From assembly GCA_016281495.1 (NCBI GenBank), contig JAEEIU010000012.1:124001-188000 (forward strand): a stretch of 64,000 nt of DNA, given 5' to 3'. A model generated the notes under the pieces. That model saw nothing but the letters and a program-made list of their open reading frames with translations, made no database searches and had not been told where the DNA came from. Numbering within the stretch: the stretch's first letter is position 1; each line of letters begins with the position of its first letter. The DNA comes from Treponema sp. Lineage in GTDB: Bacteria; Spirochaetota; Spirochaetia; Treponematales; Treponemataceae. Positions 1 through 64,000 of this stretch are shown piece by piece. Position numbers and translations under genes: made by a program.

Positions 1-291
1 CAAAATCCAACCAGCCCAGTATTCAGGGGATCGGTCAAAACTAAAAAAGTTGTCATCAATTTGTTCTGAATAACCGACCCTTTCAAAAACGTTCAGTACG
101 AGTTCAGTTCCAGAACATCCGCACACAAAAACAGGAGAACCAGACTCTATTGCCTTTGCAACCTTGGACATAATGAAAAAATCATAAAATGAATCTGGCA
201 AAAGATTGCATCCATTCACTGCAAAATCAAATGCAAAGCCCATTTTTTTCATCATGTCAGGAAGATAGAATTTATCGTAAGCGTGGATCAT
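1..291 (-). CDS. Partner protein of DUF3990 toxin-like gene (partial)
   Basis: The frame is open for 97 codons and runs off the left edge of the window. It begins MIHAYDKFYLPDMMKKMG and carries the segment FDRSPEYWAGWIL near the edge, a pattern I associate with small proteins encoded beside DUF3990 genes. The ATG at 289-291 lies inside the end of the DUF3990 gene, a 20-base overlap, with only AAGAAG directly before it, so translation is probably coupled. I infer an antitoxin or regulatory partner. The C-terminus, where any DNA-binding motif would be expected, is not visible. Family assignment is from memory of the pattern. Confidence 0.6.
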   Translation of the reverse strand, partial: MIHAYDKFYLPDMMKKMGFAFDFAVNGCNLLPDSFYDFFIMSKVAKAIESGSPVFVCGCSGTELVLNVFERVGYSEQIDDNFFSFDRSPEYWAGWIL

Positions 292-949
292 CTTCTTTTA
301 TATCCCCCAAAATTAAATCACGAATAAAGATCCCGGAAATATCAGCATCTTCCAATGACTTTTTGTAATCCTTTTTTGCTTTGTCGATTCGGTTCATCCT
401 TAAGGCGCAGTATTTTTTACCCTCGGCAGTTTCATAATTTTTGAATTTAATCTGATTGAATGCCTTTTGACTCTTTAACACAATTTGTTCTCCAAGCTTT
501 CCCAATTTCATTGCATTTTGCAGCTGCGAATAAGAAATCTGGTTGGAAAGAAAAGCCTGTGCAAAAGAAAAGTAGGAATCGTCAGCCCTGTAGCCTTTTA
601 TCAGATCATATTCGGAAATAACAGGAAGGAAATGTGTCCTAAGATAATACGCCCCCTGACGCATGATAGGCGTCTCCATGTCAAAACGACGGTTAGCAAT
701 CAAAATTGAAAGCCAGTGAAGGGTGCAGAACTCTTTGTCTTGTAAATCCAAAATGTGTAATCCATCGGTTTCCAATTCATAACAGTTCGAAAAACCATCA
801 TCAGGAGTCGGACAAGCCCATTCTTTTGCAAGCTCAATGTTTTGCGTACAGTAAAATCCCTGCCCATAATCATTATAGGTTTTACTTTTTCCAAAAACTG
901 GCTTAGAGACAATTTTTTCCGATCCATGATATAAAATCAGCTTTGACAT
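272..949 (-). CDS. DUF3990 family protein, putative toxin (ADP-ribosyltransferase-like fold)
   Basis: This 225-residue protein opens with LILYHGSEKIVSKPVFGKSK and then YGQGFYCTQNIELAKEWA, the hallmark N-terminus of DUF3990: a His-Gly near the start and a GxGFYxT loop. The family is placed with ADP-ribosyltransferase-like folds and often sits next to a small partner gene, as here (1-291, overlapping by 20 bases). I infer a toxin-antitoxin-like pair; activity is not shown by the sequence. The start ATG lies 7 bases after a good -10 box, so the mRNA may be leaderless, and no Shine-Dalgarno is visible. Membership is fairly secure, function less so. Confidence 0.75.
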   Translation of the reverse strand: MSKLILYHGSEKIVSKPVFGKSKTYNDYGQGFYCTQNIELAKEWACPTPDDGFSNCYELETDGLHILDLQDKEFCTLHWLSILIANRRFDMETPIMRQGAYYLRTHFLPVISEYDLIKGYRADDSYFSFAQAFLSNQISYSQLQNAMKLGKLGEQIVLKSQKAFNQIKFKNYETAEGKKYCALRMNRIDKAKKDYKKSLEDADISGIFIRDLILGDIKEDDPRLR

Positions 950-985
950 ACTAAAAATATACTTCTATAGAAGTAGTTTTGTCAA
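950..985 (-). promoter_or_regulatory. Promoter with palindromic operator for the DUF3990 pair
   Basis: On the minus strand TTGACA (980-985) is separated by 18 bases from TATATT (956-961). The spacer holds the perfect 14-base palindrome ACTTCTATAGAAGT (961-974), ideally placed for repression. The expected transcription start coincides with the A of the ATG at 949. Confidence 0.6.
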
Positions 986-1096
986 GTTGATTTAAGGCCT
1001 TTACGGTCAAACTGAATGGACTCATTTAGAATGCCCTGAATGACAGCACCTAGCATAAGTTTATAAATGTGAGTATAATTAAGGAAAGGAGTCATC

Positions 1097-1549
1097 ATGA
1101 AAAAAACTGCATTATTCATCATTTTAGCATTTCTTTCTTTTTGCCTTTTGGCCTGTAGCAGCTCGGAAACCATTCTGACCATAGACGTGACGGACGGGAA
1201 CCCTAGCGACATAACAACCGTAGAAGTCCACGAGGGAGACAGACTCAGCATCTGGAATTCGATAGATATAGAATACTATGGCGACTTTGACCTTCAATAC
1301 ACTCTGGAACTCCAACTCAATTCAAAGCCTGGCATGAAAAAAACAGTTGACGGGAAAGATCCCAGCATCAAGATGATGAGCAAAGACATAAAAGTCCAAA
1401 ACAAGGGCCAAATAAGCTGGCAGTCAGGAAGGATTCTTTCCGGCATCAGTATTTCCGAAGACGGAATCCTAAGCATAAGAATCACCCCGGAAATTCAAGG
1501 GGAAGACCTCACCGTCAAAAGGAATGCCATTCAGATAAAGAAATCTTGA
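1097..1549 (+). CDS. Putative lipoprotein, function unknown
   Basis: The 150-residue product starts with a lipoprotein signal: MKK, a hydrophobic stretch and a lipobox ending LLAC at about residue 20, followed by SSSE. The mature part is hydrophilic and probably beta-rich. AAGGAAAGGAG precedes the ATG at good spacing. It stands alone between two minus-strand toxin-antitoxin pairs. I do not recognise a domain. The lipobox implies acylation and anchoring to a membrane, facing the periplasm or the surface. Confidence 0.75.
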   Translation: MKKTALFIILAFLSFCLLACSSSETILTIDVTDGNPSDITTVEVHEGDRLSIWNSIDIEYYGDFDLQYTLELQLNSKPGMKKTVDGKDPSIKMMSKDIKVQNKGQISWQSGRILSGISISEDGILSIRITPEIQGEDLTVKRNAIQIKKS

Positions 1550-1584
1550 ACAAACCGCGGGGATGTGTTTAACTTTTGTTTTTT

Positions 1585-2016
1585 CTATTCAAACCAGTTT
1601 TCAACCATGAGTGGAGCGACTTTTTGAATTGGTTCGAAATGTTTTGTGTTTCGTGTTACTAGAATCATGCAATTTGATACGGCAATTGAAGCAATCTGGG
1701 TATCTGGGAAATCTACTGGAGTTCCGATTTCTTGTAATCGAGAACGTATATCAGCTTGAATCCATGCAGCGTGATTATCATATTGAATTATGTCGTAAGT
1801 AGACTGAATTTCGTCTATAAGTTTTGAAGAAATAAAATTTTTTCGTTTCCCATCAGGCAAAGAGTTTACACCGAACAATAACTCAGTCCACACCGTAGAA
1901 GGAAGTGCAATGAGTTTCTCATATTTAGAAATTTTTGAACAAACAGATTTATTAGGATTCGGTTTCATTATTTCTGAAATCATATTAGTATCAAGAAGAT
2001 AATATGGTCTTATCAT
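1585..2016 (-). CDS. vapC: VapC-like PIN-domain ribonuclease toxin
   Basis: The 143-residue protein fits a type II VapC toxin. The first PIN-domain acidic residue is in YYLLDTNMISE, a conserved Glu in the WTELLFG segment follows near residue 44, and the later acidic cluster is FPDTQIASIA with the TRNTKHF strand near residues 120-128. These carboxylates bind the metal used for RNA cleavage in the family. The ATG follows the antitoxin stop by two bases, so the pair is translationally coupled. RNA target cannot be told from sequence. Confidence 0.85.
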   Translation of the reverse strand: MIRPYYLLDTNMISEIMKPNPNKSVCSKISKYEKLIALPSTVWTELLFGVNSLPDGKRKNFISSKLIDEIQSTYDIIQYDNHAAWIQADIRSRLQEIGTPVDFPDTQIASIAVSNCMILVTRNTKHFEPIQKVAPLMVENWFE

Positions 2017-2018
2017 AG

Positions 2019-2333
2019 TTACACCTCATCAAAGATATGTGAAGAATCTTCTCGTCCATAACAATTTCTTTCTCTTATGCTATCAAAATATTCAGTTAAA
2101 TCAAAATCATCATCCTCAAGTCCATAAGCAATACGGCTTTCTTGAATTTTTTCTACGAGGCTTTTTTCTTTTGGAGCAACTGATTTTTCAAAGTCCTCTT
2201 TTGAGACGATATAGGCAACAACTTCATTGTGGCGAGAAATACGCACAGGGCCATTCTTTTCTGCCGTATGAATGTAAAAAGGAAGTCTGTTTTTTGCTTC
2301 ATGGATTGGTATTGCACCTGAAGGCATGTTCAT
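2019..2333 (-). CDS. Phd/YefM-type antitoxin partner of VapC
   Basis: A 104-residue protein with a Phd/YefM-like N-terminus: IPIHEAKNRLPFYIHTAEKN followed by a strand of the type VRISRHNEVVAYIVSKEDFE. This fold binds operator DNA while the acidic C-terminus (LEDDDFDLTEYFD) would neutralise the toxin. I chose ATG at 2331-2333 because AGGAGG lies 5 bases upstream; a GTG two codons earlier lies inside that ribosome site. The gene directly precedes vapC and likely represses its own promoter. Confidence 0.82.
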   Translation of the reverse strand: MNMPSGAIPIHEAKNRLPFYIHTAEKNGPVRISRHNEVVAYIVSKEDFEKSVAPKEKSLVEKIQESRIAYGLEDDDFDLTEYFDSIRERNCYGREDSSHIFDEV

Positions 2334-2344
2334 AAGCACCTCCT

Positions 2345-2400
2345 GACATATGATATATTGATATTAAAAAAATAACACCATAATAGCCATTTGTCAAGTT
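2345..2400 (-). promoter_or_regulatory. Promoter of the vapBC-like operon
   Basis: Minus strand: TTGACA at 2392-2397, 17-base spacer, then TATTTT. Related hexamers ATAGCT and GGCTAT flank the -35 region as an imperfect inverted repeat, a plausible antitoxin operator. Confidence 0.45.
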
Positions 2401-2538
2401 TATAGCTATTTTATGATTGTACCCAACTCTCCCAACTTCCCAGTATCTTTTCCACAAATTTACAAATAGTGAGTCTAACTCTGTATTACCCCTAAAAATT
2501 CCATGATACTATTGAAAAAGAGTAGCACTGGAGGTTCT

Positions 2539-4602
2539 ATGAAAATCATTCGTAAATTAGCATTTCTTTTTGTTTTTACTTTTTGTATGGGCTCGACCTT
2601 TGCACAAAATGTAAAGCCCTATAAGGTTGATTTGAACCGGATGCCGGCTGTTAATGGTGAGAAAACTGTCTCCTATAACAAAACGACTAACACTTTTACC
2701 ATTAAAAAAGATTATCTCGATCAAGCAGGACTTAATATCTGGCTTGGACAAGATATTTCAGCATACAATATTATAAGAGTGAAATACAAGGCTCTTGGTG
2801 ATGCAGGATTTTGTTTGTTCACAGATTACGAAAATGATAATCTTGATGATTATGATAATCCCTGGTTTGACAGAAACACCTACTGCCCTTCATATCTTAC
2901 CGAAATGGTAATCCCTCTAAAAAAGGGAATGAGAAAGCTGAACAGTATAGGATTTTTCTCTATGAATAGCGTAAAGAATGAGAAGTTTGTTATCGAAAGT
3001 GTAACGCTTGAGAAAGTTTCAAATCCTATAAAAACAGATATCTGGGCTAGTAATGAAGCTCCTGTAATAGACACTGCCACAAAAGTAACAATGAACGAAA
3101 AAATTACAGCCTGGGATTATGTTCCGCAGCTTGGTGTAGGTTATCATTATCAACAATTACATGCGAATGACCTGTCGATGGATTATGGATTGGATGTCTA
3201 CCTGGTATGGGATTATCCAAAGCCATCAAAGGAAGGAATAAAATTCATTAAAGAAAAAGGTTTTTCAATTGTCCGCTTGCAGACCACTCCCGGTGCATAC
3301 ATGCTGGATGAAAAGTATACTATCGATCCGAGATACTTAAAAGAACTTAAACAGTGTGTAGACTGGTTAATAGAAGATGGTTTGTATGTTATCATTGCAG
3401 GTCCAAGAGACGATCACCTTCAAGATCATTTTTGGCAGGAAAAAGTTGGCAAGGATGTTCACTATGCCTGTTATAATGTAAGTGAAAAAGATAAGAAACA
3501 GTCAAAAGAGTTTCTTAAAGCTGTCTGGCTGCAATATGCACAGGCCTTTAATAATTCCTATGACGAGCATCTTATTTTTGAAACGATGGATGAACCCGCC
3601 GCTATTTTTCATGAGCACGACTGGAATCCAGACGATAATTGTGCAACATGTAAAAAGAATTTTGCAATTATTAATGAGTATAACCAGCTGATTGTTGATA
3701 CAATCCGTTCTACTGGAGGAAACAATTCCAACCGTTTTATTATGGTTGAGGGGCTTACTGGAAACCGATACTGGCTTCTTGCCCATAAGCTTTTTAAGCT
3801 TCCAAAAGATAAGGCTAAAAACAGGATTATACCGGCAGTACATAACTATCCAATGCCGTTTGGTAGAACTATATATACCGAAGGCATAAAGAAATTCTTT
3901 ATTACAGACTGTTTTGAAGCTCTGGATAAGTATTTCTTCAACAAGAAGATTCCTGTTTATTTTACTGAAGTAGGACATCCTCGTACAATTCCTATTTTGG
4001 AGAGAATCAAATGTATAAAAGATTTTATGGCAGAGGCAAGAAAGCCAAACCGTTCCTGTGCTGTTTCCTTATTTGATAATTTTAACAGGTTTGAAGGTGG
4101 AACAGCTTACGACCATCACAATTCTAAGTGGATTGAAACAGAGTATGTTGATTCGATTTTGTATGCTGGTCAAGGCAAAGAATACCCGCTTAGCAATGAC
4201 TTTATAAAGAAGAATGAAGTTAAGGTCGAAAGCATAGTTGGTAATAATCTTTTGAGTAAACCATTTAATCCAAATAATTGGAAAGATTTTTATGAAATAA
4301 ATTCGAACATACTTGTTCGTTCCGTTCCTTCCAAATATAAACTTGAAATCCAAATAGAAAAAACAGGCTCCAAACCGGTACTGCAAGTCTCTTTTCATGA
4401 TTTTAAAAACAAATCCACTGATATTGCAGCAAGAGAAGATGTCAAAGTAACCGGAGCAGTAAAAGGTTTCTGCCTTGAGGTCAAGTCCGAGACAGTTACT
4501 ATAACGGTAAACGAAAAATTGGCTGCAGAATTTGAAAACGCAGATAAGCTTTACCTGGGTGGTCAGGACATCATCATCAAGTCGATGAAGGTTGTGGAGT
4601 AA
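2539..4602 (+). CDS. Secreted glycoside hydrolase family 5-like enzyme
   Basis: The 687-residue protein has a signal peptide (MKIIRKLAFLFVFTFCMGS, cleavage near TFAQ), an N-terminal beta-rich region to about residue 165 that may bind carbohydrate, a GH5-type catalytic barrel at about 190-500, and a C-terminal beta domain. The acid/base is Glu352 in FETMDEPA and the nucleophile Glu477 in YFTEVGHP. Family members normally read N-E-P at the first site; here it is Asp-Glu-Pro. I start at ATG 2539 because GGAGG lies just upstream and the signal peptide then begins properly; an in-frame ATG 36 bases earlier lacks this. Probable role: endo-acting cleavage of plant beta-glycan outside the cytoplasm. 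Confidence 0.82.
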   Translation: MKIIRKLAFLFVFTFCMGSTFAQNVKPYKVDLNRMPAVNGEKTVSYNKTTNTFTIKKDYLDQAGLNIWLGQDISAYNIIRVKYKALGDAGFCLFTDYENDNLDDYDNPWFDRNTYCPSYLTEMVIPLKKGMRKLNSIGFFSMNSVKNEKFVIESVTLEKVSNPIKTDIWASNEAPVIDTATKVTMNEKITAWDYVPQLGVGYHYQQLHANDLSMDYGLDVYLVWDYPKPSKEGIKFIKEKGFSIVRLQTTPGAYMLDEKYTIDPRYLKELKQCVDWLIEDGLYVIIAGPRDDHLQDHFWQEKVGKDVHYACYNVSEKDKKQSKEFLKAVWLQYAQAFNNSYDEHLIFETMDEPAAIFHEHDWNPDDNCATCKKNFAIINEYNQLIVDTIRSTGGNNSNRFIMVEGLTGNRYWLLAHKLFKLPKDKAKNRIIPAVHNYPMPFGRTIYTEGIKKFFITDCFEALDKYFFNKKIPVYFTEVGHPRTIPILERIKCIKDFMAEARKPNRSCAVSLFDNFNRFEGGTAYDHHNSKWIETEYVDSILYAGQGKEYPLSNDFIKKNEVKVESIVGNNLLSKPFNPNNWKDFYEINSNILVRSVPSKYKLEIQIEKTGSKPVLQVSFHDFKNKSTDIAAREDVKVTGAVKGFCLEVKSETVTITVNEKLAAEFENADKLYLGGQDIIIKSMKVVE

Positions 4603-4616
4603 AAAAATAAGCCCTG

Positions 4617-5153
4617 TCACTCATCTTGCGGTACGTATGAATGCTTGTACAGATTATCCGTATATTCGCAATCATATTGACCGCCAGAATAGAGGTTCAA
4701 ACGATAGCCTTCCTTTCCATCAAAAATCACCTCTTTTTCCACTTCGCCCAGATTATCAGTTTTCACATAGCCGTTTGTCACTTCATTATAGCAGGAAGTC
4801 CGAATTGAAAAAAGTATGTCCCCGTATTCAAGTAAATTTACCGCATTTTCAAAGTCGTTTTTTCTATCCTGAATGGAATACGAATAAAGTCTCTCTGGAG
4901 AAGCTATCATACGGCAAGAAATGTTTCCATCATTTTCAATCGAAAGAGAATAATCGTCGTCTTCCTCGCTGAAGCTCACTTGAATCAGGCTGTTTCCATT
5001 AATGATATCCATGCCCAAAACCTTTTTCCCATCAGACGCAAGCACATACTCAATCTTGCAGTCCTTGCTTAAATTCACAGACTTCATCTCATTTTTTTTG
5101 AAGCTCAAGAAAAGTACGCAGCATAGAATCAATAGTGTGAATACTTTTTTCAT
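4617..5153 (-). CDS. Hypothetical secreted protein
   Basis: This 178-residue product has an N-terminal signal-like segment (MKKVFTLLILCCVLFLSF) and a hydrophilic, probably beta-rich body with Cys residues scattered after residue 70. GGGAGGGGAAAA precedes the ATG. It converges on the GH5 gene with a 14-base gap. I recognise no family; export to the periplasm or membrane is the only supported inference. Confidence 0.65.
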   Translation of the reverse strand: MKKVFTLLILCCVLFLSFKKNEMKSVNLSKDCKIEYVLASDGKKVLGMDIINGNSLIQVSFSEEDDDYSLSIENDGNISCRMIASPERLYSYSIQDRKNDFENAVNLLEYGDILFSIRTSCYNEVTNGYVKTDNLGEVEKEVIFDGKEGYRLNLYSGGQYDCEYTDNLYKHSYVPQDE

Positions 5154-5199
5154 TTTTCCCCTCCCATATAGGCGTGAATTTGCAATATTGCATCAAATT

Positions 5200-5628
5200 T
5201 CATTCATCTTCTTCTGATTCAGCCGCAGACGGGTTATTGAACAGCCATGCGACAAAACAAAAGACATATAAAACAATACCGGCAATCAGGTTTCCTGTAA
5301 GCAAATACTGAACAAAGCCGAAAAGGGCTGCAGACTCTGCCAATCCCAACAGCATGGAAAAAAGGGCAAAGGTTTTGGATTCATTGTCAGATGCACGGCT
5401 CCCCACAAACATGCTTACTGTCTTATTTTCTAAAAAACTCTTTTTGTAGATTTTCTTTGACAGGAAGATACTGACGGCACAGGCGATGATGCCTATTCCC
5501 ATCAGCAATATGCTGGTAAGCTCAAAAGCATTGTTGATTTCCTTATGCTGCGAATATGCCAGATATGCATACACCAGTTTTGTTAACGGAAAAACAAACC
5601 ACACAAGCTTAAATAAATTCTTTTTCAT
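5200..5628 (-). CDS. Hypothetical membrane protein, four predicted helices
   Basis: About 142 residues with hydrophobic segments near residues 7-25, 35-55, 85-105 and 110-130, and an acidic tail SAAESEEDE. A segment reading ALFSMLLGLAESAALFGFVQ recalls the proteolipid helix of ATP synthase subunit c, but length and context do not fit that protein. Two adjacent ATGs (5631, 5628) follow AAGGGG; I use the second because of spacing. It lies 47 bases upstream of the gene at 4617-5153 and may be cotranscribed with it. Confidence 0.6.
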   Translation of the reverse strand: MKKNLFKLVWFVFPLTKLVYAYLAYSQHKEINNAFELTSILLMGIGIIACAVSIFLSKKIYKKSFLENKTVSMFVGSRASDNESKTFALFSMLLGLAESAALFGFVQYLLTGNLIAGIVLYVFCFVAWLFNNPSAAESEEDE

Positions 5629-5818
5629 CATAAACCCCTTTTCTGCCTTCACTCATTTTTTTATTCACTTTATATATCATTGTAACATGGGATTGGGAAA
5701 GATGAAAGTGGAAAATGCGATACTATACCCGAAGAAGGTATAAAATTTCGTTTTTCATTGAAATTACATCAGTTAGGGTATACAATAGTCTTAATGGCTT
5801 AAACAAAAGGAGGAGAAC

Positions 5819-6715
5819 ATGGCTGCTGATTTGACGGAAAATGAAAAGCCGACGCCACCGTGGGCAAATGAAATACCTGAGGGGAGCTTCATTTCTTATT
5901 CACCGACATACAAGGTTGGGGAATACTTTGACCGCTTTAAAAAGGATTCGGATGGGAAGCTTGACTATTACTTTTATGATCCCACCGAGCATGGATTTGA
6001 AAAATCAAGGAAATACCTCCTGCTTGTCATCATGCATGGAACTTCCAACGCCCTTGAAGGAGACGTCTGCATAAACTATGCGGGTGCGGAATTCTATTCA
6101 AAGGAAGAATATCAGAGCATACTTGGGGGCGCATACATTCTTGTTCCTCTTGCTCCGGAATATCGTGGAGACGACGGGATGGTTCACGGGCACTGGCCTG
6201 AGACAGATACAAAAACCGTTTATGACCTTATATGCAATTTCATTAAAAAACATGCGGAACAAAACGGTGGCATAAGCAAAAAGGCAATACTTGGAAATTC
6301 CAGCGGTGGAGCGATGAGCCTTAAACTCTCTTATGATTACCCGGACTTCTTCAATGCAGTTGTTCCAATGGGTGCTCCAGAAATCCCTGATGAAAAGCTC
6401 TTTGACCTGTATGACCAGAACGACGTCCACTTGTTTTTTGCAATGGGAAAGCGAGACGAAATCTGTTCCTATGAAAAAGATGTGGTCCCCCTGCTTCCGA
6501 GGATGAAGAGCATGAAGCACTGCTATATCTTTACCCCCGACTGGGTTTGTAACGGCGACCATGGAATCGCATCAATCAATTTCGGCTTCGAGATGGGACA
6601 GCACTGCATCATAAATCCAATGCACTGCAACCTCATGTTCGATGACGGTACGATCATGGATCCCAATCTTCCACAGGGAATAACAGGATGGCTTTCGGAA
6701 GCCCTGAGGCCATAA
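5819..6715 (+). CDS. Alpha/beta hydrolase, esterase-like
   Basis: The 298-residue protein shows the alpha/beta-hydrolase order: an oxyanion-side strand LLLVIMHGTSNA near residue 70, nucleophile elbow GNSSGGAMS near residue 160, and a late His in CNGDHGIASINFG near residue 245. An acidic partner probably lies in the FFAMGKRDE segment. No signal peptide is visible, so it is likely cytoplasmic. AAAGGAGGAGAAC precedes the ATG. It resembles esterase or depolymerase-type hydrolases; the substrate is unknown. Confidence 0.75.
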   Translation: MAADLTENEKPTPPWANEIPEGSFISYSPTYKVGEYFDRFKKDSDGKLDYYFYDPTEHGFEKSRKYLLLVIMHGTSNALEGDVCINYAGAEFYSKEEYQSILGGAYILVPLAPEYRGDDGMVHGHWPETDTKTVYDLICNFIKKHAEQNGGISKKAILGNSSGGAMSLKLSYDYPDFFNAVVPMGAPEIPDEKLFDLYDQNDVHLFFAMGKRDEICSYEKDVVPLLPRMKSMKHCYIFTPDWVCNGDHGIASINFGFEMGQHCIINPMHCNLMFDDGTIMDPNLPQGITGWLSEALRP

Positions 6716-6817
6716 CTTTTCCAAGTGTTACAGTCATGCTAATATTTGGACATAAATCCTTGTGAAATTACTTAACTATTTCTTTATTCGTGTGCTATAA
6801 TGGGGATGGAGTGAATC

Positions 6818-7297
6818 ATGAAAAGACTATACGATGAAGCAGCAGATTCTAAAACTTATATAAAATGGGACCCGAAATTCAAAATCGGGATTCCCATCAT
6901 CGACGAACAGCACGAGCATCTTGTAAACCTGTGCAATGATTTTTATCAAAGCCTGTTGCAGAACAAGGATTCAGAGAGCTACCACAAGCTTATTAAGGAA
7001 ACCCTGGAAAAATGCCTGAATTACGCTGCAACACATTTCAAGGAAGAAGAGCGCCTTATGCAGGCCTCAAAATTCAGTGGATACAAGCAGCACAAGGCCT
7101 CCCACGATGAGTTCACGGGACAGTGCATGATTACATATTCAGCGATAGATTCCCTTACAGTTTCCGAGGCAATAAAATTCTCCCATTTCCTGTATGACTG
7201 GATCAATACCCACATTGCCCACGAAGACCGTCTTTATATTCCTACTCTAGTTGAATATTTAAAAACACAGCAGAAAACAAAGTCTCCCGAGGAATGA
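6818..7297 (+). CDS. Bacteriohemerythrin
   Basis: The 159-residue protein is a single hemerythrin domain. Diiron ligands are visible in order: IPIIDEQHEHLVNL (first His), ATHFKEEERLM (His with HxxxE spacing), YKQHKASHDEF (HxxxH) and INTHIAHEDRLY (His and Asp). The WDPKFKIGIPIIDEQH opening is typical of bacterial oxygen-binding members. It would bind O2 or serve as an oxygen or iron sensor or store in a microaerophilic or anaerobic cell. It stands alone after an AT-rich gap. Assignment is secure. Confidence 0.92.
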   Translation: MKRLYDEAADSKTYIKWDPKFKIGIPIIDEQHEHLVNLCNDFYQSLLQNKDSESYHKLIKETLEKCLNYAATHFKEEERLMQASKFSGYKQHKASHDEFTGQCMITYSAIDSLTVSEAIKFSHFLYDWINTHIAHEDRLYIPTLVEYLKTQQKTKSPEE

Positions 7298-7342
7298 TTT
7301 TATAAAAAACAGCAATTCTTTTAGTGCTGCCATCAATTATTT

Positions 7343-8212
7343 TCATCCGCGCAAGATGATTTTTGTATTTGCGGGGTTTACGATGCTTTCTTCTATTATA
7401 ATATCACCGATGCCGTCTGCTTCAATTTTGCCGGAGATGGGGTTTTTTATACTGTCGATTTTTCCATTTATCTCTGCTTGAACGGAACTTCTTTCAAACG
7501 AAAGGTCGCAGTTTTCCATCGTGCAGTTCACAAGCACAAGATTTGAGCAGTAGCACAGGGGTTGGGTTCCCGAAATCTTGCAGTTAATCAGCGTCAGGTT
7601 TTCAGAATACCAGCCCAGATATTCTCCCTTGATCACACTGTCCCGCACAGTCAAGTCCTTTGTGTGCCAGAAGGCATCTTTTGTATCAAGCACCGAATCC
7701 CTGATTTCAACATTGCGGCAATACTGAAATGAATATTTTCCCTTTAGCTTCAAGCCGGAAATCTTTGCCGTGTCAACTTCAAAAAAAGGATATTCGGACT
7801 CTTCCACCGTCAGGTTCTCAATGTTCATGTTGTGGCATTTCCAGATGAACTCCTCCGACTTTGCCGTGGAATCCTTTATGGTAACGTCTTCACATTCACG
7901 CAGGGCCTTGATTCCGTTCATGATGCAATTGTTGATGACGATGTTCCTGTCGTACCAGAATGCAGCACGGCAGTTGAGTGTAAGCTCACAGTTGGAGACC
8001 TCTCCGTTTGTTACATGCCAGAAGGGATAGCGCAGATTAAAATATGAATTCAAAACTTTAATGTCACGGGATTCTTTAAGGGCAGATTCACCGTCGGCAG
8101 GTCCATCAAAACGGCAGTTTTTTACAGTCACGCCACAAACCGCATACAGGGCGCGTTCTTCGTCCATGCTCAGATTCAGATATTCCATACACTTCCCCAA
8201 AGGCTCATTCAT
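7343..8212 (-). CDS. DUF3737 family right-handed beta-helix protein
   Basis: The 289-residue protein is made of short repeated strands such as VTVKNCRFDGPADGESALKE, VLNSYFNLRYPFWH and IVINNCIMNGIKALRECEDV. This gives the ladder of aromatic and Cys/Asn positions typical of right-handed parallel beta-helices. The conserved order of segments (ALYAV, GESALKE, LRYPFWH, CRAAFWYD) matches DUF3737. No signal peptide is seen. Function is unknown in the family. It ends 46 bases from the convergent bacteriohemerythrin gene. Confidence 0.85.
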   Translation of the reverse strand: MNEPLGKCMEYLNLSMDEERALYAVCGVTVKNCRFDGPADGESALKESRDIKVLNSYFNLRYPFWHVTNGEVSNCELTLNCRAAFWYDRNIVINNCIMNGIKALRECEDVTIKDSTAKSEEFIWKCHNMNIENLTVEESEYPFFEVDTAKISGLKLKGKYSFQYCRNVEIRDSVLDTKDAFWHTKDLTVRDSVIKGEYLGWYSENLTLINCKISGTQPLCYCSNLVLVNCTMENCDLSFERSSVQAEINGKIDSIKNPISGKIEADGIGDIIIEESIVNPANTKIILRG

Positions 8213-8304
8213 TTCTTCATATAATCATACAATGCTTTGTCCTTTTATTGAAGTACTTTGTCATGTTATTCAATGTGTTTTTTTTGTTACCCTTACCTAA
8301 CTTA

Positions 8305-8361
8305 TTGACAAAAAAGTTGCATAATGCTAACATACTTTCCAAAGGTTGTTTGTGGCTAACC
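8305..8361 (+). promoter_or_regulatory. feo operon promoter with two degenerate metal-box palindromes
   Basis: TTGACA (8305-8310), 17-base spacer and TAACAT (8328-8333) form a promoter. AGTTGC-N6-CTAACA (8315-8332) overlaps the -10, and GGTTGT-N6-CTAACC (8344-8361) lies downstream of the start. Both are weak versions of the AGTTAG-N6-CTAACT box found elsewhere in the window. Confidence 0.55.
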
Positions 8362-8384
8362 TTTATGTGGCAAAAGGAGGATGT

Positions 8385-8594
8385 ATGCCTTTAAGCATGG
8401 TGTCTGACGGAGAGGAATTTTTAATTAAAAAGATTAACGGCAAGGAAGAGGTCCGGCGCTTTCTGGAAAACCTTGGTTTTGTGGCGGGCGCTCAAGTTTC
8501 ATTAGTTTCAAAAATCAGCGGAAATCTAATCGTCCAGATAAAGGACAGCCGCGTGGCAATCAGCCGGGAAATGGCACAGAAAATCATCGTGTAA
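8385..8594 (+). CDS. feoA: FeoA-like SH3-fold protein (first copy)
   Basis: A 69-residue FeoA-domain protein with the usual order: an N-terminal strand, a helix ending RRFLENLGFVAGAQVSLV, then IVQIKDSRVAISREMAQKI. In the family this small SH3-like protein assists ferrous iron transport through FeoB. The chosen ATG follows AAAGGAGG; an in-frame upstream ATG lacks a ribosome site. It is the first gene of the feo run and sits directly behind a promoter with metal-box palindromes. Three FeoA paralogues lie within 3.3 kb. Confidence 0.85.
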   Translation: MPLSMVSDGEEFLIKKINGKEEVRRFLENLGFVAGAQVSLVSKISGNLIVQIKDSRVAISREMAQKIIV

Positions 8595-8609
8595 TTTTTT
8601 TTAGCATTG

Positions 8610-8627
8610 GGTTAGCAATAACTAATC
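8610..8627 (+). promoter_or_regulatory. Metal-box palindrome upstream of second feoA
   Basis: GGTTAG-N6-CTAATC, a close variant of the AGTTAG-N6-CTAACT box, in the 64-base gap between the two feoA genes. It could regulate an internal promoter. Confidence 0.5.
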
Positions 8628-8658
8628 AAATCGGTACATTTTAAAGGAGACATAGAAT

Positions 8659-8877
8659 ATGACTTTAAGGGAAGTGAAAAAGGGACAAACCGTTAAGGTT
8701 GTAAAACTGAACGGTGAAGGTGCGGTAAAACGCCGCATCATGGACATGGGCATTACAAAGGGAACGGAAGTCTTTGTGCGCAAGGTTGCTCCGCTTGGCG
8801 ATCCAGTTGAAGTGACGGTACGCGGATATGAGCTTTCAGTTCGTAAGGCTGATGCGGAAATGGTGGAGGTAGAATAA
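8659..8877 (+). CDS. feoA: FeoA (second copy)
   Basis: A 72-residue canonical FeoA: GEGAVKRRIMDMGITKGTEV followed by VRKVAPLGDPVEVTVRGYEL, where the RIMDMGI and GDPVEV(T)VRGYELSLR-type segments are family signatures. It would act on the cytoplasmic side with the G-protein channel FeoB, whose gene starts two bases after its stop. AAAGGAGACA precedes the ATG. Assignment is secure. Confidence 0.93.
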   Translation: MTLREVKKGQTVKVVKLNGEGAVKRRIMDMGITKGTEVFVRKVAPLGDPVEVTVRGYELSVRKADAEMVEVE

Positions 8878-8878
8878 A

Positions 8879-11236
8879 ATGGTTAAAATTGCTTTGGCAG
8901 GAAACCCGAACTCGGGAAAGACCACACTCTTCAATGCGCTCACAGGTTCAAATCAGTTTGTTGGAAACTGGCCTGGAGTAACGGTAGAAAAAAAAGAGGG
9001 AAAACTCAAGGGCTCTAATGGCGAAGTCGTCATAATGGACTTGCCCGGAATCTATTCCCTTTCTCCATATACGCTGGAAGAAGTTGTATCACGCGACTAT
9101 CTTGTAAAGGAAAGGCCTGATGCAATCCTGAACATCGTAGACGGAACCAACCTTGAACGAAACCTTTACCTTACAACCCAGCTGGCAGAACTCGGAATCC
9201 CGATGGTCATTGCCGTAAACATGATGGATGTGGTAAAGAAGAATGGTGACAAGATTCACATTCAGGAAATGGAACAGGAACTCGGTTGCCCTGTAGTGGA
9301 AATCTCCGCGCTCAAGGGAACTGGCTGTACCGAAGCTGCTGAACTTGCCGTATCCAAAGCCAACGAAAAGAAGCCGATGATGTACAAGCATCGTTTTGAA
9401 GGCTGTGTTGAACACGCTCTTGCACACATAGAGGAAGCCGTCGTACATGACCTTCCGGAAGAACAGCACAGATGGTATTCCGTAAAGCTTTTTGAACGCG
9501 ATGAAAAAGTCATAAAGGCACTTGGAGTACCTGAAGACAAGCTCAAGCACATAGAGTCAGACATCAAGTCATGCGAAAAGGAACTCGATGACGATTCAGA
9601 ATCAATCATCACTGCAGAACGCTACAAGTACATTGAGTCAATCATCAAAAAATGCGTGACAAAAAAGAACCGCACAAAGCTTACGACTTCGGACAAGATT
9701 GACCGTGTTGTAACAAACCGCTGGCTTGCACTTCCTATTTTTGCCCTTGTGATGTGGCTTGTTTATTACGTTGCAATGGTGACTGTTGGTGCATCTGCCA
9801 CTGACTGGGCCAATGACGGACTGTTTGGTGACGGCTATCATCTGTTTGGAATCGGTTCCGGTGCTTATGAAGAGGCTGCCGAAGAATACGGTGATACTGC
9901 CGCAATCCTTGAGGCATACGAAAACGGCGACGATACATATATTGTTGTTGACGATGAAACCATGGAAGCTTCTGATCCGATTTTGATTACCCCAGAGGTT
10001 CTGGAAGAAGCAAATGCCATGGCAGAAAAATATGGTGAAGAGGGACCTGATCCTGCCGACTATGGTGTCTGGGTTCCGGGTATTCCCGCCCTTATTGAAA
10101 GTGGACTTGATGCAATCGGCTGTGCTGACTGGCTCAAAGGCCTGATTCTTGACGGTATTGTTGCCGGTGTAGGTGCGGTGCTTGGCTTTGTTCCGCAGAT
10201 GCTCGTTCTGTTCCTGTTCCTTGCATTCCTTGAAGCCTGTGGTTACATGGCACGCATTGCATTCATACTGGACCGCATATTCAGGCGCTTTGGCCTTTCC
10301 GGAAAATCTTTCATTCCGGTACTTATCGGAACTGGATGTGGAATCCCTGGTATCATGGCATGCCGCACGATAGAAAACGAACGCGACCGGCGAATGACAA
10401 TCATGACCACGACATTCATTCCTTGTGGTGCAAAGATTCCGTTCATCGGTTTGGTTGTCGGTGCCATCTTTGGTGGAAACCCATGGCTTGCCGCAAGCTG
10501 CTACTTCATCGGTATGGCCGCAATCATCTGTTCAGGCATCATCCTTAAAAAGACAAAACCGTTCATGGGCGAGGTTGCTCCGTTTGTCATGGAACTTCCT
10601 TCTTATCACTGGCCTACACTTGGCAATGTACTCCGCTCAATGTGGGAACGCGGATGGTCATTCATCAAAAAGGCAGGAACAATCATCCTTCTTTCTACTA
10701 TCGTAATCTGGTTCCTTTCTTTCTTTGGCTGGGTGGACGGATCGTTTGGAATGCTGGAAGAAGATCAGATGGATTCAAGCATTCTTGCAAAAATCGGCGG
10801 TGCAATCGCATGGATCTTTACTCCAATCGGTTGGGGAAACTGGCAGGCAGCAGTCGCTTCGATTACAGGTCTTGTTGCAAAGGAAAACATCGTTGGTACC
10901 ATGGGCATCCTTTACGGTGGAGAATCAACATGGGCAAATATGGCGGCGGCATTCACAAGTCCGGCTGGCCTTTCATTCCTGATTTTCAACCTGCTGTGTG
11001 CTCCATGTTTCGCTGCAATCGGTGCAATCAAGCGTGAAATGAACAGCCACAAGTGGACATGGGCCGCAATCGGATGGCAGTGTGGACTTGCTTACGTCGT
11101 ATCGTTTGTAGTCTACCAGTTCGGCTGCATGTTCGGTGGAGCAGGAAACATTGTTGGATTCGTCATCGCAGTTGTAGTTCTTCTTGCATTTATCTGGGCA
11201 TTGTTCAGGAAACCAAAAAAGGCCATTTCAAAATAA
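8879..11236 (+). CDS. feoB: Ferrous iron transporter FeoB (first copy, with long acidic loop)
   Basis: The 785-residue protein has the FeoB plan: an N-terminal GTPase (G1 GNPNSGKT at residues 8-15, G3 DLPG near 54-57, G4 NMMD near 115), a helical linker, and a membrane part with two gate regions. These include FRRFGLSGKSFIPVLIGTGC and CTIENERDRRMTIM-like sequence, plus conserved LVAKENIVGTMG. It imports Fe2+ across the inner membrane. Unusual is an extracytoplasmic loop of about 105 residues (roughly 305-412) rich in Asp and Glu, absent from the second FeoB here. It is coupled to feoA upstream and followed by a Cys-rich small protein. Confidence 0.95.
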   Translation: MVKIALAGNPNSGKTTLFNALTGSNQFVGNWPGVTVEKKEGKLKGSNGEVVIMDLPGIYSLSPYTLEEVVSRDYLVKERPDAILNIVDGTNLERNLYLTTQLAELGIPMVIAVNMMDVVKKNGDKIHIQEMEQELGCPVVEISALKGTGCTEAAELAVSKANEKKPMMYKHRFEGCVEHALAHIEEAVVHDLPEEQHRWYSVKLFERDEKVIKALGVPEDKLKHIESDIKSCEKELDDDSESIITAERYKYIESIIKKCVTKKNRTKLTTSDKIDRVVTNRWLALPIFALVMWLVYYVAMVTVGASATDWANDGLFGDGYHLFGIGSGAYEEAAEEYGDTAAILEAYENGDDTYIVVDDETMEASDPILITPEVLEEANAMAEKYGEEGPDPADYGVWVPGIPALIESGLDAIGCADWLKGLILDGIVAGVGAVLGFVPQMLVLFLFLAFLEACGYMARIAFILDRIFRRFGLSGKSFIPVLIGTGCGIPGIMACRTIENERDRRMTIMTTTFIPCGAKIPFIGLVVGAIFGGNPWLAASCYFIGMAAIICSGIILKKTKPFMGEVAPFVMELPSYHWPTLGNVLRSMWERGWSFIKKAGTIILLSTIVIWFLSFFGWVDGSFGMLEEDQMDSSILAKIGGAIAWIFTPIGWGNWQAAVASITGLVAKENIVGTMGILYGGESTWANMAAAFTSPAGLSFLIFNLLCAPCFAAIGAIKREMNSHKWTWAAIGWQCGLAYVVSFVVYQFGCMFGGAGNIVGFVIAVVVLLAFIWALFRKPKKAISK

Positions 11237-11263
11237 AACGCATTAATAAGGAGGCATAATCTT

Positions 11264-11458
11264 ATGGGAACAGTTATTGTATCTTTACTTCTTCTTGCAC
11301 TTGTTTCTGGGGTTATCGCCTCCATCATCAAAGACAAACGCAAAGGCCGTCATCCTTCATGTGGCGGTCACTGCGGTTCATGCGGCCATGTGTGTTCAGC
11401 ATACCAAAAGACAATGGCCATTCTAGAAAATCAAGGGATTCAAAAACAATCGAGGTAA
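11264..11458 (+). CDS. FeoB-associated Cys-rich membrane protein
   Basis: A 64-residue protein with one N-terminal transmembrane helix (IVSLLLLALVSGVIASII) followed by KDKRKGRHPSCGGHCGSCGH, a cluster of four to five Cys typical of the FeoB-associated Cys-rich family. It may bind metal near the FeoB channel. AAGGAGG precedes the ATG. Its TAA overlaps the next possible start by one base, so the following feoA is translationally coupled. Confidence 0.88.
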   Translation: MGTVIVSLLLLALVSGVIASIIKDKRKGRHPSCGGHCGSCGHVCSAYQKTMAILENQGIQKQSR

Positions 11459-11460
11459 TG

Positions 11461-11700
11461 ATGAAACTATCCGAACTCTCAAAAGATAAGAGCGGGTTGA
11501 TTGCTGGCATAAATGGTGACGCCCGTTTTATCAGTAGAATTACATCCATAGGACTAACTCCGGGATGCCGCCTTACGGTAATCAAAAATGAAAAGAGACG
11601 GCCCATTCTGGTATATTCACGCGACACGATGATTGCGTTAAACCGAAATGAATGCGATTTGATTGATGTTGAAGAAATCGCACAGGGAGAAGCAGTATGA
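11461..11700 (+). CDS. feoA: FeoA-like protein (third copy)
   Basis: A 79-residue FeoA domain: LIAGINGDARFISRITSIGL then TPGCRLTVIKNEKRRPILVY and a final DTMIALNRNECDLIDVE. GAGG lies 5 bases before this ATG; an adjacent ATG at 11458 overlaps the stop of the Cys-rich gene and is an alternative. The end overlaps the second feoB by four bases (ATGA). It probably serves that FeoB specifically. It is more divergent than the second FeoA. Confidence 0.85.
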   Translation: MKLSELSKDKSGLIAGINGDARFISRITSIGLTPGCRLTVIKNEKRRPILVYSRDTMIALNRNECDLIDVEEIAQGEAV

Positions 11701-13721
11701 CGGACAAAAACGAAACTGTAATTGCATTGCTTGGTCAGCCTAACTCAGGAAAGTCAACTTTGTTCAATGCACTTACTGGATTAAAGCAGCATGTGGGAAA
11801 CTGGCCCGGTAAAACAGTAGAAAAAAAAGAAGGTACTTTTGAATACAACGGCAAAAAATATATGGTGGCGGACTTACCCGGAACCTACAGCCTGTCTGCC
11901 AACTCAGACGAAGAAATAATAACACGCGATTACATTGCATCAGGAAAGACCGATGTGGTTTGTATTCTTGCCGACAGTTCCCAGCTTGAACGAAGCCTCT
12001 ACATGCTTGCAGATTATGCGGGAATCACAGTTCCTACATTCCTTTTGCTGAACATGAGCGATGTAGCCTCCGAACAGGGCAAACAGATTGATGCAGCTGA
12101 CATTCAGAAAAAGCTGGGCATTCCGGTGGTTCTCTTTTCCGCACAGGACAGGAAAAATTACGGTGGATTCTATGAAGCACTTGAAAACGCCGTTAACAAC
12201 AAGACGGTTTTGGATTCCTCTTCAATTGAATCAAAATACGAAACGATTCCCGCATACAAGAAACTAAAGCCATTTGTAAAAGACAATGTAATACCCGGAT
12301 ATTCTTCTGCATGGCTCACTGTAAAGGCAATGGAAGGAGATGCTCCCGTAGTTGCAAAAATCAAGGCATCGCTTGATGATTCCAAACGTGCTGAATTTGA
12401 AAAGATTGTCAGCGGTATAAACAAGGGAGTACTTCAAAGCGGTGAGAAAAAATTCGAATGGATAGATTCACTTCTAAAAGATACGGTCAAGTCAGAAAAA
12501 AAGACACGCCAGCTTGGAAAGTTTGACCGCATGATAACACACCGCATCTGGGGAAAGCCTGTCGTAATACTTACGGTTCTATTTGGACTCATTGCTTCCT
12601 TCATTCCGGCGCTTCCGTTCATGGGACTCGGTTCAGCAGTAGGTGCCCTTGCAACCCCAATCAACAATGCACTTGTTTCAATAAACTGTCCCGCATTCGT
12701 AATTGCAATCATCTGTGACGTTGTAATCAACTCTCTGGGATTCATCCTCAAGATGCTGGGCTTTGTCTTTGGTGTGACCCTTGTGTTCGGCCTACTGGAA
12801 GAAGTTGGTGTCATGGCCCGAATCTCCTATGTCTTTGACAACACGATGTCCAAACTCGGATTACAGGGAAAGTCAATCATGCCGTTCCTTGTAAGCTTTG
12901 GATGTACGATGGGTGGTGCCGCCGGTGCACGTGTCATCGACAACTGGGGACAAAAAGTTCTGACAATTGCGCTTGCATGGGCAATTCCGTGTGGTGCGGC
13001 TTGGGCTGTAGTTCCAATGCTTTCAAGCGTGTGGTTTGGTGCGGGTGCCCCACTGGTAATCGTTGCAGTTCTTGTCGTGATGGTACTGCACATGTGGATT
13101 ACATCAAAAGTGTTCGGACGTTCACTTGTCAAAAAAGAAGACCGTTGCGGCATGATCATGGAACTTCCTCCGTATCACAAGCCTAGATGGGGAAGCCTTT
13201 TCCGCTACGTTCTTGGACGCACAAAGGACACTTTCTTCCGCGTACTCAAGGTTGTGCTTCTTGTTTCATTCATCTTCTGGCTGCTTACCTTTACCACAAC
13301 AGGTTCCATGGACAATTCAATCATGTACAAGATTGGAAAATTCATTGAGCCGGTTACAAAGATTTTCGGTCTTGGATGGAAAACCTTCATGGCATTCATC
13401 GCTTCTTCTGTCGGTAAGGAAGGTGCCATTGGTGTCTTGAGCACAATCTTCACAGACCACAGCATGCTTACTGTCGGCGGTACGGTTGCAGGTGGTGCAG
13501 TTGCAAACATCAACGAGCTTCTTGTCGCCAATGTTGCCAAACCGGAAGCACTTGCGTTCATCTTTGCAATCACGTTCAACATGCCTTGTCTTGTGGCTCT
13601 TGCCGCTACATATCAGGAAACGCACTCTGCAAAATGGACGGCGATTATTGCGGGATATTACACGATAGGTTCGCTCATTCTTGCATGTGCCGCATATCAC
13701 ATCGGACTTTTGATTTGGTAA
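11697..13721 (+). CDS. feoB: Ferrous iron transporter FeoB (second copy)
   Basis: A 674-residue FeoB paralogue. The GTPase domain shows GQPNSGKST near residues 14-22, [11 protein letters not shown] and LNMSD. The membrane domain carries [20 protein letters not shown] and [13 protein letters not shown], equivalents of the two gate regions. It lacks the acidic loop of the first FeoB and is about 110 residues shorter. The ATG overlaps feoA3 by four bases. Two FeoB with different gate residues suggest different affinity or metal preference (for example Fe2+ versus Mn2+); this is inference. Confidence 0.93.
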
Positions 13722-13728
13722 CTTATTG

Positions 13729-13793
13729 TGTCACCCCGAACTTGATTCGGGGTCTATGTAATGTAAAGATTCTGAATCAAGTTCAGAATGACA
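13729..13793. repeat. Dispersed palindromic repeat
   Basis: Two hairpins in series: a GTCACCCCGAACTTGATTCG-type arm closing on CGGGGTC, and GATTCTGAATC followed by GTTCAGAATGACA. Relatives lie at 30761, 53315, 55894, 63051 and 63948. Confidence 0.8.
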
Positions 13794-13808
13794 GGTTTTG
13801 AGGTTTTT

Positions 13809-14129
13809 ATGCAACAACTTTTAAATCTACTGTCAGACGGACGTTCCAGAACAATCGAAATGCTGGCCGGTGAACTGAATACCACCACGGACGACATAAT
13901 GCGTAAAATCGATTTTCTTGAGCGTTCAAAAATCATACGGCGGGTTCCAACCTCTTTTTCAAAAGACGGGAACCTGCTGACTGCGGGAAAAGCGGAGGCA
14001 AGCCGATGCACCTCATGTCCTTCCTGCTCAAGCTGTTCATACAAGGATAAGGGCGGCTCAAAGGCCTGTACAGCCTGCATGCCTAAAGACGGCTTTAAAA
14101 ACATGGGTGTAATGTGGGAAATAATATAG
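13809..14129 (+). CDS. FeoC-like winged-helix protein with Cys cluster
   Basis: A 106-residue protein. Residues 1-60 form a winged-helix pattern (QQLLNLLSDGRSRTIEMLAG, then DDIMRKIDFLERSKIIRRV), followed by a Cys-rich tail with CTSCPSCSSC and, after a short Lys-rich gap, CTACMP. The fold plus Cys cluster is what FeoC-type proteins show, where an Fe-S cluster is thought to sense iron or oxygen and act on FeoB. I start at ATG 13809, which has GAGG upstream; an in-frame ATG at 13788 lies inside the repeat. It directly follows the second feoB. Confidence 0.75.
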   Translation: MQQLLNLLSDGRSRTIEMLAGELNTTTDDIMRKIDFLERSKIIRRVPTSFSKDGNLLTAGKAEASRCTSCPSCSSCSYKDKGGSKACTACMPKDGFKNMGVMWEII

Positions 14130-14191
14130 ATTCGTTAATCCGACATTATATAGCTTTCTTCAGGACATATCTTAGAATAAGGGGGACCTTA

Positions 14192-14563
14192 ATGGGTACT
14201 GCGATAATAATATTAATTCTGCTTGCAATTGTGACACTTGCAATATTCAGCATCAGGAAAAGAATCAAGTATGGTTCATCATGCTGCGGAACCCACGATG
14301 CCCCTCCTGCAAAAGTCCGTGTCCGTGACAAAAACAAATCACACTATCCATACACATACACGCTCATCGTTGATGGAATGCATTGCTCAAATTGTGCCCG
14401 CCGTGTTGAAAACGCACTCAACTCAATGGAAGGCCTGTGGGCAAGCGTGAACCTGGAAGATAAATCCGTCCTCGTCAGGTCGATGGTTCCACTGGAATGG
14501 AAGGATGTTTCCAAACCTGTAGGAGACGCGGGTTACACTGTGATTGATATAGTTGGAAAATAA
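14192..14563 (+). CDS. Membrane-anchored heavy-metal-associated (HMA) domain protein
   Basis: A 123-residue protein with one N-terminal transmembrane helix (MGTAIIILILLAIVTLAIFS), a short basic segment with a CC pair (GSSCCG), and a C-terminal HMA ferredoxin-like domain with the metal site GMHCSNCARR. The N-terminal half resembles the FeoB-associated Cys-rich protein upstream, as if that module had been joined to an HMA domain. AAGGGGG precedes the chosen ATG. It likely hands a soft metal ion to the P-type ATPase encoded downstream. Confidence 0.82.
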   Translation: MGTAIIILILLAIVTLAIFSIRKRIKYGSSCCGTHDAPPAKVRVRDKNKSHYPYTYTLIVDGMHCSNCARRVENALNSMEGLWASVNLEDKSVLVRSMVPLEWKDVSKPVGDAGYTVIDIVGK

Positions 14564-14588
14564 ATTGAAATAAATATAGGAGGTCATT

Positions 14589-14798
14589 ATGACAGACGGT
14601 GGAAAAAAATTCCTTTGGGGTGTTGCAGTTGGTCTTGCTGCTGCGGCACTTATTAAAACTGATACATTCAGGAAATGCTGTTCAAAAATTGTAGCCGGCG
14701 GATTCCAGCTTAAAAATGATGCAAAAGAATATTTTGAGACAATCAAGGAAGATGCCGAGGACATAAAAGCCGAACAGGATACAAAGGCAAAAGCTTAA
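14589..14798 (+). CDS. DUF6110-like small protein
   Basis: A 69-residue protein with an N-terminal hydrophobic helix (FLWGVAVGLAAAALIKT), a CC pair (RKCCSKIVAGGF) and a charged helical tail ending EDIKAEQDTKAKA. Small proteins of this form occur beside heavy-metal P-type ATPases, matching the gene that starts six bases after its stop. AGGAGG lies before the ATG. A supporting or assembly role for the ATPase is inferred; family naming is from memory. Confidence 0.7.
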   Translation: MTDGGKKFLWGVAVGLAAAALIKTDTFRKCCSKIVAGGFQLKNDAKEYFETIKEDAEDIKAEQDTKAKA

Positions 14799-14803
14799 GT
14801 GCT

Positions 14804-16909
14804 ATGAACTTTACAATAAGACATTCTCTACCGGGACGTATCCGCATCCGCTATGACAAATCAAGGATTACAAAGCGTCAAGCCGCACTTGCATTAAGTC
14901 TGCTTTCTGTTCAGGAAGGAATGAACGATGTGACGGTAAACTACACCACAGGTTCATTCCTCATCTACTATGACATAAAGACACTTTCCGAAAAACACAT
15001 CAAGGCATACTTTATGGCACTTTCGGACAAATACCTTAACAATCAGGAAATGCTTGATGCTGTGGAAGAACCGCAGGAACAGGAGAGTTTGCTTTTTGAC
15101 CTTGCATGCATGACAGGATGGCACTACTTCAAGCAGATTCTGCCTCTTCCAATACGTCTTTTTCTCCGTGTATGGTCTCTGGGGCCACGCATTCTAAAAG
15201 GGCTTGAGCAAGTTGCAAATGGAAACGTTTTCAAGTCTGAAGTGCTGGATGCCGCCGCCATTTCCATGTCCTTGATTACTGGAGATGTAAAGACTGCATC
15301 AAACATTAATTTCCTTCTTAACATTGGCGACACGATAGAAGAATTCACAAAGAAAAAATCCTATTCAGATTTAGCAGACAGGCTTCTTTCTCAAAATGAC
15401 CAGGTCCAGCTTGTTGAACATATAGGCGGAAAGATTACGGAAAAGACTGTCCCTCTTTCTGCAATTAAAAAAGGTGATGTGGTTGCAGTTCGTACCGGTA
15501 ATGTGATTCCAGTGGATGGAACTGTGGTTCGCGGAGAAGGTCTTGTGAATCAGGCTTCAATTACAGGAGAACCTCTTGCCGTAGAGAAGAATGATGGCAC
15601 ATCAGTATTTGCAGGCACTGTCGTTCAGGAAGGCGAGCTGTTTGTAGAAGTCCGTGCGGTTGGAAACCAAACAAAGGTTCAGAACATTCTTGCGATGATA
15701 GACAATTCACAGAGCCTTAAAGTTTCTTCCCAAGTGCGTTCAGAATATCTTGCCGACACGCTTGTAAAATACAACTTCCTCCTTTCTCTCGCCGTATTCC
15801 TTTTTACCCGCAACATGAGCAAGGTTATGGCCACGCTGATGGTTGACTATTCGTGTGCTATGAAACTTGCATCTCCCATTGCAGTCTTGAGTGCGATGAA
15901 GGAAGCCGCAGAAAACGGAATTATCGTTAAGGGAGGAAAATTCCTTGAGGATGCATCCCTTGCAGATACGGTTGTGTTTGACAAGACCGGAACCTTAACA
16001 GCCGCAAGCCCAAAGCTTTCCCGCGTAATTCCCTTTGACGGACTAAGTGAAGATGAAGTTCTTTCTGTTGCCGCATGCCTTGAGGAACATTTTGCACATC
16101 CGATTGCAACAGCGGTTGTTGAAGCAGCGAGTGACAGGGGACTTCTTCATCCGGAGGAACACGCAAAAGTTGAATACATAGTTGCCCACGGAATTGCGAC
16201 CATGCTTCATGGGAAACGTCTAGTTATCGGAAGCCGTCATTTTGTCTTTGACGATGAAAAGGTAACTGAACCCAAGGAACTTGAAAAAATCCAGAAAGAT
16301 GCCCTGAAAAACGGAGAGTCACTTCTGTATCTTGCTGAAGGGAAAAGACTCATCGGCATATTTGCAATCAATGACCCGGTAAGGAAAAATGCTCCTGCAA
16401 TAATCAAAAAACTTCATGAAAGCGGAATACAAAGATGCGTGATGATTACAGGAGATGACGAAGGTGCCGCACGGAATGCCGCGGAAATTACAAAAATCGA
16501 CCATTACATTTCACGAGCCTTGCCCGAAGACAAATTCAAATATATCGAAGAACAGAAAAAACTCGGTCACAAAGTGATAATGATCGGTGACGGAATAAAC
16601 GACGCCCCTGCCCTTTCAGCCGCAGATACAGGAATTGCCATGGGAGACTGTGCAGACATCACGGGTGAAACGGCAGACATCATATTATCAAGCGAAGACG
16701 GTTTAGAAGGACTTTACAAAACCCGCATTCTGGGAACAAAGCTCATGCAGAAAATCGACACCAACAACCGTGGAATAGTTGCCGTGAATACAAGCTTCAT
16801 GTTCCTTGGACTTCTCGGAATCATCTCTCCGTCCATGGCGGCAATACTTCACAATGCATCAACTGTTGCTTTCAGCGTAAATGCCACAAAGCCCCTGCTT
16901 GGAGAATAG
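14804..16909 (+). CDS. Heavy-metal translocating P-type ATPase (P1B), specificity unknown
   Basis: The 701-residue protein has an N-terminal HMA-like domain without a CxxC (opening MNFTIRHSLPGRIRIRYDK), an actuator domain with ITGEPLAVEK, the phosphorylation site DKTGTLT near residue 395, and the hinge GDGINDAPAL near 600. The membrane motif before the phosphorylation domain reads DYSCAMKLASPIA instead of the CPC of copper exporters or SPC of cobalt/iron exporters. Such variants export Mn, Fe or other ions, so the substrate is open. Its place inside the feo island suggests efflux of excess iron or manganese across the inner membrane. Confidence 0.88.
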   Translation: MNFTIRHSLPGRIRIRYDKSRITKRQAALALSLLSVQEGMNDVTVNYTTGSFLIYYDIKTLSEKHIKAYFMALSDKYLNNQEMLDAVEEPQEQESLLFDLACMTGWHYFKQILPLPIRLFLRVWSLGPRILKGLEQVANGNVFKSEVLDAAAISMSLITGDVKTASNINFLLNIGDTIEEFTKKKSYSDLADRLLSQNDQVQLVEHIGGKITEKTVPLSAIKKGDVVAVRTGNVIPVDGTVVRGEGLVNQASITGEPLAVEKNDGTSVFAGTVVQEGELFVEVRAVGNQTKVQNILAMIDNSQSLKVSSQVRSEYLADTLVKYNFLLSLAVFLFTRNMSKVMATLMVDYSCAMKLASPIAVLSAMKEAAENGIIVKGGKFLEDASLADTVVFDKTGTLTAASPKLSRVIPFDGLSEDEVLSVAACLEEHFAHPIATAVVEAASDRGLLHPEEHAKVEYIVAHGIATMLHGKRLVIGSRHFVFDDEKVTEPKELEKIQKDALKNGESLLYLAEGKRLIGIFAINDPVRKNAPAIIKKLHESGIQRCVMITGDDEGAARNAAEITKIDHYISRALPEDKFKYIEEQKKLGHKVIMIGDGINDAPALSAADTGIAMGDCADITGETADIILSSEDGLEGLYKTRILGTKLMQKIDTNNRGIVAVNTSFMFLGLLGIISPSMAAILHNASTVAFSVNATKPLLGE

Positions 16910-16914
16910 AAACG

Positions 16915-17235
16915 ATGCAGTACAACTACTTTCCAGGCCGGCTTCGTTTTCGCGATCCAATCCTTAGGGATATAGATATACGCAATGCCGCTCTTGAAGT
17001 CGTAAAAATGATTTGCCCCCAAGCAGAAATCACCTACAAGGAAAGCACAGCAAGCATACTCGTCGTATATCCGGCAGATTCGGTAAATCCAGAAAAGCTG
17101 ACACCACTAAAACCCATGCTTTTAAAACTTGAACCCAAAATCAGGTTTTATACAACAAAGAAAAAAGAAGATGTTCTTGCGGGAATTGCAGAAATAAAAT
17201 CAAAGATCGCTTTATATAACCAAACCGTTCGGTAA
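16915..17235 (+). CDS. HMA-2-like domain protein
   Basis: A 106-residue protein that starts five bases after the ATPase stop. Its opening MQYNYFPGRLRFRDPILRD resembles the N-terminal LPGRIRIR segment of the ATPase itself, and YKESTASILVVYP mirrors the NYTTGSFLIYYD strand, so it is a free-standing copy of that ferredoxin-like domain. No CxxC motif is present. It may regulate or load the ATPase. No clear ribosome site is visible; coupling is likely. Confidence 0.7.
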   Translation: MQYNYFPGRLRFRDPILRDIDIRNAALEVVKMICPQAEITYKESTASILVVYPADSVNPEKLTPLKPMLLKLEPKIRFYTTKKKEDVLAGIAEIKSKIALYNQTVR

Positions 17236-17249
17236 GGAGAAGAAATAAG

Positions 17250-17909
17250 ATGAATAAACTTTATTTTATATTTTCATGCCTTGGTCTGGCCGGAGGATTA
17301 CTCTGTGCCACGGGTGACATTCTTTTTGACTTGAAGGGACCGGGCAATAAGAAACTTGGTACTTCAAAGAACATTGACAGCAACTGGACAAAAATGTCAG
17401 ACTGGCGCTTTGGACTTTCCATTGCACTCGCTCTTATTGGAGATGCCCTTGTATGCCTTGGCTTTTATTCCCTTGGCATGCAGATTGCCGCAAGTCATCC
17501 GGTGCTTGGGTATCTTACACTCGGTTTCGGTTACTTTGGTTGTTTCGCAGGAATCCTGATTCATTCTTTATGTTGTCTTCAGGCCCTGATTTACAAGGGT
17601 GCGATGAAACGCGGGTCGCTGGAAATTGCCGATGATATTCTGGAAACAGTTTACAAGCAGGTAATGATTCCATTCTTTGCCGGTTACATAAGCCTCCTTG
17701 CTCCAACAGTTACTGTGATTATTGCAATTTGCAACGGTGCCCTTGATGTGCCAAAAATCTGCGTGCTTTTGAACCCGGTATTCTTTTTGATTTTTGGATT
17801 GACCTGCAGGAAAATCAATCCGGTGAAGTTTCAGGATTTGCCAGGAATCATAATGCCGAGCCTTGGGCTTGGAATGTTCGGTTTGATCGGGATGCTGAAT
17901 TTGGTGTAG
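17250..17909 (+). CDS. DUF6796-like integral membrane protein
   Basis: A 219-residue protein with about six hydrophobic segments. The conserved-looking loop ATGDILFDLKGPGNKKLG and the segment NWTKMSDWRFGLSIALALIG match a family of bacterial membrane proteins I know as DUF6796 (naming at moderate confidence). AAGGAGAAG precedes the ATG. It is the last gene of the 8.4-17.9 kb run in one direction and may belong to the same metal operon, though no link to transport is visible in the sequence. Confidence 0.65.
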   Translation: MNKLYFIFSCLGLAGGLLCATGDILFDLKGPGNKKLGTSKNIDSNWTKMSDWRFGLSIALALIGDALVCLGFYSLGMQIAASHPVLGYLTLGFGYFGCFAGILIHSLCCLQALIYKGAMKRGSLEIADDILETVYKQVMIPFFAGYISLLAPTVTVIIAICNGALDVPKICVLLNPVFFLIFGLTCRKINPVKFQDLPGIIMPSLGLGMFGLIGMLNLV

Positions 17910-17940
17910 AAGATTTATAGGATGGGTAAAGGTGAGTCAA

Positions 17941-18885
17941 ATGGATGTTTCAACTATTAAAGCAGTTGTAGGAACAAATTCCTGGGGAAGTGCTGTTTAC
18001 GGAAAGATGCTCCGTGGAGAAAGTGTGGATGCAGGGGTGTTAAAAGAAACCTTTGAATGTGCTAAAGAAAAGGATGTTGCAGTGTTTGACCTTGCACAGG
18101 ATTATGGTTTGGGGAAAGCACAGAAAATCTTTGGCAGTTTTGGCACTGATGGAGTTATTATTTCCTCTAAGTTTACTCCAACTGGACGTTATAAAGAAGA
18201 TCAAGTGCACAAATCTTTTGAAAAGGATCTTGTAGACTTTAATCGTGACTATGTTGACATTTACTGGCTTCATCTTCCAAATGATATCGAAAAGAATCTT
18301 GCTGAAATAATTGAATTGTATCGAGAGAATAAAATCCGTAATATTGGAATCTCTAATTTTACTCTTGAAGAATCTAAGCTTGCCAAACAAATTTTAGATG
18401 AAGTAGATATTCCTCTTTATGGCGTACAGAATCATTATAGCCTCTTGTGCCGCGACTGGGAAAAGAATGGCTTGATAGAATGGTGCAAAGATAACAAAAT
18501 CAGCTTTTGGGCCTGGGCTGTTCTTGAAGAAGGAATGCTTACAAATCCAAAGACAAAATCAAAAAAATCATTAATGAAAATATTCTTCAATCGCAAAAAG
18601 AAAAAGCTTCAGCCTCTTTATGATTTAATGGAGGATATAGGAATCAGACATAACTTAACAGTTCCACAAGTTGCGATGAGTTTTTGTTCAAACAAGGGAA
18701 TTGTCCCAGTATGCGGTTGTCGAAAGCCATATCAGGTGGAACAACTTATCGCAGCCGTTAAAGTCAAACTGGATTCCGAGGAAATTCGCCAGCTTGAAAA
18801 TGAAGCAGACAGATTAAACGTGAAGATTCTTGGAGCTGATATTTTCAGATTCGCAGTTAAGAAACAAAAAAGGGGGAAAAAATGA
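17941..18885 (+). CDS. Aldo/keto reductase
   Basis: A 314-residue TIM-barrel oxidoreductase. Catalytic positions are visible: Asp and Tyr in VFDLAQDYGLG, Lys in IISSKFTP, and His in YWLHLPND. Then comes IRNIGISNF and a C-terminal NADPH-binding segment. It reduces aldehydes or ketones with NAD(P)H; the substrate is unknown. I start at ATG 17941 with AGGTGA upstream; a GTG at 17932 is possible. Its end overlaps the next gene by four bases. Confidence 0.88.
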   Translation: MDVSTIKAVVGTNSWGSAVYGKMLRGESVDAGVLKETFECAKEKDVAVFDLAQDYGLGKAQKIFGSFGTDGVIISSKFTPTGRYKEDQVHKSFEKDLVDFNRDYVDIYWLHLPNDIEKNLAEIIELYRENKIRNIGISNFTLEESKLAKQILDEVDIPLYGVQNHYSLLCRDWEKNGLIEWCKDNKISFWAWAVLEEGMLTNPKTKSKKSLMKIFFNRKKKKLQPLYDLMEDIGIRHNLTVPQVAMSFCSNKGIVPVCGCRKPYQVEQLIAAVKVKLDSEEIRQLENEADRLNVKILGADIFRFAVKKQKRGKK

Positions 18886-19610
18886 CCCTTAATGAATTTG
18901 AGGAAAAAGATTTTTACCTTAAGGGAACTTCTCACATTCTCCACTTACCATTAAGATTGCTTTTAATTTTATTTATTTCAACCTTGAATCTTGCCTCCAC
19001 AATCCCGTTCATCTATAAATGGCAAGAATCAGGAGTTTTAATTTCCACAACATCAGCTTCTACCAACATTCCAGGTATTCTTGCTCAAAATTTAATTACC
19101 TCAGCTTTTTCGATTTTAATTTTCATCATTTTTCTTTTGATTTTAAAACACCGCTTTGCAGATGAAATGTATTTTAAGATAAAAGGCAAAATACCTTTTA
19201 TCACGGTTTTGAGTCTTGTCGTTATTCTTATGGCATTCACAATTTATTGCCTTATAACCAAGCAGGACAAAATAACTGTTCTGTATAATTTGTTTTATTA
19301 TGTCTTTTTCATTGCGTTTTTTGAAGAATTCATTTTCAGGGATGTGTTCCCTTTTTTACTGAAAGACGAAAAGTCTGTTATACGGTATCTTGTTCCCGGA
19401 ATCATGTTTGGCATCGTCCATCTTTTCAATTATTCCGGATGGCAGAATCTTTCAGCAGAGTATATCATTCAATTTTTTACCGCGAAATTTTTGGACTTAG
19501 TTTTCAGTTCTTTCATATTTCAATTCATAAAAGAAAAATCAGGAACGATCTGGATTCCTGTTCTTATGCATGCAATTATGGATTATTCGTGTATATTAAA
19601 ACTTAATTAA
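18882..19610 (+). CDS. CPBP-family intramembrane metalloprotease
   Basis: A 242-residue membrane protein with about seven hydrophobic segments. The CPBP (CAAX protease/bacteriocin-processing) motifs are present: FFEEFIFRDVFPF (EExxxR), GIMFGIVHLFNYSG (FxxxH) and PVLMHAIMDYS (HxxxD-like). In bacteria these enzymes cleave within membranes and some give bacteriocin immunity. Substrate unknown. The ATG overlaps the aldo/keto reductase stop, so they share an mRNA. Confidence 0.85.
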   Translation: MTLNEFEEKDFYLKGTSHILHLPLRLLLILFISTLNLASTIPFIYKWQESGVLISTTSASTNIPGILAQNLITSAFSILIFIIFLLILKHRFADEMYFKIKGKIPFITVLSLVVILMAFTIYCLITKQDKITVLYNLFYYVFFIAFFEEFIFRDVFPFLLKDEKSVIRYLVPGIMFGIVHLFNYSGWQNLSAEYIIQFFTAKFLDLVFSSFIFQFIKEKSGTIWIPVLMHAIMDYSCILKLN

Positions 19611-19621
19611 AGGAGTTCCCG

Positions 19622-20239
19622 ATGGAACAATTGACTGGATTAAACGATGAAGAAATTGTTGAAATCTCACATCAAATAGCAGATGCTTTTTATGATTATA
19701 AGCACAACAAGGACGATCAGGGATTGATAAAGTATATAAAAAGCAGGGAAGACATGTTTATTTACATGAACGCAATAACGACGGCAGCTTATAAAAGCGG
19801 TTTGTTATTTACGACGTCAGACAAAAGAGAAGGATATCTTATGCTCGCAGGAGAAGGTGTTGGCACAGTTAATTTTTTTGATGGTCTTAAAATGATAATG
19901 GCAGAGAAAAAAGCTCTTGGTGGATTTACAAATATGAAGGCGTTTATTAAAGCCTGTTTTGCTGACGGAAACACCATAGAAACAAGAATGCGCAAGGCAA
20001 AAAAGAAATTTATCCGTATTGAAATGCTTGTTGTTAGAGCTGAGTTTCAAGGCCAAGGATTTATGAGGAAAATGCTTGAAGATGTTTATGAATTGGCAGA
20101 TATCGTTGGCGTCTCTGTTATACTGGACACGGATGACAAGGATAAGAGTGCCCGATATGAACATCTAGGAATGAAACTAGATAGAGTAAGAAATTGTGGA
20201 GAAAAATTCCACATGTATGATTTGATAAGAGAGAAATGA
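19622..20239 (+). CDS. GNAT-family N-acetyltransferase
   Basis: A 205-residue protein. The C-terminal half carries the GNAT core: a strand IEMLVVRAEFQGQGFMRKML with the acetyl-CoA loop Q/RxxGxG/A (here FQGQGF), then a strand VILDTDDKDKSARYEHLGMK and a terminal strand. The N-terminal half is helical and variable. AAGGAG precedes the ATG. It sits 11 bases after the CPBP protease gene. Acceptor unknown. Confidence 0.78.
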   Translation: MEQLTGLNDEEIVEISHQIADAFYDYKHNKDDQGLIKYIKSREDMFIYMNAITTAAYKSGLLFTTSDKREGYLMLAGEGVGTVNFFDGLKMIMAEKKALGGFTNMKAFIKACFADGNTIETRMRKAKKKFIRIEMLVVRAEFQGQGFMRKMLEDVYELADIVGVSVILDTDDKDKSARYEHLGMKLDRVRNCGEKFHMYDLIREK

Positions 20240-20253
20240 CGAGGCTTTTGTAT

Positions 20254-20877
20254 ATGAAATACAATCTTACGGCAAGATTCATGCCACTGATAATGGATAA
20301 AATTATTTTTGAATTTCTTAAAGGCGACGGCATTACGGTTGATAATTATTTTAAGAAAAACTGTAAAATTGCATATAAGGAAATTGTTAACCGCACTCCA
20401 ACTCTTGCCAAAAACAACAGTCTGCTTCCAACTCTTTATATTGGATGTTATCTTATTTCGTTTTACAAGGCTTTCCCAGATGTCATCACAGAATCTCGTT
20501 TTGAAGGAATGATAGATGCTCTTTGTAATTCCAAAATGCTACGTAATGGACATAAAAACCAGAGTGCATTTGATGAGAAGAATCTGCAAACCCGCATGAC
20601 CTCCGCTGAAAAATCTCAAACTTCGAATTATGAGATGGACTGGAAATCAACTTTTGCTCTGGCCCCAGACAAAAAGAGCTTTGACCTTACTTATACAAAA
20701 TGTGGTCTATGTGAGCTCGGGAAACGGGAAGGATGTTTTCACCTGATAAAGTATATGTGTAAAACAGATTTTGTTACCTTTGAATATATGGGCGCAAATC
20801 TTGAAAGGCCTCATACACTTGCAAATGGTGACAACCTATGCGATTTTCATGTTACAAAAAAGGAGGACGTAAAATGA
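20254..20877 (+). CDS. L-2-amino-thiazoline-4-carboxylic acid hydrolase-like protein
   Basis: A 207-residue protein resembling ATC-hydrolase family members: N-terminus KYNLTARFMPLIMDKIIFEF, a central PTLYIGCYLISFYKA helix, then TKCGLCELGKREGCFHLIKY with clustered Cys, and a terminal DNLCDFHVTKK. The founding enzyme opens a thiazoline ring in cysteine formation; most relatives are uncharacterised. ATG 20254 has GAGG nine bases upstream; an ATG at 20236 overlaps the GNAT stop and is an alternative. Confidence 0.75.
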   Translation: MKYNLTARFMPLIMDKIIFEFLKGDGITVDNYFKKNCKIAYKEIVNRTPTLAKNNSLLPTLYIGCYLISFYKAFPDVITESRFEGMIDALCNSKMLRNGHKNQSAFDEKNLQTRMTSAEKSQTSNYEMDWKSTFALAPDKKSFDLTYTKCGLCELGKREGCFHLIKYMCKTDFVTFEYMGANLERPHTLANGDNLCDFHVTKKEDVK

Positions 20878-21108
20878 TACTTACAGCTTTTCTGGAAGGA
20901 ATTATTTGGTCAGCACTTTGGATGGCTTATAATCTGTACCCTTACATGCAAATGGGTTATAATTTCAGGAACAGAAGGCTGCAAGGGCTATAAGGATTAT
21001 TTATACCACTTTAAAGCCTTTTTGATTGGTTGCGTTTATAGCACCTTAATGGCTCTTGCAGTAGCAGGAATTGATTATGCAGTTTTGAAATTTTTAATTT
21101 GGAGTTAA
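20874..21108 (+). pseudogene. Frameshifted small membrane protein gene
   Basis: An ATG overlapping the previous stop (ATGA), with AGGAGG upstream, opens a 39-codon frame starting MILTAFLEGIIWSALWMAYN. The next frame continues without a start as EGCKGYKDYLYHFKAFLIGC and a hydrophobic stretch ending in LKFLIWS, with its stop just before the methyltransferase gene. Read together they make one protein of about 77 residues with two membrane helices, broken by a single-base shift near 20930-20960. It could be a real mutation, a sequencing error or programmed slippage. Confidence 0.5.
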
Positions 21109-21110
21109 AC

Positions 21111-21710
21111 ATGAGTAAAACAATATGGGACAAATTCGCTCCGGTTTATTCGCTTGTCATGAAGTCGCAGAAAAACGTTTATGAGTATATGTATTCACAC
21201 ATTGGGGATGCAGCTGCCGGAAAGAATATACTAGAACTTGCCACAGGACCGGGCCTTATTGCAAAACACATTGCAGACAAAGCTTCTTTTGTTACCGCAA
21301 CTGATTTTTCTCCTGAAATGATTGAGCAGGCAAAGAAAGGGAAAATTCCATCAAATGTGAAATTTGAAATTGCCGATGCCAGTGACCTTCCGTATGAAGA
21401 CAAGTCTTTTGACATTGTGGTTATTGCGAATGCCCTTCATGTGATACCCAATCCAGAAAAGGTGCTGGAAGAGATTGGCCGTGTACTCAAGACAAATGGA
21501 ATCCTTATTGCACCAAACTATATTGAGCGAAAAGAGCAACAACCAAACTTGTGGCAAAAATTGCTTTATAAACTAGGTGTTAAATTTGAACACCAGTGGA
21601 CTGCGGAACAATACAAAGATTTTCTTGAATCAAACGGTTGGAAAATAACCGCAAGCGAGCTGGTAAATGGCCGCATCGATTTGATGTATGCAGAGTGTGT
21701 AAGGAAGTAG
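21111..21710 (+). CDS. Class I SAM-dependent methyltransferase
   Basis: A 199-residue Rossmann methyltransferase: motif I ILELATGPGLIAKHI, an acidic strand end VTATDFSPEMIEQAKKG, DASDLPYEDKSFDIVV with the post-II strand, and VLKTNGILIAPN. It fits the UbiE/Methyltransf_11 type acting on small molecules or lipids. I use ATG 21111 with GGAG eight bases upstream; the frame extends back only through a TTG. It follows the frameshifted small gene. Confidence 0.88.
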   Translation: MSKTIWDKFAPVYSLVMKSQKNVYEYMYSHIGDAAAGKNILELATGPGLIAKHIADKASFVTATDFSPEMIEQAKKGKIPSNVKFEIADASDLPYEDKSFDIVVIANALHVIPNPEKVLEEIGRVLKTNGILIAPNYIERKEQQPNLWQKLLYKLGVKFEHQWTAEQYKDFLESNGWKITASELVNGRIDLMYAECVRK

Positions 21711-21750
21711 AAACTTCATGTTAACCAAAGCTTTTTGACAGGCACTTAAA

Positions 21751-22464
21751 ATGTTTAAGTTGTTTTTTGAAAAAACATACATTATTGTCGTTCCCTCGTA
21801 TAAAGAAACTCTTGCTCATCGACACAATATGCTGCATGTGTTTTTTGGTAACGGAGATTTACAGTTATCAGTATCTGGAAAAGCAGTTTGCGGCAACGTG
21901 ATAATTTTGGAAAATGATGTTGAACACAAAGCACCAGATGGAGAAATCGCATTTTTCCTTTTTGTTGATCCCACCTCTCATTTTGCGGAAGTCCTTCGTG
22001 AAAACTATTTAAAGGGAGAATCGGCTGTGTCTGTCAGTCTTCCTCATCCGCCTTTTGATAAGGCCGTTCTTACAGAAGAGAGTATTAAAAAAACTGTATT
22101 TGATTTTGCTGGCGTTGTTCAGCTTTCAAAGTTGAATCTGGATGAACGCATTTTGCAGATTCTTAATGACATTGACAGTTTTAGGCACCTGGGTGCCCGT
22201 GTTAGTGACCTGGCAGATAAATACTCATATTCAGAAAGCTACCTCACTCATTTATTTAAGCAGGAAACCGGTATTGCCTTAAAAAGTTATCTTCTTATGC
22301 GCCAGTTTGAATATGTGTGGCGAGAGGTTATGAAAGGACGTTCTTTGACAGAAGCTTCCATGGACGCAGGTTTTTCTTCTCCGTCGCATTTTTCTGATGT
22401 ATGCCGTAAGCTCACCGGAATAAGCGTAACAAAGGTTTTAGAAAGCCAGAAATCACAATTATAA
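21751..22464 (+). CDS. AraC-family transcriptional regulator
   Basis: A 237-residue regulator with an N-terminal cupin-like sensor (LHVFFGNGDLQLSVSGKAV, then VIILENDVEHKAPDGE) and a C-terminal double helix-turn-helix. The first helix pair is in VSDLADKYSYSESYLTHLFK and the second in LTEASMDAGFSSPSHFSDVC. It likely responds to a small ligand and may control the adjacent metallo-beta-lactamase-fold gene or the upstream operon. No strong ribosome site is visible. Confidence 0.85.
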   Translation: MFKLFFEKTYIIVVPSYKETLAHRHNMLHVFFGNGDLQLSVSGKAVCGNVIILENDVEHKAPDGEIAFFLFVDPTSHFAEVLRENYLKGESAVSVSLPHPPFDKAVLTEESIKKTVFDFAGVVQLSKLNLDERILQILNDIDSFRHLGARVSDLADKYSYSESYLTHLFKQETGIALKSYLLMRQFEYVWREVMKGRSLTEASMDAGFSSPSHFSDVCRKLTGISVTKVLESQKSQL

Positions 22465-22531
22465 AAAAAAGCAGATTTTTAGAAGTGTAAAATCCTCATG
22501 TACAATAAAATGCTTTCAAGTGAGGTACAAT

Positions 22532-23338
22532 ATGAAATTCATGTATTTTTTTGACTGTAAGTTAAAACGCTTTACGATGTACGGAAAAAGGATGCTGCAT
22601 CCGTCTCAGACTGGCATATATCAGGATGGAATCAGCTGTATTAAAGAAGATGATGTAAACCTATGGTTTTACACGAAGAATGGCGTGACCATAGCGATTG
22701 ATGCTGGGCATCTTGTTTTTAAGGGAATTGAAAAAGAGTTTGATAAAATCGGGATAGATCCGCTTGCAATAAAAACTGTTTTGCTGACACATTCTGATGT
22801 GGACCATGTTGGTGGGGTGGATCGGACCTGCAAGAATTATCTGTATCCTAATGCCCAGGTGTATATCGGTAGGGGTGAAGAAAATTATTTTGACGGTCAT
22901 GTCTGCCGCATGATAAAGATGGGAATTCCGCTGATGAACCCGGCAAGGCTTCGCGATGGTTATAAAACTATGAAAGACGGTGAGGTTTTGAATATTGATG
23001 GAATAAAGATTGAAGTTGTTGAAGTGATGGGTCACACGGTTGGACATGTCTGCTATATCATTGATGACAAGATTCTGTTCAGCGGAGACTGTCTTGCAGT
23101 AAACGAAAACGGCGGCTACAGCCTCTTTGAATTTTTTACACAGAACCCGACCCTGAATAAAAAGTCACTTGTAAGGCTGAGTGATAAAATTACAGGTTCT
23201 GGCGTTAAAGTCGTGTGCACAGGCCACAGCGGAATAAGAACTGACATGTCAAAGCTTTTCGCCCATATCGACGAATCGGCTGTGAGCAAGCGTGGAAAGC
23301 CATTTGATCCTACTGCGCCTAAGAGTATCAGGAAATAA
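22532..23338 (+). CDS. Metallo-beta-lactamase-fold hydrolase
   Basis: A 268-residue protein with the zinc-binding MBL motif LTHSDVDHVGGVD (HxxDxDHxGG form), a later His in VVEVMGHTVGHVCYI, Asp in ILFSGDCLAVN and a terminal His in VVCTGHSGIRTD. These give the dinuclear metal site. Substrate cannot be told; relatives include glyoxalase II-like and lactonase-like enzymes. ATG 22532 follows GTGAGG. It ends at the terminator-like hairpin shared with the candidate small RNA. Confidence 0.85.
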   Translation: MKFMYFFDCKLKRFTMYGKRMLHPSQTGIYQDGISCIKEDDVNLWFYTKNGVTIAIDAGHLVFKGIEKEFDKIGIDPLAIKTVLLTHSDVDHVGGVDRTCKNYLYPNAQVYIGRGEENYFDGHVCRMIKMGIPLMNPARLRDGYKTMKDGEVLNIDGIKIEVVEVMGHTVGHVCYIIDDKILFSGDCLAVNENGGYSLFEFFTQNPTLNKKSLVRLSDKITGSGVKVVCTGHSGIRTDMSKLFAHIDESAVSKRGKPFDPTAPKSIRK

Positions 23339-23451
23339 AAAAAAATAAGCAAGGGCATTCTTTGTTGGTTCGTGGCTATCGAAGGAGAGTAATGCCCTTG
23401 CTTAATGTGCAAAATTGGATTTCTTGTTAGAGGAACTAACTTAACCCCGAT
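23337..23451 (-). ncRNA. Candidate metal-regulated small RNA
   Basis: On the minus strand a sigma-70-like promoter with an overlapping AGTTAG-N6-CTAACT palindrome drives a region of about 115 bases without a convincing ORF. It ends in a perfect 13-bp stem (AAGCAAGGGCATT, 23391-23403, with its complement at 23347-23359) followed by a run of nine T. The 31-base terminator loop contains CTCTCCTT, complementary to Shine-Dalgarno sequence. An upstream small hairpin (GTTAG, loop TTCCT, CTAAC; 23426-23440) exposes a second such tract. This layout resembles Fur-controlled sparing RNAs. The alternative is that the hairpin is only the terminator of the response-regulator operon. Confidence 0.55.
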
Positions 23452-23484
23452 AGTTAGCTTATACTAACTAGAATAAAATGTCAA
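23452..23484 (-). promoter_or_regulatory. Promoter with metal box for the candidate small RNA
   Basis: Minus strand TTGACA (23479-23484), 17-base spacer, TAAGCT (23456-23461). The perfect palindrome AGTTAG-CTTATA-CTAACT (23452-23469) covers the -10, so a bound repressor would block initiation. Confidence 0.6.
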
Positions 23485-23491
23485 GACATAA

Positions 23492-24229
23492 TTAAGATAT
23501 TTTTTTATATAACATGCTTGGCCTTCCGCCGGTACCATAATTTATGTCTTCTGCAATCACTTTGACATTCACAAGATAATTCATGTAATTCCTAACAGTA
23601 ACTATTGAGATACCCAGCGATTCAGATATCATGTCCGTGCTGCTCCATCCGCTGTTGTCCTCAAAATATGTAATTATGTTTTCCAGAGTTTTGCGCTGTA
23701 TTCCCTTGGGAAGGTTTTTCATGATGGTTGAACCACTTAAAGTTGCTGCCTGAGTTTTACTGCCGCTTACAGAAGACAAGACTCCTGCCGAAGAATTCAT
23801 CATAAGGCTGTCAACGTCACTTTGAGTCATCGTTGAGTTTTCCTTCAGCAGATTTTTTTTGCATATAAATTTTTCAAGTGAAATGCAGAGGCGTTCAAAC
23901 GTAAACGGTTTTATAAGATAGTCATGCACACCAAGATGAACTGTTTCTTCGATTGTTGTAGTGTCATTTGCTGCCGTCACCATTATTACTTCGACATCAG
24001 TTTTTTCTTCGCGTATTTTTTTAAGGGTTTCCCTTCCGTCCATCACTGGCATAAAGACATCCAGAAGAATAAGATCAACCTTGTTGTCCAAAAGAAAATC
24101 AAGCACTTCTTTTCCGTTCCTGCAGATCCCCGCAATTTCAAAACAACCCGCCTTTTCAACATACTGGCTGTTAATCATTGCAACCATGGGATCATCTTCT
24201 GCAATCAAAACCCTGTAATTCTCATTCAT
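23492..24229 (-). CDS. Response regulator, citrate/dicarboxylate (DcuR/CitB) type
   Basis: A 245-residue regulator. The receiver domain (about 1-125) has acidic pocket EDD in VLIAEDDPMVAM, phospho-acceptor Asp in LILLDVFMPVMDG, and Lys in YLIKPFTFERL. A linker rich in Ser and Thr follows, then a C-terminal helix-turn-helix (GISIVTVRNYMNYLVNVKVI and TGGRPSMLYK) as in DcuR/DpiA relatives. ATG 24229 overlaps the kinase stop by four bases. The pair probably senses an external carboxylate, but no transporter gene is adjacent. Confidence 0.87.
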   Translation of the reverse strand: MNENYRVLIAEDDPMVAMINSQYVEKAGCFEIAGICRNGKEVLDFLLDNKVDLILLDVFMPVMDGRETLKKIREEKTDVEVIMVTAANDTTTIEETVHLGVHDYLIKPFTFERLCISLEKFICKKNLLKENSTMTQSDVDSLMMNSSAGVLSSVSGSKTQAATLSGSTIMKNLPKGIQRKTLENIITYFEDNSGWSSTDMISESLGISIVTVRNYMNYLVNVKVIAEDINYGTGGRPSMLYKKIS

Positions 24230-25473
24230 CTGTTCAATTCCACCATAAAGCATGTTCCGCATCCGTCTTCCGTCTCAAAGCTTATGTTTCCACCCATGCT
24301 TTGTACAAGCTGTTTTGTATGAAAAAGCCCTGTGCCGTGACCTTCTCCCTTTGTTGTTACTCCAAGCTCAAAAATCTTGTCCCGTATTTCCAGAGGGATT
24401 CCGCCGCCAGTATCCTGCACGGTAATCAAGAGGCTTCCCGGTTTTGTGTAAACGCCAAGAGTCAGTTCCTTTACCGCATCAAAATTCCTTTGCATCCTGT
24501 TCATTTCATCAAGGGCATTGTCTATAAGATTTCCTGTAATAGTAACAAGAGCTTCGGATGGAATGTCAATGTCTTCGTTATGAAAGCAAATGCCTTCTTT
24601 TAGAATAAAGCGCACGTCACATTCCGAGGCACGGGCAATCTTACCGACGATTAAAGCTGCAAACGAAGGGTTTTCAATCGAATTCATTACCCTGCTGATC
24701 GTTTCCTTTTGAATCATCGAAATGTTCTGGATATATGAAGCAGCCTTGTCATATTCTCCAATCTGAATTAGCCCCAGTATGACGTGAAGCTTGTTGGTAA
24801 AATCGTGATTGTTTGCCCTCATGGAATCAACGAGTATTTTTGTTCCTTCAAAATCTTCCGTAAACGAAATGAATTCTTTTTTAATTCGATTAAAAAGAAC
24901 TCCGGAAACAGCAAGCTCAACTACAATAGCAATAATCGTAACAAACAGAAATAACAAGACAATCCTGAGAGTCACCTGCATCATGGAAGATTTGAGCATG
25001 ATTGTCATTATGAATCCATCGTATTTTCCGCTTGCATCATAAACCGCAGAATATGTCCTTCTCTGTGGTCCCGAAGGCCCTATGTCATCTTCCGTGTAAA
25101 AACCGTTGTTATGAATTGAAAAATCAGGAATCGTGCCGTCGTATTGGGTGCCGACCAATTCGTGGTGAGTGTGATATATTCGCCTTCCATTAACATCAAC
25201 AATTGAAATTATGTCTACGCCAGATAATTCAAGTACAATATCATCCATGAATTCCTTTAATTGTTCTCTGTCATATTCACTTGTAAAACCATAAAGCCTG
25301 GTTATGAGTCTTGAAGTGTTCATAAGGTTGTCATTGAATTCCCTTTCATTGGCCCTTATGGTGATGAACATTCCGCCTGCACTCATAAAAACAGTTACGA
25401 ACAGGATGAGGATGAGCTGCGTGCGTTTTATCTGTTTGCGTATTGCATTCAGGCTGCCAAGATTTCCTTTCAT
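24226..25473 (-). CDS. Sensor histidine kinase, CitA/DcuS type
   Basis: A 415-residue kinase: transmembrane helix near residues 18-38, an extracytoplasmic sensor of about 120 residues (Cache-like) containing VDVNGRRIYHTH, a second helix near 165-190, a SpoOB-type dimerisation segment with His in RANNHDFTNKLHVILGL, and an HATPase domain with N box NLIDNALDEM, G1 VQDTGGGIP and G2 GEGHGTGLFHTKQL. It autophosphorylates and passes phosphate to the overlapping response regulator. The ligand is not shown. Confidence 0.88.
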   Translation of the reverse strand: MKGNLGSLNAIRKQIKRTQLILILFVTVFMSAGGMFITIRANEREFNDNLMNTSRLITRLYGFTSEYDREQLKEFMDDIVLELSGVDIISIVDVNGRRIYHTHHELVGTQYDGTIPDFSIHNNGFYTEDDIGPSGPQRRTYSAVYDASGKYDGFIMTIMLKSSMMQVTLRIVLLFLFVTIIAIVVELAVSGVLFNRIKKEFISFTEDFEGTKILVDSMRANNHDFTNKLHVILGLIQIGEYDKAASYIQNISMIQKETISRVMNSIENPSFAALIVGKIARASECDVRFILKEGICFHNEDIDIPSEALVTITGNLIDNALDEMNRMQRNFDAVKELTLGVYTKPGSLLITVQDTGGGIPLEIRDKIFELGVTTKGEGHGTGLFHTKQLVQSMGGNISFETEDGCGTCFMVELNR

Positions 25474-25662
25474 ATCAGACTTTGAAATTATACTATTTAT
25501 TGAAGAAAATGTCTGCTTTTGTAAGTAAAGAAAAAATTTTAATTTTGTAAACTTGTATTTCTTTAATATCTTTCAGAACGTTTTCTTTTCTTTCAAAAAA
25601 TTGAATAAATTCTGCTGCGTGATAGAATGCTGGCATAAATAAAAACAAGCGAGGTTTTTAAG

Positions 25663-26631
25663 ATGAACGTTGCGCATGTATTGGAAGCGTTGATGTTGGT
25701 TTGCTTTGGCTTTTCATGGCCGCTCAATGTGAGAAAGGCATACAAGGCCAGAACAGCAAAGGGAATGAGCCTGTCATTCATAATCCTGATTATTACGGGT
25801 TATGTTGCGGGCATTATGGCAAAAGTGATGAACGGTCAGTTCAATTATGTACTCGCCGTCTACTTTCTGAATCTTGCAATTGTGATGAGCAATCTGCTGG
25901 TTTATTTCAGGAACAAAAATCTGGATGCAAAGGCCACGAAAACTGCAATCAAAAATACAGTTCATGTCATGGAAATATCAAACAATGTAGAAAAGGAGGA
26001 AACCATGTACAACTACACAAATTCTTTGGACGAATACATCAACAGGAAGCCGCTGGCTGTGGAAAAGAAAAACGGAGTAATCCTAATGGGCTGTGGAATC
26101 GACAAACTGATTCCTGTTGCAGAGCTTGCCGGTGAATACAACTTTAATTTTGAAATATACAACAAGAGTGATTTAAACCTGAGCTGTGCCAATGCAGCCA
26201 CTTATTTTGCCAAGACAGTCGCCCCCCTTGCTCCGGAAGGAATCCTGATTCACCTGGGTGAAAACGACATAAACATGATAAGGTCAAATCCGTCTGCATT
26301 CGATTCATGCTACATCAATCTTTTGCAAAGCATCAGGGAATGCAACAAGGCATGCAGGATTGCACTTGTCTCTGTGGACAACCCTAACGGTGACAAAACA
26401 ATCGAATTACTGAACGGTCACATAAAGGCAATTGCGGCATCTGAAAAGGCATCATTTGTAAGCCTGGCAAATTCAAAACTATGGCATCCTGAATCCATAA
26501 AGGCGGCCAGCAGCTTTGCCTACAGCATGGGATTAAACGTAAGGAAGCCGCTCAACGATGTTGCAGAAATCCTTTACAGCTGGGCATATCACAATCTTGG
26601 AGGTAAAACTGGAAAAGAACTTGCAGGTTAA
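25663..26631 (+). CDS. PQ-loop (SWEET-like) membrane domain fused to SGNH-like domain
   Basis: The 322-residue protein begins with three hydrophobic helices in a PQ-loop-like pattern (CFGFSWPLNVRKAYKARTAK, then KGMSLSFIILIITGYVAG) at residues 1-85. A Lys-rich linker follows, then a cytoplasmic alpha/beta domain from about 135 with GVILMGCGIDKLIPVAELAG, ILIHLGENDINMIRSNP and a late LANSKLWHPESI. The GENDIN segment recalls block III (GxND) of SGNH hydrolases, but a clear nucleophile Ser in block I is not seen. GAGG precedes the ATG. Function unknown; the combination looks unusual. Confidence 0.6.
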   Translation: MNVAHVLEALMLVCFGFSWPLNVRKAYKARTAKGMSLSFIILIITGYVAGIMAKVMNGQFNYVLAVYFLNLAIVMSNLLVYFRNKNLDAKATKTAIKNTVHVMEISNNVEKEETMYNYTNSLDEYINRKPLAVEKKNGVILMGCGIDKLIPVAELAGEYNFNFEIYNKSDLNLSCANAATYFAKTVAPLAPEGILIHLGENDINMIRSNPSAFDSCYINLLQSIRECNKACRIALVSVDNPNGDKTIELLNGHIKAIAASEKASFVSLANSKLWHPESIKAASSFAYSMGLNVRKPLNDVAEILYSWAYHNLGGKTGKELAG

Positions 26632-26661
26632 TTCCTGCCCCCCCCCTCTCCTAAACCCTTC

Positions 26662-26698
26662 GGTCTGCCTGATAAATTTCGGGCAGGCCATTTTTTTT
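26662..26698 (+). terminator. Rho-independent terminator
   Basis: GGTCTGCC pairs with GGCAGGCC (one U-G pair) across a 12-base loop, followed by TTTTTTTT after one A. It ends the transcript of the PQ-loop/SGNH-like gene. Confidence 0.8.
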
Positions 26699-26759
26699 CT
26701 TTACTTTTTGCATGTTTTATTAGTATATTAGTAGTATAAGATTTTTCATGGAGGCAAAT

Positions 26760-27305
26760 ATGAAGACTGTTTATGACTTTACTGTAAAAGACAGGAAGGG
26801 AAACGATGTGAGCCTGGACACTTACAAGGGAAAGGTTCTGCTTATTGTAAACACTGCGACGGGATGTGGCTTTACACCTCACTACAAGCCGCTTGAAGAA
26901 ATGTACAGGGACCTTAAAGACAAGGGTCTTGAGATTCTTGATTTTCCATGCAACCAGTTTGCAAATCAGGCACCCGGATCAGAAGAAGAGATTCACAATT
27001 TCTGCACCCTAAAGTATGGAACCGATTTTCCACAGTTTGCCAAGATTGATGTAAACGGAGAAAACGCTTCACCACTCTTTGAATATCTTGCCACAGAAAA
27101 ACCATTTGAAGGTTTTGGAAAGGGAATCAAAAATGCCGCCCTCAATAAATTTGCAAACATGAACAACAAGACATTCGGCGACAAGGCATACATCAAGTGG
27201 AACTTTACAAAATTCCTGATTGACCGCGAAGGCAAAGTTACCGCACGTTTTGAACCAACCATGGATATGGAAGAAGTCCGCAAGGCAGTGGAAGAGGCAT
27301 TGTAG
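26760..27305 (+). CDS. Glutathione peroxidase family (thioredoxin-type) enzyme
   Basis: A 181-residue peroxidase of the GPx family: peroxidatic Cys36 in NTATGCGFTPHYKPL, the Gln-bearing strand FPCNQFANQAPGSEEE, and the Trp-Asn segment KWNFTKFLI. The active site uses Cys (TGT), not selenocysteine. It reduces hydroperoxides, probably with thioredoxin in this kind of bacterium. ATG 26760 has GGAGG upstream; the ATG at 26748 overlaps that site. Confidence 0.92.
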   Translation: MKTVYDFTVKDRKGNDVSLDTYKGKVLLIVNTATGCGFTPHYKPLEEMYRDLKDKGLEILDFPCNQFANQAPGSEEEIHNFCTLKYGTDFPQFAKIDVNGENASPLFEYLATEKPFEGFGKGIKNAALNKFANMNNKTFGDKAYIKWNFTKFLIDREGKVTARFEPTMDMEEVRKAVEEAL

Positions 27306-27423
27306 GGGCGTATCAAAATACCGTTAAAACCATTCCTTGACCTGTAAGAAATCCCATGTTAGAATTAAATATATGTAATGTGGTAAACAGCCCCGCTTTG
27401 GGATTACAAAAAAAGGAGGAAAC

Positions 27424-28197
27424 ATGATGAGGAATTTTAAGTGGATTTTAACGGCTTTGCTGCTTGCAACTACCATTTGTTTTATGGCATGTGAAACTAC
27501 AAAAGTGGCAAGTACGACGAACGAGGCTGCCAGTGAACCGACTGGTCCTTACAAGGTTGGCGACATCGTCTTTAACGATGGCAGTTCTATCGCTTATACC
27601 CCAGAGCTTACACTCACAGGACAACAAAAAGCAAAGGCAATTGCCGTAATCTATAAGGTGGAAGGCGGCAAAGCTTATGGAGTTGGATTAGTTCAGAATA
27701 CAAAAGGCCTTGCATGGTGCTTAAACTCCGCAAAAGGATTTGAGACTAAAATTTCAGCCATTGAATGTACTCCAGGGGCAAGCGGCAGAAACATGACATT
27801 TACCGGAGACACAGACGGCAGCGACAACTTTGCAAAAATTGGTGAAGCACTTGGAAATAATGATGATACAAATGATTTAAGCAAGTATCCTGCATTTGAG
27901 TTCGCAATTAACTATAAAGACAAAGCCGGAAGTCATGTAAAGGGCACTGCTTACGAAACAGGCTGGTATTTGCCAGCTCTTTCTGAACTTTTGGATATCT
28001 GGCTGGAAAAGAAAACTGTAAACGCTGCAAGCAAAATATGTGGAGGTTCTGAGTTTGCCAACAGATGGTATTGGTCATCATCACAGGATCCCGATAACGA
28101 TACCGCCTATCTGCTCAATTTTGAACTTGGAGGTGCAGAGCGTAACGTAAAGATGGAAGACACCAATTTCGTCTGTTGCATCCGAATTTTCGAATAA
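27424..28197 (+). CDS. Putative lipoprotein, DUF1566/Lcl-like C-terminal domain
   Basis: The 257-residue product has a lipoprotein signal ending CFMAC near residue 23. Later segments such as TGWYLPALSELLDIW, ANRWYWSSSQDPDNDTAYLL and a final NFVCCIRIF follow the pattern of the Lcl/DUF1566 domain found in surface lipoproteins and adhesins (WYLPS.EL, YWSS, .VRPVR-like end). AAAGGAGGAAAC precedes the ATG. Role on the cell surface is inferred; ligand unknown. Confidence 0.75.
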   Translation: MMRNFKWILTALLLATTICFMACETTKVASTTNEAASEPTGPYKVGDIVFNDGSSIAYTPELTLTGQQKAKAIAVIYKVEGGKAYGVGLVQNTKGLAWCLNSAKGFETKISAIECTPGASGRNMTFTGDTDGSDNFAKIGEALGNNDDTNDLSKYPAFEFAINYKDKAGSHVKGTAYETGWYLPALSELLDIWLEKKTVNAASKICGGSEFANRWYWSSSQDPDNDTAYLLNFELGGAERNVKMEDTNFVCCIRIFE

Positions 28198-28295
28198 CTC
28201 CAGAAGACAGTTAAGAATGCCGATAATTTACGAAATAATCTATCTGAATCTGCTGCGAAGAAACAGGAAAAGACCGTCGGATTTGATTATTAAAC

Positions 28296-28334
28296 AAAAA
28301 AAGGACCGTCCGATCTGGCTATATCGAACGGCCC
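28296..28334 (-). terminator. Rho-independent terminator of flavodoxin gene
   Basis: Minus strand: GGGCCGTTCGAT pairs along 12 positions (two G-U) with ATCGGACGGTCC across an 8-base loop, then TTTTTTTG. Confidence 0.85.
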
Positions 28335-28363
28335 AAAAACATCTATATTTTTTTAAAGGGAGC

Positions 28364-28783
28364 CTATTTAATTGCGGATTGTGCCCATGTCTTGCACAGC
28401 TCAACATCCGCTTCTTCTGGGGCAAGGTGAACCATAAGGGCATCCACCGCACTTACTGCACCCGCATTGTTCAGGCGCTCAGTCCAGTCACGAAGCCACT
28501 GTCCGTCACCCCAATCGTATGAACCAAAGATTCCAAGCTTTTTGCCGTTAAGTGAACCTTCTATTTTTGCATAAAATTCTTCCATCGTGTCTTCCAGTAC
28601 CTCATCGCCCATTGCAGGACTTCCAAGAAGAATCACATCACATGAAAGAACCTCATCTTTATCTGCACTGTCAGCAGTACCAAACACAACTTCCGCACCA
28701 GAAGCTTTGACCGTCTCATTAATCACATTTGCCATGGCCTCAGTGTTGCCTGTAGTACTCGCATATATAACCGCAACTTTCAT
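28364..28783 (-). CDS. Flavodoxin
   Basis: A 139-residue short-chain flavodoxin: FMN phosphate loop VIYASTTGNTEAMAN near residue 5, the 60s loop LLGSPAMGDEVLED, and the 90s loop GSYDWGDGQWLRDW. It carries electrons in place of ferredoxin and in many bacteria is induced when iron is scarce. ATG 28783 begins the canonical N-terminal strand and has AGAGG upstream. The promoter region carries a perfect AGTTAG-N6-CTAACT box, consistent with iron-dependent repression. Confidence 0.93.
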   Translation of the reverse strand: MKVAVIYASTTGNTEAMANVINETVKASGAEVVFGTADSADKDEVLSCDVILLGSPAMGDEVLEDTMEEFYAKIEGSLNGKKLGIFGSYDWGDGQWLRDWTERLNNAGAVSAVDALMVHLAPEEADVELCKTWAQSAIK

Positions 28784-28816
28784 TAAAAAACCTCTTTGAT
28801 ATAAGGATAGATTACT

Positions 28817-28917
28817 AGTTAGCAAAGGCTAACTACAATTCTGAATATACTGTAGTTTTAAAAGTTAGTCAATACTAACTTGAATAAAAACAGAAAATAA
28901 GTTAGATTTAGCTAACT
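28817..28917. promoter_or_regulatory. Divergent control region with three perfect metal boxes
   Basis: AGTTAG-N6-CTAACT occurs three times without mismatch: 28817-28834 (in the flavodoxin promoter), 28863-28880, and 28900-28917. The last overlaps the -10 (TAGATT, 28903-28908) of the ABC operon promoter, whose -35 is TTGAAT (28880-28885). Confidence 0.7.
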
Positions 28918-28935
28918 ATATAAAAGGAGTTTAAA

Positions 28936-30753
28936 ATGATCTCATCAGTTGCACCGTATATCGGAAAATACAAAAAATATACGGTAATTGCATCTTTCCT
29001 TACAACACTTGGCATTGTGGCCAGCGTTGTCCCTTATTTCTTCTTGTACCAGCTGATTGTTCCGCTTACACAGCACCAGCTGCCTGATTTTAAATTCATC
29101 GCAATACGTGTTGCCCTGATTTTTGTCTGTGAGGCAGTTTATGCAATAGCGTACAGCCGTGGCCTTGCTTTCTCCCACATCAGTGCTTACAACACCCTCA
29201 AGAACATTAGGATTTCCCTAAAGGACAGGCTCGAAAGACAGCCGCTTGGAAACATTAAGGAACTCGGTACCGGCCAGATTAAGCGCGTATTTACCGACGA
29301 CATCGATCAGATTGAGCTTCTGCTTGCACATGCCATACCGGAAGGAATTGCAAACCTGCTTGTTCCGTGCCTTGTGTTTGTCGCAATGTTTGTTGTTGAC
29401 TGGAGGCTTGCACTTTTGACTCTGGCTGTAATTCCAATCGGCATTTTTGCAATGAGCATGATGATGAAATCCGGCATGGCAAAGATGGGAGCCTTTTATG
29501 AGTCTGCAAAAAAAATGAACAATACAATCATAGAATACGTTAACGGAATGGAAGCAATAAAAGTCTTCAACAAGGATGGAGATTCCTTCAGGCGTTTTGG
29601 AGAAGCCGTCAAAGCTTATCGTGATTTTACTCTAGACTGGTACAGGGTATGCTGGCCTTGGATGGCAGTCTACAACAGTACGATTCCATGTCTTGCGCTT
29701 TTTACCCTTCCGATAGGAGGCATTCTTGTCTTAAATGGAACGATTGCATTAAGCCAGCTCATTCTTGTACTGTGCATGTCGTTTGCTGTTGGTCCTGCAA
29801 TTCTTCGTGCCCTTAGTTTTGGCGGAAAGATTCCCCAGTTGGATTATAAAATTGCAGAGCTTGAAAAGATGATGAATGGTGATCCTGTCAAAGCCGGCAA
29901 TTCAAATTTCAAGGGGAAAAATTATGATGTTGAATTCAAGAACGTAAGGTTCTCGTATAAAAAAGATTTAGCACACGGATTGGAAACATCTGCGGAAAAC
30001 GACACTTCTAACAAAAATAACAAGGATTTTGCGTTAGCAAAATCGAATCCGTGTGACAATGAAACACTACATAATATTAATTTAACTTTGAAACAGGGCA
30101 CAACTACCGCACTCATCGGTGAATCGGGAAGCGGCAAATCCACTCTTGCAAAACTTCTTGTTCACTTCTACGATCTTGATTCCGGTGCAATCAGCATAGG
30201 CGGACAGGACATTACAGACATGTCCATCGAGGCATTGAACAATCAGGTTTCGTATGTCGCACAGGAACAGTTTTTGTTCAACACAACATTAAACGAAAAC
30301 ATCCTGATAGGCCGACCGAATGCAACACGGGAAGAAGTTCTGGATGCGGCACACCGCGCACAGTGTGATGAATTCCTGGAACGTTTCCCCAAGGGAATCG
30401 ACACTATGGCAGGAGACAGCGGCAAACAGCTTTCCGGCGGAGAACGCCAGCGCATATCCCTTGCCCGTGCCATCCTCAAGAATGCACCTATTATCGTTTT
30501 GGACGAAGCGACTGCATTCATTGACCCGGAAAATGAAGAAAAGATGAATGCAGCAATCAGTGAAATCGTCAGGGACAAGACCGTACTAGTAATTGCACAT
30601 AGGCTTTCTTCAATAAAAAAAGCAGACAAAATATGCGTGCTCAAGGACGGCAATGTGATTGCAGAAGGAAAACATTCAACCTTGAACAAAGAATCAGAAG
30701 AATACAAAAAACTGTGGAAGGCTTCTAAAGCTGCGGCAGAATGGAAGATTTAA
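28936..30753 (+). CDS. ABC transporter, fused permease/ATPase half-transporter (IrtA/YbtP-like)
   Basis: A 605-residue half-transporter: six-helix membrane domain to about residue 310, then a nucleotide-binding domain with Walker A LIGESGSGKSTLAKLL, signature QLSGGERQRISLAR and Walker B IIVLDEATAF. Between the first NBD strand (VRFSYKK) and the next (LHNINLTL) lies an extra hydrophilic stretch of about 37 residues rich in Asn, Lys and Asp that may descend from a repeat insertion. Paired with the next ABC gene and preceded by three metal boxes, it may import siderophore-bound iron, although fused half-transporters more often export. Confidence 0.88.
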   Translation: MISSVAPYIGKYKKYTVIASFLTTLGIVASVVPYFFLYQLIVPLTQHQLPDFKFIAIRVALIFVCEAVYAIAYSRGLAFSHISAYNTLKNIRISLKDRLERQPLGNIKELGTGQIKRVFTDDIDQIELLLAHAIPEGIANLLVPCLVFVAMFVVDWRLALLTLAVIPIGIFAMSMMMKSGMAKMGAFYESAKKMNNTIIEYVNGMEAIKVFNKDGDSFRRFGEAVKAYRDFTLDWYRVCWPWMAVYNSTIPCLALFTLPIGGILVLNGTIALSQLILVLCMSFAVGPAILRALSFGGKIPQLDYKIAELEKMMNGDPVKAGNSNFKGKNYDVEFKNVRFSYKKDLAHGLETSAENDTSNKNNKDFALAKSNPCDNETLHNINLTLKQGTTTALIGESGSGKSTLAKLLVHFYDLDSGAISIGGQDITDMSIEALNNQVSYVAQEQFLFNTTLNENILIGRPNATREEVLDAAHRAQCDEFLERFPKGIDTMAGDSGKQLSGGERQRISLARAILKNAPIIVLDEATAFIDPENEEKMNAAISEIVRDKTVLVIAHRLSSIKKADKICVLKDGNVIAEGKHSTLNKESEEYKKLWKASKAAAEWKI

Positions 30754-30760
30754 TGATACT

Positions 30761-30822
30761 GTCATCCCGAACTTGATTCGGGATCCCATATCAAATAGAT
30801 GCTGAATCAAGTTCAGCATGAC
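30761..30822. repeat. Dispersed palindromic repeat between the two ABC genes
   Basis: Two hairpins: GTCATCCCGAACTTGATTCG closing on GGGAT, and GATGCTGAATC with AGTTCAGCATGAC. It fills the gap between the two ABC genes; the second start lies 11 bases beyond. Confidence 0.85.
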
Positions 30823-30832
30823 GAGGTATAAA

Positions 30833-32587
30833 ATGAAAAGACAAAACAAATCAATGATTGCAATGATGCACCGTCTGGTCAACTCATGCGGAAAATACAA
30901 GGCTTCCATCAGGGCTTCCTACATTCCCGGTTTTTTAAAGGGCATGTGCATGAAGGCTCCTCTGATGATTTCGTTCCTTCTTGTTACAGGATTCATGGCG
31001 GGAACCGTAACAAAACAAAGCTGTTTGATTTATGGAGCAGTGCTTCTGGCGTGTGTAATCCTTCAGGCGGTTTTGCAGAATGTTTCGGACAGGCTTCAGT
31101 CTGCGGCGGGATTTAAGGTTTTTGCAGACAAACGCATGCAGCTGGGAGATCACTTCCGCAAGCTTTCAATGGGCTATTTTACAGAAGGAAACATCGGCAG
31201 GGTAAGCTCCGTCCTTTCTACCGACATGAACTTTATCGAAGAAAACTGCATGATGGTTTTGGAAGAACTTGTCGGCTTTATAATTTCCCAGGCCCTGATG
31301 ATTGGCTTTATGTTCTATCTGGGATGGCAGCTTGGACTTGTGGCAACGCTTAGTCTTGCACTCATCATCTTGATTGGAAACCTTACGACAAGAAAATCAA
31401 TCTCCCATTCAATCATGAAGCAGGAATGCAGTGAAAAATTAACGAGTTCTGTCCTTGAGTTTGCAGAGGGAATAGGAATCATCAAGACGTTCAATCTTCT
31501 TGGGGAAAAATCCAAGGCGCTGAACAAGAGTTTTGAAAAAAGCTGCGATGAAAGCATTCATTTTGAAATGGTCTATGCCCCATGGTGGTCGGGCCTGATG
31601 CTTGCCTATGGAACAGGCACTGCACTTGTACTTCTTGTTTCAGGAATTCTTTCGGCAAAAGGTTTAATCTCCATTGAATTCCTTATGGGCATGATTCTCT
31701 TTTTGTTTGATTTGTTTGCGGGAATAAAGGCATACTACGGAAGCATTGCACGTCTTACAGTAACCGATGCCTGCCTTGACAGAATTGAAAATGTATTTGA
31801 AGAGGCGGAAATCAAAAACGAGGGAACAGAATCAATTCCAGAGCCAGGAAGTGTTGACGAAAGCGTTCCGGAAATATCATATCAAAACGTATCCTTTGCC
31901 TATGGGAGCAAGGACACATTGCACGACATAAGCTTTGATGCCAAGCGTGGAGAAATGATAGCCCTTGTGGGTCCCAGCGGCGGAGGTAAAACGACAATTG
32001 CAAATCTTCTTGCACGTTTCTGGGATGCAAAAAAGGGAAGGATAAAAATTCGTGGAAAAGACATCACGAAAGTTCCTGTTTCAGATTTGATGAATAACAT
32101 CAGCATGGTTTTCCAGCGCGTTTATCTCTTCCAGGACACAATCTTCAACAACATCGCCATGGGTAAAACCGATGCCACCCGAGAAGAAGTTATTGAAGTT
32201 GCAAAAAAGGCTCGATGTTACGATTTCATCATGCAGCTGCCAGATGGATTTGACACTGTAATCGGCGAAGGTGGTTCAAGCCTTAGTGGTGGAGAACAGC
32301 AGAGGATATCAATTGCCCGTTGCATGCTCAAGGATGCCCCGATCGTGATTCTTGACGAAGCCACAGCAAGCGTAGATGCCGACAATGAGCATTTCATTCA
32401 GGAAGCAATTTCAGAACTGTGCCGCGGAAAAACATTGATTGTCATTGCACACCGCCTGAACACAATACGAAATGCAGACAGGATTCTTGTAATAAGGAAC
32501 GGTCAGATTTCAGAAAGCGGTACCCATGACGAGCTTATGGAGCTTGATGGAGAATATGCCGGAATGGTAAACAAACAGAATAGTTAG
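30833..32587 (+). CDS. ABC transporter, fused permease/ATPase half-transporter (IrtB/YbtQ-like)
   Basis: A 584-residue partner half-transporter: membrane domain to about 320, Walker A LVGPSGGGKTTIANLL, signature SLSGGEQQRISIAR, Walker B IVILDEATASVD and switch IAHRLNTI. ATG 30833 has GAGG upstream; an earlier in-frame start lies inside the repeat. The two proteins probably form a heterodimer. The stop codon lies inside a metal-box-like palindrome that precedes enolase. Confidence 0.88.
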   Translation: MKRQNKSMIAMMHRLVNSCGKYKASIRASYIPGFLKGMCMKAPLMISFLLVTGFMAGTVTKQSCLIYGAVLLACVILQAVLQNVSDRLQSAAGFKVFADKRMQLGDHFRKLSMGYFTEGNIGRVSSVLSTDMNFIEENCMMVLEELVGFIISQALMIGFMFYLGWQLGLVATLSLALIILIGNLTTRKSISHSIMKQECSEKLTSSVLEFAEGIGIIKTFNLLGEKSKALNKSFEKSCDESIHFEMVYAPWWSGLMLAYGTGTALVLLVSGILSAKGLISIEFLMGMILFLFDLFAGIKAYYGSIARLTVTDACLDRIENVFEEAEIKNEGTESIPEPGSVDESVPEISYQNVSFAYGSKDTLHDISFDAKRGEMIALVGPSGGGKTTIANLLARFWDAKKGRIKIRGKDITKVPVSDLMNNISMVFQRVYLFQDTIFNNIAMGKTDATREEVIEVAKKARCYDFIMQLPDGFDTVIGEGGSSLSGGEQQRISIARCMLKDAPIVILDEATASVDADNEHFIQEAISELCRGKTLIVIAHRLNTIRNADRILVIRNGQISESGTHDELMELDGEYAGMVNKQNS

Positions 32588-32599
32588 CTATTGCTTACT
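32582..32599 (+). promoter_or_regulatory. Metal-box palindrome upstream of enolase
   Basis: AGTTAG-CTATTG-CTTACT, one mismatch from the consensus, overlapping the upstream stop codon and 53 bases before the enolase start. Confidence 0.45.
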
Positions 32600-32642
32600 A
32601 TTTGCAAAAATGATATTATGTCGATACAAAAGATTTTAGTGA

Positions 32643-33971
<1,329 letters not shown>

Positions 33972-33991
33972 GAAAAACAGGAGAAAAAAAT

Positions 33992-34225
33992 GGTGTATTC
34001 AGCCTGTGGATCTGGAGCAACTACATTCCGCTCTTCTTCTTTGCAGACAAGTACTGGTCAACACGCCAGAACTTTGGTCAGGAATATATTGATGCGCTCA
34101 CAAAACTCATGCCTATCTGGATGTGCCCCGTTCATTTGGTTTTATGTTTTGTGTTTGGAATTCTTGGCGGACTTCTTGGCCTCAAAGTTCTAAAAAAGCA
34201 CTTCGTAAAAGCCGGCATAGTGTAA
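33992..34225 (+). pseudogene. C-terminal remnant of MptD/Trep_Strep-type ECF transporter S component
   Basis: An open frame of 77 codons without a start reads VFSLWIWSNYIPLFFFADKY, then QEYIDALTKLMPIWM, FVFGILGGLLGLKVLKKHF and ends VKAGIV. This is the C-terminal third of Trep_Strep ECF substrate-binding membrane proteins as I know them. The N-terminal two thirds are missing, the join falling just after the enolase gene. An overlapping frame with an ATG at 33990 is not the coding frame. Confidence 0.65.
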
Positions 34226-34230
34226 TTGAA

Positions 34231-34860
34231 ATGTCTGATTATAACGATCAGTTGGCATTGTTCGGAGATGAACCGGATGATAAAAACTGCAGCCTTGATT
34301 ATATCGCAATCGATTTTGAAACGGCCAATCAATCTGGAAACAGTGCGATTTCAGTAGGATTGGTGCGGTATATTGATGGGAAGGAAACAGACAACATTTA
34401 TGAACTCATTTGTCCACCAACGGATTATTTTGTTCGTGAATGGACAGATGAGATTCATCACCTTTGCTATGACGACGTAAAGGACAGTCCTAAATTCCCG
34501 CAGGTATGGGATGAAAAAATTGTACCGTTTTTAGACAAAACACCCGGCATCCCCCTTGTGGCACATAATGCAAAATTTGACATGGGTGTCATCTGGGAGG
34601 CATGTCGGTTTTACCATCACAAACTTCCTGGGCGAAATTATTTTTGTTCGCTTAAGATTTCCAAAAAAGTATGGCCTGAATTTGAACGTCATGCCCTGAC
34701 ATTCCTCGGGGAAAAATTTGGAATAAAATACCTTGCACACGATGCTCTGGAAGATTCCAGAACTTGTGGTTGTGTCGTTCAACTTGCGGCACAAAAAACT
34801 GGAGCAAGGACTGTTGATGAACTTTTGGAAAAATGCAACTTGAAAATGGAGTTTATTTAA
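34231..34860 (+). CDS. DnaQ-like 3'-5' exonuclease (DEDDh)
   Basis: A 209-residue exonuclease of the DNA polymerase III epsilon type. DEDDh residues are seen in order: YIAIDFETANQSG (Asp, Glu), PLVAHNAKFDMGV (Asp), and LAHDALEDSRTCG (His, Asp). It removes 3' nucleotides using two metal ions. ATG 34231 begins a proper protein; an upstream ATG at 34123 lies within the ECF remnant. It sits between fragments of two ECF transporter genes. Confidence 0.85.
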   Translation: MSDYNDQLALFGDEPDDKNCSLDYIAIDFETANQSGNSAISVGLVRYIDGKETDNIYELICPPTDYFVREWTDEIHHLCYDDVKDSPKFPQVWDEKIVPFLDKTPGIPLVAHNAKFDMGVIWEACRFYHHKLPGRNYFCSLKISKKVWPEFERHALTFLGEKFGIKYLAHDALEDSRTCGCVVQLAAQKTGARTVDELLEKCNLKMEFI

Positions 34861-34864
34861 TAAA

Positions 34865-34990
34865 ATGGAATTGATGAAATCAACTTCGCATAAATCACTG
34901 CTGGACCCCAGGACAAAACTTCTGCTTCTTGCAATGTGCGGAATAGTGCTTCGCTTTTTGGCCTCATTACTGATCCACTCTTCGGAATGA
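34865..34990 (+). pseudogene. N-terminal remnant of ECF transporter T component (EcfT/CbiQ-like)
   Basis: Four bases after the exonuclease stop an ATG opens a 41-codon frame reading HKSLLDPRTKLLLLAMCGIV. LDPRTKLLLL is the conserved start of EcfT/CbiQ-type energy-coupling membrane proteins, which run to about 220-270 residues. After about residue 28 the frame runs into sequence that is coding on the other strand (PyrK remnant) and stops. Confidence 0.6.
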
Positions 34991-35211
34991 TAAACGCTGA
35001 TGGGTCTGTTATAGTGAACAGCGGATTTAGCACTTCGGATCAGATAAAACTGGCCGGGCTTTGGAACAGCCTGATTCGGCCGCTCAAGTTCTATCGTCGT
35101 TTGTAAAAGATAAACATTTGGCTGACCTTCAATTTTTTCCAGCCGCTCAACCTTTGTCTTTCCAAAAAACTGTAAGCCTTTTCCATCTTCATCAATCTCT
35201 GCTAAATCCAT
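34945..35211 (-). pseudogene. N-terminal remnant of PyrK-like FAD/iron-sulfur oxidoreductase subunit
   Basis: From ATG 35211, with GGTGG upstream, the frame reads NVYLLQTTIELERPNQAVPK, PGQFYLIRSAKS and NRPISVYHSE, the FAD-binding beta-barrel start of dihydroorotate dehydrogenase electron-transfer subunits and relatives. The homology fades near 34945; the rest of the open frame, down to 34531, is the antisense of the exonuclease. About 90 of the usual 250 or more residues remain. Confidence 0.55.
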
Positions 35212-35251
35212 AACTGTCCACCTTTTTTGTTTTTTTTATTCCAGATATTTA

Positions 35252-36571
35252 TCAGCGGAAGAGGATGTTGTTGACAACTCCCTCAAGATATTCCTCACGA
35301 CCGGAGCCTGGATCTGACGGCTTTTTCATTTCTGCGGCACGTGCGGCAAGCTCTTCCAAAGTTGTCTGCTTGTCGCGAATCTTCTTGCCAATTCCACTTT
35401 CGTAGCTTGAATACTTTTCTTTTATGAAACCGTCGATTCTACCATCTTCTATGATTTCTGCAGCCTTGATGAGACCGAGTGCAAAAGTATCCATACCCAT
35501 GATGTAAGCATGGAACATATCCTCATAAGTATTTGACGGGCGGCGGTTCTTTGAGTCAAAGTTGAATCCACCTGTAAGACCACCAGCCTTGAGAACTTCG
35601 TACATTGCAAGGGTTGCATCGTAAACATTCCACGGGAAGTTGTCTGTGTCCCATCCAAGAATTGGATTACCCTGGTTGGCATCAACAGATCCAAGCATTC
35701 CATTTATGCGGCTGATGCAAAGCTCGTGCTGGAAAGTGTGGTTTGCAAGAGAGGCATGATTTGCTTCAATGTTCATCTTGAAGTCTTTGTCAAGTCCATA
35801 CTGGCGGAGGAATCCGATTGCAGTTGCGGCATCAAAATCATACTGATGGCTCATCGGTTCCTTTGGCTTTGGTTCGATATAGAAATCACCCTTGAAGCCG
35901 ATTGAACGTCCATAATCAACTGCCATGTGCATGAGGTTTGCAATGTTTTCCTGTTCAAGCTTTACGTCTGTGTTAAGAAGTGTTTCATAACCTTCGCGTC
36001 CACCCCAGAAAACATAACCGCGTCCACCAAGCTTTACTGTAATCTCGAGTGCCTTTTTAACCTGAGCCGCAGCAAAACAGTAAACATCAGCAGAGTTAGT
36101 TGAACCAGCGCCGTTCATAAAACGTGGGTTACCGAACATGTTTGCCGTTCCCCATAGACACTTAATGTCCGTACCTTTTGTCTTTTCCAGAATGTAATCA
36201 GAAATCTCGTCCAGGCGTTTGTTTGTTACATTGATGTCATTCGGATCTTCAGGTACAAGGTCAACGTCATGCCAGCAGTAATACTTGATTCCGAGCTTTT
36301 TCATAAACTCGATTCCGGCATCTACCTTTGCCTTTGCATGCTCCATGGTTCCAGGAGTCTGACCGAAAGACTTGTCGGCAGTTCCTGTACCGAACATGTC
36401 CACTCCATTTGCCCCAAGGTTGTGCCACCATGCCATTGCAAACGGAAGATGTTCAGACATCTTTTTTCCCATGACGATTGCTTCAGGATTGTAATACTTG
36501 AATGCCCATGGGTTTTTGCTGTCTTTACCTTCAAACTTTATTTGAGGTATGTTCTTGAAAAATTCACTCAT
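35252..36571 (-). CDS. xylA: Xylose isomerase
   Basis: The 439-residue protein is a full-length class II xylose isomerase converting D-xylose to D-xylulose with Mg2+, Mn2+ or Co2+. Visible are the opening [20 protein letters not shown], the catalytic-His segment [27 protein letters not shown], the metal ligands of [14 protein letters not shown] and [17 protein letters not shown], and [15 protein letters not shown] precedes the ATG. No xylulokinase gene is adjacent. Two AGTTAG-N6-CTAACT-type boxes lie upstream. Confidence 0.97.
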
Positions 36572-36606
36572 TACTGAGCCTCCTTATAAATTTTTCTTAT
36601 GGTACT

Positions 36607-36647
36607 AGTTAGCATAGACTAACTATAAGAATTAGTATATACTAATA
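36607..36647 (-). promoter_or_regulatory. Two metal-box palindromes upstream of xylA
   Basis: A perfect AGTTAG-CATAGA-CTAACT (36607-36624) and a variant AATTAG-TATATA-CTAATA (36630-36647) containing the 16-base palindrome ATTAGTATATACTAAT. On the minus strand TATAGT between them could be a -10. Confidence 0.55.
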
Positions 36648-36711
36648 ACATGAAAAAGAAAATAGGCTTTGAGCAAATTTTCCAGGATTTTACTTGCAAC
36701 ACGGAGTTTTT

Positions 36712-37221
36712 ATGAAAGAATATGTCTGGCTTTTTCCGATTATCTTTATGTTTCACGATATGGAAGAAATAATCGGGTTCAAATTCTTTTTGCGCCAGAA
36801 CGAAACAGAACTTAAAAAACGCTTTCCGTTCATCCTGAGACGCTACAAGGATTTTTCCACCGAAGGATTTGCCCTTGCCGTTTATGAAGAACTCATTTTG
36901 TGCATTTTGATTTCTACGCTGTCCTTTTTCCTGGACCGCAACTTTTTATGGTACATCTGGCTGGGTGCATTCCTTGGCTGTGACCTGCACTTTTTTGTGC
37001 ATTTGATTCAGGTTGGCATTTACCGCCGCTATATCCCGGCATGCATCACGAGTTTGATTTGCCTTCCGATAAATACGCTGATCATCTGCAAGTGTCTTTT
37101 GTGCATAGAGGATTCCGTCCTGTTTGCGGGATTGTTCATGGCTCTTGGTGCGATTCTTGTTTTTGTAAATATTTTTATCGCGCAAAAGCTGATGGGATGG
37201 TTTACAAGGAAAACTAATTGA
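36712..37221 (+). CDS. HXXEE-domain membrane protein
   Basis: A 169-residue membrane protein with the family motif HDMEE in PIIFMFHDMEEIIGFKFF, a second Glu pair in ALAVYEELILC, and a His-rich helix CDLHFFVHLIQVG. About five hydrophobic segments. The HXXEE family has no proven function; the conserved His/Glu suggest metal binding in the membrane. ATG 36712 follows GGAG. A 21-codon frame (36650-36715) precedes and overlaps its start. Confidence 0.78.
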   Translation: MKEYVWLFPIIFMFHDMEEIIGFKFFLRQNETELKKRFPFILRRYKDFSTEGFALAVYEELILCILISTLSFFLDRNFLWYIWLGAFLGCDLHFFVHLIQVGIYRRYIPACITSLICLPINTLIICKCLLCIEDSVLFAGLFMALGAILVFVNIFIAQKLMGWFTRKTN

Positions 37222-37753
37222 CCTGCATTCTCCACAAGCGGGCTTTTTCCAGCAGGTCTGACACCAAAATACTTTTTCCGTTTACATAAGATTCCCTGTC
37301 GTTTGGAAATTTTGAGCACAATTCAAGTTTCAATTCTTCATAACGCCTGGCTTCTTCTTTGTGGGTGTTAAGGTAATCGCGGAAGTTTATGTAATTGTGC
37401 CATGCATCGGAGTCCACTATTACAACATGAATGTAATGAGTTACAATGCCGTTATCAAGGTCCCCCGAGCGGTACAATTGCTGTCCGGGAATATCTTCCT
37501 TGCGGTACACAATTCCATTTTGTTCAAGTTCACCGTTGTGCTTGAATATGTCTTCAAATGATTTTACGGCAACCGCAACATCGATAATCGGTTTGGCCTG
37601 GATGGATTTAATTGACGTGCTCCCCACATGCTGAACATCTATTGCATCATTGCCCAGAATTTTTTTGAGCATGTCACACATTCTTTTTCCTTCAGCATCC
37701 CATGCTTCCTGATGGAGCTCAAGAACTACAGTTCCGCTTTTTAATCCTATCAT
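37214..37753 (-). CDS. GrpB family (UPF0157) protein
   Basis: A 179-residue protein with GrpB/UPF0157 signatures: the nucleotidyltransferase-like segment VQHVGSTSIKSIQAKPIIDV near residue 40, THYIHVVIVDSDAWHNYINF and LNTHKEEARRYEELKLEL. The fold belongs to the nucleotidyltransferase superfamily; some members are linked to coenzyme A or glutamyl metabolism, but function here is unknown. It starts within the stop of the CPBP gene (4-base overlap). Confidence 0.88.
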   Translation of the reverse strand: MIGLKSGTVVLELHQEAWDAEGKRMCDMLKKILGNDAIDVQHVGSTSIKSIQAKPIIDVAVAVKSFEDIFKHNGELEQNGIVYRKEDIPGQQLYRSGDLDNGIVTHYIHVVIVDSDAWHNYINFRDYLNTHKEEARRYEELKLELCSKFPNDRESYVNGKSILVSDLLEKARLWRMQVN

Positions 37754-38616
37754 GTTTGCTTTCCTATTCCAGAACTATTGTCCTTCGATTTCCGTATTTT
37801 CCACACCACTAAAATCACTGCAAACGAAAGAAGCTGTGCGATTGCAACACGGATAATCATCAAGTCGTCACAACCACTTTCGGTCATCACATGAAGAAGG
37901 TTGGTTGCAATACAGTTGTTGAAGAAATGATCTGCCATGCCAGCGTAAAGACTTCCGGTCATCCTATAGAGAAGCCCCCACTTGATGCCCATCAATCCGG
38001 CAAGAATGATGTATCCTATGCTAAGTACAACAAAGGATGCGACGTTAATGTCACCGTCTATCAGATTGTGAATTGGAGTAACGATGTGCCACAACCCAAA
38101 CAAAAATGCCTGAAACAGCAGGGCAAAGCTTGGAGAGTGATCGATTTTGACAATATTATTAAACAGTCCGCGGAAAGTTCCCTCTTCCATAACGACATTG
38201 ACGATGTTGAAGAAAATGCACATCAGGATAAAACCGATTCCAGTATGAATGGCCGCCTCTCCAGTCAACGAAAATCCTGCCGTAAAAAATCCAAAGCTTA
38301 TGATGTTCCCGCTGCTCTTGAGTATGATGATTTCCACACAGTACGAAATAGCAAACGAACAAAGTCCAATCAAAAGGCCTAAGCAGATGTTCTTTAACAT
38401 TCCCTTTTTTGCAAATCCTATGTCCGCCCATTTCCACTTGAGACACCGCAATACAATGAACACGACAAGAATTCCAAACATCTTGTTGATGAAGTTTTCA
38501 CCAAAAAACGTTTCATCCATCCTAAGCACAATCGCTTCAAACCCATGCACAAGAATAAGGACAGCAAATATAATCCAGCAGGACGCAACTGTATTCTTCT
38601 TTATTTTATCTTCCAT
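37750..38616 (-). CDS. CPBP-family intramembrane metalloprotease
   Basis: A 288-residue protein with about eight hydrophobic segments. CPBP motifs: VVMEEGTFRGLFNN (EExxxR), FQAFLFGLWHIV (FxxxH) and YAGMADHFFNNC (HxxxN/D-like). The N-terminus begins MEDKIKKNTVASCW. Likely cleaves membrane proteins or peptides; second such enzyme in the window. It forms an operon with the GrpB gene. Confidence 0.85.
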   Translation of the reverse strand: MEDKIKKNTVASCWIIFAVLILVHGFEAIVLRMDETFFGENFINKMFGILVVFIVLRCLKWKWADIGFAKKGMLKNICLGLLIGLCSFAISYCVEIIILKSSGNIISFGFFTAGFSLTGEAAIHTGIGFILMCIFFNIVNVVMEEGTFRGLFNNIVKIDHSPSFALLFQAFLFGLWHIVTPIHNLIDGDINVASFVVLSIGYIILAGLMGIKWGLLYRMTGSLYAGMADHFFNNCIATNLLHVMTESGCDDLMIIRVAIAQLLSFAVILVVWKIRKSKDNSSGIGKQT

Positions 38617-38664
38617 TACTTGATGACTCCATGTTGTTCCATTATTTCAACCTGTAATATTAAA

Positions 38665-39867
38665 TTACCTTGGCCTTCTTATAATTCCGGTAAAAAGATT
38701 TATGTTGTTTTGTCCATCGTAAATAACATAACAGAAGGGGTGGTCAACTCTAAAAGTTATAAAATCTTGGGCACGTCGAACCTCTCCTGCGGATTTAGCG
38801 CCAAACATTGTTACCGCTGCGGCTTTGGTCTTTTCTTCATCAACCTTTACCACGACTTCATGCAGTGCATCATTCAAGAACAGATTTTCTGAATCCGTAA
38901 AGAGTTTTGAAAGGTCTGCAGTCCCAGATTGGAATGCATCATTTATTCCCATGGCTTGAAGTAATGGAATTAAATCATAGCGCGAATGTGCTTCAAATTT
39001 TGGAAGAAATATCTGCAAATATTGATTTTCGTATCCTGAATTGAACTTATCAATAGATTCTTTGAGGTTCAGTTTTGAAAAATCGAAATCCTTGTCTTTT
39101 GGAAGGAAAACAATCATTGAATATCTAGTGTTTTTGTACGGAAGTGCAGCTGCCTGTAAAACATCATTCTCATAATAATCAGCATATCTAAAACTTTGCA
39201 TCATTCTTACGTAGATTTTTTCATCACTTTGGACATAAAAATCCTGTGTTGATGTTTCATCCTTATCAAATTTTTCCAGCCACTTTTGCTCAAAAAAGAG
39301 AGTGTTCAAAAGGACAAGCTTTGTATCCGGTGAAAGAGGTTCAGAAAGTAAATTTTTTATTAGTCCGTCCGTCTTCTTTGAAACGAAGGAATTTATCTTA
39401 TGCTTGACTTGTATGGTGTTTGTAAAATCAACTTTGTTCTGTCTGAAATTAAGATCAATAAGAAAGTTTTTATATTCAGGCTGGAGCTCAAGATCTTGGT
39501 TGTACCAGAGCGAATTAGACTTGTTCTCTGTGGTTAATATCTTGTTTTTTATGGATTCATCAACTTCCTGAGACGGTGTATATCCCAGCACCGAATTAAT
39601 TTCTTTTTGCGTATTGTTGCCCGAGCCATTTGAAAGCGCATAAAGCAGACTGTAAATGGAAATGGCAGAATAGTTTACATTTTCCGATTGATTGCAGAGT
39701 GTTGTAAAAAGTCTGGAGTCGAATGAATTTATTGAGTTTTCTGCCTGTTCATTGCGGATAAAAATCTGTTTTCCGTCATAATCTTTACGAGAGTTTGCGG
39801 CAACAATTGAGATACCTGTTGTAACAAGAATAACCGCCGCCAAAATTATTAAGATTCTTTTTTTCAT
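38665..39867 (-). CDS. Serpin (serine protease inhibitor), exported
   Basis: A 400-residue serpin with an N-terminal hydrophobic signal or anchor (ILIILAAVILVTTGISIVAA). Family marks: SIYSLLYALSNGSGNNTQKE (the helix before NT.EI), KLVLLNTLFFEQKW (the NAIYFKG/W-type strand), LPYKNTRYSMIVFLP, and the C-terminal HPFCYVIYD. The reactive-centre hinge VDEEKTKAAAVTMFG keeps the small-residue pattern (ExxTxAAA) needed for inhibition, so it is probably an active inhibitor. In gut bacteria serpins can block host or competitor proteases. Start is the first ATG of the signal. Confidence 0.92.
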   Translation of the reverse strand: MKKRILIILAAVILVTTGISIVAANSRKDYDGKQIFIRNEQAENSINSFDSRLFTTLCNQSENVNYSAISIYSLLYALSNGSGNNTQKEINSVLGYTPSQEVDESIKNKILTTENKSNSLWYNQDLELQPEYKNFLIDLNFRQNKVDFTNTIQVKHKINSFVSKKTDGLIKNLLSEPLSPDTKLVLLNTLFFEQKWLEKFDKDETSTQDFYVQSDEKIYVRMMQSFRYADYYENDVLQAAALPYKNTRYSMIVFLPKDKDFDFSKLNLKESIDKFNSGYENQYLQIFLPKFEAHSRYDLIPLLQAMGINDAFQSGTADLSKLFTDSENLFLNDALHEVVVKVDEEKTKAAAVTMFGAKSAGEVRRAQDFITFRVDHPFCYVIYDGQNNINLFTGIIRRPR

Positions 39868-39920
39868 GTAAAATTCTCCGTTTTTTAGTTTCTATAGTAT
39901 AATTATACCGTACACATCGT

Positions 39921-40064
39921 CTAAGAATCAAGGAAAAACGGTTCTTCACTGTCGCTTTTCTTTGCTATGTGGGATATGCCTAGAAGGGCAAGGAGCCAGG
40001 GGAGTAGATGGATAATCATTACGACGGCAAAAACAACAATCAATAAAATAAGCCCGAATACCAT
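39921..40064 (-). CDS. Small membrane protein, 47 residues
   Basis: An unlisted short gene: GGAGAAGGAGGTAGCC stands before ATG 40064, an excellent ribosome site. The product has one long hydrophobic segment (MVFGLILLIVVFAVVMIIHL and on to LLGIS) and a charged tail HIAKKSDSEEPFF. It lies alone between the serpin and thioesterase genes. I recognise no family; the strong ribosome site and clean membrane-helix composition argue that it is real. Confidence 0.6.
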   Translation of the reverse strand: MVFGLILLIVVFAVVMIIHLLPWLLALLGISHIAKKSDSEEPFFLDS

Positions 40065-40188
40065 AGGCTACCTCCTTCTCCTAAAATTATTATAGCATAC
40101 GTGAACGCATTGTCAAGAAATTGTGATGAAATGTGCAAGACAAATCCTTATGATTGAGGAAAAATCAAAGATATGATACTATTTTACC

Positions 40189-40929
40189 ATGTATGAAAAT
40201 ATGATTTTTGAAGCTGAAAGGGAGATTTCTTCGGCATTTATTGATTCTTCTGTCAGAATGGGTGTGGCTCAGTCGGTCCTGATGATACAGGACAATCTTA
40301 CTGAATGTTTTGGTGAACTTGGATGCGATGGTGTTGTTTACCGCGAGAAGTTCAACACGTTTTGGGTATTCACAAAGACCAAGGTTCATTTTGAACGCAG
40401 GCCTGCATGGCGCGAAATTGTTAAGGCCAGAACATTCCCGATTGACAATGCCGGAATGAGGACTCACGTAAACACAGAAATACTTGATAAGGAAGGAAAG
40501 CGTCTTCTTGCCGCAAATCAGGAAGCGTGTGTCCTGAGTCTTGAAACCCACAGGCCTGTAAAACTTTCAACCCTGCCTTATCCCTCTGAAAATTTTCCGG
40601 AAGCAGTTTTTGCCGAACCATTTGAACGCTTTCCCTCGGATTTTACGGAAGATGAATTTGTCTTTGAGCAGGTCATTCGTTCAAGTCACATTGACATGTC
40701 CCACCACATGAACAACATCGAATACATCAAGCTTGCCCTCTGCGTTTTTGACGATGATTTTTTACTGTCGCATGAAATAACAGATTTGGAAGTTCACTAC
40801 ATGGGAGAAAGCAAGGAAGGCCAGACCCTTAAAGTTTACCGCCGTAATGACCAGACTTGTGCAGGAAAAGTTTTCATTCACATAAAGGAAAGCGGACGCT
40901 GTGTGTTTGAATGCTGCGTTCAATTTTAG
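40189..40929 (+). CDS. Acyl-ACP thioesterase
   Basis: A 246-residue double hot-dog protein. The first half has FWVFTKTKVHFERRPAWREI and TFPIDNAGMRTHVNTEILD; the second has the catalytic Asp/Asn/His region SSHIDMSHHMNNIEYIKLAL followed by ITDLEVHYMGESKEG. The DMxxHxNNxxY pattern is the bacterial acyl-ACP thioesterase site that releases fatty acids from acyl carrier protein. It ends four bases into the convergent neighbour. Confidence 0.88.
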   Translation: MYENMIFEAEREISSAFIDSSVRMGVAQSVLMIQDNLTECFGELGCDGVVYREKFNTFWVFTKTKVHFERRPAWREIVKARTFPIDNAGMRTHVNTEILDKEGKRLLAANQEACVLSLETHRPVKLSTLPYPSENFPEAVFAEPFERFPSDFTEDEFVFEQVIRSSHIDMSHHMNNIEYIKLALCVFDDDFLLSHEITDLEVHYMGESKEGQTLKVYRRNDQTCAGKVFIHIKESGRCVFECCVQF

Positions 40930-41666
40930 CGTCGAGTTCTAAATTTCACCTTGCTGTCTCCGCGTCTGATTTTGGCACCAATTCCTTCAAGCTCATAATA
41001 GTACTCGTCTTCAAAGATGTCAGGATTAAACCCCATAAGAGAATAATCATTTTCCTCTGGAGCTTTTCCATAAATGTATTGGTATTGTTCAATATATTTT
41101 TGTACTTTCAAAAACTTGGAGTAAGATTCAACTTCTTCTATTTCAACTTTAAGCTCTGCAAGAAACGGATCATCTTTATCCGGGAACCTTTCATTTTCCT
41201 CAAGATAATTCAGGATATATTCATCGGCTTTTGCATATTTGTCGTAAGAATCTATTCCCCTGATATTAATTTTTTGCTCAGCAAGATATGGATCGTCATT
41301 GTCGGGAAGAAAACCGTTTTGCTCATAATATTGCTCAACATAGTTCTGTGCGTCCAGTAGTTTTTTTTCGATATTATTTGTTTCATCTATGTCCGATATT
41401 GCACCAAGCGTAACAAAAAAAATAAACGGCAGAAAAAAAAGACTGTGGAGCTCAAAAACATGATTAACTATGGATTTAATAATATAATAAATCGAGATCC
41501 CAAAATAAAAAATTGAAAACGGAGGAATAAGGAGAAAATAAAAATGAAGGTACTTCCCTCCGAAAATAGAAATGAATGAAAAAAATATATTCAATATGAA
41601 TAATATCACTTTCCCTGTGACTAAATCACCATCTTCATTTTCTAAAAAAATTACTTTTATTTTCAT
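40926..41666 (-). CDS. Hypothetical membrane protein with three tandem repeats
   Basis: A 246-residue protein with three or four N-terminal hydrophobic segments (to about residue 95) and a cytoplasmic or periplasmic C-terminal part of three repeated units of about 40 residues. Each opens like AQNYVEQYYEQNGFLPDNDD, ADEYILNYLEENERFPDKDD and VQKYIEQYQYIYGKAPEEND. The units resemble short helical modules ending in an acidic turn. No family recognised. The gene is more AT-rich than its neighbours upstream. Confidence 0.6.
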   Translation of the reverse strand: MKIKVIFLENEDGDLVTGKVILFILNIFFSFISIFGGKYLHFYFLLIPPFSIFYFGISIYYIIKSIVNHVFELHSLFFLPFIFFVTLGAISDIDETNNIEKKLLDAQNYVEQYYEQNGFLPDNDDPYLAEQKINIRGIDSYDKYAKADEYILNYLEENERFPDKDDPFLAELKVEIEEVESYSKFLKVQKYIEQYQYIYGKAPEENDYSLMGFNPDIFEDEYYYELEGIGAKIRRGDSKVKFRTRR

Positions 41667-41869
41667 TTGTTTTTCCTAGCTCCTCAAAAAATTGCCCCTC
41701 GTTACAGGCAAGGACACCCCATTCAACATATCCACACTTTACTTACATACCTTTATATCATATTTTTTTGATTTTGTGCCATTAGAAGGCAGGGTCGTGG
41801 AATACAGGAAAACACTAGAAACATTTTTTTAATTTTGCTATTCTGAAATTATAGTAAATAGGAGGAAAT

Positions 41870-42508
41870 ATGAAAAAATTATTGTTACTCTTTACGATTT
41901 TATTGATGCCACTTTTTTTTGCGTTTGGACAAAATGAATCCATTGAATTGAACCCTGCTTATGCTGACATCAATGTTACCAAAGACAATCAGATGGTTCA
42001 GGATCTGCTTAGTACCAATAAAAAACTTGTGAATAAAGCCGTAAAAAAAGTTCTGAAGAATCTTGATGCCTATAACCCAACAGTTTTATATGTATTGTCA
42101 AATGTATATTTTGAAGAAAACAGGGATGAGGCTTCAAAAATCTTTTATATAGGTCAGCTTCGTGCAAGAATTGATGCGAATATCTGCCAGGATCCGACCG
42201 CAGGAGAGGCTGTTTCACTTTTAAACCAGCAGTTCGGACCTATAATCAATTCCTATGGCTTTGGAAATATGGAGAACCTTAAGGAAATTGTTTCTAAGGC
42301 CATTGATCATGTAAGGAAAAATAAGGTGACATATGACCGCCGTTGGATTAATCTGCATGGTATGAAAGCATTTACAGGCAAAGGCGACGAAACCTATACA
42401 GCCCCAAAAGAAGATTGGGATGAAATAATCCGTAAAACAATCGAAGATTACGAAAATGGCTTTAATGAGGTTTTGAAAAAATATGAGGAAATGCAGCAGG
42501 AGCGTTAA
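41870..42508 (+). CDS. Secreted protein of unknown function, helical repeat-like
   Basis: A 212-residue protein with a signal peptide (MKKLLLLFTILLMPLFFAFG, cleaved near QNES). The mature part has helices in a TPR-like arrangement; the segment SKIFYIGQLRARIDANICQD resembles small secreted proteins of bacterial inter-strain loci whose helix carries GQLRAR. TAGGAGGAAAT precedes the ATG. Probably periplasmic; an immunity role is possible but unproven. Confidence 0.6.
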   Translation: MKKLLLLFTILLMPLFFAFGQNESIELNPAYADINVTKDNQMVQDLLSTNKKLVNKAVKKVLKNLDAYNPTVLYVLSNVYFEENRDEASKIFYIGQLRARIDANICQDPTAGEAVSLLNQQFGPIINSYGFGNMENLKEIVSKAIDHVRKNKVTYDRRWINLHGMKAFTGKGDETYTAPKEDWDEIIRKTIEDYENGFNEVLKKYEEMQQER

Positions 42509-42523
42509 TTCTCTTCGTAACTT

Positions 42524-43234
42524 TTAGAGCAAAGTCTTTCCATAGTTGATGAATTTTATCATCTCACTGTCTTCGTCTTTTTTCAATTCGCCACCATCCA
42601 TCTTGTATAAGACGTTGTTCTTAAAGACCATTGACTTGTAGGTTTGGGTATACTCGTATTCCTTGTCTTCATATGGATTCAGCCCATACCCATAATCCGG
42701 AACTGCATGGCTTACCTCATTTAATATGAAGTATGTGGATTTGTTGATTTTTATCAGGGTAAAGGTTTCGGAATAAAAATCTCTTGCAAAAAGCAGGCAG
42801 CACGACTGGTATTTTGTATTATCTGCTTTAATAAAGATGTCTCCGCATGGATATCCTGCCATTTGATAGCTTTCTTCTGGTTCGGAATAATCATAGTTTG
42901 TATTTTTCCAGACATTAATTCCTTGAATGATGATTTCAGCATTCTTGTTCTTGAAAAAATCATATTCCTTATGCGTGACAATTCCAGTAGGTTCAATGCC
43001 GATTATTTCCTGAAATTCCTTGACTGCCGTTTCTGTTTTGGGACCGTAGTAGCCGTCAATATCACCGATTTCGGTAAAACCCATTTCAACAAGCTTTTCC
43101 TGAATGTATACAACATCATCTCCATGCATCCTTGGTGATGTTACCGAAAGGACACGGTTTTTGGATTTTGATTGGGCGAACAAGCAAAATGAGGAAATTG
43201 AAAAAATAAATAAAGCAATTAACCTTCTTTTCAT
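42524..43234 (-). CDS. Secreted protein with peptidoglycan-binding domain
   Basis: A 236-residue protein with a signal peptide (MKRRLIALFIFSISSFCLFA) and, at about residues 32-90, a PG_binding_1 module: DDVVYIQEKLVEMGFTEIGD, IDGYYGPKTETAVKEFQ. The remaining 140 residues are beta-rich with no family I recognise. It would attach to the cell wall in the periplasm. It is convergent with the gene at 41870. Confidence 0.75.
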   Translation of the reverse strand: MKRRLIALFIFSISSFCLFAQSKSKNRVLSVTSPRMHGDDVVYIQEKLVEMGFTEIGDIDGYYGPKTETAVKEFQEIIGIEPTGIVTHKEYDFFKNKNAEIIIQGINVWKNTNYDYSEPEESYQMAGYPCGDIFIKADNTKYQSCCLLFARDFYSETFTLIKINKSTYFILNEVSHAVPDYGYGLNPYEDKEYEYTQTYKSMVFKNNVLYKMDGGELKKDEDSEMIKFINYGKTLL

Positions 43235-43328
43235 TATATCTGCCTCCTGAAATTCATTGTTTGACGTTCATATCTATTTTATTTCTTTTTATTCAATTTT
43301 ACAAGTTCAGAGTGGATTTCCTTTATTT

Positions 43329-43364
43329 GGTTAACACCCCTCCAACAAATTGTCCATCGTCAAG
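43329..43364 (+). repeat. Cassette-boundary repeat R1 (degenerate)
   Basis: GGTTAACACCCCTCC then a divergent right half ending CATCGTCAAG. Left-most member of the array. Confidence 0.7.
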
Positions 43365-43399
43365 AAGAAAAGTTCATTATCTCTTGAGTTCTTTATGTC

Positions 43400-43885
43400 C
43401 TAGAAATAATCAAATTCTGTTATCTCCATAGAATCTTTGGTTGCCATTTGGGAAGAAAATTCAATCTTCGGATTGCGTTCCTTCATGTAGGAAAAGAATT
43501 CTCTAGTTTCGATTTCCGGGTAGTTTCCAAGCTCAAGTTTTTGGATTTCTCTTTCTTCGCTGTTTTCTACAATGCATGAGTATTTTATTATGAAATGATC
43601 AATCCTGCTGCGACCTACATTTTTGACAGTATGATGTGTAACGCTCACGATATCATCATATTCAATCTTGTATCTGCCTCTGCCGGTATAAGTAAAGCCA
43701 AGGTCATCATATTTGATGAGCCAGAAGTTTCCGGAAAAAAACAAAATAAGAACAAAAAATACCAAGCCTATAAGCAGGGGTATAAAATGCGGACCGCCTT
43801 TTAAACAATTAATCAAGAGGCAAACCGCTATAAAACTCGATATTAAAATGAGTGTGTTTCTTTTACTGCATGTAAAACTTTTCAT
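43400..43885 (-). CDS. Hypothetical membrane protein with PH-like C-terminal domain
   Basis: A 161-residue protein: two hydrophobic helices (LILISSFIAVCLLINCL and FIPLLIGLVFFVLILFF) then a soluble domain beginning KYDDLGFTYTGRGRYKIEYD and DIVSVTHHTVKN, a strand pattern like small bacterial PH-type membrane proteins. ATG 43885 has GGAGG seven bases upstream, whereas the open frame extends 29 codons further without a ribosome site. First gene of the repeat-bounded array. Confidence 0.6.
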   Translation of the reverse strand: MKSFTCSKRNTLILISSFIAVCLLINCLKGGPHFIPLLIGLVFFVLILFFSGNFWLIKYDDLGFTYTGRGRYKIEYDDIVSVTHHTVKNVGRSRIDHFIIKYSCIVENSEEREIQKLELGNYPEIETREFFSYMKERNPKIEFSSQMATKDSMEITEFDYF

Positions 43886-43995
43886 TTTTCCTCCAAAAAC
43901 TTTTATTAAATCATAGCACAGTAGTACCCTAAAATCAACCTTCCTACAGTCTTCACTATTATTTGCTGCCATAAGCTAAGAATTGTATCAACAAT

Positions 43996-44015
43996 GGTTA
44001 TACCCCTCCAAAATC
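43996..44015 (+). repeat. Half copy of the cassette-boundary repeat
   Basis: GGTTATACCCCTCCAAAATC matches the left half of the 36-bp repeat; the right half is absent. Confidence 0.45.
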
Positions 44016-44120
44016 AAAAGAAAAATCTCTTTTCTTCATTTTTCCTCCAAAAATTATTCCTCGCCAAACATAAAGAAGGAAATGCTTGAAATCTCGGCTT
44101 AAACCCATTATACTAAATTC

Positions 44121-44483
44121 ATGCCGTTGGTAAAAATTAATATGCTCAAGGGGAAATCCCCCGAATTTAAGAAGACTGTTTTTGATTGTATTCACGAAGG
44201 ATTGATTGTCTCGTTTGGAATTGCCGACTGGGACAGATTTCAGCGGATTGAAGAATTTGACAAACCGAACTGGGAAGCTCCGGAAGGAAAAACCGAAAAC
44301 TTTATGATTATTGAACTCACGATTTTTCCTGGAAGAAGCCGTGAGCAGAAAAAGTGTGCAATTGAAAAAATCAGCGGGCTGCTGTGTGAAAAACTTGGAG
44401 TGGCCGCAACCGATATTTTTATTGTGATGAACGAACCCCCATTTGAAAACTGGGGTATGGGAGGAAATCAAAAACAACCTTGA
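44121..44483 (+). CDS. Tautomerase/MIF-superfamily protein
   Basis: A 120-residue protein with catalytic Pro2 (MPLVKINMLKGKSPEFKK), strand FMIIELTIFPGRSREQKKCA, and the C-terminal DIFIVMNEPPFENWGMGG found in the tautomerase family. These enzymes use the N-terminal proline as base for keto-enol chemistry or decarboxylation. No ribosome site is visible at the ATG. Its last codons overlap a methyltransferase fragment in another frame. Confidence 0.82.
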   Translation: MPLVKINMLKGKSPEFKKTVFDCIHEGLIVSFGIADWDRFQRIEEFDKPNWEAPEGKTENFMIIELTIFPGRSREQKKCAIEKISGLLCEKLGVAATDIFIVMNEPPFENWGMGGNQKQP

Positions 44484-44560
44484 AGAAAGAAATCAAAAGG
44501 TAAGCGCATTTTTTAACGAAAGAATCTGCACTTACGATGACGTTCACAGTGAATATATGA
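44455..44560 (+). pseudogene. N-terminal fragment of a methyltransferase-like gene cut at a repeat
   Basis: In the frame offset from the tautomerase end, codons read VWEEIKNNLEERNQKVSAFF then NERICTYDDVHSEYM. This resembles the start of SAM-dependent methyltransferases (ISxFFxxRxxxYDD). The homology ends exactly at repeat R2, as if the rest were removed or replaced at the repeat boundary. Confidence 0.45.
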
Positions 44561-44596
44561 GGTTTACGACCCTCCAAAAATTGACCGTCGTCAAAC
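44561..44596 (+). repeat. Cassette-boundary repeat R2
   Basis: 36 bases opening GGTTTACGACCCTCC and closing GTCGTCAAAC. GTTT and CGAC on the left pair with GTCG and AAAC on the right, with an unpaired A against TC. Confidence 0.88.
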
Positions 44597-44635
44597 TAAT
44601 CTTTACAAATTCCATAAATATAGGACAATGATAGT

Positions 44636-45451
44636 ATGAAGAAAATTGCAGTAATTACAGGTGCTTCTGGCGGGCTTGGAAAAGAGTTTGTTAGACAGGT
44701 TATAAATGAGGTTGATGAGGTCTGGGCAATCGGACGTAATGTGGCAAAGCTGGAGGGGCTCAGGACGGAGTTTGGTGAGACTAACAGTAACGGCGGCGAA
44801 GGAAGAAGAGGCGCGGCAGGTTCAAAAATCATTCCGCTTCAGATGGATTTGTCTGATACAAAATCTTATGACTTGCTTTCTGGCCGGCTTGAGTCTGAGG
44901 GTGGGGCTTCGGCTGTGGAAATCAGCTGGCTGATAAATAATGCCGGCGCGGGCCGTTTTGCACCTTCAACAGATTTTTCTACAGAAGAGCTGGCAGCAGG
45001 AATTACGACTCACTGTACGGCTATCGCTTCAATCTGCAATATCTGCCTTCCTTATATGAAGGCGGGGGATCATCTTGTAAATGTGGCTTCGCAGTCTGCA
45101 TTTTGTCCGCTGCCTTATATGAATCTTTATGCGGCAACAAAAGCCTTTGTTTACAGTTACAGCCGCGCGCTCAGAGAAGAACTCCGCGAAACAGGAATTG
45201 TTGTAACAACAATCTGCCCGGGCTGGATAAAGACTACCCTTTTGCCGGAAACTCTGAATGGCCGCAAGGTAAACTTCCCTTTCCTTGTAACGGCAGACAA
45301 GGTTGCCGCAAAAGCAATTCGAGACGCCTGCCGGGGAAAGGCACTTTCAATTTACCGTTTTGCCGTACGCTATGTTTCATGGCTGCAGCGCCACTTTTCA
45401 ACTGCTTTTACTATTCGAGTCTGGGCTAAGTCTGTAAAAAAATATCTATGA
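44636..45451 (+). CDS. Short-chain dehydrogenase/reductase
   Basis: A 271-residue classical SDR: cofactor loop VITGASGGLGKEFVRQ, NNAG in WLINNAGAGRFA, catalytic Ser in VNVASQSAFCP and the YxxxK motif in LYAATKAFVY. A Gly/Asn/Arg-rich insert lies near residues 50-62. It is the only gene between R2 and R3 and runs in the repeat direction. NAD(P)-dependent oxidoreduction of an unknown substrate. No good ribosome site is visible before the ATG. Confidence 0.9.
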   Translation: MKKIAVITGASGGLGKEFVRQVINEVDEVWAIGRNVAKLEGLRTEFGETNSNGGEGRRGAAGSKIIPLQMDLSDTKSYDLLSGRLESEGGASAVEISWLINNAGAGRFAPSTDFSTEELAAGITTHCTAIASICNICLPYMKAGDHLVNVASQSAFCPLPYMNLYAATKAFVYSYSRALREELRETGIVVTTICPGWIKTTLLPETLNGRKVNFPFLVTADKVAAKAIRDACRGKALSIYRFAVRYVSWLQRHFSTAFTIRVWAKSVKKYL

Positions 45452-45499
45452 TGGAAGTTACCTTGCGGCTCAATAATTACAGCATATTTAAGGTATAAA

Positions 45500-45535
45500 G
45501 GTTTACGACCCTCCAAAAATTGGCCGTCGTCAAAC
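45500..45535 (+). repeat. Cassette-boundary repeat R3
   Basis: One base different from R2 (TTGGCC for TTGACC in the loop). Confidence 0.88.
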
Positions 45536-45664
45536 TTTACAGGCAAAGCACATAAACTGATCATCACGGAAAATCTTAAACCGACCAAACTATTACCTTG
45601 ATTTTTGCTGCAAAGAATGAAATAATAAAGCTAGGCAAATACCTTGAAAAAAAGGAGATAAAAA

Positions 45665-46411
45665 ATGAAAAACTTTAACTTCGACATTATAAAGAAAATC
45701 GATTACATTTTAGTTTTGATTCTGGCTGTAGCTGCAATCATCACATTTTCCGTAATCACAATTAAAGACATTCTTCCACGAAAAGATTATAAATCAGCAC
45801 AAATAAAAGTTGTAAACTCCGAAGATGAGAAATCAGCAGAAGATACCACTGAGTCAATTAATTTTATGACTAAACTGGATGATGTATATGTTTTTTCAGT
45901 CTCATCATCAGCGATAAAATCAGATGAATTATACCTTCCTGCAAGTGCAGGTATTGAAATATCAAATACAATACCAAGATATGGTTCATCACAAATCATC
46001 AATTTTCTTTTTGTAAGAAACGGTCAGGAAACAAGTTTATTTTCTTCTAAAGCATTTATCTATAAATATGAGTTCAAGACTAATCCAGAGTCATATTCCA
46101 CCTCTTCCTATAGCGACTATGACCATGATTTTAACATCTATGCCGTAATAAAAAGCGATACCAACAATGACAAGTTCCTGGACAGCAGGGATAATATTTC
46201 TCTGTACATATCTGATTACGATGGAAGCAATCTGCAGGAACTTTCACCTTCAATTTATTATTTTGCATGCACAGATAATAATGTTTTCGTATTCTCTGAA
46301 TATAATGAAGGTAAAGTAAACTTTTATGAATATGACGGCAACTTGAAAAAGGTAAGTTTGATAAAGACCTTTGAAACAGAGTTGAAAGAGAAAATAATTG
46401 ATTTGTGGTAA
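45665..46411 (+). CDS. Hypothetical single-pass membrane protein
   Basis: A 248-residue protein with one N-terminal transmembrane helix (YILVLILAVAAIITFSVITI) and a large extracytoplasmic beta-rich part. A segment DTNNDKFLDSRDNISLYISD has the look of a calcium-binding loop inside a beta-propeller-like strand pattern. AAGGAGATAAAA precedes the ATG. Sole gene between R3 and R4. No family recognised. Confidence 0.6.
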   Translation: MKNFNFDIIKKIDYILVLILAVAAIITFSVITIKDILPRKDYKSAQIKVVNSEDEKSAEDTTESINFMTKLDDVYVFSVSSSAIKSDELYLPASAGIEISNTIPRYGSSQIINFLFVRNGQETSLFSSKAFIYKYEFKTNPESYSTSSYSDYDHDFNIYAVIKSDTNNDKFLDSRDNISLYISDYDGSNLQELSPSIYYFACTDNNVFVFSEYNEGKVNFYEYDGNLKKVSLIKTFETELKEKIIDLW

Positions 46412-46435
46412 AACAAACGCCACGTGTCCATCTCT

Positions 46436-46471
46436 GATTAACGACCCTCTAAAAATTGACCGTCGTCAAAC
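46436..46471 (+). repeat. Cassette-boundary repeat R4
   Basis: Opens GATTAACGACCCTCT and closes GTCGTCAAAC. Confidence 0.87.
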
Positions 46472-46500
46472 ATAACCTACATTCTATAAATAATAAACGG

Positions 46501-47052
46501 CTAAATAGAAAGATTTTGCTTGAGAACACTTACTACTTTGTCCAAATCATCTCCAATGAATGCTTGTATTTTCTTCTTGTTTTCAAATTCAAAAATCAGA
46601 TTAGAGCTATCAACTATTTTATAATCCATAACTTTTTCCCATTTTTTCACGGAGTCAAGTATTATGCCTTTTTCATAAATACCGTTGTTTTCCGCAGTTT
46701 CTCTAATGATCCTAACAAGTAAATCAATAAAAACTCTAAAGAGATAATAAAGAATAAGTATAAGCATAAGTATAAGAAAAAGTAATTCGAGGTGGTAAGC
46801 TAATACACAAAGAAAAAGATAAAGAACGATGATGCCTGGTGGAACATCATCAGAAGAACCATAACAATAATCGTATATCTTTTGTATTATCCCTTCTCTG
46901 GCAGAACGATTTGGAAGATAACATGGGCAGATTAATTTACCTAAACCTTCGATTCTTTTTTTTAAGATAAAGAACCTGTAAATCAAGGAGGCAAGTATAC
47001 AAATGATTAAAACAAATGCTAATAGAATTGAAATGCTTATGAATATTCTCAT
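46501..47052 (-). CDS. Hypothetical membrane protein
   Basis: A 183-residue protein with an N-terminal helix (FISISILLAFVLIICILASL), a short loop with CPCYLP, two more hydrophobic segments around residues 70-115 and a C-terminal soluble stretch KVMDYKIVDSSNLIFEFENK that could be a PH-like strand set. AGGAGGTAAT precedes the ATG. Only gene between R4 and R5, reading against the repeat direction. Family unknown. Confidence 0.6.
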   Translation of the reverse strand: MRIFISISILLAFVLIICILASLIYRFFILKKRIEGLGKLICPCYLPNRSAREGIIQKIYDYCYGSSDDVPPGIIVLYLFLCVLAYHLELLFLILMLILILYYLFRVFIDLLVRIIRETAENNGIYEKGIILDSVKKWEKVMDYKIVDSSNLIFEFENKKKIQAFIGDDLDKVVSVLKQNLSI

Positions 47053-47079
47053 TATTACCTCCTCATTGATTTTATTTTA

Positions 47080-47115
47080 GGTTTACGACCCTCCAAAAAT
47101 TGACCGTCATCAAAC
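47080..47115 (+). repeat. Cassette-boundary repeat R5
   Basis: As R2 but with GTCATCAAAC at the right end. Confidence 0.88.
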
Positions 47116-47135
47116 AAACAGTGGAATTGAATTAA

Positions 47136-47450
47136 TTATTCATCCAATTGTAAGGGAATATAAATAATCTTTTCACCATTTTTCTTAATTTCCCATAAAC
47201 CTTGAAGTGATTCACCTGTAAAAAAATGTAATACAATTTGTGATTCAGGGAAATTATATCCAACAATTACCAAACCACTCCCTAATACTTCATCAGGCTC
47301 TCCAAAAAGTGAAACTATTTCTGTATATGTAGTTCCCTTTTTGATTTTTCTCATTCTTTCGATTTTAGATTCTTCCATAGGTTTTTCTCCCCAAAAAAAA
47401 TTTGTGCTAAACAATATCGCTATAAAAATTAATACTATTTTTTTAGTCAT
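47136..47450 (-). CDS. Small secreted SmpA/BamE-like protein
   Basis: A 104-residue protein with a signal peptide (KKIVLIFIAILFSTNFFWG) and a small alpha/beta domain KIKKGTTYTEIVSLFGEPDE followed by strands, the pattern of SmpA/OmlA (BamE)-like or BLIP-like modules (xxGxTxxEVxxxxGxP). The ATG overlaps the end of a toxin-like C-terminal remnant read in the same direction, the order seen for toxin and immunity genes. A periplasmic immunity role is inferred only. Confidence 0.65.
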   Translation of the reverse strand: MTKKIVLIFIAILFSTNFFWGEKPMEESKIERMRKIKKGTTYTEIVSLFGEPDEVLGSGLVIVGYNFPESQIVLHFFTGESLQGLWEIKKNGEKIIYIPLQLDE

Positions 47451-47633
47451 TTGGTCCTACCTCATAAAATTTTACAAATTGATAAGAAGATACTGCATTT
47501 CGAGGATCTGTTATTAAACCTTCAGCATCATCTAAATTTGTTACAGGAAACTCGCGGGCTTATGAGCCCACGTTCCATCCTTGTTTTGTCTATTCCAATG
47601 ATAATCATCTCCTCGAATAACTAGAGCAATTTT
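47443..47633 (-). pseudogene. Broken C-terminal end of a possible polymorphic toxin or Rhs-type protein
   Basis: Minus strand, no start: one frame reads DDYHWNRQNKDGTWAHKPAS to a stop, and the next frame continues VTNLDDAEGLITDPRNAVSS to QFVKFYEVGPND. Together they follow a pattern HWxRQNxDGTWxHKPG..PVTNxD..G.I.DP that I recall from C-terminal regions of large secreted bacterial proteins. A one-base frameshift separates the parts. The fragment begins at repeat R6 and runs into the small secreted gene. Confidence 0.45.
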
Positions 47634-47635
47634 CC

Positions 47636-47671
47636 GGTTAACGACCCTCCAAAAATTGACCGTCGTCAAAC
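47636..47671 (+). repeat. Cassette-boundary repeat R6
   Basis: Opens GGTTAACGACCCTCC and closes GTCGTCAAAC. Confidence 0.88.
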
Positions 47672-47691
47672 TATATGTCTAACAAAAGTCG

Positions 47692-48015
47692 TTAATCACG
47701 GATCTTTGTAATTTTTCCGGTACCAATTACAACATTCCCTTCATAGAGCTTAAAAGTTTTACCAGGAGAAAAATTCTTTTTTATTTTCTGGAATTGTAAA
47801 AAAAGAATTCTTATATTTTGCAATTCAGAATCAAACTGGTAATTTTCAATGTAATTTCCTATTACAATACCACAGCAATATCCCTCTTTTTCATTTACTA
47901 ATCTAAAAACTGGTCTATATGTATATTCAGAATCGGTTATAGGAGGCAATTCTTTTCTTCCTCTATTTTTTTTTGAAAAGAAAATAATAGTAGCTAAAAT
48001 ATCATATTCATACAT
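47692..48015 (-). CDS. Stand-alone EF-Tu domain-III-like beta-barrel protein
   Basis: A 107-residue protein whose order of strands follows the C-terminal domain of elongation factor Tu: an opening LATIIFFSKKNRGRKELPPI (EF-Tu: A.I.FL..EEGGR..PI), TYRPVFRLVN (GYRPQF), and an end PGKTFKLYEGNVVIGTGKIT (G..FAIREGGRTVGAGVVT). There is no GTPase domain. GGAGG precedes the ATG. It is the only gene between R6 and R7. It might mimic EF-Tu toward toxins that bind EF-Tu; that is speculation. Confidence 0.6.
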   Translation of the reverse strand: MYEYDILATIIFFSKKNRGRKELPPITDSEYTYRPVFRLVNEKEGYCCGIVIGNYIENYQFDSELQNIRILFLQFQKIKKNFSPGKTFKLYEGNVVIGTGKITKIRD

Positions 48016-48063
48016 ATTAGTCCTCCAATGGGAAGATTATAGCTGGTAATAATAGCTTTATAT

Positions 48064-48100
48064 GGTTAACACCCCTCTAGAAAATTAACCGTCATCAAAC
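48064..48100 (+). repeat. Cassette-boundary repeat R7 (variant)
   Basis: 37 bases opening GGTTAACACCCCTC and closing GTCATCAAAC; right-most member of the array. Confidence 0.8.
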
Positions 48101-48156
48101 TCTTATACCACAAAGCAAGATGAAAACACCAGCCGCGTGACAACACCCCAACACTC

Positions 48157-48939
48157 CTATTTCCTGGCAATCACCGCTATCCATGCCGGGAGGGCTGCCA
48201 TGGGATTGAGGTTCCAGTCATTTATGTTTTCGATGTCATCCTTGCTTTTTGATTTTAGTTCATTGTATGTGTACCAGAATGATGCGTCTGTGGCGGGGAG
48301 TTCTGCCATCTCACAAATGTTCAGGCCGGCCGATATGTTGGAGTTTATGATGTCCTGAATCCTCCAATGTAAATCTGGAAAAACATCGCAATAGGATTTC
48401 TTGATTACAGGTGGCTTCCATGCTTCTCCTGTAAACGGTCTGTTAAAAGGATGGATGTCAAACAGTGCCGAACATCCTCCATCTTTCAACACACGCGAAA
48501 CATTCCTGTACATTTCATTCAAGTCACCAATCCATGTTAAGGTTCCGTTTGAAGTATATACCAAATCGTAGGAAGCGTCCTTTACCTTTGACAGATACAT
48601 TGTATTGTCGCAAATGTATTCTATGTCCAGTCCCCAGTCATCCGATATGGTTCTGGCATTTTCCAGCTGTCTTTCACTTATGTCCAAAGAAGTGACATGC
48701 GCACCCATCAACGCAAGGGCAAATGCGGCATGATTGTCACCACTCGAAGGCAACAGTATTTTCTTTCCTGCAAAGTCACCGACATGTTTTTCAAGCAGGG
48801 CCATCATTCCGGGATGAAATGCAGCCTTTGGATTTTCCCTTATCCTTTCAAGTGCCTCATCAGTCCTCAATGACTTGTACCAATCAGAATCCGAAACTTT
48901 ATTCCAATGTTCCTTAACTTCTTTTTCCCAATCTTCCAT
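48157..48939 (-). CDS. Class I SAM-dependent methyltransferase
   Basis: A 260-residue methyltransferase with N-terminus WEKEVKEHWNKVSDSDWYKS, motif I ILLPSSGDNHAAFALALMGA, the acidic strand end VTSLDISERQLENAR, DASYDLVYTSNGTLTWIGDL and RVLKDGGCSALFDIHPF. The PSSGDNHAAFALA form of motif I (SSGDN instead of GxGxG) is typical of one group of uncharacterised methyltransferases. It lies just outside R7; whether it belongs to the array is unclear. Confidence 0.85.
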   Translation of the reverse strand: MEDWEKEVKEHWNKVSDSDWYKSLRTDEALERIRENPKAAFHPGMMALLEKHVGDFAGKKILLPSSGDNHAAFALALMGAHVTSLDISERQLENARTISDDWGLDIEYICDNTMYLSKVKDASYDLVYTSNGTLTWIGDLNEMYRNVSRVLKDGGCSALFDIHPFNRPFTGEAWKPPVIKKSYCDVFPDLHWRIQDIINSNISAGLNICEMAELPATDASFWYTYNELKSKSKDDIENINDWNLNPMAALPAWIAVIARK

Positions 48940-48963
48940 ATTTATCCTTTCTCTGCGTTCAGC

Positions 48964-49557
48964 TTAAAAGAACACACCCTTTACAAAAATCTCGATTCCG
49001 ATTCCCACCAGGATGATTCCACCAACGAGGGTTGCTTTTGAACCGAGCTTGTCCCCGGCTTTTTTACCGATCAAAAGGCCTGCCATACAAATTGCAAAGG
49101 TAACGGCGGCAATGATAATGGAAGCAATAAACGCCATCAGGAGACCGTAATCTGCAATTGTAAAACCAACCGAAAGCGCATCAATTGAAGTTGCCACACC
49201 CTGAATCAAAAGTGTTGAAAAAGTCAGCTTGACGGCAGTGTCCGCAGAATCTTCTTCTTTTCCATGAATCACTTCCCAAATCATCTTGCCACCGATATAC
49301 AAAAGGAGAAGCAGTGCAATCCACGGAATGAATTTTTCAAAACCCTTGAAGTATTCAACAATAGTATGAACGCAAATCCAGCCTATCATGGGCATTGCAA
49401 ATTGAAAGAACGCATATACTCCCGCGATAAAGCACATGCGTCTTTTTCTCATGCCTGATTCACTTAATGCATTTGCGATTGAAACTGAAAAGGCGTCCAT
49501 TGCAAGCCCCACACCGAGAAGAACGCTGTTTACAAAAAAGATAAGATTCCATTCCAT
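48964..49557 (-). CDS. mntP: Manganese efflux pump MntP
   Basis: A 197-residue six-helix protein with the two MntP signatures, GLAMDAFSVSIANAL near residue 17 and GVATSIDALSVGFTIADY near residue 120, whose Asp residues bind Mn2+. It exports manganese from the cytoplasm. The leader carries a yybP-ykoY-type manganese riboswitch, which fits induction by Mn2+. The ribosome site is weak (AGGC), consistent with control through the leader. Confidence 0.95.
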   Translation of the reverse strand: MEWNLIFFVNSVLLGVGLAMDAFSVSIANALSESGMRKRRMCFIAGVYAFFQFAMPMIGWICVHTIVEYFKGFEKFIPWIALLLLLYIGGKMIWEVIHGKEEDSADTAVKLTFSTLLIQGVATSIDALSVGFTIADYGLLMAFIASIIIAAVTFAICMAGLLIGKKAGDKLGSKATLVGGIILVGIGIEIFVKGVFF

Positions 49558-49578
49558 AAGTTTAATAGCCTAAACACA

Positions 49579-49668
49579 TGAGTCTCGCAATTTAATACAA
49601 GCCAGGAAAGGATTACCCCAAACCAGTATGTTGACTTGTTACGTCGGAAACGCCAGCTACTCCCTCAT
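49579..49668 (-). promoter_or_regulatory. yybP-ykoY manganese riboswitch
   Basis: On the minus strand the leader holds the conserved elements in order: GAGGGAGTAGC, GTCAACATACTGG and GCGAGACTC, with paired segments between them. This is the yybP-ykoY consensus. It ends about 22 bases before the mntP start. Confidence 0.88.
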
Positions 49669-49778
49669 GGAAGATTTAATGATTTGTTAATTTATTATGA
49701 CATAATTTGATGTAACAGGTCAATAATTATACTGCCAAACCTTCTGATAAAGAAAAAATAATTGCAGAATGGAGTGTT

Positions 49779-49804
49779 TTTTGTCACTTGGAGTAGTGAC
49801 AAAA
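49779..49804. repeat. Perfect inverted repeat upstream of the MATE operon promoter
   Basis: TTTTGTCACT and AGTGACAAAA, 10 bp each, around a 6-base loop TGGAGT. It could be an activator site, for instance for the AraC regulator in this operon. Confidence 0.5.
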
Positions 49805-49816
49805 CTTTACTTTTTG

Positions 49817-49845
49817 TATTATATTTGTGTTAGCTTTGGCTAACC
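49817..49845 (+). promoter_or_regulatory. MATE operon promoter with metal box
   Basis: TATTAT (49817-49822) as -10, then TGTTAG-CTTTGG-CTAACC (49828-49845), a near-consensus metal box at the expected transcription start. Confidence 0.55.
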
Positions 49846-49872
49846 TTATGTATAAATATTCAGGAGGTTTAT

Positions 49873-51228
49873 ATGAGTGATAAGCAGGAACCCCGCGAAA
49901 TGCTTGTAAGCGGAAATGTTTTTAAAACAATGCTCACTCTAAGTGTACCGGCTGTTCTCGGTATGGTTGTTATAGGGCTCTATAATTTTATGGATGCCGT
50001 TTTTGTCGGTCAGATGGTTGGTCCAGTTGCAATGACTGCAGTAAAAGTTTCATATCCTTTTACTCTCATCAACAGTGGAATTGCAACCTTAATAGGTCAG
50101 GGCTCTGCTTCTGTTCTTTCCCGTGCAATTGGTGAACGAGACAAAGAAACCATTGATCGCATAATGGGAAATCTTATTTCTTTTGTAACTCTTCTTTCTA
50201 CAATCGTAATTATTGTAGGTTTGATTTTTACACGTCAGCTTCTCACTCTTGCCGGAGCAGAAGGTGAAGTTCTTGATCAGGCAGCATGTTATCTTCGTAT
50301 TGTTTTCTGTGGCTCTCTTTTTGTAAATCTTGGTCAGTCCACTAATATGATTATGCGTGGCGAAGGCAAACTCAAAAAAGCAATGATTATCATGGCAACA
50401 AGCGCCATCCTCAATATCATCCTTGATCCAATTCTCATCAAAGTTTTCGGTACAGAAAATGGAGTTCTTGGAGCTGCCGTAGCAACAATTGCTTCTCAGT
50501 TTGTTTTAATGTGCATGTCTTTCTTCTACTTCATTAAGAAGAGTGATACCGTTCGTATTCACAAAATTCGTTTTGAAGGAAAGCTTGTTAAACCTGTTTT
50601 GAGCGTAGGTGTTTCTGCAATGCTTATGCAGGTAATGTCTATGGTTCAGCAGACAATTCTTTACAACACAGCAGCTAAATGGGGAGGAAGTGAATGGCAG
50701 ACAATTCTTGGTGCAGCACTAAGCCTCCAGGCTTTTGCATTTATTCCTTTGTGGGGAATCAGTCAGGGTTTCCAGCCGGCAATTGGTACAAACTATGGCG
50801 CAAAACTTTTTGATCGTGTTGGCGCATTTACCCGCACCTTTATGATTTCTGCTACAGTTGTGGCACTGCTCTTCTATGTCCCAATCATGTGCTTCCCTGT
50901 AAAAATGCTTTCTTTGTTTATTACCGATACAACCATCGTTGAACTTGGAGCTCCAATGCTCCGTGTAATTTTTGGTGCTTACATCAGTTATGGTGTATTG
51001 ATTCTTTCAATAACATTCTTCCAGGCAATCGGAAAAGCAAGTGGGGCTTCTGTTTTGGCGCTTGCAAGACAGCTTGTTCTCTTCCTGCCTCTGGTTGTAA
51101 TTTTGCCACATGTTGCAGGACTTGGAGTTCAGGGTGTTTTCTATGCACAGCTTGTAACAGACCTCGTTGTTCTTTTGATTGCAATCATTCTTATGGCAAA
51201 TGCCTTTAGAAATATGAAGAAAAACTAA
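49873..51228 (+). CDS. MATE-family multidrug/metabolite exporter
   Basis: A 451-residue protein with twelve hydrophobic segments and MATE marks: VPAVLGMVVIGLYNFMDAVF, GPVAMTAVKVSYPFTLINSG near residue 50, and the half-repeat QAFAFIPLWGISQGFQPAIG after the middle. It would extrude a cationic compound, driven by Na+ or H+. AGGAGG precedes the ATG. It heads an operon with an AraC regulator and two ABC half-transporters, so export of a metallophore or related metabolite is possible. Confidence 0.92.
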   Translation: MSDKQEPREMLVSGNVFKTMLTLSVPAVLGMVVIGLYNFMDAVFVGQMVGPVAMTAVKVSYPFTLINSGIATLIGQGSASVLSRAIGERDKETIDRIMGNLISFVTLLSTIVIIVGLIFTRQLLTLAGAEGEVLDQAACYLRIVFCGSLFVNLGQSTNMIMRGEGKLKKAMIIMATSAILNIILDPILIKVFGTENGVLGAAVATIASQFVLMCMSFFYFIKKSDTVRIHKIRFEGKLVKPVLSVGVSAMLMQVMSMVQQTILYNTAAKWGGSEWQTILGAALSLQAFAFIPLWGISQGFQPAIGTNYGAKLFDRVGAFTRTFMISATVVALLFYVPIMCFPVKMLSLFITDTTIVELGAPMLRVIFGAYISYGVLILSITFFQAIGKASGASVLALARQLVLFLPLVVILPHVAGLGVQGVFYAQLVTDLVVLLIAIILMANAFRNMKKN

Positions 51229-51239
51229 GCGAGGATAAT

Positions 51240-52214
51240 ATGAGCAAAATGCCGGCAGAAAAACTTTTTCAAACATACATGGATTTAATCAGCAAGCGTG
51301 AAAGCGAAGAAATCTATCGTTTGAACGAACCTGTCGGCGAAGGCATTATGAGGCACTCCCACATTGCCAGGGGAATAGAACTCGTTTATTCCGAACTCGA
51401 AAGCTACAATCCGAACTATCAGGCAGAAAAAAAGGAAGTTGACGGACTTGAAATCATGTACATCGTAGATGGCCACGGCGAGTTTGAATTGGAAAACAGA
51501 CAGTTTGCCAGTGGCGAAAAAGGCGACGTCATGATCTTCAACTGCAAGACTGCGGTAAAAAAAGCCATGCTTGGTAAAAGTGGAATGAACTGCATAAGCA
51601 TCATTTTATTTACTGAAGATGCAATTTCTTTTTTGAACGATTTCCTTGGAACAAAAGAATTCTCTGTTTCTACCTTTTTCAAGGACATCAGAAAAAGCGA
51701 TTGTGCCATAACTTTCCCCTGTGGAGAACTTTTGGAAAAACTTTTCCTGGAAACAATCAGGCTGCCTGCCCCCTATTCAAAATATACAGCCAAACTTGCG
51801 GTAATTCATGCATTGCTTCTTTTGATTCAAAAGTTCAGGGATAAAGACAGTATCGACATCCGTACAAAAAGCGACACGCCAGACGCATACTTCAGCGGAT
51901 CCATAGGTCGGAAAGTTCAGAATGTACGCCGCATCATCAACTCAAATCTGGAAAATGAAATCTCTATCGAAGACCTGGCTGTAAAGGTAAATCTGAATCG
52001 AACCACCCTTCAAAAAGTATTTAAGGAAATGTACGGGCTTACAATAAACGAGTATCGCACAAAGGCACGCCTTCAACTTGCAAAAAATCTTCTTGCATCT
52101 ACGGAGCTTTCCATAACCGAGATTGCCAGTCGTTCGGGTTATGCAAATGCAAGCAAATTTTCACAGGTCTTTAAGAAGCATGAGGGAATGCTGCCAAAGG
52201 ACTGGCGCAAATAA
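51240..52214 (+). CDS. AraC-family regulator, PchR/YbtA-like
   Basis: A 324-residue regulator: N-terminal sensor with IMYIVDGHGEFELENRQFAS and GDVMIFNCKTAV, and C-terminal helix-turn-helix pair ISIEDLAVKVNLNRTTLQKV and LSITEIASRSGYANASKFSQ. The NLNRTTLQKVFKEMYGLTIN segment is like PchR/YbtA-type siderophore regulators. GAGG precedes the ATG. As in ybtA-ybtP-ybtQ, it lies just before two ABC half-transporter genes, and likely activates the operon when a siderophore-like ligand binds. Confidence 0.85.
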   Translation: MSKMPAEKLFQTYMDLISKRESEEIYRLNEPVGEGIMRHSHIARGIELVYSELESYNPNYQAEKKEVDGLEIMYIVDGHGEFELENRQFASGEKGDVMIFNCKTAVKKAMLGKSGMNCISIILFTEDAISFLNDFLGTKEFSVSTFFKDIRKSDCAITFPCGELLEKLFLETIRLPAPYSKYTAKLAVIHALLLLIQKFRDKDSIDIRTKSDTPDAYFSGSIGRKVQNVRRIINSNLENEISIEDLAVKVNLNRTTLQKVFKEMYGLTINEYRTKARLQLAKNLLASTELSITEIASRSGYANASKFSQVFKKHEGMLPKDWRK

Positions 52215-52239
52215 ATGATGGATATAATTGGAGGTTTAT

Positions 52240-54105
52240 ATGTCTGATAAAAAAACAAAACCTGCAAAAAAAGGCCTTATCGGCTGGATTTTATATTTTG
52301 CGGGAAGTAAAAAGGGACAGTACATGGTCAGTGTGTTCTTTGCCCTTTTGAGTGTGGCATGCTGCATTGCACCATACTTCATTATTGCACGGATTGTCCA
52401 GCAGCTTTTGGCCGGGGTCCGTGACTGGAAGCTGTTCCTTCAGGAATGTGGAATCACGGCGCTGTTCTGGTTGGGAAATGTTCTCTTCCATGCAATTTCC
52501 ACAAGCATGAGTCACGTCGCAACCTTTAACCTGCTGGGCAACATCAGGAAATCCATGTGCGACAAGCTTACACGTCTTCCGCTTGGAACTGTCCTTGACA
52601 TGCCGTCCGGTTCGCTCAAGAACATCATGATTGAACGCATCGACAGCATGGAAACAACACTCGCACACATTGTTCCTGAATATACTTCAAACATCATCCT
52701 GTCGATTGTTCTTGTTGTCTATCTTTTTGTTTTGGACTGGCGCCTTGCCCTTGCATGTATGGCTACCCTTCCAATCGGTTTTGTCGCAATGTGCTTTATG
52801 TTCAAGGATGGTCCTGCACGCTTCAAGTATGCTCTTGATAAGACAAAGGCCCTTAACGATACCGCAGTTGAATACATCAATGGAATTGAAGTCATCAAGG
52901 CATTTGGTAAGTCAAAGTCCAGCTACGAGCGTTTTGTTGTTGCCGCTAAAGAAGGTTCGGCCTGCTATGTTGAATGGATGCGCGACTGCATTTGGCCACA
53001 TGCTGTTGCAACAGTTGTTACTCCGTCGCTTCTTTTTTCACTCCTTCCAATCGGTGGCTTCATGTTCCTCAAAGGTACCATAGACGCTTCTCTTTTCATC
53101 ACGGTGATTGTCCTTGCCGTAAGTGCGATTCAGCCGTTCCTGATTGCATTTACCTACCATGATGACATTGCCAAAGCCGGTGCGATTTTCGGTGAAGTTG
53201 GTTCCATCATGACCCTGGATGAACTTGAACGTCCTGCAGTTGATGTAAAGAAACCTTTTGATAATTCGATTGTGCTAAAAGATGTAAGGTTCAGTTACAA
53301 ACATTCTTCAGACAGTCATTCCGGACTTGATCCGGAATCCAACAAAGAGATGCTGAATCAAGTTCAGCATGACAAGGGTGAAGTTCAGCACGACAATAAT
53401 CAAGTTCCGCGTGACAAAGAAATTCTACATGGCATTTCAATGACTTTACCTCAAGGTTCTTACACGGCATTTGTCGGTCCGAGCGGTTCAGGTAAATCTA
53501 CAATTGCACGCCTCATTGCCTCTCTGTGGGATGTTGATTCGGGCAGCGTAGAAATCGGTGGCGTAAACATCAAGGATCTGTCACTCCAGGAATACAACAG
53601 CCGCGTTGCCTATGTAAGTCAGGACAACTTCCTGTTTGACATGAGCGTGCGTGAGAACATCCGTCTTGGCCGCCAGAATGCAACAGATGCAGAAGTGGAA
53701 GAAATTGCACGCAAGGCCGGATGCTATGATTTTATCATGTCACTGGAAAATGGCTTTGACACAATCGTTGGAGGAAGCGGTGCCCACTTGAGTGGCGGTG
53801 AACGTCAGCGCATTGCAATTGCACGTGCCATGATGAAGGATGCCCCAATCGTAATTCTTGATGAGGCCACAGCATACACGGATCCTGAAAACGAGGCAAT
53901 CATCCAGAAATCTGTTGCCCAGCTTGTAAGGGGAAAGACCCTAATTGTCATTGCACACAGGCTTTCAACTGTAAAAGATGCGGACAAGCTTTATGTTATT
54001 AAAGATGGCGTAATTGATTCGTGTGGAACTCATGAGGAATTACTTGCACAGGATGGCCTTTATAAAAAGATGTGGACTGCACATATTGAGTCCAAGGATG
54101 AATAA
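52240..54105 (+). CDS. ABC transporter, fused permease/ATPase half-transporter (YbtP-like), with repeat-derived insert
   Basis: A 621-residue half-transporter: membrane domain to about residue 330, Walker A FVGPSGSGKSTIARLI, signature HLSGGERQRIAIAR, Walker B IVILDEATAY. About 34 residues between the first NBD strand (VRFSYKH) and LHGISMTL are encoded by a copy of the dispersed palindromic repeat (53315-53415), read in frame as SGLDPESNKEMLNQVQHDK and similar units. ATG 52240 follows GGAGG. It pairs with the next gene and probably handles metal chelates. Confidence 0.88.
   Translation: MSDKKTKPAKKGLIGWILYFAGSKKGQYMVSVFFALLSVACCIAPYFIIARIVQQLLAGVRDWKLFLQECGITALFWLGNVLFHAISTSMSHVATFNLLGNIRKSMCDKLTRLPLGTVLDMPSGSLKNIMIERIDSMETTLAHIVPEYTSNIILSIVLVVYLFVLDWRLALACMATLPIGFVAMCFMFKDGPARFKYALDKTKALNDTAVEYINGIEVIKAFGKSKSSYERFVVAAKEGSACYVEWMRDCIWPHAVATVVTPSLLFSLLPIGGFMFLKGTIDASLFITVIVLAVSAIQPFLIAFTYHDDIAKAGAIFGEVGSIMTLDELERPAVDVKKPFDNSIVLKDVRFSYKHSSDSHSGLDPESNKEMLNQVQHDKGEVQHDNNQVPRDKEILHGISMTLPQGSYTAFVGPSGSGKSTIARLIASLWDVDSGSVEIGGVNIKDLSLQEYNSRVAYVSQDNFLFDMSVRENIRLGRQNATDAEVEEIARKAGCYDFIMSLENGFDTIVGGSGAHLSGGERQRIAIARAMMKDAPIVILDEATAYTDPENEAIIQKSVAQLVRGKTLIVIAHRLSTVKDADKLYVIKDGVIDSCGTHEELLAQDGLYKKMWTAHIESKDE
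53315..53415. repeat. Palindromic repeat inserted in-frame within an ABC transporter gene
   Basis: GTCATTCCGGACTTGATCCG with its complement CGGAAT, then GATGCTGAATC/AGTTCAGCATGAC, then two further partial units ending GAC. It keeps the reading frame open. Confidence 0.85.
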
Positions 54106-54107
54106 TT

Positions 54108-55871
54108 ATGTTTAGTACATTAATCAAATTTTTCAATTTCTGCGATGAAGAAAACCGTAAAAAGTTTACAGGCTCGATAATTGTCGGAATCTTCAATTCG
54201 CTTTTTATGGCGCTTAGAATTGGCGCGGTTGCCGTGATGCTCCGTGGTGTCATTGGAACCGCAATAGAAGGCAAGCCGTTTGAAACAAAAACAATATGGC
54301 TTTCGTTTGCAATCATGTGCGTAAGCATAATCGGTGGAATCATTACCCGAAAGGTAACTTCAATGTGGCAGTGCGAAGGCGGCTACAGGACCTGTGCAAA
54401 AAAACGAATCGAAATTGCAGAACACCTGCGGTATCTTCCCATGGGATATTTCAACGAAAACAGCCTTGGCGAAATTACCTCTGTTACGACCAACACAATG
54501 GAAAGCGTTGGAGACGTTGCGACCCGTGCCGTCATGATGGTTTTCCAGGGCCTGCTTGATACTTCCCTTATCATCTTGATGCTCTTTTTCTTTGACTGGA
54601 GGATTGCCCTTGTAGCTCTTGCAGGTTTTGGACTATTTGAGTTTGTAAATCTTTTCATGCGTCTTGCGGTAAAGAATATCTCTGCAGACAAAATCCGTGA
54701 CGATGCTGCTGAAATCGGAAAGGTCCTTGAATACATTCAGGGAATTGCAGAAGTAAAGGCATACAACCTTGTGGGAAAAAGAAGCCGTGAGCTGAACGAA
54801 GTCATCAACCGACGGAAGAAAACCCTCTTAAAGATGGAAATGCGCTGTATTCCAGTTTCCAACATTCAGTCACTGGTTGCAAAACTCAGCGGTGTTGCCA
54901 TGATGATTACTTCCCTGTACTTTTATCTGGCAGGTTCAATGGCACTTGCAGACTGTGCAACAATGCTCGTTTGTTCATTCATGCTCTTTAATGCTCTGGA
55001 AGCCGGCGGAAACTACTCTGCCCTTTTGCGTACAATTGATCTAGGCGTAACAAAAGCCAGCGCAATTCTAGCCTTACCAACAATGAATATAGCGGGTAAT
55101 GACATAACAAGTTCGAATCCGCGTGACAATTCTTGTTTAATAGAAGCCAACTCCATCGACTTTGCCTACGACAAGCGCAAAATCATCGACGACATTTCCC
55201 TTTCAATTCCGGAGCACAGCACAACTGCAATCGTTGGTCCAAGTGGTGGCGGTAAGACAACCTTCTGCCATCTTCTTGCACGCTTCTGGGATGTAGACAA
55301 GGGAAAAGTCACCCTGTCCGGAAAAGATGTACGCGATTACAACATGGATGACCTGATGAAAAACTACAGCTTTGTCTTCCAGAACGTTTACCTCTTCCAT
55401 GACACAATTGCAAACAACATCCGCTTTGGCCAGCCGGAAGCCCCTATGGAAAAGGTTATTGACGCCGCCAAAAAGGCCTGCTGCCACGACTTTATCAGTG
55501 CCCTGCCTAATGGATATGACACGGTAATCGGAGAAGGTGGAGCAAGCCTCAGTGGTGGAGAACGCCAGCGCATTTCCATTGCACGTGCCATCATGAAAGA
55601 TTCTCCAATCATCATCTTGGATGAGGCAACCGCCAACGTTGACCCGGAAAACGAACGCGACCTCATGACCGCAATTCAGGAACTTACAAAAGAAAAGACC
55701 GTAATCATGATTGCTCACCGCCTCAAGACAGTACGCAATGCAGACCAGATTGTCGTAATAGACAAGGGCCGCATCGCAGAACAGGGCAAGCATGGGGAAC
55801 TGGTAAAACTTGGTGGAATATACTCAAGGTTTATAGATTCCCGCAAGGAAGCTGTAAGCTGGAAATTGTAG
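54108..55871 (+). CDS. ABC transporter, fused permease/ATPase half-transporter (YbtQ-like)
   Basis: A 587-residue partner: membrane domain to about 315, Walker A IVGPSGGGKTTFCHLL, signature SLSGGERQRISIAR, Walker B IIILDEATANVD, switch IAHRLKTV. Starts two bases after the preceding stop, so a heterodimer is likely. The linker before the nucleotide-binding domain reads GNDITSSNPRDNSCL, whose DNA (GACATAACAAGTTCGAATCC and on to GCGTGACAA) may be a decayed half of the dispersed repeat. Confidence 0.88.
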   Translation: MFSTLIKFFNFCDEENRKKFTGSIIVGIFNSLFMALRIGAVAVMLRGVIGTAIEGKPFETKTIWLSFAIMCVSIIGGIITRKVTSMWQCEGGYRTCAKKRIEIAEHLRYLPMGYFNENSLGEITSVTTNTMESVGDVATRAVMMVFQGLLDTSLIILMLFFFDWRIALVALAGFGLFEFVNLFMRLAVKNISADKIRDDAAEIGKVLEYIQGIAEVKAYNLVGKRSRELNEVINRRKKTLLKMEMRCIPVSNIQSLVAKLSGVAMMITSLYFYLAGSMALADCATMLVCSFMLFNALEAGGNYSALLRTIDLGVTKASAILALPTMNIAGNDITSSNPRDNSCLIEANSIDFAYDKRKIIDDISLSIPEHSTTAIVGPSGGGKTTFCHLLARFWDVDKGKVTLSGKDVRDYNMDDLMKNYSFVFQNVYLFHDTIANNIRFGQPEAPMEKVIDAAKKACCHDFISALPNGYDTVIGEGGASLSGGERQRISIARAIMKDSPIIILDEATANVDPENERDLMTAIQELTKEKTVIMIAHRLKTVRNADQIVVIDKGRIAEQGKHGELVKLGGIYSRFIDSRKEAVSWKL

Positions 55872-55893
55872 TCCTAATAAACCTCCCAAATTC

Positions 55894-56080
55894 AGTGGGG
55901 CTGTCTAAAAAGCATTGTCATGTTGAGCTTGATTCAGCATCTACACCTTAGATACCGGGTCAAGCCCGGAATGACGTTCACCGTCATGCTGAACTTGATG
56001 GCCTTCGGCGGCTTCGCACAGCATCTTAACATGCAAGTCCTGAATGACACTGCTTTACAAACTTAATGGACAACCCCACT
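55894..56080. repeat. 187-bp composite repeat element with terminal inverted repeats
   Basis: AGTGGGGCTGTC at one end and GGACAACCCCACT at the other are near-perfect complements. Inside lie several units of the dispersed palindrome (TTGTCATG...GCTTGATTCAGCATC; CCGGGTCAAGCCCGGAATGAC). T-rich sequence follows the right end. It may be a terminator stem whose loop was filled by repeats, or a MITE-like element. It fills most of the gap between the ABC operon and cls. Confidence 0.7.
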
Positions 56081-56125
56081 TTCTTTTCCCTTGTTTTAAT
56101 GTTCTTTCGCTGATATAATCAAAAC

Positions 56126-57742
56126 ATGACGGACATCAAGAAATTTGACATCACTGAATCGCTGGTAAAAAACAAGAAACTCAAAAAAATTGCAAACAGG
56201 GTCATGTTCAGCAGGCTTGCCTTAATCCTTCTTTTGCTCTTTGCCCAGATTTTGATTTTTTGTCTGTTCCTCTTTCGTTTGAATAAGAGTTTTGAAATCT
56301 ACTTGGGAAGCAGCCTTACCATCTCGTTTGTCTTTATGGTTTATCTTTCCAACTGTGGTGGCAAAAATGAATTCAAAATTGCATGGGTTCTTCCGCTGGT
56401 GGTGTTCCCGCTTTTTGGTATTTCCGCATATCTTATCTATCACGTAAACATTGGCGCATTCAGGATGAAGCACAACCTTGCCAAGGTAAAGGAAATCACT
56501 TCCAAATATTGCATGAAAGAAGAAGATGCGAACAAGGTGCTAAAATCGTTTCCTGAGGCAAAGGGAATTGGTCTTTATCTGAACAGGTTTGCGGCCTGCT
56601 CTCCACATGTCGGCAATAAGGTTTCATATTTTCCAACCGGAGAATCATGTTCACCAAAACTGATGCAGGATGTCGAAGAAGCAAAGTCATTCATCTTTTT
56701 GGAATTCTTTATCATCCACATTGACGAATCATGGCTCAATCTTGTGAACCTTCTGGAGAAAAAAAGCGAACAGGGTGTGGAAGTGCGCGTGATGTTCGAT
56801 TCGTTTGGCTCAATCATCATTTCTTCGCGCTCATACAAGAAATATCTTGAATCAAAGGGAATAAAGTCACTTAACTTTTCACCTATGACTCCGTTCTTTT
56901 CAACAAGGATGAACAACCGTGACCACCGAAAGATAATTGTAATCGATGGAAAAATCTGTTACACGGGTGGCCTTAACATTGCCAATGAATATTTTAACAT
57001 AGGAAAAAACCGTTTTGAATATTGGAAGGACAATGCAGTTAGAATTGAAGGATCTGCGGCACAAAACCTGACGACCCTGTTCTTGCAGACATGGAATATT
57101 TACACGGATAAAAACGACAAATACGAACAATACATTTTGGGGGCAGGCGGATTCAATAACGGTCAAAAATCGATTGAAGCTGGGCAGCCTCAGGATGGTC
57201 TTGTCATTCCTTATGGAGATGATGCCTTTAACAACATCGATATTGCCGAAGACGTTTACTATTACATCATTGAAAACGCAAAGGAATACCTTTACATCAC
57301 AAGTCCCTATGTCGTTCTGGACAATCACCTTTTGGAAAGCCTGATCTTTGCCGCACGACGGGGAGTAAGGGTCAACCTCATAGTACCAACACGGCCGGAT
57401 CATCTGATTACCTTTTGTGTGGGGAAAATCTTCCTCAAGACGCTTATGGAAAACGGAGCGAAAATCTATCTGTACAACAAGGGCTTCATTCATGCAAAAA
57501 CTTTTGTAAGCGACGACAAATATGCCACGGTGGGTTCAATCAACCTGGATTACAGAAGCCTTTTCCATCATTTTGAATGTGGCGCTTTCATCCATCAGAA
57601 TCCTGTAATTATGGAAATAAAGTCAGATTTTGAGGAAACCCTAAAAGACTGCACCCTGATGACGGCACAAAACTACAAGGCGATACCATGGTATTATCGT
57701 TTGACTGGAAGGATATTCAAAATCATAGCACCCCTGATTTAA
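56126..57742 (+). CDS. cls: Cardiolipin synthase
   Basis: A 538-residue phospholipase-D-superfamily enzyme with two N-terminal transmembrane helices (about 30-55 and 60-80), then a third hydrophobic segment. Two HKD motifs are complete: NRDHRKIIVIDGKICYTGG and KGFIHAKTFVSDDKYATVGS. It joins two phosphatidylglycerols into cardiolipin at the inner membrane. It begins 45 bases after the composite repeat. No strong ribosome site is seen before the ATG. Confidence 0.93.
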   Translation: MTDIKKFDITESLVKNKKLKKIANRVMFSRLALILLLLFAQILIFCLFLFRLNKSFEIYLGSSLTISFVFMVYLSNCGGKNEFKIAWVLPLVVFPLFGISAYLIYHVNIGAFRMKHNLAKVKEITSKYCMKEEDANKVLKSFPEAKGIGLYLNRFAACSPHVGNKVSYFPTGESCSPKLMQDVEEAKSFIFLEFFIIHIDESWLNLVNLLEKKSEQGVEVRVMFDSFGSIIISSRSYKKYLESKGIKSLNFSPMTPFFSTRMNNRDHRKIIVIDGKICYTGGLNIANEYFNIGKNRFEYWKDNAVRIEGSAAQNLTTLFLQTWNIYTDKNDKYEQYILGAGGFNNGQKSIEAGQPQDGLVIPYGDDAFNNIDIAEDVYYYIIENAKEYLYITSPYVVLDNHLLESLIFAARRGVRVNLIVPTRPDHLITFCVGKIFLKTLMENGAKIYLYNKGFIHAKTFVSDDKYATVGSINLDYRSLFHHFECGAFIHQNPVIMEIKSDFEETLKDCTLMTAQNYKAIPWYYRLTGRIFKIIAPLI

Positions 57743-57748
57743 TTTATG

Positions 57749-57799
57749 CAAAAAAAAACGGCACCCACCCGAAGAACATATCCCCCAGGAGGATGCCGT
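57749..57799 (-). terminator. Terminator of the lipoprotein gene at 57820
   Basis: Minus strand ACGGCA pairs with TGCCGT, with further pairing CC/GG inside, followed by TTTTTTTT. Confidence 0.65.
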
Positions 57800-57819
57800 A
57801 GTTTATTAGTAGAGAAATT

Positions 57820-58218
57820 TTACTGTTTTATCAATTGTTTGTCATTTTCAGTGTACGTAGAAGCGCCGCTTACCCATGTGATAGAAACAGTCCATACGGT
57901 GTCTGAGGTTTTAGTGCCAGTAACTGTAAGTGACTCATTATTACCAAATGAGGCATTACCGGAAAGATTGTCCCCGGTGATGGTGTATGTTCCGCTACCA
58001 GTATTAGCTCCATTACTGCCATTGTTTACCTGAATTGTTCCATTCGGTAAGAATGTTAAGTTTTGCCCATTACTGCCCCAAGTGTATTTGTATGTTCCGT
58101 CTAGATGGTTGCTTGTACTGCCGCCGTCATCCCCGGAGTTTGGGTGTGAACATGCAGTGAATGCAAGGGTAAGAGCGATAGCCGTGAATATGGCTGCTAG
58201 TCTTGAAAGTTTTTTCAT
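57820..58218 (-). CDS. Putative lipoprotein, function unknown
   Basis: A 132-residue product with lipobox TLAFTAC near residue 24. The mature part is rich in Gly, Asn, Ser and Thr (GTYKYTWGSNGQNLTFLPNG, GTYTITGDNLSGNASF), a beta-strand pattern seen in short Treponema lipoproteins. The ATG at 58218 begins the signal peptide and is preceded by GAGGAGATACTC; the open frame runs 34 codons further into the palindromic cluster but without a better start. It ends before a good terminator. Confidence 0.7.
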   Translation of the reverse strand: MKKLSRLAAIFTAIALTLAFTACSHPNSGDDGGSTSNHLDGTYKYTWGSNGQNLTFLPNGTIQVNNGSNGANTGSGTYTITGDNLSGNASFGNNESLTVTGTKTSDTVWTVSITWVSGASTYTENDKQLIKQ

Positions 58219-58245
58219 TTGAGTATCTCCTCGATGTAAATAAAT

Positions 58246-58322
58246 TTTGTGCGCGGACAAGCGTAGCGAAGTCCGCGCACAAAGGGATCTGTCAACCCCT
58301 TTGTGCAGTGTACACTGCACAA
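58246..58322. repeat. Cluster of three overlapping hairpins
   Basis: Hairpin A: TTTGTGCGCGGAC with GTCCGCGCACAAA (58246-58283, 13 bp perfect). Hairpin B: CACAAAGGG with CCCTTTGTG (58278-58305). Hairpin C: perfect 22-base palindrome built on TTGTGCAGTGT (58301-58322). A/B and B/C share bases, so neighbours exclude each other. Confidence 0.75.
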
Positions 58323-58379
58323 ATTTTTCATATTTTATTGCCTATTGTCGCAGTAAACCAAAATCAATATAATAATTCC

Positions 58380-59018
58380 ATGAATGTTTTATACAAGTTT
58401 GGCTGGTACTTTTTGATTATCGCGATGATTGGTGATATTGCCGTATCATTCATCCTTCCGTTGTTTTATAGCGGATATAGTCCCATGAAAATGTCCATCA
58501 GTGCCCTGGGGAATCCAAAGAGCCCGGTCCGCATTCCGTTCAATTTGTGGATGCTGATTGAAGGCGTTTTGTTTTTGCTTGCCCTGCCTGTTTTGTACAG
58601 GAATTACATTCAACATTCACATCTTAATACATGGCTCCTGATTGTCTTTGTCGCGATCTTTGCTGTGGGAGCGTGCATCTTTACATGTTTCTTTAGCGTA
58701 AACGAATCAAAAGAAGTCGTTACCCTAGCGTCCAAAATTCATGGGGCAGGTTCCACAATTGGCTTCATGCTGTTTCTCTTTGTTTCCCTTATTGCGGCCA
58801 TCCTTTCGTTCAAGTGTGGTGAGGGTGCCAATGGAATTATCTGCATCGTGAGCTTTGTCATTTCGCTTTTTTTCTTTGTGCTCTTTGTCATGTCGGACAA
58901 GGAAGAATTCAAAAATACCTTCATCAACAATGAGGGTCTGTGGCAAAGGCTTAACCTTGTCTTCATGTACCTGCCCCTTGTTGTCATTGCATTTGAAAAA
59001 ATCTTCAGGATAAAATAA
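58380..59018 (+). CDS. DUF998-like integral membrane protein
   Basis: A 212-residue protein with six or seven hydrophobic segments. The loop SGYSPMKMSISALGNPKSPV (YSP...S.LG...SP) is the hallmark of DUF998 membrane proteins. I use ATG 58380; the open frame extends 59 codons upstream but through the hairpin cluster. Function unknown in the family. It ends 14 bases before the ZIP transporter start and may be cotranscribed. Confidence 0.78.
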   Translation: MNVLYKFGWYFLIIAMIGDIAVSFILPLFYSGYSPMKMSISALGNPKSPVRIPFNLWMLIEGVLFLLALPVLYRNYIQHSHLNTWLLIVFVAIFAVGACIFTCFFSVNESKEVVTLASKIHGAGSTIGFMLFLFVSLIAAILSFKCGEGANGIICIVSFVISLFFFVLFVMSDKEEFKNTFINNEGLWQRLNLVFMYLPLVVIAFEKIFRIK

Positions 59019-59032
59019 GGGGAAGGACTCAG

Positions 59033-59812
59033 ATGAATTATATAATAGCAAAAGGCCTTTTAATTCCGTTTCTTGGTACAGCACTTGGTTCCGCGCTTGT
59101 GTTCTTTATGAAGAGGGAACTTAACAACACCGTGCAGAAAATGCTTTCTGGATTTGCCGCTGGAGTCATGGTGGCCGCTTCGGTGTGGAGTCTTTTGATT
59201 CCTTCCATGGAGATGGCATCGGATATGGGGAAGCTTGCGTTTATTCCTGCCGTTGTTGGATTTTGTCTGGGCATGATCTTCCTCCTGATTTTGGACAAGA
59301 CCGTTCCCCACATGCACTTGGATGAAACACAAGAAGGTCCTAAAAGCAAACTGCAGAAAACGACAATGATGGTGCTTGCCGTAACCCTCCACAACATACC
59401 GGAGGGAATGGCGGTCGGCATCCTGTATGCGGGATGGGCTTCCGGTTCTGCGCAGATTACGGAGGCCGGTGCCCTCTCTCTTGCCTTGGGAATTGCAATC
59501 CAGAATTTTCCTGAGGGCGCAATCATTTCCATGCCCCTTCATTCAAGAGGTCTGTCAAAGGGAAAGTCATGCTGGTACGGAATCCTGTCCGGCATAGTCG
59601 AGCCTGTGGCAGGCCTTTTGACGATACTTCTTGCAAGCCTTGTCATGCCCGTGCTCCCCTATTTCCTGAGTTTTGCGGCGGGTGCAATGATTTACGTCGT
59701 TGTGGAAGAACTGGTTCCAGAGATGGCAGAAGGTGAACATTCCAACTGGGGGACAATCACATTCATGCTCGGTTTTGCCCTGATGATGGTTTTGGATGTG
59801 GCTCTGGGATAA
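59033..59812 (+). CDS. ZIP-family metal transporter
   Basis: A 259-residue protein with eight hydrophobic segments. The metal-binding helices are present: TLHNIPEGMAVGILYAGW and AIQNFPEGAIISMPLHSRG. A short His-containing loop (VPHMHLDETQEG) links helices 3 and 4. It imports Zn2+ or Fe2+ across the inner membrane. GGGGAAGGA precedes the ATG. Another metal gene in a window rich in metal handling. Confidence 0.92.
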   Translation: MNYIIAKGLLIPFLGTALGSALVFFMKRELNNTVQKMLSGFAAGVMVAASVWSLLIPSMEMASDMGKLAFIPAVVGFCLGMIFLLILDKTVPHMHLDETQEGPKSKLQKTTMMVLAVTLHNIPEGMAVGILYAGWASGSAQITEAGALSLALGIAIQNFPEGAIISMPLHSRGLSKGKSCWYGILSGIVEPVAGLLTILLASLVMPVLPYFLSFAAGAMIYVVVEELVPEMAEGEHSNWGTITFMLGFALMMVLDVALG

Positions 59813-59838
59813 GTGTATAAAAGGCGCTGGAAAAGCGA

Positions 59839-60477
59839 TTACAACTGCGCGTCGGTATATTGTATTCCCATCATTTTCATACAGCCGTAATTTGTAAATT
59901 CGACGATAGATTTTATATAGGCGAGGGCTTCTTTTTTATCCAGATTGTGAAGGACGATTTCGCAGTAAGCATTAATTACGGTTGAGGCAATTGTATGGAC
60001 CGTCATTTGAGGAATTTTTTTAGTAGCAATTTTCTGTTTATACATCCATTTACAAATGGTGTCGAAGTTTTTTGTATATAAATCACAGATTTCATCACGA
60101 AAATTTTCGTGTGTTGAACCGGCAGATTTTGTGAGCAGAAGTGTAAAAGCATCAAAATGATCATACATATAATTTATTAAGGATTTTGCAGACTCATTCT
60201 CAAAGGTCATATGATTTTTTATGGACATTTGATCAAAAAGCTGATGATTGTCTGTATTGGCGAGCATAACCATACTGGTAACATAATCAATGACATCATC
60301 TACAAGGGCACAGAAAAAGGCATCCTTATCCTTAAAATGACGGTACATTGCCCCAGTTGTTACACCGGCATTGGCGGCTATGGTGCGGAGAGATGCACCG
60401 ATAAACCCTTTTTCGAGGAATTCCTTTTTAGCGCTTTCCAGAAGCTTTTTCTTTGTTTCGATTGAAGAATCTGCCAT
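59839..60477 (-). CDS. TetR-family transcriptional repressor
   Basis: A 212-residue repressor: N-terminal helix-turn-helix FLEKGFIGASLRTIAANAGV followed by TTGAMYRHFKDKDAFFCALV, then a ligand-binding helical domain. It is divergent from the RND exporter gene; four GATAAC-N3-GTTATC palindromes in the shared region are its likely operators. It probably releases DNA when an amphiphile or lipid substrate of the exporter binds. Confidence 0.92.
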   Translation of the reverse strand: MADSSIETKKKLLESAKKEFLEKGFIGASLRTIAANAGVTTGAMYRHFKDKDAFFCALVDDVIDYVTSMVMLANTDNHQLFDQMSIKNHMTFENESAKSLINYMYDHFDAFTLLLTKSAGSTHENFRDEICDLYTKNFDTICKWMYKQKIATKKIPQMTVHTIASTVINAYCEIVLHNLDKKEALAYIKSIVEFTNYGCMKMMGIQYTDAQL

Positions 60478-60532
60478 TTTTCTCGCTCCTGATACATTTT
60501 ACATGGAAAAAATAAAAAAAGTCAAGGAAAAA

Positions 60533-60623
60533 GATAACATTGTTATCAAAATTTTTAAAAACTACTTGACAAGATAACACCGTTATCGTTATGATAACAT
60601 TGTTATCTGATAACATCGTTATC
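60533..60623. promoter_or_regulatory. RND exporter promoter with four TetR operators
   Basis: GATAAC-N3-GTTATC occurs at 60533-60547, 60573-60587, 60593-60607 and 60609-60623. The plus-strand promoter is TTGACA (60566-60571), 18-base spacer, TATGAT (60590-60595); three operators cover spacer, -10 and start. Confidence 0.82.
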
Positions 60624-60661
60624 ATGTAACACTTTAACGGATAATTGTTTTAGAGGTTCTT

Positions 60662-63040
60662 ATGAAAGTAACAAAGATTAATGACTGGTTTGAAAAGTTC
60701 GGAAGGTTTGAGATAAAGCACCGCTGGGCATTTATCATAGGCCTTTTGATTGTAACCGTGTTTTGCAGCCTTGGACTTCCTCGAATCAAGTTGGACAATG
60801 GAGAAGAAGACTGGTTCGACGACTGGGAAACGACAAAGGTAAATCAAGACCATTTTGAAAGTATTTTTGGTTCAACAGATTCCCTTTTGGCCCATATTAA
60901 AGCCGACGACGTTTTTGACCCGGAAGTTCTGACAATGATTGACGAGCTTGGTGACGATCTTTTGAACAATGTGCCTTATGCGGGAAGCATTACTTCCTTG
61001 ATGGAACTTTCCCTCCCAATCGGAACTGAAGACGGTTTTGAAGTGACAAGTCCCTTTGAGGATGGAGTTCCAACAGATCCGGCAGAACTTAAAGAAAAGA
61101 AAGACTTTATCTTAAGCCGCGAATCAATCGTCAACAACCTTGTAAGCGACGACTGCACCGAAACATGGCTCATCGTAAACCTTGAACAGTATTCAGAAAA
61201 TCTTGATGAGGCGATGAATAAAATCGCACCTCCGGCAATGTCAGTATTTAATGACCCCAAATATCAGTCTGACAAATGGGAAATACGTCCCGCAGGCCTT
61301 TCCTACACGGAATACGAAGAAGAAAAATCCGTCGTGACACAATGCGTAACCAGAATCGCCTTGGGTTTCGTAGTCATGCTTTTGTTCCTTATCATCTTCA
61401 TACGTTCATTGCGCGGAGTAGTTGTACCTTCGATCGCAACCATAGGAGCTCTTGCAACAACACTGGGAGCGTCTGCATGGATGAACATCAAGGGCAACAA
61501 TACAATGATTATGGTGACTGTCCTTCTTGCTATGGCACTTGCGGTAGGTTATGCAGTCCACTATATCAACAGCTTTAAGATGTACTTTAGGAAAACAGGT
61601 CAGAGAAAAGAATCTGTAATCATGGGCATAAGGGATTCCGGTTGGGCTTTGTTCTTTACGGTAATCACGACAATGGCCGGTATGCTTTCCTTCCTTTCGG
61701 CAAACATCAGGCCTATGCGCTGGGTTGGTGGAATTACCGCCGCCGCAGTTCTTGCAGTATTCATTTTTGAAATCATACTTCTTCCGGTTCTTTACAGCTT
61801 TGGCAAAGACAAGGAGCCTGATCCAACTTTTGTAAGCACGGAAGGTTCAACAAAATCAGACCTTCGTGTAGAGGCAATGGGAAAATCAATACTCAATAAA
61901 AAGTGGATTACGGTGATTGCAGGAGCCCTTGTAATGCTTGCAGTTATCCCCGGCATTTTCTTTATCAAGGTGAACATGAACTACGCCGACATGATGGGCG
62001 AGCGAACTCCATATATTCATCGTTTAATGGAAATAACTCGCAGCCAGCTTGGAAGCCAGTACAGCTATGAAGTTCTTGTTGAATATCCAGATGAAGATTC
62101 CCTTAAGAATCCGGACGTTCTTAAAAACATGGATGAACTTGCATCAAGAATCGGAACTTTAAGTTCAACAAAGGTTTCCAACGGCAAGCCACGCGTTTCT
62201 TCGGTAACAAAGATTGTCAAGGAAATGAACCGTACCTTAAACAGTGATGACCCGGATGCTTATGTAATTCCAGATGACCAGGATCTTGTAAGCCAGGAAA
62301 TGTTCCTTTACGAAATCTCCGGTGGTTCTGACCTGTATAACTATGTAAGCGAAGACTTTAGGGCCGGTTACCTCCACATTGAGCTTAACGGTTATGATGG
62401 GGAGGAAATCGTAAGGAACCTTGAGGATGTGAAAAAATGGTGTGCCGAGCTTTTCCCTGATGCATCCAATGCCGGTGTAGTTGGAGAGGTCGTTCAGTAT
62501 GCCCAGATGAATGGAAAGCTTGTGCGCGGTTCAATCCGCTCAATTGGAACTTCACTCCTTGTAATCCTTGTCCTGCTCATCCTTGCCTTTACATCTCTAC
62601 GCACAGGCTTTATAGCGATGATACCGAATGTTGCGCCAATTGCGATTATCGGTGGAATCATGGGATATGCTGGTGTGAACCTTGACATGATTACCGCAAT
62701 GATCATGCCTATGATTCTTGGTATTGCGGTTGACGACACAATTCACTTTACGAATCACATCAAATATCACTTTGAGCTTTGTGGAAATTACCGTCAGGCA
62801 GTTCTGAACTCTTATCGTGAAATCGGAAAAACCATGATAATGACGACAATAATTCTTTGCGCCATGTTCGGAATCTTCCTTACGAGTACAATGACGGTTC
62901 TTGTAAACATCGGATGGCTTTCAATCGTAGGTCTTGGCAGCGCCTTGATTGCCGACTACACGTTGACTCCGGTCCTGCTGTTTATGACCAAGCCATTTGG
63001 AAAAGAACGTTCAGTATCGGATGGATCCCAGAAAGCATAA
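60662..63040 (+). CDS. RND-superfamily (MMPL/HAE3-type) transporter
   Basis: A 792-residue protein of two MMPL/SSD repeats. Each half has one helix, a large periplasmic loop (about 45-220 and 430-620) and a bundle of five helices. Helix 4-like segments include ALAVGYAVHYINSFKMYFRK and MILGIAVDDTIHFTNHIKYH, where the GIAVDD acidic pair relays protons. It moves hydrophobic or amphiphilic compounds. AGAGG precedes the ATG. The next gene encodes a LolA-like periplasmic protein, the usual partner of this transporter type. Confidence 0.92.
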   Translation: MKVTKINDWFEKFGRFEIKHRWAFIIGLLIVTVFCSLGLPRIKLDNGEEDWFDDWETTKVNQDHFESIFGSTDSLLAHIKADDVFDPEVLTMIDELGDDLLNNVPYAGSITSLMELSLPIGTEDGFEVTSPFEDGVPTDPAELKEKKDFILSRESIVNNLVSDDCTETWLIVNLEQYSENLDEAMNKIAPPAMSVFNDPKYQSDKWEIRPAGLSYTEYEEEKSVVTQCVTRIALGFVVMLLFLIIFIRSLRGVVVPSIATIGALATTLGASAWMNIKGNNTMIMVTVLLAMALAVGYAVHYINSFKMYFRKTGQRKESVIMGIRDSGWALFFTVITTMAGMLSFLSANIRPMRWVGGITAAAVLAVFIFEIILLPVLYSFGKDKEPDPTFVSTEGSTKSDLRVEAMGKSILNKKWITVIAGALVMLAVIPGIFFIKVNMNYADMMGERTPYIHRLMEITRSQLGSQYSYEVLVEYPDEDSLKNPDVLKNMDELASRIGTLSSTKVSNGKPRVSSVTKIVKEMNRTLNSDDPDAYVIPDDQDLVSQEMFLYEISGGSDLYNYVSEDFRAGYLHIELNGYDGEEIVRNLEDVKKWCAELFPDASNAGVVGEVVQYAQMNGKLVRGSIRSIGTSLLVILVLLILAFTSLRTGFIAMIPNVAPIAIIGGIMGYAGVNLDMITAMIMPMILGIAVDDTIHFTNHIKYHFELCGNYRQAVLNSYREIGKTMIMTTIILCAMFGIFLTSTMTVLVNIGWLSIVGLGSALIADYTLTPVLLFMTKPFGKERSVSDGSQKA

Positions 63041-63050
63041 ACAATTTTTA

Positions 63051-63134
63051 AGTTAAGAGATTACCCGATCAAGTCGGGTAATGACAAAATATTAAGTTAA
63101 GATTACCCGATCAAGTCGGGTAATGACAAAATAT
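63051..63134. repeat. Tandem pair of short palindromic repeats
   Basis: TTACCCGATCAAGTCGGGTAATGACAAAATAT-type unit twice with AGTTAAGA between; each contains the hairpin TTACCCGA/TCGGGTAA. It occupies the gap between the RND and LolA-like genes. Confidence 0.85.
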
Positions 63135-63146
63135 AAGGAGATTTAT

Positions 63147-63944
63147 ATGAAGAAATTGATTCTTACACTTTCAAGCGTAGTTTTGGCTATGGGCCTGAGC
63201 GCACAGTCACTCACAGGCTATGACATCATGAAAAAGGCGGATGAAGTTCCGGAACCAAAGACTTCATCTTCAACAGCAACACTCACAATCCATTCAAAGA
63301 AAGGTTCGGACAGGATTCGTGAAGTAATTATGATGAGCAAGGATTACGGAGATGTTTCCAAGGAAGTAATCGTGTTCACCACACCAAAAGATGTTGCCGG
63401 TACAGGTTACCTGATGTTCGAGTACAAGGAAGATGCAAAGGGAAACAAAAAGGATGCCGACAACTGGCTCTATATGCCTGCAATGAAGAAGACCCGCCGC
63501 ATTGCATCAAGTGGTTCAGAAAGCGAGGGAAGCTTTATGGGAACCGACTTTACATATCAGGACATGGGAGACCGCAGCCTGAACAAGTACGATTACAAGC
63601 TGCTTGGCGAAGCAAACGTAGACGGTGTTGCATGCTACAAGGTTGAATGCATCAGCAAGGCACACACAGAAAAAGACCCGCGCTACATAACCTACATTTC
63701 CAAGAATGACTATATCATGCGCAAGTGCGAATTCTACGACAGGCAGAATCAGCTTCATCGTGTCCTGACATGCAGCAACTTTACCACAATCAAGGGTTAC
63801 ACCACGGCACAAAAGATGAAGATGGAAAACGTTCAGACTGGAACATGGTCACTCATCGAAACAAAAAACATCACCTACGATGCGAATGACATTGATGATT
63901 CCCTGTTCACTGTTGCCGCTCTGGAAAAGGGAAGGATTAAATAA
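63147..63944 (+). CDS. Outer-membrane lipoprotein-sorting (LolA-like) protein
   Basis: A 265-residue exported protein: signal peptide KKLILTLSSVVLAMGLSAQS, then a LolA/LppX-like half-barrel with KMKADEVPEP-type start and strands FTTPKDVAGTGYLMFEYKED, NWLYMPAMKKTRRIASSGSE and SFMGTDFTYQDMGDRSL. These segments match the outer membrane lipoprotein-sorting family encoded beside HAE3 RND pumps. It likely carries a lipid-like substrate between membranes. AAGGAG precedes ATG 63147. Confidence 0.9.
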   Translation: MKKLILTLSSVVLAMGLSAQSLTGYDIMKKADEVPEPKTSSSTATLTIHSKKGSDRIREVIMMSKDYGDVSKEVIVFTTPKDVAGTGYLMFEYKEDAKGNKKDADNWLYMPAMKKTRRIASSGSESEGSFMGTDFTYQDMGDRSLNKYDYKLLGEANVDGVACYKVECISKAHTEKDPRYITYISKNDYIMRKCEFYDRQNQLHRVLTCSNFTTIKGYTTAQKMKMENVQTGTWSLIETKNITYDANDIDDSLFTVAALEKGRIK

Positions 63945-63947
63945 ACT

Positions 63948-64000
63948 GTCATGCTGGATTCCGGATCAAGTCCGGAATGACTGATTGGGTTCGGAATGAC
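63948..64000. repeat. Dispersed palindromic repeat at window end
   Basis: GTCATGCTGGATTCCGGATC with its complement in AAGTCCGGAATGAC, then a partial second unit GGTTCGGAATGAC running to the edge. Confidence 0.8.

Follow-up and report, generated by a model that had tools for sequence, protein, structure and literature searches.

A 64-kb stretch of Treponema DNA, analysed here in full and referred to below as the window, contains a locus for a predicted RNA of about 115 nt that we lean towards regarding as a trans-acting, DtxR-controlled, metal-sparing RNA with a family of counterparts in Treponema. The covariation of the terminator stem and the operator shared by the family members constitute comparative evidence for a family of metal-repressed small RNAs in spirochaetes. 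If confirmed, the family would mean that metal sparing by RNA had been invented independently once more, with a DtxR-type protein instead of Fur as the switch, and it would help to explain how Treponema of the gut and rumen cope with iron scarcity. Comparison among genomes shows that the promoter, box, stem and loop are conserved; transcription, the identity of the repressor, the metal, target pairing and iron sparing are what we infer from sequence.

In the mechanism that we propose, a DtxR-family repressor bound to the box over the −10 would keep the RNA off while Fe2+ (or Mn2+) is plentiful; a second box usually lies just downstream of the first. When metal becomes scarce, the RNA would be transcribed together with the Feo transporters and flavodoxin, and the covarying terminator stem would display the single-stranded loop UCUCCUUNNNNAGCCAC. 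This loop could pair with Shine-Dalgarno and start regions (AAGGAGA, with GUGGCU upstream) and thereby reduce the translation of metal-costly proteins. In about half of the carriers, in which the terminator stands directly before a DUF3793 or enolase gene, that gene would have to be expressed by read-through.

Promoter and predicted transcript in the window

The promoter lies on the minus strand, where the −35 element TTGACA (23479..23484) is followed, after a 17-nt spacer, by the −10 element TAAGCT (23456..23461). A perfect AGTTAG-N6-CTAACT box (operator 1, AGTTAG-TATAAG-CTAACT; 23452..23469, minus strand) overlaps the −10. The earlier note had described this arrangement, and its coordinates could be read directly in the sequence. 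The geometry is repeated in relatives, in which the −10 at the matching position is TATATT, TATAGT or TATGCT. A second, degenerate operator (operator 2, AGTTAG-TTCCT-CTAAC; 23426..23441, minus strand) doubles as a 5′ hairpin, the loop of which is not conserved; its counterpart in relatives is GTTAG-N6-CTAAC at an offset of 36-46.

Transcription is predicted to start at about 23451 on the minus strand, and the predicted small RNA (23337..23451) would end in a terminator hairpin (23346..23404, minus strand) and a tract of nine T (23337..23345, minus strand). The arms of the hairpin, 23404-23391 and 23359-23346, form a stem of 13 bp, or 14 if the outer T-A is counted. Within it lies the apical loop TCTCCTT-CGAT-AGCCAC (23372..23388, minus strand; canonical form TCTCCTT-ACAC-AGCCAC), which is the proposed pairing seed and, in the majority of family members, is predicted to remain largely single-stranded. 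The folding energy of the predicted 115-nt RNA is −30.2 kcal/mol with a z score of −3.7, and none of 200 shuffled sequences folded as well. As initially described, the region amounts to some 115 bases lacking a convincing ORF and ends in the perfect 13-bp stem and the nine T. Its sole open frame, a TTG frame at 23412-23116, crosses the terminator and runs antisense to the neighbouring gene. A small peptide product was rejected because the frames disagree among members (VFSLHSHK versus GILLTQPQ) and because one-base loop insertions in relatives (L151, L157 and L158) destroy any frame.

Upstream of the locus are genes for a response regulator (23492-24262) and its partner kinase (24226-25473), as assigned by Pfam, and downstream is a metallo-hydrolase gene (22520-23338, plus strand) that is convergent with the small RNA. 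Only a few bases separate the end of the response-regulator gene (23492) from the small-RNA −35, and the −10 TAAGCT is weak, as might be expected if the hairpin did no more than terminate the sensor kinase/response regulator operon and the box were inert or marked a dead promoter. We regard this explanation as highly improbable, because the promoter, box and loop recur near other genes in other species and because the near relative G009 has promoter elements, box and loop identical to those of the window copy. Judged by comparison with relatives, a small RNA is very probably made from the window locus.

An RNA family in Treponema

The starting point for defining the family was the resemblance of the terminator loops at two other box-driven loci to the window loop. 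The loop pattern was searched over 200 genomes of the genus, and covariance models were then applied. The RNA was found in 23 genomes in total (the window copy and 22 others); a recognisable copy is present in about 12% of the genus, as estimated by a search in which few candidates are scored in each genome and divergent copies will be overlooked. Members were picked by loop and stem, the promoter not being used in the selection, and yet TTGAC[A/T] and one or more boxes precede the RNA in all 23; in 19 of them, the offset of box 1 from the start of the −35 is exactly 16. None of the loop-pattern matches without a terminator had TTGAC or a box upstream.

In an alignment of 13 sequences, pairing of the stem was 100% and 9 of its 13 pairs were changed on both sides; in 19 sequences, pairing was 98.4% and 10 of 13 pairs had double changes. 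None of 500 shuffles equalled this result and slid versions of the stem reached 38-63%. The structure was derived from the same sequences, which inflates the pairing percentage but leaves the count of double changes unaffected. Conservation in related Treponema, which had been proposed as a check, was borne out for the promoter, the terminator loop and the terminator.

The terminator loop, UCUCCUUACACAGCCAC, is nearly invariant across the family, and that of the window departs from the canonical form chiefly in four bases (CGAT for ACAC) between UCUCCUU and AGCCAC. The layout of the family is a 5′ hairpin, usually on operator 2, followed by the terminator hairpin, the large loop of which is mostly open. 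The 5′ hairpin is common (mean z of −1.8 in 22 members, with z below −1 in 17) and is retained at one locus (L117) at which operator 2 has been lost. Two C/U-rich loops had originally been suggested to pair with ribosome-binding sites. The terminator loop is indeed conserved and anti-Shine-Dalgarno, whereas the TTCCT loop is the spacer of operator 2, varies freely among members and was discarded as a second seed.

Among 84,980 species, the loop TATTCTCCTTACACAGCCA matched 12 records, all of them Treponema or Spirochaetaceae assemblies and several of them rumen genomes, judged by isolate names. No convincing copy was found outside the genus, a second covariance model having produced one weak match, probably due to chance, in 167 other genera. 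The family appears to be confined to one genus of gut/rumen Treponema. There was no Rfam match at the gathering score and a permissive Rfam scan gave chance matches only, on which grounds a known RNA family was rejected.

The operator box, its regulon and the likely repressor

The AGTTAG-N6-CTAACT box is a genuine regulatory signal. Exact copies number five in the whole 3.2-Mb genome, all within the window, with none for the reversed control, and in the genus (36 genomes searched) 54 exact boxes were found as compared with one for the reversed control. With one mismatch allowed in the pattern, the signal drowns in background.

All five exact boxes of the genome fall inside a 13-kb part of the window, and their neighbours, which include flavodoxin, ABC transporter and xylose-isomerase-like genes, make up a compact metal regulon. 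Three of the boxes (28817..28917) lie between the flavodoxin gene (28364-28825, minus strand) and the ABC transporter gene (28936-30753, plus strand), and another (36607..36624) is positioned between the xylose-isomerase-like gene (35252-36571, minus strand) and a gene for an HXXEE protein (36694-37221, plus strand). Weaker boxes, at 8285-8332 and 8610, are found at the window Feo cluster (8384-13721), which is composed of two feoB and several feoA-like genes. Across relatives, the box-adjacent genes are DUF3793 (8), ABC transporter (7), flavodoxin (4) and feoA (4) and, more rarely, xylose isomerase (3) and phosphoglycerate mutase (2).

The regulon content suggests that the metal is Fe2+ or Mn2+. 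Iron is the candidate signal because feoA and flavodoxin genes carry boxes; manganese is also possible, since an Mntp (manganese exporter-like) gene and phosphoglycerate mutase adjoin boxes. The xylose-isomerase-like gene has a box at its promoter in three genomes (35252-36624 in the window; L055 and L059), and a metal cofactor is perhaps the reason for the presence of a sugar isomerase in a metal regulon. Phosphoglycerate mutase of the histidine-phosphatase type, which is metal-independent, is box-controlled in two genomes (L048 and L077), and the start of the metal-dependent enzyme's gene in G017 (L212, G017:C69:19758) is complementary to the small-RNA loop. A metal-saving swap of the two enzymes is possible.

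A search with PF01325 (DtxR N-terminal domain) identified one DtxR gene (G000:C29:111416) in the genome. The protein has both DtxR domains, and its closest solved relatives are MntR, DtxR and IdeR, the last being itself a member of the DtxR family. In another genome (G026, L088), the DtxR gene is divergent from feoA and boxes lie in between. The repressor of the small RNA is most likely of the DtxR type (TroR/IdeR/MntR-like), and the genome's DtxR protein is predicted to bind the AGTTAG-N6-CTAACT box. We are fairly confident that the small RNA is metal-repressed by a protein of this type.

In the part of the published account used here, TroR of Treponema denticola and T. pallidum is a DtxR-like repressor that depends on Mn/Fe, its operator is an 18-bp palindrome close to a sigma-70 promoter, and the TroR locus includes phosphoglycerate mutase (gpm) (PMC2628430). 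The system in the window would resemble it in the DtxR-type repressor, the palindromic operator at the promoter, the operators being likened by description only, and the link to phosphoglycerate mutase. It differs in that TroR controls a metal transporter operon, for which that part of the account notes no small RNA (PMC2628430).

Among metal-responsive RNAs of other bacteria, FsrA of Bacillus subtilis is metal-repressed and directs a C-rich single-stranded region at Shine-Dalgarno sequences (PMC9410917). The Treponema RNA is likewise predicted to be metal-repressed, with a loop against the Shine-Dalgarno sequence; however, FsrA is Fur-controlled and works with FbpABC, whereas the Treponema RNA has a likely DtxR-type box and carries its seed inside the terminator loop, and no sequence relation between the two was detected. 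The likeness to RyhB and FsrA that had been noticed at the outset holds in logic, but not in family membership, no Rfam match having been found, nor in the regulator, which is likely of the DtxR type. IsrR of Staphylococcus is iron-repressed, has two operator boxes at its promoter and pairs through C-rich unpaired regions with the Shine-Dalgarno regions of iron-enzyme genes (PMC9410917). The Treponema promoter usually also has two operator boxes, but IsrR is Fur-controlled, is 174 nt long and has three C-rich regions outside the terminator, and no homology was seen. MrsI of Mycobacterium, for which control by IdeR is predicted (PMC9410917), is similar in its predicted DtxR-family control but belongs to an unrelated bacterium, and the Treponema RNA has no Rfam match. 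In the openly accessible papers that were searched, no metal-responsive small RNA of spirochaetes was found, in keeping with the earlier note's remark that such RNAs are little described in this group.

Predicted targets and downstream genes

The core of the loop complements the Shine-Dalgarno sequence AAGGAGA, and the flanking GUGGCU would lend specificity. When the complement of the canonical loop was searched for in 17 carriers, the matches, apart from the RNA genes themselves, included an exact one of 16 nt in G188, where it covers the ribosome-binding site of a gene of the ATC-hydrolase family; it is kept in the relative G212 (duplexes of −32.6 and −29.5, respectively). The same search pointed to rnfB, iorA and metal-dependent phosphoglycerate mutase in relatives with the canonical loop. 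Because the counts of the canonical complement, RNA genes excluded, were overall not above those of the reversed control, the target evidence rests on the location of the matches and their recurrence.

The product of rnfB is a multi-cluster Fe-S protein. In the 30 genomes in which rnfB was checked, pairing of −20 to −32 kcal/mol with its start region was seen in G017, G012, G198, G212 and G188. Since a value of −20 was attained by about 1% of the genes sampled in G001, five of about 17 carriers is above expectation, with the caveat that two of the five genomes served to choose the gene and that G188 and G212 are close relatives. Most carriers, the window genome included, are without strong rnfB pairing.

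A ranking of 335 sampled genes of G001 placed dtxR 5th, iorB 6th and pflA 14th, the names iorB and pflA being those that we presume from the sequences. Among 726 sampled genes of the window genome, rnfB ranks 184 and dtxR 318, and the metal-related candidate that scores best, at rank 2, is the start region of a hemerythrin-like gene in the window (6818-7297), a single unconfirmed match. Fe-S-like genes were not favoured in the own-genome sample (8 genes), for which 56 of 60 shuffled loops were as good, and were weakly enriched in the G001 sample (6 genes; 1 of 60). A search of the window genome for a long complementary target with up to three mismatches gave 15 matches, one being the RNA gene itself, versus 23 for the control; one of the 15 had a sensible start codon, that of a lipoprotein-like gene. 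As regards the proposal that iron-using enzymes are targets, rnfB, iorA, pflA and metal-dependent phosphoglycerate mutase are candidates in relatives, with none convincing in the window genome. For rnfB and iorA, the pairing in relatives suggests iron-sparing targets.

One could envision that the RNA is a protein sponge or scaffold (for an RNA chaperone, for example, or for DUF3793 itself) and does not pair with mRNA. Conservation of the loop spans about 20 nt, which is beyond the need of a bare anti-Shine-Dalgarno seed, and many genomes have DUF3793 next to the RNA or under control of a box. We think this scenario very unlikely, because the change in the window loop falls precisely between the two conserved blocks and because loops match start regions in relatives, the G198 loop, with one extra base, giving a better fit to the rnfB of G198 than the canonical loop (−20.1 versus −15.4).

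The neighbours of the copies are varied and include a convergent metallo-hydrolase, DUF3793, enolase and RNase H-like genes. In 12 of the 23 members, the T tract is followed after about 12-35 nt by the start of a DUF3793 (10) or enolase (2) gene, so that these genes must be read through; DUF3793 was assigned by Pfam, and the two enolases are presumed to be such because they are nearly identical to the gene at 32652 in the window. The other 11 copies are free-standing or adjoin unrelated genes. An alternative is that the RNA is mainly a cis-acting leader or attenuator. Transcription from the metal-controlled promoter would then halt at the hairpin unless a signal, such as a ribosome on the loop or a protein that depends on iron, let it continue into the DUF3793 or enolase gene, and the window copy would be a relic after gene loss. 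The spacing in the 12 members leaves no room for another promoter, the window loop is more diverged, and a further DUF3793 leader (L084) has box, terminator and gene but a different loop, all of which would fit this alternative. Nevertheless, the 11 copies without DUF3793 or enolase still keep the promoter, box, covarying stem and UCUCCUU/AGCCAC-type loop, the downstream genes are mutually unrelated, and the folds examined contained no alternative antiterminator structure. We therefore consider the cis-acting leader rather unlikely, although it is the strongest rival, and prefer a trans-acting RNA because the remaining copies are free-standing or near unrelated genes. Action in trans on Shine-Dalgarno regions is, with some reserve, the reading that we favour; that iron sparing is the main job of the RNA is a more tentative and somewhat doubtful proposition.

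The rank of the dtxR ribosome-binding site in G001 also raises the possibility of a dual RNA, the terminated form of which would spare iron in trans and lower its own repressor, while the read-through form would serve as the leader of DUF3793 or enolase, with DUF3793 perhaps a partner. We consider this distinctly unlikely.

DUF3793, a family of unassigned function, is the commonest box neighbour (L051, L057, L061, L070, L078, L079, L084 and L085), and its gene often stands directly after the small RNA; it is a candidate partner protein or iron-starvation protein. At L084 (about 2380-2540, minus strand), the DUF3793 leader has boxes and a terminator hairpin bearing a different loop, and it may be a diverged member or represent a second RNA family. 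In G001, an exact box lies 23 bases ahead of a ribosomal protein S4-like gene (L050).
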